DNA from: a virus
Virus record (IMG/VR): IMGVR_UViG_3300002143_000143
Span: 1 to 21,606 of that record
Reading direction: 5' to 3' (one strand)
Length of the DNA stretch: 21,606 bases
Below are positions 1 to 21,606 of this stretch, piece after piece; the first letter of the stretch is position 1; the number at the start of each line of letters is the position of its first letter. Position numbers and translations under genes: made by a program. The notes below the pieces were generated by a model. The model did no database searches and had not been told where the DNA came from. It was given only the letters and a program-made list of their open reading frames with translations.

Positions 1-52
1 TGTTTTGTCTTATACTCGAATTAACAGAGCTATTACCAGTTGTATTTGCCAT
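1..52 (-). CDS. Start of probable tail tape measure protein (gp29-like), partial
   Basis: Only the first 17 codons are present (MANTTGNSSVNSSIRQN), and the gene continues past the left edge. The ATG follows the stop of the preceding small ORF by 6 bases, with a weak AGG-type ribosome site (AGGTAG) upstream. The coding part is too short to identify by sequence. The assignment to the tape measure (T4 gp29) is an inference from position: it directly follows gp26 and its -1 frame extension, and in long-tailed phages the tail-assembly chaperone pair is nearly always followed by the tape measure gene. The Ser/Thr/Asn-rich start does not contradict this. Another hub or tail protein remains possible. 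Confidence 0.4.
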   Translation of the reverse strand, partial: MANTTGNSSVNSSIRQN

Positions 53-58
53 TTATAT

Positions 59-205
59 CTACCTATTTTTTTGAGATTCTAATCGTTGTTTTTCTTCTTC
101 TAAATACTCTATAAGCATGGCCACGTAAATTTCACGTTCAAAGGGAAGCATTTCCTCAATTTCCCTTAGACTATACTTATGGTACTGCATAAGTGCAAAA
201 TTCAT
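59..205 (-). CDS. Small ORF in -1 frame after gp26; probable frameshift extension of the tail assembly chaperone
   Basis: This ORF encodes 48 codons from the first ATG, with motifs YHKYSLREIEEM and LPFEREIYVAML and a charged coiled-coil-like end (EYLEEEKQRLESQKNR). The open frame extends upstream through 14 more codons into the T-run at the end of gp26, in the -1 frame. No Shine-Dalgarno precedes the ATG (the upstream bases are CTTCTATAAA), whereas most neighbours have one or are stop/start coupled. The short length and helical 'SLREIEEML' style are typical of the T part of phage G/GT tail chaperones. It is therefore probably translated mainly as a gp26 fusion of about 299 aa. T4 has a separate hub-assembly gene, 51, next to 26; whether this ORF is homologous to gp51 cannot be judged here. 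Independent expression at low level is the alternative. Confidence 0.7.
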   Translation of the reverse strand: MNFALMQYHKYSLREIEEMLPFEREIYVAMLIEYLEEEKQRLESQKNR

Positions 206-223
206 TTTATAGAAGTTATGCAG
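185..223 (-). promoter_or_regulatory. Stem-loop downstream of the gp26 slip site
   Basis: On the minus strand CTGCATAA (223-216) pairs perfectly with TTATGCAG (192-185), enclosing 23 bases. Inside these, AAAA and TTTT can form a second short stem around TGAA. The ATG of the small ORF lies in this inner hairpin. The stem starts about 22 bases after the T-run, which is farther than usual for a frameshift stimulator, so it may instead limit independent initiation at that ATG. An 8-bp repeat can occur by chance in AT-rich DNA. Confidence 0.3.
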
Positions 224-243
224 ACTTTCATGATATAAGCATA

Positions 244-253
244 TTAAAAAAAA
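244..253 (-). promoter_or_regulatory. Candidate -1 ribosomal frameshift site at the end of gp26
   Basis: On the minus strand the last gp26 codons are AGT TTT TTT TAA. They contain a run of eight T, giving the heptamer T TTT TTT, an X XXY YYZ-type slippery sequence, immediately before the stop. A -1 slip reads on as TTA ATA TGC and enters the 62-codon open frame that ends at position 59. Known tail-assembly chaperone genes (lambda G/T, P2 E/E') use -1 shifts at this place in the gene order. The site is seen directly; the frameshift itself is inferred. Confidence 0.65.
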
Positions 254-957
254 CTATCGAGCCCTCTTATGTATTTTTCATGATCTTTGCTACACACTGG
301 GCATTTGTATTTTACGAGTTCTTCTAATTTTGGCATCGTATCAAAGAATTGCTGAATTTTTGCAAATTGATCTTGTGTTAAATTGTTTACAAACTCGTTA
401 ACTTCTTCTGGTGTTTGATCTTTTGCTTTAAAGATTTCTTGACCATTATATACTGCATCTATACACGTGCAGATAATATTGAAAACAGTATCTATATCTT
501 TACCGTCTAAACTATCAATTTTGTTTATAACATCAAGAGTAGGATACTTCATCATTACGCCAACATCGTCAAATAATGGTATTGTCTTATTATGATTTTC
601 TGGAATAGTTACTTGCAGTTTTGTTAAATCAATCGTGTATTGAACTTGAGCTTTATCATCTGTGCATGTATCGCACTTCAAGACAATATCAACTTTCTCG
701 CCTACTGATTTAGCGCGAAGTTGAGTGAAGATATATTCAATATCAAATAACGCTAATTCATCAGCTCTAATCTGTTCACTTATACAAGATTGTATAACAG
801 ATTTTAATGTTGATATCATCGTATCTGAATTTTCGCTATGCTGAGCGATCATTAACGCTTTTTCTTCTTTAACCAAAAATGGTCTGAATGTTACAGACTT
901 CTTTGACGAAGGAATTGTTAATTTATATTTCGGGGAACTTGCTACTGGTAAAGACAT
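244..957 (-). CDS. gp26: Baseplate hub subunit / tail assembly chaperone, gp26-like
   Basis: The protein has 237 aa against 208 in T4 gp26, and matches the T4-type baseplate protein family in its N-terminal pattern (SVTFRPFLVKEEKALMIA, residues 21-38). That 'FRPF..KEEK.L..A' opening is typical. Two CxxC pairs (C95/C98 and C219/C222) could form a zinc site between the middle and the C-terminal end. In T4, gp26 is a minor component of the central hub needed for assembly. The ATG lies 1 base after the gp16 stop and has a clear AAGGAAAA ribosome site. The gene ends in a run of eight T at the stop codon, where a -1 frameshift would add 62 residues. Family identity is good; the zinc site and chaperone role are inferred. 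Confidence 0.85.
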   Translation of the reverse strand: MSLPVASSPKYKLTIPSSKKSVTFRPFLVKEEKALMIAQHSENSDTMISTLKSVIQSCISEQIRADELALFDIEYIFTQLRAKSVGEKVDIVLKCDTCTDDKAQVQYTIDLTKLQVTIPENHNKTIPLFDDVGVMMKYPTLDVINKIDSLDGKDIDTVFNIICTCIDAVYNGQEIFKAKDQTPEEVNEFVNNLTQDQFAKIQQFFDTMPKLEELVKYKCPVCSKDHEKYIRGLDSFF

Positions 958-958
958 A

Positions 959-1360
959 TTATTTTCCTTTTCTCAAATCATTAAGCATTTTGCTAAGATC
1001 GCTGGTACTACCAACAAATATAGCATTATTTGTTACGGCCGTTTCTTTTTTATTTGGAGCATCTATCGTTTGTTTTTTCTTATGCAAATCAAGCAATTGA
1101 GCATTTACATCAGATAAATGTTTTACTAATCCACCTACAACTTCAAATGCGCGCGGGTGTTCACTTTGTTTAGCTACTTCAAGAGCGTGAGTTAATGCGT
1201 CATTACCTTGCTCTATTATTTTGCGTATATTAATTCTAGTGATATTAAAATCATCTTGTAAGTTTTCGTTTTCTGATGTAGACTGAAGTGCTGGTAAAAC
1301 TTCTTGCTTTTCGTGTATTAGTGGAACATCAAAAATTTCACTTAGTTTATTATATGTCAT
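959..1360 (-). CDS. gp16: Terminase small subunit, gp16-like
   Basis: The protein has 133 aa (T4 gp16 has 164). It carries the conserved central segment of the T4-type DNA packaging family, with DDFNITRINIRKIIEQG near residues 36-52 and SEHPRAFEVVGGLVKHLSD near residues 66-84, followed by a charged helix and a Lys/Asn-rich tail. Small terminases form rings that recognise concatemeric DNA and regulate the large subunit (gp17), which is not in this window. Its ATG directly abuts the gp54 stop (TAA-ATG), with AGGCGG upstream as ribosome site. The gene sits between two tail genes, whereas in T4 gene 16 adjoins gene 17. Members of this family are poorly conserved, so the call rests mainly on the central motif. 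Confidence 0.8.
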   Translation of the reverse strand: MTYNKLSEIFDVPLIHEKQEVLPALQSTSENENLQDDFNITRINIRKIIEQGNDALTHALEVAKQSEHPRAFEVVGGLVKHLSDVNAQLLDLHKKKQTIDAPNKKETAVTNNAIFVGSTSDLSKMLNDLRKGK

Positions 1361-2143
1361 TTAAAGACCGCCTATAAATCCACCTAATTTACTTCCAAGC
1401 CCAGTTACCATACCCTGTCTTTCTATTTGGCCAAGAGATTTAGTAATAGAAAGACGATCATTTAAATTTTCTTGATATTGTTGGAAATTATCGTAATATA
1501 AAGATGGAACAGGCATTCCAACACCAGAACTTCCATTTAAGTAATTACCCATCTGCTGAGTTATATTAGTTTTCTTAGTTACGTCTGGCTTAAACATTGC
1601 AGATTCATCGTTAAATGGTGATATTTTTAAAATATTTACATGATACTTATAATTAAAAGTGACTTGCAATTTCATAACATCTTTTGAATTTTGGTCAAGT
1701 TGTACTGCACCTATTGTTTTTGGGTATGCTTCATATAATAACGATTGGTATGTATCATTGTCTTTAGTATCTTGTGTTACAACCAATATTCTTCTTACAT
1801 AGTCATTATAATAGCCTACATGACGACTAGAAGGATTTATTATTTGGTTGCTCCATTTATCGAAAAATTGTTTCACTTTCATTTCTCTATCTACTAAAAA
1901 TGTAAGTTGAATTGATTCAAAGTTTCTATCGTATATAACTTCACGTTGTTCGCCAAAAGATCTTGTTGGTTGTGATGCAAAATTCAAACCAGGAAGAATG
2001 GCTTGTTCACAAAATAATTCTACTAAGTTTCCATCTTGTGAATTTAAGCCACCTTCAATAGCAAGTGTAAAGCGATTTTGCCGTGCAAGACTTCTGCTTT
2101 TTATGTTAGAAATAAAATCGTTTAATGTACGTCCAGTCTGCAT
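1361..2143 (-). CDS. gp54: Baseplate-tail tube initiator, gp54-like (tube protein fold)
   Basis: The protein has 260 aa from the ATG at 2143. That start, not the upstream one in the same frame, is chosen because GGAGG lies 6 bases before it and it overlaps the preceding stop (TAATG). It shows the gp19/gp54 tube family pattern: N-terminal RFTLAIEGG, CEQAILPGLNFASQP, then YDRNFESIQLTFLVDREM and FFDKWSNQIINP, and a C-terminal strand MKLQVTFNYKYHV. The C-terminus is Gly-rich. In T4, gp54 sits on gp48 at the top of the baseplate and starts polymerisation of the gp19 tail tube. gp54 and the main tube protein share a fold, but the neighbourhood (gp48, gp26, gp4) and the length favour gp54 over gp19. 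Confidence 0.8.
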   Translation of the reverse strand: MQTGRTLNDFISNIKSRSLARQNRFTLAIEGGLNSQDGNLVELFCEQAILPGLNFASQPTRSFGEQREVIYDRNFESIQLTFLVDREMKVKQFFDKWSNQIINPSSRHVGYYNDYVRRILVVTQDTKDNDTYQSLLYEAYPKTIGAVQLDQNSKDVMKLQVTFNYKYHVNILKISPFNDESAMFKPDVTKKTNITQQMGNYLNGSSGVGMPVPSLYYDNFQQYQENLNDRLSITKSLGQIERQGMVTGLGSKLGGFIGGL

Positions 2144-2718
2144 TACATTCCTCCAGTATCTTTCCACACCGTTCCGGCAGATGCTTTTTTAAAGCTTTCT
2201 ACTGGCATCATTAATGCCGTCGTCCAATCCGTTGGTGTTATTATTTTTAATTGTGTGACAAGGTGATCAGACAAATAGCTTTTTACACAATGTTCTACAA
2301 GTTTATGTTTAGAGATACCTTGCAATAATCCCCATGACATTTTCAAACGAGTAGTTTCATCTATATCTTTAGTATTTTTAAATTTAAGAAGATTATCTAA
2401 AAGAATTATTCTAAATCGATAAGATAAATAGTGGAGGTTCAGACCAATAAATCCGTTTTCAGTTTTTCTAAATGGAAACACTAATGGAAATGAATCATAA
2501 TATGGCAACGTGTCTTTAGTCTTTGGGTCATAGAAAAACATATACATATTGCCTGGCTTTATAGTACCTGCAAAAGCTCCTGAATATTGATACACACGCG
2601 TCGGTTTAATACCCTCTTTTTTCAAGAGAATAGATTGTTGTCTAAACCATGTTCTAGATTTAGTAACTATACTAGGATCGTATTTGTGCTTTTCAAACAC
2701 GTTTAGCATACTTGTCAT
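2143..2718 (-). CDS. Conserved phage protein of unknown function next to gp4
   Basis: The protein has 191 aa. The start at 2718 is chosen because its ATG overlaps the gp4 stop (ATGA) and an AGGA lies 6 bases upstream; a longer reading from 2760 would run 46 bases into gp4. Visible features are a basic N-terminal third (FEKHKYDPS, SRTWFRQQ), then NMYMFFYDPKTKD, LPYYDSFPLVFPFRKT and GFIGLNLHYLSYRFRIIL, which look like conserved family motifs. No signal peptide or membrane helix is seen. Its place directly after gp4 suggests a head-completion, DNA-end or neck role; the T4 neighbour of gene 4 is gene 2 (DNA end protector). That link is positional only and no sequence motif proves it. Confidence 0.6.
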   Translation of the reverse strand: MTSMLNVFEKHKYDPSIVTKSRTWFRQQSILLKKEGIKPTRVYQYSGAFAGTIKPGNMYMFFYDPKTKDTLPYYDSFPLVFPFRKTENGFIGLNLHYLSYRFRIILLDNLLKFKNTKDIDETTRLKMSWGLLQGISKHKLVEHCVKSYLSDHLVTQLKIITPTDWTTALMMPVESFKKASAGTVWKDTGGM

Positions 2719-3149
2719 TTTATTCCTAAATGAGTTTCTGTTAAAATCATAAATTCCCAACCTCTGTCTTTTGCAAAATTATTAGCAGCTTTCCACTTTG
2801 CTTCATTAACACCCCAAGTCATTACTTCTTGTATAAATCTTTTAGTTTTTCGTGAAGACACCGGAGGCTGTGTTTGTGAATATGGCTTAATTTCAATTAA
2901 GTAAGTTTTTACGCTTCCAGTATTACTTTTTACTTGTATTTTAAAATCAATAAAATATCTGTGGGCCTTATTGTCTACAGGAGAAACATATGGAACTATA
3001 GTTTCTTCAGAACTCCACTTTAATATAGAAGGATTTTTATCACACCAAATTGCGAACTTGGTTTCCCAGCTCGATCTCATAATTATATTGGTATGATCTC
3101 CAGCATATTTTTGTGGATAGATTGGTTTATACTTTCTCTTGTAAAACAT
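2715..3149 (-). CDS. gp4: Head completion protein with nuclease fold, gp4-like
   Basis: The protein has 144 aa (T4 gp4 is about 150). The first ATG is at 3149; a TTG nine codons upstream is open but unlikely. The N-terminus YKPIYPQKYAGD and the RSSWETKFAIWCD, KWSSEETIVPYVSP, RYFIDFKI and YLIEIKPYSQT blocks match the T4 gp4 head completion family, which has a TnsA / restriction-endonuclease-like core. E29, D68 and the E86-x-K88 pair fit a PD-(D/E)xK-type catalytic set. In T4, gp4 is required to finish DNA-filled heads so that tails can attach. It is the first gene of the leftward operon, beneath an exact late promoter box. No good Shine-Dalgarno is seen before the ATG. Confidence 0.85.
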   Translation of the reverse strand: MFYKRKYKPIYPQKYAGDHTNIIMRSSWETKFAIWCDKNPSILKWSSEETIVPYVSPVDNKAHRYFIDFKIQVKSNTGSVKTYLIEIKPYSQTQPPVSSRKTKRFIQEVMTWGVNEAKWKAANNFAKDRGWEFMILTETHLGIK

Positions 3150-3150
3150 A

Positions 3151-3158
3151 GATAAATA
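3151..3158 (+). promoter_or_regulatory. Late-promoter-like box GATAAATA for the rightward operon
   Basis: This differs from TATAAATA only at the first base and lies 35 bases before the gp48 ATG. Expected start is near 3164, leaving a leader that holds AGGA at 3185-3188. The same GATAAATA form recurs before the gene at 18216. It faces the leftward promoter at 3178-3185, forming a 7-bp inverted repeat with it. Confidence 0.5.
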
Positions 3159-3177
3159 ATTATAGCACCGTATCAAC

Positions 3178-3185
3178 TATTTATA
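3178..3185 (-). promoter_or_regulatory. Late promoter TATAAATA for the leftward operon
   Basis: This is an exact match on the minus strand to the T4 late promoter box, 28 bases before the gp4 ATG in the only divergent intergenic gap. Expected transcription start is about 3172. The position, not the match alone, supports it, since this 8-mer also occurs by chance in AT-rich coding DNA. Confidence 0.65.
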
Positions 3186-3193
3186 GGACTTTC

Positions 3194-4315
3194 ATGGCAA
3201 CCCAGACTATTAAAGCAGTTCCAACCAGAACATATGAACCAAAACAATTGGATCGAAACAAATATGTTGCCGATGGTTTGCAGTATCCATCAGATTTGAT
3301 GGGATTGACGAGTGATCTACAAACGGGTTATTCACAGTCCGATTATGGATCTAACTACGTTATATTCTACATAAACGTAAATGAAGAATCGCAAATGCTA
3401 AAGAATCCTGAAATTGAAACGGTAGATATTGGCGATAATGAAAGAATCGCTAAACAACTAAACGGTAAAAATTACGATCAAAAGGCTGTGGTTGCTGCCA
3501 CTGCCGCAGCGGGGGGAGGCCTCGGCACTGCTTTCGGCGTATCTGGTGGTGGAGTTGGTGGTGCTGCAATTGGCGGAGTTGGAGCAGCAACGGTTGCAAT
3601 GAATACTAAAGCTTCTAAATTTTCGCGTCCTCAGAAACGATTAAAAACAGCAATTGCTCTTCATGTGCCAAATCAACTAGCGATCAGATATGGTGCAGGT
3701 TGGTCTGAAGAAGAGACTTTTGCAATGCAAGCATTGATTGATGGAGGTGAAGCTGCAGGACGAGCGTTGGCTGCTGCAGGAAAAGCTTTAGTTGATAAAA
3801 AAGGAGATCAAGCTGCAGCAGCAATTATTGGCGGAGCAAAGAACTTATCTCCTATTGCTGCATCTGTAGCTATGTCTAAAGGACCTATGGGTGGTGCTTT
3901 ATCAGCATTAAGCGGATTAGCACCAAATCCAATGAAAGAACAAATATTTAAAGGAATGGACTTTCGTTCATTCACTATGGAATACCAATTTGCTCCACGA
4001 AGTCAACAGGAATCTAATAACGTAAATAATATTATTAGAACATTCAAATACCATATGCATCCCGAATTTAAAGATGCAACAAATTTTCTATTTTTATATC
4101 CTTCAGAATTTGACATCGAGTATCATCACAATGGTGAAGAAAACTTAAATATTCATCGTCATACTTCGTGCGTACTTTATGAAATGAATATTAATTATAC
4201 TCCCCTTGGCAATTTTTCAACGTTTGAAGGTGGTCGTCCTACACAAATCAATGTCTCTATGTCATTTAAAGAACTCACTGTTCTTACTAAAGAACTTATC
4301 GAACAAGGCCTATAA
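3194..4315 (+). CDS. gp48: Baseplate tail tube cap, gp48-like
   Basis: The protein has 373 aa, near T4 gp48 (364). The N-terminal block (LQYPSDLMG at 29-37, YVIFYINVNE at 55-64) and the C-terminal block (FRSFTMEYQFAPRSQQE, residues 257-273, then FLFLYPSEFDIEYHH and YTPLGNFSTFEGGRPTQI) match the T4 tail cap family. Between them, residues 98-136 are strongly Gly/Ala-rich and hydrophobic, and residues 185-245 are again Ala/Gly-rich. gp48 closes the baseplate hub and, with gp54, gives the platform for the tube. The ATG has AGGA 5 bases upstream. It overlaps gp53 by one base (TAATG). Confidence 0.88.
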   Translation: MATQTIKAVPTRTYEPKQLDRNKYVADGLQYPSDLMGLTSDLQTGYSQSDYGSNYVIFYINVNEESQMLKNPEIETVDIGDNERIAKQLNGKNYDQKAVVAATAAAGGGLGTAFGVSGGGVGGAAIGGVGAATVAMNTKASKFSRPQKRLKTAIALHVPNQLAIRYGAGWSEEETFAMQALIDGGEAAGRALAAAGKALVDKKGDQAAAAIIGGAKNLSPIAASVAMSKGPMGGALSALSGLAPNPMKEQIFKGMDFRSFTMEYQFAPRSQQESNNVNNIIRTFKYHMHPEFKDATNFLFLYPSEFDIEYHHNGEENLNIHRHTSCVLYEMNINYTPLGNFSTFEGGRPTQINVSMSFKELTVLTKELIEQGL

Positions 4316-5211
4316 TGTATTTTGCAAATTTTCCAAAGATAGTATACGATTTCGATTTATCGAATGGCACTGACTATAGAGTAATTACTGATATTACAAA
4401 AAATGTTAGATTTCGTAAAAATATTTTAGAGAATATCACTCTATATGATTATTACGATATAGCAGAAGGAGAAACTCCTGAAATTATATCGGAAAAGGTA
4501 TACGGCACACCGTATTATCATTGGGTTATTATGCTTGCTAATCAACGATATGATTATATAAATGATTTCCCATTATCACAATTAGAACTTGACACATATC
4601 TTACGAGCAAATATAGTTATCAAGTTAACTCAACGCAAACTATTGCGCCAGGTCAATCATATACAACAATAACTTCTGGTAACCAAATCGCATTCGGAGC
4701 ATCTAATAATACAGTTGGTACTACATGGAATGCTACTATTGGTGGCACTTTATCAACTGGTCTTGTAAAGTGTAACACATATGTCGATCAACGTTATCAT
4801 ATTCATGATTATAAAGTAGATGGATTTATAAAAGAAGGCATTAACACCATAGTATTTAGAGATTCTGTGATTGATGGAGGAGGCATTGGCATGCTTGTTC
4901 CTGGCAAAGTGCTAGTAAGTATGATAAATGGATATGAAGCTCGTGTTGACACCATAACAGTTAATTCAAATAACATCAATATTACTATTGAAGCTTCTCT
5001 TAGAGTTGGAAAATTTATGCCAGGAGAAACAGTAAAAGTTAGAAATGAAGATACATACGTTGAAGTTGTTTCATCTACTATACCTGCTAATTATACTACT
5101 ACTAGCAATTATGAGTATGAGTTTAATTTAAATGAATCTAAGCGTAGAATTAAGATAATAGATCCAATTTTAATAGAGCAAATAATTAAAGAATTTAAAG
5201 ACATTCTATGA
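4315..5211 (+). CDS. gp53: Baseplate wedge subunit, gp53-like, with extra middle region
   Basis: The protein has 298 aa against 196 in T4. The family signature is in the first 95 residues: YFANFPKIVYDF, DITKNVRFRKNIL, LYDYYDIAEGETPEIISEKV (residues 43-62) and YGTPYYHWVIMLAN (63-76), followed by YDYINDFPLS. The LysM-like core of gp53 is in this part. The end, ESKRRIKIIDPILIEQIIKEF, is also family-like. Residues about 100-260 are Thr/Gly/Asn-rich and probably beta, longer than in T4. In T4, gp53 joins wedges around the hub. Translation is coupled at both ends: TAATG with gp48 and ATGA with gp27. Confidence 0.85.
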   Translation: MYFANFPKIVYDFDLSNGTDYRVITDITKNVRFRKNILENITLYDYYDIAEGETPEIISEKVYGTPYYHWVIMLANQRYDYINDFPLSQLELDTYLTSKYSYQVNSTQTIAPGQSYTTITSGNQIAFGASNNTVGTTWNATIGGTLSTGLVKCNTYVDQRYHIHDYKVDGFIKEGINTIVFRDSVIDGGGIGMLVPGKVLVSMINGYEARVDTITVNSNNINITIEASLRVGKFMPGETVKVRNEDTYVEVVSSTIPANYTTTSNYEYEFNLNESKRRIKIIDPILIEQIIKEFKDIL

Positions 5212-6482
5212 GTTCATATACAGAAAGCGTTAAGTTTGCCGGAGATATAGTTATACGTCGTTTAGACGTAGTATCGTCTGCAAATTTTAAAGTCAATATG
5301 ACAAATCAAGTTGTTGGAATAGAAATATATGAAGATCTTTTTTCTTCATTTATTTCCATGTCTATCACTATTCGTGAATCACAAGATTTTATAAATGCGC
5401 TTCCTTTAAGAGGTGAAGAAATTATTAATCTTGAAATTTCTACTCCAGGATTTACGAAAGAAGAACTATTTTTTAAAGGCAAATATTACATCTATAAAAT
5501 AAGTGATAGGTTATTACTTACTGATAGAAATGCTGCGTATACATTACATTGTATATCGTATGAAGCATTAATTGATTTAAATATGAAACAATCTAAAGCG
5601 TTTCGTGGAAATATTGGAGATGTAGCAAAAGAAATTTTAGGTAAAGATGGGTTGAATACTACTAAAAAATATGCAATTGAACCAACTAAAAATGCTATAA
5701 AATATATTTCAAATTTCTGGTCTCCAGCAAAAAATTTAAATTTCCTAGCAAATAACGCTCAAAGTAATGAAGGCCATGCGTCTTATTTGTTTTATGAGAA
5801 TAGAGAAGGGTTTAATTTTAAAAGTTTAGATACTTTATATAAGCAAGACGTATTGCAAAAGTTTATTAAAGATAATCATACAAGAGATACTAATGGAAAC
5901 ACTTCTAATCGTAATGTAAATAAAGACTATCAGCAAATTCTAGAAATGAAAGTACGTGAACCATATGATGCTTTAAAATTTACACAAAGTGGAGCGTATG
6001 CTTCTCGAATGTTTGCGTATGATCTCGTAAAGAAAAAATATTTTGCTAAGGACTATGACGCTTTAACTGAATTTGATAAATCACCGCATTTAAATAAGAA
6101 AGCACTTTATACTACATCAAAACCTGTCACTGCAGCACATATGATTTTTAATGAAATGCGTCATTATTCTGCTCACAATGGATTCCCAGATACAAGTTCA
6201 GTAACTACGATGCAACAAAGAAATTCTAAATTAAATTTATTTCGGTCGGCCGTTATTGAGATAGATGTATTTGGGCGGACTGATTATACTGTAGGTAAAA
6301 AAGTTTATGTAGAAGTTCCAAAACCTGCAGTGATTGCTTCTAAAGATCAACCTAGTGGAGACAACGGGTTTATTGATAAAACGTATTCCGGAAATTATAT
6401 AATTAGTGCTATAAATCATATAATTTCACGTGATAAACATACATGTATTTTAGAATTGTCTAAAGAATCGAAGATGGAATAA
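5208..6482 (+). CDS. gp27: Baseplate central hub protein, gp27-like
   Basis: The protein has 424 aa (T4 gp27 has 391). Blocks that align with the hub fold are an N-terminal beta domain (VVGIEIYEDLFSSFISMSIT, residues 36-55, then LPLRGEEIINLEIST), FRGNIGDVAKEILG corresponding to the T4 stretch before the second domain, and WSPAKNLNFLANNA. The C-terminal part has VIEIDVFGRTDYTVGKKVYV and a final beta hairpin SGNYIISAINHIISRD, as expected for this family. gp27 trimers hold the gp5 needle and match the tube's symmetry. The gene starts inside the gp53 stop (ATGA) and ends 1 base before gp5, so hub and needle are made together. In T4 gene 27 lies elsewhere, near 28 and 29. Confidence 0.8.
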   Translation: MSSYTESVKFAGDIVIRRLDVVSSANFKVNMTNQVVGIEIYEDLFSSFISMSITIRESQDFINALPLRGEEIINLEISTPGFTKEELFFKGKYYIYKISDRLLLTDRNAAYTLHCISYEALIDLNMKQSKAFRGNIGDVAKEILGKDGLNTTKKYAIEPTKNAIKYISNFWSPAKNLNFLANNAQSNEGHASYLFYENREGFNFKSLDTLYKQDVLQKFIKDNHTRDTNGNTSNRNVNKDYQQILEMKVREPYDALKFTQSGAYASRMFAYDLVKKKYFAKDYDALTEFDKSPHLNKKALYTTSKPVTAAHMIFNEMRHYSAHNGFPDTSSVTTMQQRNSKLNLFRSAVIEIDVFGRTDYTVGKKVYVEVPKPAVIASKDQPSGDNGFIDKTYSGNYIISAINHIISRDKHTCILELSKESKME

Positions 6483-6483
6483 T

Positions 6484-9015
6484 ATGTTATATACTGGCGT
6501 AATAGAAGATCGGAATGATCCATTAAAACTTGGAAGATGTAAAGTTAGAGTAGTTGGGTTGCATACTCACGATGCAGCGAGACTCCCAAGTGCTGATTTG
6601 CCTTGGGCAATACCAATGCAGCCTATAACTTCAGCCGCATTATCTGGAATAGGAACATCACCTCTTGGTCTTGTAGAAGGCACTTGGGTTGTTGTAATGT
6701 TTCAAGATGAGCATAAACAATTCCCAATTATCATAGGTTCTATTGGAGGAATTCCTCAAAGCGGAGCTCATAATGTTGGCATTGATGAAAATACACTTAA
6801 GATTAAAATTGATGGTGAACTTCAAGAAACTACTACACAATCAAATGTTTTACTTGATGGATCTGGACAACCTGTAACAACTTCTGATGGAAAGCCAGTA
6901 ACAACTGGCACTGTTGCAACTACACCTGCTGTAGTTCAAAATACTAATAAACTTAAAAGAGCAGCAGAGTATCAACCAAGCCAAAATTGTATTACATTAT
7001 TGCATCAATTTGAAGGATTGAGATTAAACGCATATCCGGATCCTGCTACAGGTGGAAAGCCAATAACTATTGGTTATGGTACTACTAGGATTAATAATCA
7101 AGAAATTCAGATGGGAACAACTATCACTAAAGCACAAGCTGATGAGTATTTCTTAAGTGATCTAAAAACAAAGTTTTCCCCAGCAGTTGCATCTGCAGTC
7201 CGTGCTCCTATAACACAATCAATGTATGATGCGTTAGTTTCTTTTGTTTATAATCTTGGTCCTGGAACTTTAAATAAGTCTACTTTATTAAAAGATCTTA
7301 ATTCTACAAAATATTTAGATGCTGCTGCTGAATTTCTAGTTTACGATAAGGCTATGGTTAAAGGTGTATTGCAGTCAATGCCTGGATTAACGAGACGTAG
7401 AAAAGCAGAGAAAGATTTATTCCTTAAAGATGGAATACCAAATATTGCTGGCGAATTACCAGAACAACGTAAAGAAGAAGATGCGCAAGCGCAGAAACCA
7501 ACCGAATCTAATAACGCAGAAAAATCAACACAATCTTCATCTAGCACTGTAGGATTTGGAGATCCTAACAATAAGTATCCTCTATATGTAAATGAGCCCG
7601 ACACTAACAGACTTGCAAGACACGAAGAAATTCAAAAAACAGTAGTCTATAAAAAAGAAACGGCTATTGTGACTGGAATAGAAATAGCCGGCGGCGGGAC
7701 TTGGGATCAATCGCCAATTCCATATAATGCTCAATACCCGTTTAATCATGTAATGCAAAGCGAATCTGGGCATATAATGGAGTTTGATGATACTCCTAAT
7801 TCTGAACGTGTCCATCTTTACCATAAGTCTGGAACATTTACTGAGATAGATGCAAATGGAACTCAAGTAAATCGTATAGTTGGAGATAATTACGAAATAT
7901 TAGAACGCAATGGATTTGTACAAGTTCATGGTTCTCTTAATGTCACAGTCGATGGCGCTAGTAATATTCTTGTTAAAAATGCTTTAAATTTAGATGTGCG
8001 CGGAGTAGCAAACATTAATGTGTTTAATGATGCAAATTTAAATGTAAGTGGATCTTTAAATGCTTCGGTAACTGATTCGTTTAAACTTAAAGCAAGTTCT
8101 ATTATAATTGAAGGTGATACAGTTGACATTAAGTCAAATGGAGCGTTCATAGCTTCAGCTTCAGGTGATTTTGACATAAACGCAAGTGGTACTCTTAACG
8201 CTGATGGCTCTAATGTCAATATAGGAAATGGCGCTGCAAGCGCGGCAGCTTCTGGCTTATCTGCTGCAGCAGCAAAGCAATCTCCAGAAATGCCAGAAAT
8301 TTCTGCATTAAGAGTAATTAAGCGCGGCCCAGGAGGAACTCCAGTATATGAAACTCCAGAAGAAGCAGATGCAAACCCAGCTGGTGTTGCAAAAGAACAA
8401 CAGAGACATATTACTAGTGGCGCTCTTAAGAAAGAAGAAATAGATTCTGGCGAGAAAAAGGAAGCTCAAACAGCTCCACCAAATACGACTAGTCCGCCAG
8501 GCGCATCTTGCGATGCGATTATGTTAAAGCAAACATTTGAGCCTTCATTTCAGCTTTCAAAGAATTTCACCTTAGGCGCACTAACTAAAAATGGAACTAG
8601 GCCTCCGATTCCTCAGAATGGATTTACACCTCAAGGAATCGTGTGTAATCTTAAGGGGCTGTGTGAAAATTGCCTTGAACCTGTATATAGTCTTTATCCT
8701 AATTTAATTATTACTTCTGGATTTAGAAGACCTCAAGATACTCCTGGAATTAGTAGCACTGGTAGTCAGCATAACTCTGGCCAAGCAGTTGATATCGTAC
8801 TTAAAGGAGATAGAAAATATCATTACGAAGCTATTCAGAAGATTCAAGCATTGATTCCATTTGATCAGCTTTTGCTAGAATATCTTGGTGGTGGTATGAA
8901 TGGCACTGTATGGATTCATATATCGTTTACTTATAGTAAAGCGAGAAAGATGGTTTTCACTATGAGAGATCATAAAGTAGTTAGTGCTATTGGCCAATTT
9001 ACACTGATAACATAA
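6484..9015 (+). CDS. gp5: Baseplate hub needle with lysozyme and C-terminal M15-type peptidase domain, gp5-like
   Basis: The protein has 843 aa against 575 in T4. Domains in order: an OB-fold near residues 1-92; a linker; a T4-type lysozyme (GH24) near 167-317 with candidate catalytic E177, D186 and T195, and the helix YNLGPGTLNKSTLL; a charged/Ser-rich linker 323-358; the triple beta-helix needle near 425-582 with short Val/Ile/Asn repeats (for example FVQVHGSLNVTVDG); an Ala/Pro/Glu-rich linker 583-675; then a region 690-843 resembling peptidase M15, with SGFRRP, H763 and D770 in SQHNSGQAVDI, E799, and H812 in VWIHISF as zinc and catalytic candidates. T4 gp5 has no such peptidase. Lysozyme would cut glycan strands and M15 the peptide stems during penetration. 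The boundaries are by eye. Confidence 0.9.
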   Translation: MLYTGVIEDRNDPLKLGRCKVRVVGLHTHDAARLPSADLPWAIPMQPITSAALSGIGTSPLGLVEGTWVVVMFQDEHKQFPIIIGSIGGIPQSGAHNVGIDENTLKIKIDGELQETTTQSNVLLDGSGQPVTTSDGKPVTTGTVATTPAVVQNTNKLKRAAEYQPSQNCITLLHQFEGLRLNAYPDPATGGKPITIGYGTTRINNQEIQMGTTITKAQADEYFLSDLKTKFSPAVASAVRAPITQSMYDALVSFVYNLGPGTLNKSTLLKDLNSTKYLDAAAEFLVYDKAMVKGVLQSMPGLTRRRKAEKDLFLKDGIPNIAGELPEQRKEEDAQAQKPTESNNAEKSTQSSSSTVGFGDPNNKYPLYVNEPDTNRLARHEEIQKTVVYKKETAIVTGIEIAGGGTWDQSPIPYNAQYPFNHVMQSESGHIMEFDDTPNSERVHLYHKSGTFTEIDANGTQVNRIVGDNYEILERNGFVQVHGSLNVTVDGASNILVKNALNLDVRGVANINVFNDANLNVSGSLNASVTDSFKLKASSIIIEGDTVDIKSNGAFIASASGDFDINASGTLNADGSNVNIGNGAASAAASGLSAAAAKQSPEMPEISALRVIKRGPGGTPVYETPEEADANPAGVAKEQQRHITSGALKKEEIDSGEKKEAQTAPPNTTSPPGASCDAIMLKQTFEPSFQLSKNFTLGALTKNGTRPPIPQNGFTPQGIVCNLKGLCENCLEPVYSLYPNLIITSGFRRPQDTPGISSTGSQHNSGQAVDIVLKGDRKYHYEAIQKIQALIPFDQLLLEYLGGGMNGTVWIHISFTYSKARKMVFTMRDHKVVSAIGQFTLIT

Positions 9016-9554
9016 TGACAGCAATAATGACAGTCACTCCAACACTAGTGCCATCAATAGAAGATAATGCAGTTATTCTAGGTGGTGCTGCAGATATAAA
9101 TCGCTTTCCTCCAGTTAGAGAGTACATAGATACATTTCAATTTTCTGCGGCATTTACACCACCGCCAGCCGACGAAGAAGGCATTATTGCATACACCGTT
9201 ACAAATATATCTTATACTCCAGCGCTCGACGGTATTTTTACTTCTTTTTCAAATAATACTATAAATATATCTGGTAATATTCAAAACGTATTTCCAAACA
9301 AGCAATACCAATTTAAAATGAATGATGGGAGTATTCAAGTTTTATCTCCCTATACTTCAGAGTCTTTTTATGGTATCATTAAATATCAAGCTGATAGTTC
9401 TCGATATGTTGAAGTCACTTATACGATTACTTTGTCGCCAGATGATGGCACGAATAACGTAAATGTAATTACTTTTATTGCAAAGCAAACTGTGAATAAT
9501 GATTGGGAAGCAAATAGGTTACTTTTAAAACAATTAGTACTACGAGGTCATTAA
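9015..9554 (+). CDS. Unknown protein between needle and PAAR tip
   Basis: The protein has 179 aa and I do not recognise it. It starts on the gp5 stop (TAATG) and ends on the PAAR start (TAATG), so its translation is tied to both. It has no signal peptide or membrane segment. It is Thr/Ser/Asn-rich with alternating hydrophobic residues (TVTNISYTPAL, INISGNIQNVF, RYVEVTYTITLS), which suggests a beta-sandwich virion protein. Residues 97-125 (YQFKMNDGSIQVLSP and following) may be a separate loop. The C-terminus is helical and charged (NDWEANRLLLKQL). Being placed between the spike and its tip, it could be a small baseplate part or a spike-assembly helper; this is positional inference only. Confidence 0.6.
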   Translation: MTAIMTVTPTLVPSIEDNAVILGGAADINRFPPVREYIDTFQFSAAFTPPPADEEGIIAYTVTNISYTPALDGIFTSFSNNTINISGNIQNVFPNKQYQFKMNDGSIQVLSPYTSESFYGIIKYQADSSRYVEVTYTITLSPDDGTNNVNVITFIAKQTVNNDWEANRLLLKQLVLRGH

Positions 9555-9856
9555 TGCCAGCTGCATCTTTAGAAGGACACGTTTCATCTGGTCACGGCTG
9601 TTTTCCTCCAACGGCAGTACAATCTGGCTTTTCTTCAAAAACTAAAATCCAAGGGAAACTATGCCAGCTTTTAGGATCTACTAAATATGTAGATCATGCT
9701 TGTGGGAGAACAGTACATTCTGGAAATACTAGAAAAGTTTCTAGTGGAAGTGGTAAAGTAACAATAGAAGGAAAAGCTGCAATAAGAATTGGTGATTCTA
9801 TAGCGTGTGGAGATACAGTTGCGCAAGGTTCTTCTAAAGTGTTTATAGGTGGATAA
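9554..9856 (+). CDS. gp5.4: PAAR-domain spike tip protein (gp5.4-like)
   Basis: The protein has 100 aa. The PAAR pattern is visible: Gly/His-rich start (LEGHVSSGHGCFPP), then GRTVHSGNTRKVSSGSGKV, IRIGDSIACGDTVAQGSSKVFIGG. The repeated short strands fold as a cone on the needle tip. Candidate metal ligands are His at 9 or 14, H48/H55 and C85, as PAAR tips bind a metal through His and Cys residues. In T4 the equivalent is gp5.4, which sharpens the gp5 needle. The gene lies directly upstream of gp25, as expected for a baseplate operon, and is coupled to the preceding ORF by TAATG. Confidence 0.88.
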   Translation: MPAASLEGHVSSGHGCFPPTAVQSGFSSKTKIQGKLCQLLGSTKYVDHACGRTVHSGNTRKVSSGSGKVTIEGKAAIRIGDSIACGDTVAQGSSKVFIGG

Positions 9857-9865
9857 ATATAAGAT

Positions 9866-10255
9866 ATGGCTAATACACGTACATTCTCAGATTTAGATAT
9901 GGGGTTTCTTCCGAATCCTATATCTCGTGACATTTCACGCAAGTTTGATGAAAATGCAATAAAACAATCAATTAAAAATATTATTCTTACGAAGAATTTC
10001 GAAAGACCATTCCACAGCAATATTGGTTCTCAAATATCATCTCTTTTATTCGAGCCTATTACGCCAATGACTTCTGCTATGATAAAGAAGACTGTGGCTA
10101 ACACAATTAACTCGTATGAACCTAGAATAAATTTGCTTGACGTATCAGTGTTGCTAAGTCCTGATAATAATGGTGTATACGTTACAATTGTTTTTAGAAT
10201 TATTAACACTAGTACACCTATAAGTGTCAACATGTTTCTGGAGAGAACTCGCTAA
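9866..10255 (+). CDS. gp25: Baseplate wedge subunit gp25
   Basis: The protein has 129 aa (T4 gp25 has 132). It has the GPW/gp25 family pattern: FLPNPISRDISRKFDENAI, then KNIILTKNFERPFHSNIG and SSLLFEP (residues 38-64), and a final strand VYVTIVFRIINTS. gp25 is the conserved sheath-like element at the inner end of each wedge, which nucleates the sheath. It is also found in type VI secretion systems. It starts 9 bases after the PAAR stop. A GATAAATA box overlaps that stop at 9852-9859, but it is too near the ATG to give a useful leader. The stop overlaps the gp6 start. Confidence 0.93.
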   Translation: MANTRTFSDLDMGFLPNPISRDISRKFDENAIKQSIKNIILTKNFERPFHSNIGSQISSLLFEPITPMTSAMIKKTVANTINSYEPRINLLDVSVLLSPDNNGVYVTIVFRIINTSTPISVNMFLERTR

Positions 10256-12063
10256 TGGCTAACAATAAAATTAACGTTTCAGATCTTGATTTCGATTTAA
10301 TTAAGACAAATCTAAAAGAGTTCTTACAAACACAAGATCAGTTTACTGACTATGATTTTGATGGATCTGGACTAAATGTATTACTTGATGTTTTAGCGTA
10401 TAATACGCATTATAATGCTATGTACACTAATTTAGCAGTAAATGAAATGTTTTTAGATTCCGCTAGCAAACGTGATAGCGTAGTTTCAATTGCAAATAAT
10501 TATGGCTATTTGCCTACATCAAAAACATCAGCTATTGCTAAAATTTCTTTGTCTGTAGCAATTGGAACTAATACTTCTCGCACATTATCCCTTTCAAAAT
10601 ATAGTCCATTCAAAGCTACAGTTTCTGGTATAGATTATACATTTTATACTACTTCTGAAAGCGTTGGTTCTCGCAATGAATCAACAGGAACATATGAATT
10701 TTCTTCTATAGATTTATATGAAGGAACGCCAGTAGTTGAGAAATTTAATGTGCTTGATGCAAGTAAAATTGTTCTAAAAAACAATGACATCGATGTAAGT
10801 ACTATTAAAGTTAGAGTTCAGAATCCAACATCGCTTTTAACTACTACATATAACTATTCAGAAAAAGTTCTAACATTAACTTCTTCTAGTGAAGTATATT
10901 TTATAAGAGAAATAGAAAATCAATATTATGAAATATATTTTGGTAAAAATAATCTTGGAGCAGAACCATCTATAGGTTCTGTTGTTACAGTTGAATATAT
11001 TGTTACAAACGGTTCTGCTGCAAATGGCATCAAGTTATTTACATACACTGGAAGTGATTTTGGCGTAGCTCCATCTATAACAATTATTCAAACGGCAAGA
11101 GGTGGCAGGGATGCCGAATCAATCGATGAAATAAAATACAACGTATCTCATAAATATAAATTGCAAGATCGAGCAGTTACTGCTAACGATTACGCTGATA
11201 TCATAAAATCTAATTACCCAGATATTGATGCTATTAATTGCTGGGGAGGAGAAACAATGACTCCTCCAATCTATGGTAAAGTTTATATTTCTATTAAACC
11301 CCAATCAAGTTTGTTTTTAACGACAAGCGAAAAAAATGCTATCATAGAAGATATCATTAAACCAAAGGCGATGCTTGGAATATTTCCAACTCTAATAGAT
11401 CCTATTTACAATACGGCCGAAATTAAAACTACTGTATTCTATAATCCAAATTTAACAAATAGGTCTTTATCGCAAATTGAGCAATCTGTACGACAAGCTA
11501 TTTTAGATTATAATGATACATATTTGCAAAAATTTGATGGAGTGTTACGCTATTCGCGATTAGTACGTATCATTGATGACGCCGATTCTTCTATTATAAA
11601 CAACGTAACAACTGTTACTCTTCGCCGTATCGTCGATGTAATCTTCAATCTTTCTTCTAGCTATACTGTTAATTTAAATAATTCCGTATTCAAAGCGGGA
11701 GTTGCAGAAGAAGCTGTTATGACTAATGGATTTTACATAAATGATTCTGGTGTTGCACATTTTATAGATGACGATGGCGCCAGCAATTTACGATTATTTT
11801 ATTACAATCTATTAGATTTTTCCAAAGTATTTGTAAATAAGACTATAGGCTCTGTCAATTATGATACTGGGCAATTGAAAATAAATGCTTTATTTGTAAC
11901 TGGGCTAAGTGATTCTAATTTTGAGTTTATTATTAAACCTCAATCAGATGATGTTGTTTCAATGCATAACCAAATCGTAAATATAGATTCAGAGTATTTG
12001 ACTATTGTTATGGAACAAGAAATAACATCAGCAACACATAAACTTGCATCTGGTAGAACGTAA
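10255..12063 (+). CDS. gp6: Baseplate wedge subunit gp6 (baseplate J family)
   Basis: The protein has 602 aa (T4 gp6 has 660). The N-terminal signature LNVLLDVLAYNTHYNAMYTN, followed by EMFLDSASKRDSVVSIANNYGY, is diagnostic of phage gp6-type baseplate J proteins. TARGGRDAESIDEIKYN and RAVTANDYADIIKSNYPDI precede the W330-GGE motif and YGKVYISIKP, which are also typical. The C-terminal part is beta-rich. gp6 dimers form the iris-like ring that joins the wedges around the hub, and with gp25 and gp53 form the wedge core. It is coupled to gp25 (TAATG) and followed by gp7 after 3 bases. Confidence 0.93.
   Translation: MANNKINVSDLDFDLIKTNLKEFLQTQDQFTDYDFDGSGLNVLLDVLAYNTHYNAMYTNLAVNEMFLDSASKRDSVVSIANNYGYLPTSKTSAIAKISLSVAIGTNTSRTLSLSKYSPFKATVSGIDYTFYTTSESVGSRNESTGTYEFSSIDLYEGTPVVEKFNVLDASKIVLKNNDIDVSTIKVRVQNPTSLLTTTYNYSEKVLTLTSSSEVYFIREIENQYYEIYFGKNNLGAEPSIGSVVTVEYIVTNGSAANGIKLFTYTGSDFGVAPSITIIQTARGGRDAESIDEIKYNVSHKYKLQDRAVTANDYADIIKSNYPDIDAINCWGGETMTPPIYGKVYISIKPQSSLFLTTSEKNAIIEDIIKPKAMLGIFPTLIDPIYNTAEIKTTVFYNPNLTNRSLSQIEQSVRQAILDYNDTYLQKFDGVLRYSRLVRIIDDADSSIINNVTTVTLRRIVDVIFNLSSSYTVNLNNSVFKAGVAEEAVMTNGFYINDSGVAHFIDDDGASNLRLFYYNLLDFSKVFVNKTIGSVNYDTGQLKINALFVTGLSDSNFEFIIKPQSDDVVSMHNQIVNIDSEYLTIVMEQEITSATHKLASGRT
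11245..11267 (+). promoter_or_regulatory. Possible internal ribosome site and stem inside gp6
   Basis: GGAGGAG (11245-11251) stands 5 bases before an in-frame ATG (codon 335 of gp6). CTCCTCC (11261-11267) just after the ATG can pair with it to form a 7-bp GC stem with a 9-base loop. If used, it would give a 268-aa C-terminal fragment of gp6. The GGA GGA GAA codons encode the conserved GGE motif, so the match may be incidental. Confidence 0.2.
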
Positions 12064-12066
12064 AAT

Positions 12067-14697
12067 ATGAGCAATAAAACGCCGATTGCAGTTGCATTAG
12101 AAAGACAAATCCCCGAATATATTCGAGGAGAGTATGAGCTATTTGTTAATTTCATAAAAGCATATTACGAGTTTTTAGACCAAAGCCAACAGCGTAATTT
12201 AGAAGATATTCGTTCTATCGATAATACTTTAGAAGAATTCGTACTTCGATTTAAGAAAGAATTATCGGTATTATTTCCTACTAATACGTTAGCAAATGAG
12301 CGTTTTATTCTACAAAGAATTCGCGAATTTTATCAATCACGTGGATCTAAAGAATCATACCAATTTTTATTTAGAATTCTTTTTAACAAAGATTCTGATA
12401 TTTTTTATCCATCTACGCAAATTTTAAAAGCTTCTGATGGAAAGTGGGTTCAGGAAAAATCAGTATTCGTGCAAAGTGTTTCAGGTAATCTTTTTAATCT
12501 TACCGGTAAGATTATTGACATATCTACTACAAATAAACAAATACATGTGTTTTCTCCACGTGTAGTTCTTTATCGTCCTGGAGTATATGAAGTCTTTATC
12601 GATAGATCATACACTGCGGATATATCTATTGGCGATACTGTAGAGTCTCAAGATGGCAAAGACACCGGTATAATACTTCCATGTCCTAACAAATATACTA
12701 TTACTACTGCTGGCGCTGGATTTGAAGTTGGCGCTTTATATTATCTTAAAACAGAAAGCGGCGATGGTTCTTTAATTAAGGTTACTAAGATAGGCAATAG
12801 TATTGAAGGAAGTACAATAACAAATGGACTTATTAAAAAGATTCAAGTTATTAATTTTGGTTTAGATTATACATCTACGTTCTACGCACAACTTAGTAAT
12901 AAACAAGCTACAGCATTAGCATATCGTCATCCAGTTCCAGGACCATTCCTAGATCAAACAACTGGATTCGTTGATTTGGGTTATATCAATAAACAAGATT
13001 ATTTCTACTATGATAGGTTTTACACTCCGGCTGGAAACAATAACGAAAAAGTATTTTACGCTGATGGTACATATGTTGGTGAAATAATTGGGTCGTTCTA
13101 TACCAATGCTAGCACCATGAACGTTATTGATACAAGTACTGCAGAAATAAAAATAGAACTTGGCGCTGTTGCAGTATATCCGGGGTATTATTCTGCATCA
13201 GATGGATTCATTTCAGATGAGTCCTTTATTCAAGACGGAAAATATTATCAATTATTTTCATATGTTATTCGTGTAGAACAACAAATAGAATCCTATTATG
13301 ATATCGTTAAGCAGTTGATGCATCCTGCTGGAACAGAATTGTTTGCTGAATATACAATTAAGAATTCTTACTTAGTTTCTGCATCACCATTACTTGCGTT
13401 TATTCGCCGTCAATTCTTAGAAGCTATTTTCGTGACTGATGACGAATCTGCGAATACTATTGAAATGCCTAAAGCGGATGCGTTACCAGCTATTCATTCG
13501 TTTCTTCAAGACATTAAAGATAAACAAATTTCTATTAGGAAATATGATTCTAGCGGAAGCTTAATCGGTATTCAATTAAACAGTGTTTTAGTGAGTGGTA
13601 CCGCTGGACAATTTACTACTACATCAGTATTAACGCCTTCAGGATTCCCAATTGCTACTCCACTAGTTGTTGGTCAATTAATGCGAGTAATTGGAACTTT
13701 AAGTGGAAGTGGAACCATATCACAATATGAAACTAAAAATGCTGGATCGTTTGTAATTGGAAGAAGCTATAAAATAGTTAGCGTTGGCACAACTGATTTC
13801 ATTTCAATTGGAGCTACTTCAAATGCAATAGACCAGGTGTTCACTGCTATAGGTGTTGGTTCTGGCACAGGTACTGCAAAACATCAAGAACCAACGGCAG
13901 CTAATTCAACTATTTACAGAGTAAGTTCTGTTAGTTTTTCTGGTGTTACACCTTATCAATTTGTATTAACTAATATCGATGGAACTGCTTTAACTACTAC
14001 AGCAGGTTCAACTACAGGCTTAACGTTTTCAACAATGGAAACTAACGCCAGATGGTCTACTGTTGATCCTTATACATTACAACAGTATGATATGGTTAAA
14101 GGATCAGCAAATGATCCAATTGAAAATTCTCTTGTAAGCACAGCATTTACACGAATAAATGATATTGCAAAACCAAGAGAAGAAAATGTTCCTCAATTAG
14201 ACCAAAACGTAGAAGATTTTGCTCGTGGTACTACACAAGATTCTATTACATCTGTACAAAGCGCCCTCATATGGGAATTGAGTGGCGGTTCTTGGAATAA
14301 GAGTGTAACTGCAGTTGATGAAGTTGCACCTGTAAGATTTCCTAAATATGTAGACGTAATCTATTTAGATGGATATTTTTCTGGAGGTATACAATATCCA
14401 GATGCAGATTTCTTTACATCTGCAGTAACATATGCAAGATCAAATGCTGATGGAACTACTCCTGTAGAATCAGGAAGAGATTGGGTTTGGAGTGGAGAAA
14501 CGTTCAACCAAAGTACTAGTAGCGTAGATAGCACTCCATTTTTTAATAGTAATAGACTATACACAGACGCAATAAATAATACAAACACTGGAATTTTGTA
14601 CTATAATATGTACAATCAAGACACTTCGGATCCATCTACTTCGTTTTCTTATGAAGCAGAAACGTATTCGGAGCATACAACAAAATCACTTTCATAA
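12067..14697 (+). CDS. gp7: Baseplate wedge protein, probable gp7
   Basis: The protein has 876 aa (T4 gp7 has 1032). It starts with the helical wedge segment YIRGEYELFVNFIKAYYEFL (residues 18-37) and RFILQRIREFYQSRGSKESY, which I associate with the protein that follows gp6 in marine T4-like phages and is usually named gp7. The middle is beta-rich, with Gly-rich turn motifs. Residues 559-604 are a module (AGSFVIGRSYKIVSVGTTDF... GVGSGTGTA) that recurs in unrelated marine phage virion proteins. The last 200 residues are Asn/Ser/Thr-rich and look like a surface or fibre-attachment part. In T4, gp7 is the long arm of the wedge that contacts gp8 and gp10. gp7 sequences diverge strongly, so the number is a family-and-position call. 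Confidence 0.65.
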   Translation: MSNKTPIAVALERQIPEYIRGEYELFVNFIKAYYEFLDQSQQRNLEDIRSIDNTLEEFVLRFKKELSVLFPTNTLANERFILQRIREFYQSRGSKESYQFLFRILFNKDSDIFYPSTQILKASDGKWVQEKSVFVQSVSGNLFNLTGKIIDISTTNKQIHVFSPRVVLYRPGVYEVFIDRSYTADISIGDTVESQDGKDTGIILPCPNKYTITTAGAGFEVGALYYLKTESGDGSLIKVTKIGNSIEGSTITNGLIKKIQVINFGLDYTSTFYAQLSNKQATALAYRHPVPGPFLDQTTGFVDLGYINKQDYFYYDRFYTPAGNNNEKVFYADGTYVGEIIGSFYTNASTMNVIDTSTAEIKIELGAVAVYPGYYSASDGFISDESFIQDGKYYQLFSYVIRVEQQIESYYDIVKQLMHPAGTELFAEYTIKNSYLVSASPLLAFIRRQFLEAIFVTDDESANTIEMPKADALPAIHSFLQDIKDKQISIRKYDSSGSLIGIQLNSVLVSGTAGQFTTTSVLTPSGFPIATPLVVGQLMRVIGTLSGSGTISQYETKNAGSFVIGRSYKIVSVGTTDFISIGATSNAIDQVFTAIGVGSGTGTAKHQEPTAANSTIYRVSSVSFSGVTPYQFVLTNIDGTALTTTAGSTTGLTFSTMETNARWSTVDPYTLQQYDMVKGSANDPIENSLVSTAFTRINDIAKPREENVPQLDQNVEDFARGTTQDSITSVQSALIWELSGGSWNKSVTAVDEVAPVRFPKYVDVIYLDGYFSGGIQYPDADFFTSAVTYARSNADGTTPVESGRDWVWSGETFNQSTSSVDSTPFFNSNRLYTDAINNTNTGILYYNMYNQDTSDPSTSFSYEAETYSEHTTKSLS
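13741..13878 (+). other. Mobile-looking protein module inside gp7
   Basis: This stretch encodes 46 residues (559-604 of gp7) with the pattern SFVIGRSYKIVSVGTTDF and a Gly/Thr end VGSGTGTA. As I recall the family, near-identical segments appear, alone or in tandem, in many marine phage tail and capsid-associated proteins. Only one copy is seen here. It is bounded by flexible Gly/Ser/Asn-rich sequence, as expected of an exchangeable surface module. Confidence 0.45.
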
Positions 14698-14701
14698 AAG
14701 G

Positions 14702-14709
14702 TATAAACA
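14702..14709 (+). promoter_or_regulatory. Weak late-promoter-like box before the 178-aa structural gene
   Basis: TATAAACA differs from TATAAATA at one position and lies 1 base before the ATG at 14711. A start site 6 bases downstream would fall inside the gene, so this is probably not functional for that ORF. AAAAGG at 14696-14701 is the likely ribosome site. Confidence 0.15.
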
Positions 14710-14710
14710 T

Positions 14711-15247
14711 ATGATTTCTCCAATTTTCAAATTCACTAACTTAGTTGAAATGGGCGGTACACTTGCTATTGCTCACTTCGGCCCTAACGGCGAATTGATC
14801 GAAGATCGATTCTATTCTAACATCGTTGTAACAGTAGGTAAGCAATGGATTGCTCAGCGTATGAAAGATACTGCTGGTTCTCCATCACATACGATTCCAC
14901 TTCAAATGTCACATATGGCTGTTGGCGGTAATGCAACGGTTGGTTCTAACCCAGCTAAAACAACTCCAGTTGTAGGTGATACACAATTATCTACTGGCGG
15001 TTCTCCTGCACTTTCTGAATTAGCTCGTGTTGGTTTAACGACTGCAGGTGGTGTAGTATCAGGTGCGGTTGTTACATATGCAACAACTTTTGCAGCTGGT
15101 ACAGGAACTGGTTCGTTAGTTGAAGCTGGTATTTTTAACAGTGCTACTGGCGCAGCAGGTACAATGCTTTGTAAGACTTCTTTTGATGTTGTTAACAAAG
15201 CCGCTAACGATTCTATCGCAATCACTTGGACTGTAACTATACAATGA
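14711..15247 (+). CDS. Virion structural protein with codon use of a highly expressed gene
   Basis: The protein has 178 aa. The start at 14711 is chosen because AAAAGG lies 9 bases before it and an upstream in-frame ATG at 14651 would overlap gp7 by 47 bases and add a basic, unconserved stretch. The protein opens with ISPIFKFTNLVEMGG, has a central Gly/Thr/Ala-rich region and ends in SFDVVNKAANDSIAITWTVT. I recall that last type of ending (GIFN..GTML..T.F..VNK...D...ITW) from fibre- or decoration-like phage structural proteins. No catalytic motif is seen. Codon use differs from neighbours: Asn is AAC in 7 of 8 cases, all three Arg codons are CGN, and TTC is common, suggesting an abundant protein. 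The exact role is unknown. Confidence 0.7.
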   Translation: MISPIFKFTNLVEMGGTLAIAHFGPNGELIEDRFYSNIVVTVGKQWIAQRMKDTAGSPSHTIPLQMSHMAVGGNATVGSNPAKTTPVVGDTQLSTGGSPALSELARVGLTTAGGVVSGAVVTYATTFAAGTGTGSLVEAGIFNSATGAAGTMLCKTSFDVVNKAANDSIAITWTVTIQ

Positions 15248-15258
15248 CGGCCTAATGC

Positions 15259-15295
15259 GTATAAATACTTCTATAAAATTAGGAGTATTTTATGC
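15259..15295 (+). promoter_or_regulatory. Translational hairpin hiding the endonuclease ribosome site and start codon
   Basis: AAATACTTCTA (15263-15273) pairs with TAGGAGTATTT (15280-15290) over 11 positions with one T-G wobble and a 6-base loop (TAAAAT). Past a one-base bulge at 15291, GTAT (15259-15262) can pair with ATGC (15292-15295), closing over the start codon. The Shine-Dalgarno AGGAG (15281-15285) is fully inside the 3' arm. Read-through transcripts would fold this way; transcripts from the late promoter would not. Confidence 0.7.
15260..15267 (+). promoter_or_regulatory. Late promoter TATAAATA for the homing endonuclease
   Basis: An exact late promoter box lies in the 44-base gap upstream of the endonuclease ATG. 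Start of transcription is expected around 15273. The box overlaps the 5' arm of the hairpin at 15259-15295, so the local transcript would lack that arm. Confidence 0.7.
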
Positions 15296-15945
15296 AAAGC
15301 TTTCCACCAACTTACCTGTATATAAAGCAACACTCTATTACGGGTAAGTTATATTTTGGTAAAACCACTAAAAATCCTGAAACATATAATGGGTCTGGAA
15401 TTAGATGGACAAAGCATTTCTCTTATCATGGTAAAGAATACATAGAAAATGTATGGTATTGTTTATTTTTAGACGAGCAAAGTATAAATGAATTTGCTGT
15501 AAATTTTTCTAAAGAAAATGATATAGTTAAATCTGATAATTGGTTAAATTTAATTGAAGAAACTGGTTTAAGCGATCCTATTCGAACTTTAAGTAGTCGT
15601 CAAAAAATGAGTGAAGCTCAGCGTGGCAACACTAAACGACGTGGTAAGACTCATACAGATGCTGCAAAGGAAAAAAATAGAATAGCACATCTTGGCAAAA
15701 AAGCTAGTGAAGAAACTTTAGAAAAAATGCGTAAGTATAGTCACTCACAACCAGATGAAGTGCGCCAAAGAATAAAAAATACGCTTACCGGCACAAAACA
15801 CACTGATGAGCGTATAATAAATATGAAAACTGCTAAACTAAATAAGAAAATGAAATGGTATAGCAATGGTGAATTCACAAAACTGTTTACTCCAGGAACA
15901 GAGCCAAGTGGATGGACCCTTGGAAGAAAATTAACAGGACTATAA
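15292..15945 (+). CDS. GIY-YIG homing endonuclease, free-standing (Seg-like)
   Basis: The protein has 217 aa. The N-terminal GIY-YIG nuclease is seen in YLYIKQHSITGKLYFGKTTK (residues 8-27), then YNGSGIRWTKHFSYHG (32-47), ENDIVKSDNWLNLIEETG (75-92) with a likely catalytic Glu. The middle carries two or three NUMOD3-like DNA-binding repeats (SSRQKMSEAQRG, EETLEKMRKYS, RQRIKNTLTGTKHTDE). The end KWYSNGEFTKLFTPGTEPSG is a tail common to phage-encoded nucleases. Such enzymes cut a related phage's DNA near their own insertion site and are copied in by repair. It lies between two structural genes, has its own late promoter, and its translation start is buried in a hairpin. Its last codons carry the ribosome site of gp8. 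Confidence 0.9.
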   Translation: MQSFPPTYLYIKQHSITGKLYFGKTTKNPETYNGSGIRWTKHFSYHGKEYIENVWYCLFLDEQSINEFAVNFSKENDIVKSDNWLNLIEETGLSDPIRTLSSRQKMSEAQRGNTKRRGKTHTDAAKEKNRIAHLGKKASEETLEKMRKYSHSQPDEVRQRIKNTLTGTKHTDERIINMKTAKLNKKMKWYSNGEFTKLFTPGTEPSGWTLGRKLTGL

Positions 15946-18162
15946 ATGGCAACCTCGCTACTAAAATTCTCTCTGAAGACCAACTTAGTTAAGTCGGTCA
16001 TTTCAGAGATTGTATCAAATATAAGCAGATACTATTACGTCTATTGCCATCCTGGCGTATGGACTAACGAATCTGTCCCCGAACCAGTATCAGATTCGTT
16101 TGCATATGAAAATGCTACACGAAATGAAGCAATCTTATATAAGCAGATTGACGCTAATGATATTTGCGCAGTTATTCCAAGAATTAATTGGGCAGCTGGG
16201 TATACGTTTGATATGTATGGAGAATATAGTAGCGACAAGCCCGCGTATTCTGGCGCTACAGCATTAGAAAATGCAGAGTTTTATTGTTTAACTGATGACT
16301 TTAACGTTTATAAATGTCTTTTTAATAATAACGCTAAGCCTTCTTCTGTACGTCCAACTGGAACTTCCGTTGTAGCCATTACTCTCGATGATGGTTACAT
16401 GTGGAAATATATGTATACCGTTCCGTTATCAGTTCGCAATAAATTTTTAACAGCTACGAGTATGCCAGTCGTTACTGCGCTTTCAAACCAATTTTATTCA
16501 AAAGGATCTATTGTTTCATTTACAATTGAAAATCCTGGAAAAAAATATCCAATCACGTCATATAAAGTAACGGGATTTAGAATTATAGAGGGTGGTTCAG
16601 GTTATTCGTCTAGTCCTACTGTAACTCTTTCAAATCCAGATCAGGTTGGAGGAGTTCCAGCAACTGTGACTTCAGTAACACTCTCTGGAGGTCAAATAAG
16701 TTCTTTAGTAATTAGTAATCAAGGTTCTGGTTATTCATATCCACCAGTTGTTACTATTACAGGTGGCGGTGCATCCCGGCACGCATCGTTAGAACCAATT
16801 GTAGAACGCTTAGGTTCTGTATTTACAACTCTCACAGTAACGGGAGACGGTCGACTTGAAGAAAATCCTTATCAGGTGCAATCCATATCGGTTGTAACTG
16901 GAGGAACTGGTTATGCGACAGCTACATTATTATTCCAAGATCCTGATCTTCCTAATGGCGTTAAAGCTGTTGCAACTGCTACAATTTCTGCTGGAGTTAT
17001 AACTGGTTTCACTGTAACTAATTCTGGTTATGGATATTCAAAACCCTTTAACTCTATTTTACAAGATCCAAATAATAATGTTGGCAATATTGTTTTAGTA
17101 AATGCAACTTCACTTTCTGGCCAAACGGCAACTGGTTTATCTTTTCGTGTTAACACTTTAAAAAATGAAGCAGAGCTAATTCCTCTCATCAATTCAAATG
17201 GTGAAATAGAATCTATTAGAATTACAAAGCCTGGAATTGGTTATACGTATGCGATAGTGACAGTAAACACATCTTTAGATCGCAGTCCTTTAGTTAATCC
17301 AGATTTCGTAGAAGCTTCTATTCTTTTAAACTTCGGCATTGGCGATATAGAATCTAGACAATCGACAGTTGAATTAACTGCTGTTGATGGAGCAATCCAT
17401 GTTGTAAATGTAATTAATCCTGGCTTTGGATATACATCTCCTCCAATAGTTACTATAGTTGGTGATGGCAACGGCGCAACAGCTACCGCTGTTCTTACTG
17501 CGACAGGCAGTGTCGATAAGATCTCTATAAATACTATTGGACGGGATTATACTTATGCTAATGTAATTATAACTGGTCCAGCAGCTTCTCCTGCAACTGC
17601 TGAAGAAATTATTTCTCCCAAAGGTGGACACGGAAGAGATGCTATTAGTGAATTATATGCTAAGACTATCGTATTCTTTGGAAATCTTTCTAAAGAAAAA
17701 AATAAAGGATTTACTGCAACGAATGATTATCGTCAAGTGTGTATAGTTAAAAATCCAAAAATTTACGGAAAAGACATTAACATACGTTCTGCTTTAGCAT
17801 CTACTTGCCTTATCGCTATTGGTACAAAAGGACAAATCGGATTTAGTTTACTTAATTTAGATGATGTTCTTAATTGGATAGATACTAGTGTAACGCCAAA
17901 TAGATCTTATGCATTTAAAGTTATTGAAAAAAATAGCAATTATTCTACTACAGAAGCAGCTGTGTTATTATCATACCTAGACAATAAAATTCCAAGTTCA
18001 GGTTCTACTTTTAGTAAAGTTGGAGCAGTATTTAATACTACAAATATCATTACTCCAGATGTTAATAAGTTTTCGGGAGATCAGTTATTGATTGATAATA
18101 GAATAAGATTCTCTCCGTCTGAGCAACAGATTGTTGTAGTAACTAATTCCATTATTTTCTAA
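15946..18162 (+). CDS. gp8: Baseplate wedge subunit gp8 with long repeat insertion
   Basis: The protein has 738 aa against 334 in T4. T4 gp8 features are seen at the N-terminus (SRYYYVYCHPGVW; AVIPRINW at 75-82; DDGYMWKYMYTVP at 148-160) and again near 591-610 (ATNDYRQVCIVKNPKIYG). Between them, about residues 185-550 hold at least seven copies of a beta repeat centred on G-x-GY (near 219, 261, 321, 362, 431, 495 and, weaker, 534), for example GGSGYSSSPTVTLS and PGFGYTSPPIVTI. The order gp6-gp7-gp8 agrees. In T4, gp8 dimers bridge gp7, gp10 and the wedge core. The ATG abuts the endonuclease stop (TAA-ATG); AGGA at 15936-15939 lies within the endonuclease gene. Confidence 0.85.
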   Translation: MATSLLKFSLKTNLVKSVISEIVSNISRYYYVYCHPGVWTNESVPEPVSDSFAYENATRNEAILYKQIDANDICAVIPRINWAAGYTFDMYGEYSSDKPAYSGATALENAEFYCLTDDFNVYKCLFNNNAKPSSVRPTGTSVVAITLDDGYMWKYMYTVPLSVRNKFLTATSMPVVTALSNQFYSKGSIVSFTIENPGKKYPITSYKVTGFRIIEGGSGYSSSPTVTLSNPDQVGGVPATVTSVTLSGGQISSLVISNQGSGYSYPPVVTITGGGASRHASLEPIVERLGSVFTTLTVTGDGRLEENPYQVQSISVVTGGTGYATATLLFQDPDLPNGVKAVATATISAGVITGFTVTNSGYGYSKPFNSILQDPNNNVGNIVLVNATSLSGQTATGLSFRVNTLKNEAELIPLINSNGEIESIRITKPGIGYTYAIVTVNTSLDRSPLVNPDFVEASILLNFGIGDIESRQSTVELTAVDGAIHVVNVINPGFGYTSPPIVTIVGDGNGATATAVLTATGSVDKISINTIGRDYTYANVIITGPAASPATAEEIISPKGGHGRDAISELYAKTIVFFGNLSKEKNKGFTATNDYRQVCIVKNPKIYGKDINIRSALASTCLIAIGTKGQIGFSLLNLDDVLNWIDTSVTPNRSYAFKVIEKNSNYSTTEAAVLLSYLDNKIPSSGSTFSKVGAVFNTTNIITPDVNKFSGDQLLIDNRIRFSPSEQQIVVVTNSIIF

Positions 18163-18169
18163 TAAGCAA

Positions 18170-18177
18170 GATAAATA
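18170..18177 (+). promoter_or_regulatory. Late-promoter-like box before the DUF4815 gene
   Basis: GATAAATA, one base from TATAAATA, lies in the 53-base gap between gp8 and the next gene, 38 bases before its ATG. It has the same form as the box before gp48. Expected start is near 18183, giving a leader of about 33 bases with a purine-rich AGAAGAGAAAAAG ribosome region. Confidence 0.5.
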
Positions 18178-18215
18178 TAACAGATCTTATTAATTAATTC
18201 CAGAAGAGAAAAAGT

Positions 18216-21200
18216 ATGTCACTCAACTTTAATATTGAACCATTTTATGATGATTATTCCGAAGGAAAGAAATTCTATAGAATTTTATTTCGGCCGGGAT
18301 ATGCTATTCAAGCTCGGGAATTAACGCAACTTCAAACAATTCTCCAGCAACAAATAAAGCGTCATGGCGACCATATGTTTAAGAATGGTGCTATGATCAT
18401 TCCTGGGCAAGTTTCTTATGATTCTAAAACTGCATATGCTAAATTAAAAGCAACTAGTGCATCTAGTGCGGCCGTTAAAACATTCGCAATCTTATCTTCA
18501 GTTATTGGAAAAACGTACGTAGGAAGAACATCTGGTGTTCAAGCTATTGTTCTTACAGCAACTCCTTTAGAAGTTGTTAATAATGTAAGCGAAGCAGATA
18601 CTATATTCGTAAAATACACACGTGGTTCTGGCACTTTTACTTCAGGAGAAATAATTGCGCCAGTTGATGGATCTTCAGGTTTAGATCTTCAAATTGAAGA
18701 AACTTCAATTGATGCGCTAGCGCAAGGTCATGGAACTACAGCGTCGATTCAAGAAGGCGTGTATTATGTTAAGAATCATTTCGTATATGTAGAAGCGCAA
18801 ACAACAGTATTAGCAAAATATAGTGATCAAGCTAGCGCAAAATGCGGCCTTCAAGTAAATGAAAGTGTTATCTATCCTGAAGAAGATGATAGTCTTCTTG
18901 ATAATGCATTAGGTTCTCCAAATTATGCAGCACCTGGCTCCGCTCGATATTCTATTGAACTTACATTGACTAGTAAATCATACGACAGCACCACTGATGA
19001 CGATGAGTTTATTACTTTATTGACTATTAAAGTTGGCGTTGTTCAATTCTTAGTTAACAAAACTGCATATGCTCAAATAGAAAAAACTTTTGCTAGACGC
19101 ACATATGATGAGTCTGGTGATTACACTGTGCGAGATTTTCCTATACAAGTTAGAGAATATCGCAATAATGATCGCGGATCATGGGATAATAATAAGACAT
19201 TTATTAAAGGTGATATCGTTGTATCTGGCGGCATCAAATATAAGTGTATAACACAACATACTTCTTCCGTATCTGGAAGTTTTGCTGTAGGATCCAATTG
19301 GTTAGCAGATACTACTCCTCCATTTAATTATGGTTTATACCAAGGACCAACATATTCTTTAAGTCCTTCAACAGACGTTGTTCCATTAACTCGAAAAATT
19401 TCTTTAGCAGTCGAGCCAGGAAAAGCATATGTTCGTGGTTATGAAGTTGAGAAGATTGTCACTCAATATTTAACGCTAGATAAAGCTCGTGATTTATCAA
19501 ATTATGAAGCAAAGTCAATTGACACTAGTCCTGGTAATTATGTTATCGTAGGTTCTACAAACTTTCTACCAGACATCAATACAGACGTAACATTTTACGA
19601 TAAGTACGGCACAGCTGGTGCAACACCTTCTGGCGGTAACGTTGTTGCAACTGCACGCATTAAACAAATTCAACTTCATAGTTTAAGCCCTTTAACTTAT
19701 AAAGTGTTTTTATTTAGATTGTCGATTACTTCTGGAAAAGTATTTTCACGTGATGCAAAGTATCTTTATTCTGATGTCGGTGCTATAGATTTTACTGCAC
19801 GAGTTATTCCAACTTTAACTCAATTGACAGGCACAATTTCTTCAGCTAATAGTACTACACTATCTGGTATCAATACTACGTTTATTCAAGATTTAAAAAT
19901 TGGTGATTATGTTTATTTTAATTCTAATCCATACCGTGTTGAAAGTATCGCAACTAATAATAGCATTGTCGTAAGTTTAATTGATAGCGTAGCAGTTGGG
20001 ACGGTTTCTGCTGGAACAAACATTTATCGAGTTGAAGCTACAATAGAAAGTCCAAGATCAGAAATATCTTATTATAGACTTCCAGTATATGCAGTAAATA
20101 ACACGAAAGATTTAAACTATAGTTTTTATAAGAAATATACTACAAGCAGTGGAGTAACTACTGCTACATTTTCAGAATCTGGCTATGTATTTGGTGTTAG
20201 CACAGATCCTACAAATTATATAGTAGTCAATGCATCTACAGGTGCCCATTTAACGCAAGTAACAAGCGGTGCAACTGGTGCACAATTCAGCGTCAGTGGA
20301 GGCGGCAGCGCTTCTGTTACGCTTACATTTGGTTCTTCTGGCGCGTATGTAGTTATATGCAATGTGCGTAAAGCAGTCAATGGATCTACACCACGCCTTA
20401 AGACTTTAACTAATATTACCGAGACAGTAACTCTCAGTGGCAGCCCATCAACTGCTATACTTTCAAAGGGTGACGGGTTTGAATTGATAAGCGTTACGCA
20501 AAGCGGTAGCGATATTACTTCTAGATTTAAATTCGATGATGGCGCAAAAGCTGCGTATTATGATCTATCATCTATTACAGTTAAACCAGGATTTACTGCT
20601 ACTGGAAGCGTAGTAGTTACTTATAGTTATTTTAATCATGCTGGATCTAGTGATTACTTCACAATTGACTCATATACGCATGGTAGCTCTAATATTTTGT
20701 ATGAAGAAATCCCATCAGATAGAATAAGCATTTTAGACTTTAGGCCTCTACGTAATTCAGATGGCACGTTTTCTAATGTAGTTATTCCTAAGTATGCTGA
20801 AGAAACAGATATCTATTTCAATTATTACTTAGGTCGTATCGACAAACTATCGTTAACAACAACGGGTGAATTTATAATTACTCGTGGTATACCAGATCTA
20901 TATCCAAGTGTTCCGCCAAGTCCTAAAGATTCTATGGATTTGTACACGTTTAACGTTGAGCCATATACATTTACTGGTTCTACTGCAAGCGTTGTTCCAA
21001 ATAAAATAGAAAATAAACGCTATACAATGCGCGATATTGGTAAACTAGAAAGTCGAATTAATAACTTAGAATATTACACTACTTTATCATTGTTAGAGCA
21101 GAATACAGTTAACAATAAAGCATATGATAATTATGGTTTAGAGCGTCCACAAAATGGATTTATAGTTGATGATTTTACTGGTCAAGGAGTTGGATCAGCT

Positions 21201-21606
21201 TTATCTGTAGATTGGAAAGCATCTATTGATATTAAAGCTGGCGAAGTTCGGCCATCATTTACTCAAACTAACATTTCTTTACTTGAAAGCATTGGTGCTA
21301 ATTTAAGTCGAGCAGGTCGTAATTATGAAGTTAATGGAGATTTAGCAACGTTAAAAATTGTTAGTACTACTCCTTTAGTATCACAACCACGAGCTTCACA
21401 CTCAGAATCGGTGAACCCATTTAATATATTCGTATTTAATGGGCTATTAGAAATCGTACCTTGGAATGATTCATGGTTTGAAACTGCACGACGCCCAGAC
21501 ATTATCATTAATGACACTAGTCAATATGATGCTTTGGTATCTAAAGCAGAATCTGATGGCGTATTAGGAACTGTGTATAAATCTTGGAGCACGAATTGGG
21601 GTGGCG
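18216..21606 (+). CDS. DUF4815 virion protein (baseplate or tail fibre associated), partial
   Basis: The frame is open for 1130 codons and runs off the right edge, so the stop is not in the window. The N-terminus has ILFRPGYAIQARELTQLQTI and HGDHMFKNGAMIIPGQ, which I recognise as the DUF4815 pattern found in marine T4-like phages. A second family block is MRDIGKLESRINNLEYYTTL near residue 943, followed by VNPFNIFVFNGLLEIVPWND and ARRPDIIIND near the edge. Residues 323-362 (W...FIKGDIVVSGGIKYKCITQH...W) resemble a family 5/12-type carbohydrate-binding module. The gene follows gp8 and so probably encodes a peripheral baseplate or fibre component. T4 has no clear equivalent. Confidence 0.85.
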   Translation, partial: MSLNFNIEPFYDDYSEGKKFYRILFRPGYAIQARELTQLQTILQQQIKRHGDHMFKNGAMIIPGQVSYDSKTAYAKLKATSASSAAVKTFAILSSVIGKTYVGRTSGVQAIVLTATPLEVVNNVSEADTIFVKYTRGSGTFTSGEIIAPVDGSSGLDLQIEETSIDALAQGHGTTASIQEGVYYVKNHFVYVEAQTTVLAKYSDQASAKCGLQVNESVIYPEEDDSLLDNALGSPNYAAPGSARYSIELTLTSKSYDSTTDDDEFITLLTIKVGVVQFLVNKTAYAQIEKTFARRTYDESGDYTVRDFPIQVREYRNNDRGSWDNNKTFIKGDIVVSGGIKYKCITQHTSSVSGSFAVGSNWLADTTPPFNYGLYQGPTYSLSPSTDVVPLTRKISLAVEPGKAYVRGYEVEKIVTQYLTLDKARDLSNYEAKSIDTSPGNYVIVGSTNFLPDINTDVTFYDKYGTAGATPSGGNVVATARIKQIQLHSLSPLTYKVFLFRLSITSGKVFSRDAKYLYSDVGAIDFTARVIPTLTQLTGTISSANSTTLSGINTTFIQDLKIGDYVYFNSNPYRVESIATNNSIVVSLIDSVAVGTVSAGTNIYRVEATIESPRSEISYYRLPVYAVNNTKDLNYSFYKKYTTSSGVTTATFSESGYVFGVSTDPTNYIVVNASTGAHLTQVTSGATGAQFSVSGGGSASVTLTFGSSGAYVVICNVRKAVNGSTPRLKTLTNITETVTLSGSPSTAILSKGDGFELISVTQSGSDITSRFKFDDGAKAAYYDLSSITVKPGFTATGSVVVTYSYFNHAGSSDYFTIDSYTHGSSNILYEEIPSDRISILDFRPLRNSDGTFSNVVIPKYAEETDIYFNYYLGRIDKLSLTTTGEFIITRGIPDLYPSVPPSPKDSMDLYTFNVEPYTFTGSTASVVPNKIENKRYTMRDIGKLESRINNLEYYTTLSLLEQNTVNNKAYDNYGLERPQNGFIVDDFTGQGVGSALSVDWKASIDIKAGEVRPSFTQTNISLLESIGANLSRAGRNYEVNGDLATLKIVSTTPLVSQPRASHSESVNPFNIFVFNGLLEIVPWNDSWFETARRPDIIINDTSQYDALVSKAESDGVLGTVYKSWSTNWGG

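Follow-up and report, generated by a model that had tools for sequence, protein, structure and literature searches.

The window, meaning the whole analysed stretch of 21,606 nucleotides, is a 21.6-kb IMG/VR record from an uncultivated T4-like phage and holds the locus of a homing endonuclease. The nearest relatives of its gp6-like protein are found in phages of Pelagibacter and Methylophilales (∼38%), and megablast of the 12.6-kb right part of the contig against GenBank phages returned no match. The endonuclease gene is flanked upstream by a phrog_5417 gene and downstream by a baseplate wedge subunit gene (Table 1), in an operon that is virion structural and has late-promoter-like starts. These starts are assigned by applying the T4 consensus to an uncultivated phage, on a contig from which a sigma factor gene is absent. 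A preliminary description of this DNA had placed the gene inside a late operon, a view that the baseplate genes and the promoter-like sequences bear out and that extends to further late insertion sites in other stretches. The baseplate wedge gene begins directly after the endonuclease stop codon, and its probable Shine–Dalgarno sequence, AGGA at 15936–15939, falls within the endonuclease ORF. This downstream gene is essential, and its translation could be affected where read-through RNA leaves the endonuclease unexpressed (15936–15948).

The ORF matches Pfam NUMOD3 and the homing endonuclease family phrog_314 (E 1e-9), and hhalign aligns it with T4 SegB (E 5e-5), the nuclease domains being homologous. 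In the AF2 model the N-terminal core has a pLDDT above 90, and VIA-align superposes the predicted N-terminal domain on the catalytic domain of I-TevI with a Z of 8.4 over 86 residues and an rmsd of 2.8 Å, well above unrelated rows. At the level of the whole protein hhalign gave no significant match to I-TevI, the two proteins being only distantly alike, and the family profile matched no solved structure in a sequence search. A likeness to Slx1, which appeared only as weak matches in plain Foldseek, was resolved by VIA-align in favour of the I-TevI domain. Pfam, PHROG, hhalign and structure comparison thus agree with the homing endonuclease identity proposed at the outset: the gene product is classed as a Seg-like GIY-YIG enzyme on its sequence and modelled structure, with DNA cleavage and homing as predicted activities.

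Table 1. Features of the endonuclease locus in the window and of related loci (positions refer to the window unless a locus label is given)
Feature	Position or locus	Strand	Basis or remark
GATAAATA, late-promoter-like	3151..3158	+	precedes first gene (3194) of plus-strand baseplate operon
phrog_5417 gene, upstream neighbour, baseplate neighbourhood	14651..15247	+	PHROG match
Mobile unit, leader and gene	15244..15945	+	comparison with L081; takes the place of 13 nt in the empty site
Outer clamp, 5′ side, pairing with 15291–15296	15256..15261	+	fold; re-pairs in shifted register in L005
T4-type late promoter octamer TATAAATA, on 5′ arm of hairpin	15260..15267	+	exact match
Core stem, 5′ arm	15263..15273	+	folds; retained in L005
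Predicted local late transcript start	15273	+	inferred from T4 late-promoter geometry
Hairpin loop UAAAAU, 6 nt	15274..15279	+	folds; UGUGUU in L005
Core stem, 3′ arm, with Shine–Dalgarno AGGAG (15281–15285)	15280..15290	+	sequence, fold
Outer clamp, 3′ side, over ATG (15292–15294)	15291..15296	+	fold
Predicted free-standing Seg-like GIY-YIG homing endonuclease, 217 aa, NUMOD3 motif	15292..15945	+	Pfam, PHROG, AF2, structure alignment, hhalign
Baseplate wedge subunit gene, downstream neighbour	15946..18162	+	phrog_438, E 3e-85
GATAAATA, late-promoter-like	18170..18177	+	precedes gene at 18216
GIY-YIG led genes	L070, L034, L054, L041 and others
HNH led genes	L076, L075, L059
PD-(D/E)XK-like led genes	L049, L028, L038
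Led nuclease site	L070		gp25-like/gp6-like
Led nuclease sites	L054, L023, L041		after major head protein
Led nuclease sites	L076 (HNH), L065 (GIY-YIG)		sheath/tube
Led nuclease site	L052		before portal gene
Led PD-(D/E)XK-like endonuclease gene	L049:5215–8618		between two parts of DNA polymerase gene
Led HNH nuclease site	L059		adjoins ligase gene
P1–P2–P3 leader examples	L018:3919–3991, L011:3923–3997, L012:3922–3994		alignment A2, model R1

Across the start of the endonuclease gene the RNA is predicted to fold into a hairpin that extends from 15256 to 15296 and comprises 17 pairs: a core of 11 pairs, one of which is G–U, six outer pairs and one bulged U (U15262). The preliminary description had reported an 11-position stem over AGGAG and ATG with TATAAATA exactly on its 5′ arm, and both points are confirmed, the promoter by direct reading and the stem by reading together with a fold of 15200–15320. 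It had also counted four additional pairs across the start codon; outer pairs do exist there, but they are six in number, and in the fold they pair the whole AUG. The 15200–15320 segment folds at −23.9 kcal/mol versus −16.4 ± 2.9 for shuffles (z −2.6), with two of 200 shuffles equally good. By its length alone the stem is unremarkable for this AT-rich contig, where stems of at least 11 pairs occur in nine of 359 tiles. The unusual feature is the placement of the stem over the start: the opening energy at 15292 amounts to 16.2 kcal/mol, the top value among 13 predicted gene starts (the next being 10.1) and the second among the 430 ATGs of the contig. On read-through RNA both the Shine–Dalgarno sequence and the AUG have a predicted unpaired probability of 0.00. 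When the hairpin was used as a blastn query against GenBank phages, the best matches listed covered only 24 nt at 91.7% identity and are chance-like.

The extent of the mobile unit is given by L081, a near-identical empty site with flanks 93% and 94% identical, which is devoid of the endonuclease, of TATAAATA and of the hairpin. The endonuclease is therefore polymorphic for presence and absence at an otherwise conserved site, and it was inserted into the baseplate operon jointly with its leader. Where the site is empty, the downstream gene begins ∼7–14 nt past the upstream stop codon, with no clear Shine–Dalgarno sequence. A second relative, L005, carries the same insert, and its endonuclease protein is 76% identical. 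There the core stem is retained with a different loop, and GC in the outer arm has become TT, yet pairing of this arm is restored by a shift in register, TTTGTATAAA with TTTATGCAAA. An arm that changes in a relative without compensation had been put forward as an observation that would speak against a functional hairpin; the changed arm of L005 is compensated.

From T4 late-promoter geometry the RNA start for TATAAATA is expected at 15273. In folding, RNA that begins at this predicted position loses the hairpin, and the unpaired probability rises from 0.00 to 0.45 for the Shine–Dalgarno sequence and from 0.00 to 0.26 for the start codon. The release anticipated on removal of the arm is thus seen in silico, but only in part. 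A ribosome terminating at the upstream stop codon (15245–15247) should, given the usual ribosome footprint, reach only ∼15258, so that the core stem would stay closed during upstream translation.

This architecture is already known, since it equals that of T4 I-TevI, segB and gene e; what is new is its context among late virion genes. The mechanism has been described for I-TevI, and similar arrangements occur in I-TevII, I-TevIII, segB and mobE of Aeromonas phage Aeh1 (PMC2988022). The I-TevI leader in the td intron, AATAAATACTTCTATATTTAAAGAGGTATTTATG, also carries the late-promoter core on its 5′ arm, hides the Shine–Dalgarno sequence and start codon and precedes a GIY-YIG nuclease, and a 15-nt 5′ arm, ATAAATACTTCTATA, is identical in I-TevI and the window. 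The I-TevI logic invoked in the preliminary description therefore holds as a comparison, but T4 segB is equally close. I-TevI is intron-encoded in an early/middle gene, whereas the window gene is free-standing in a late structural operon. T4 segB is likewise a free-standing Seg-type GIY-YIG gene, with CATAAATACTCTTAGAAATAGGAGATATTTATG and a homologous nuclease domain, but belongs to the T4 tRNA region and not to virion genes. Aeh1 mobE, compared by its published description, is a free-standing endonuclease gene with a ribosome-binding-site hairpin and a late promoter, but is of HNH type and lies within ribonucleotide reductase genes (PMC2988022). In the leader of T4 gene e (lysozyme), a non-mobile gene, late promoters upstream of the ribosome-binding site eliminate an inhibitory arm, and repression is ∼100-fold (PMC3014915); refolding of this leader gave a layout similar to that of the window. 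What I-TevI, segB, mobE, e and soc, the genes so controlled, have in common is that they are late genes carried on early/middle polycistronic RNA (PMC2988022). This shared context is absent from the present locus and is not part of the mechanism. Three features of the T-even promoter-in-hairpin switch itself are found: the Shine–Dalgarno sequence and AUG are predicted to be sequestered, the promoter is located on the arm, and the stem is under selection, as judged from the leader class and, at this site, from one relative.

Among members of this endonuclease family only the window and L005 have the hairpin, most others having a P1–P2 leader, and covariation was accordingly assessed class-wide, on the inner stem. 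The pattern ATAAATACTYCTN{3,14}AGGAGTATTT (that is, ATAAATACTYCT...AGGAGTATTT) occurs in 58 IMG/VR stretches versus one when the 3′ arm is permuted to AGGAGTTATT, and in 82 stretches when the promoter bases are omitted. In 36 non-redundant copies, a set that like the others includes related genes and whose counts overstate independent events, the free inner positions form 66 further pairs versus 19.5 ± 4.8 with shuffled loops and 36.6 ± 5.1 with swapped halves (0/5000 for each), and GNRA-like loops are present in many copies. In the set obtained without the promoter bases, AT precedes AAATA, yielding ATAAATA, in 34 of 46 non-redundant arms, whereas it does so at 9% of all AAATA sites; six more arms have CT instead, which argues that the promoter is selected beyond its contribution to the stem. 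The excess over the permuted arm, the covariation of the inner stem and the enrichment of the promoter on the arm together place both stem and promoter under selection.

About half of the non-redundant ORFs led by this hairpin encode nucleases, which are of GIY-YIG, HNH and PD-(D/E)XK type (Table 1); the remainder include tail tube proteins and genes of no assigned function. Several of the nucleases, of unrelated types, are located among late virion genes. The tail tube genes of L042, L045 and L078 carry the promoter-in-hairpin leader, so this form of control extends beyond mobile genes: the hairpin is not an endonuclease signature. Further copies of the leader are followed by no ORF or by one of 10–17 codons only (L043, L056, L063, L068 and L080), and may be remnants left behind by endonucleases since lost, or free-standing elements.

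The explanation proposed here is that a GIY-YIG homing endonuclease of the free-standing kind invaded the baseplate operon together with its leader, as a single unit. On read-through RNA the 15256–15296 region would fold, conceal the Shine–Dalgarno sequence and AUG and leave the endonuclease untranslated, whereas RNA begun at ∼15273 from TATAAATA would be devoid of the 5′ arm and translatable. The hairpin would then act as a translational insulator, with output dictated by the promoter that the cassette brings to any insertion site and uncoupled from transcription of the neighbours. The interpretation in the preliminary description agrees with all computable steps and is supported by them; its functional part is what we infer from these steps. 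Insulation from read-through, early or late, is quite probably the purpose, rather than only delay to late times, because a device that simply separated early from late expression would gain nothing at late sites.

Delay alone, with early and middle RNA silenced and late read-through inconsequential, is the role described in T4-like phages for I-TevI, segB, mobE, e and soc (PMC2988022). Considered as a candidate for the main explanation, it was demoted to a rival owing to the late context: the surrounding operon is virion structural and the leader recurs at other late sites, where little early/middle RNA is expected. As the sole purpose of the hairpin, delay is considered unlikely. Transcriptional insulation, in which the hairpin would be an intrinsic terminator that halts upstream RNA, could draw on other carriers, in which a GC-rich stem and GNRA loop are followed by TATTTTTTT. 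However, no terminator-like site was called in 14600–18300 of the window, the U run at this locus is short and itself paired, and termination would also sever the essential downstream baseplate gene; a terminator is very unlikely. It is equally hard to credit, and marginally harder, that late promoter and Shine–Dalgarno sequence are complementary by chance and form a functionless hairpin: an 11-pair stem by itself is no rarity in the contig, but the near absence of the permuted arm, the pairing of inner positions far above two nulls and the re-pairing in L005 disfavour a by-product for the leader class. Most improbable is a palindrome that serves as a DNA operator at which the endonuclease would shut down its late promoter. 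I-TevI has been shown to do this, and its operator overlaps that promoter (PMC2988022), but the present stem also precedes unrelated nucleases and tail genes, and the GNRA-type loops of many copies suggest selection on RNA, although operator and insulator could coexist.

Sister endonucleases are accompanied by a different structured leader, which a covariance model search detected in ∼42 of 67 family loci, the window and L005 excluded. Its elements are arranged in the order late-promoter core, P1, UC/A internal loop, R–Y pair, P2, CUCUAACA, P3 and YCAGC-AUG, and P3 is a small hairpin whose loop contains or adjoins AAGGA. Because P1 can be positioned at the expected start site or downstream of it, the mature leader probably includes P1–P2–P3. 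The 3′-part pattern, which fixed parts of P3 and neither P1 nor P2, is found in at least 120 IMG/VR stretches, where at least 103 distinct leaders for the most part precede GIY-YIG and HNH genes, and six times in 257 Gb of prokaryote genomes; the proteins that follow often start with M-x-I-Y. Covariation of P1/P2 reaches 0.751, where shuffles give 0.207 ± 0.018 and slid partners no more than 0.15, and 94% of the cells are paired; P3 accounts for 182 pairs versus 94 ± 8.5. The leader has no Rfam 15 match at the gathering threshold; for one copy, a permissive Rfam scan yielded no convincing match and blastn against GenBank phages yielded none. In L007 (5862–6318 and 899–6934) a sister endonuclease gene with a P1–P2 leader is located inside a tRNA array, next to a GOLLD RNA.

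A more general proposition is advanced tentatively, with a likelihood somewhat short of even: endonuclease cassettes of T4-like phages may carry standard RNA control parts that are common to nucleases of unrelated folds. These would be either the promoter-in-hairpin insulator, late operons included, or the separate covarying P1–P2–P3 leader, which is not in Rfam and bears the Shine–Dalgarno sequence in a small hairpin loop. In the T4 reading the hairpin is a timer that silences late genes on early messages. Its repeated occurrence between virion genes points to a broader role, whereby a mobile gene could enter a highly transcribed operon without over-expression, its output remaining under its own promoter. 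The presence of two leader types in one endonuclease family shows that related mobile genes can differ in the RNA control parts that they bear.
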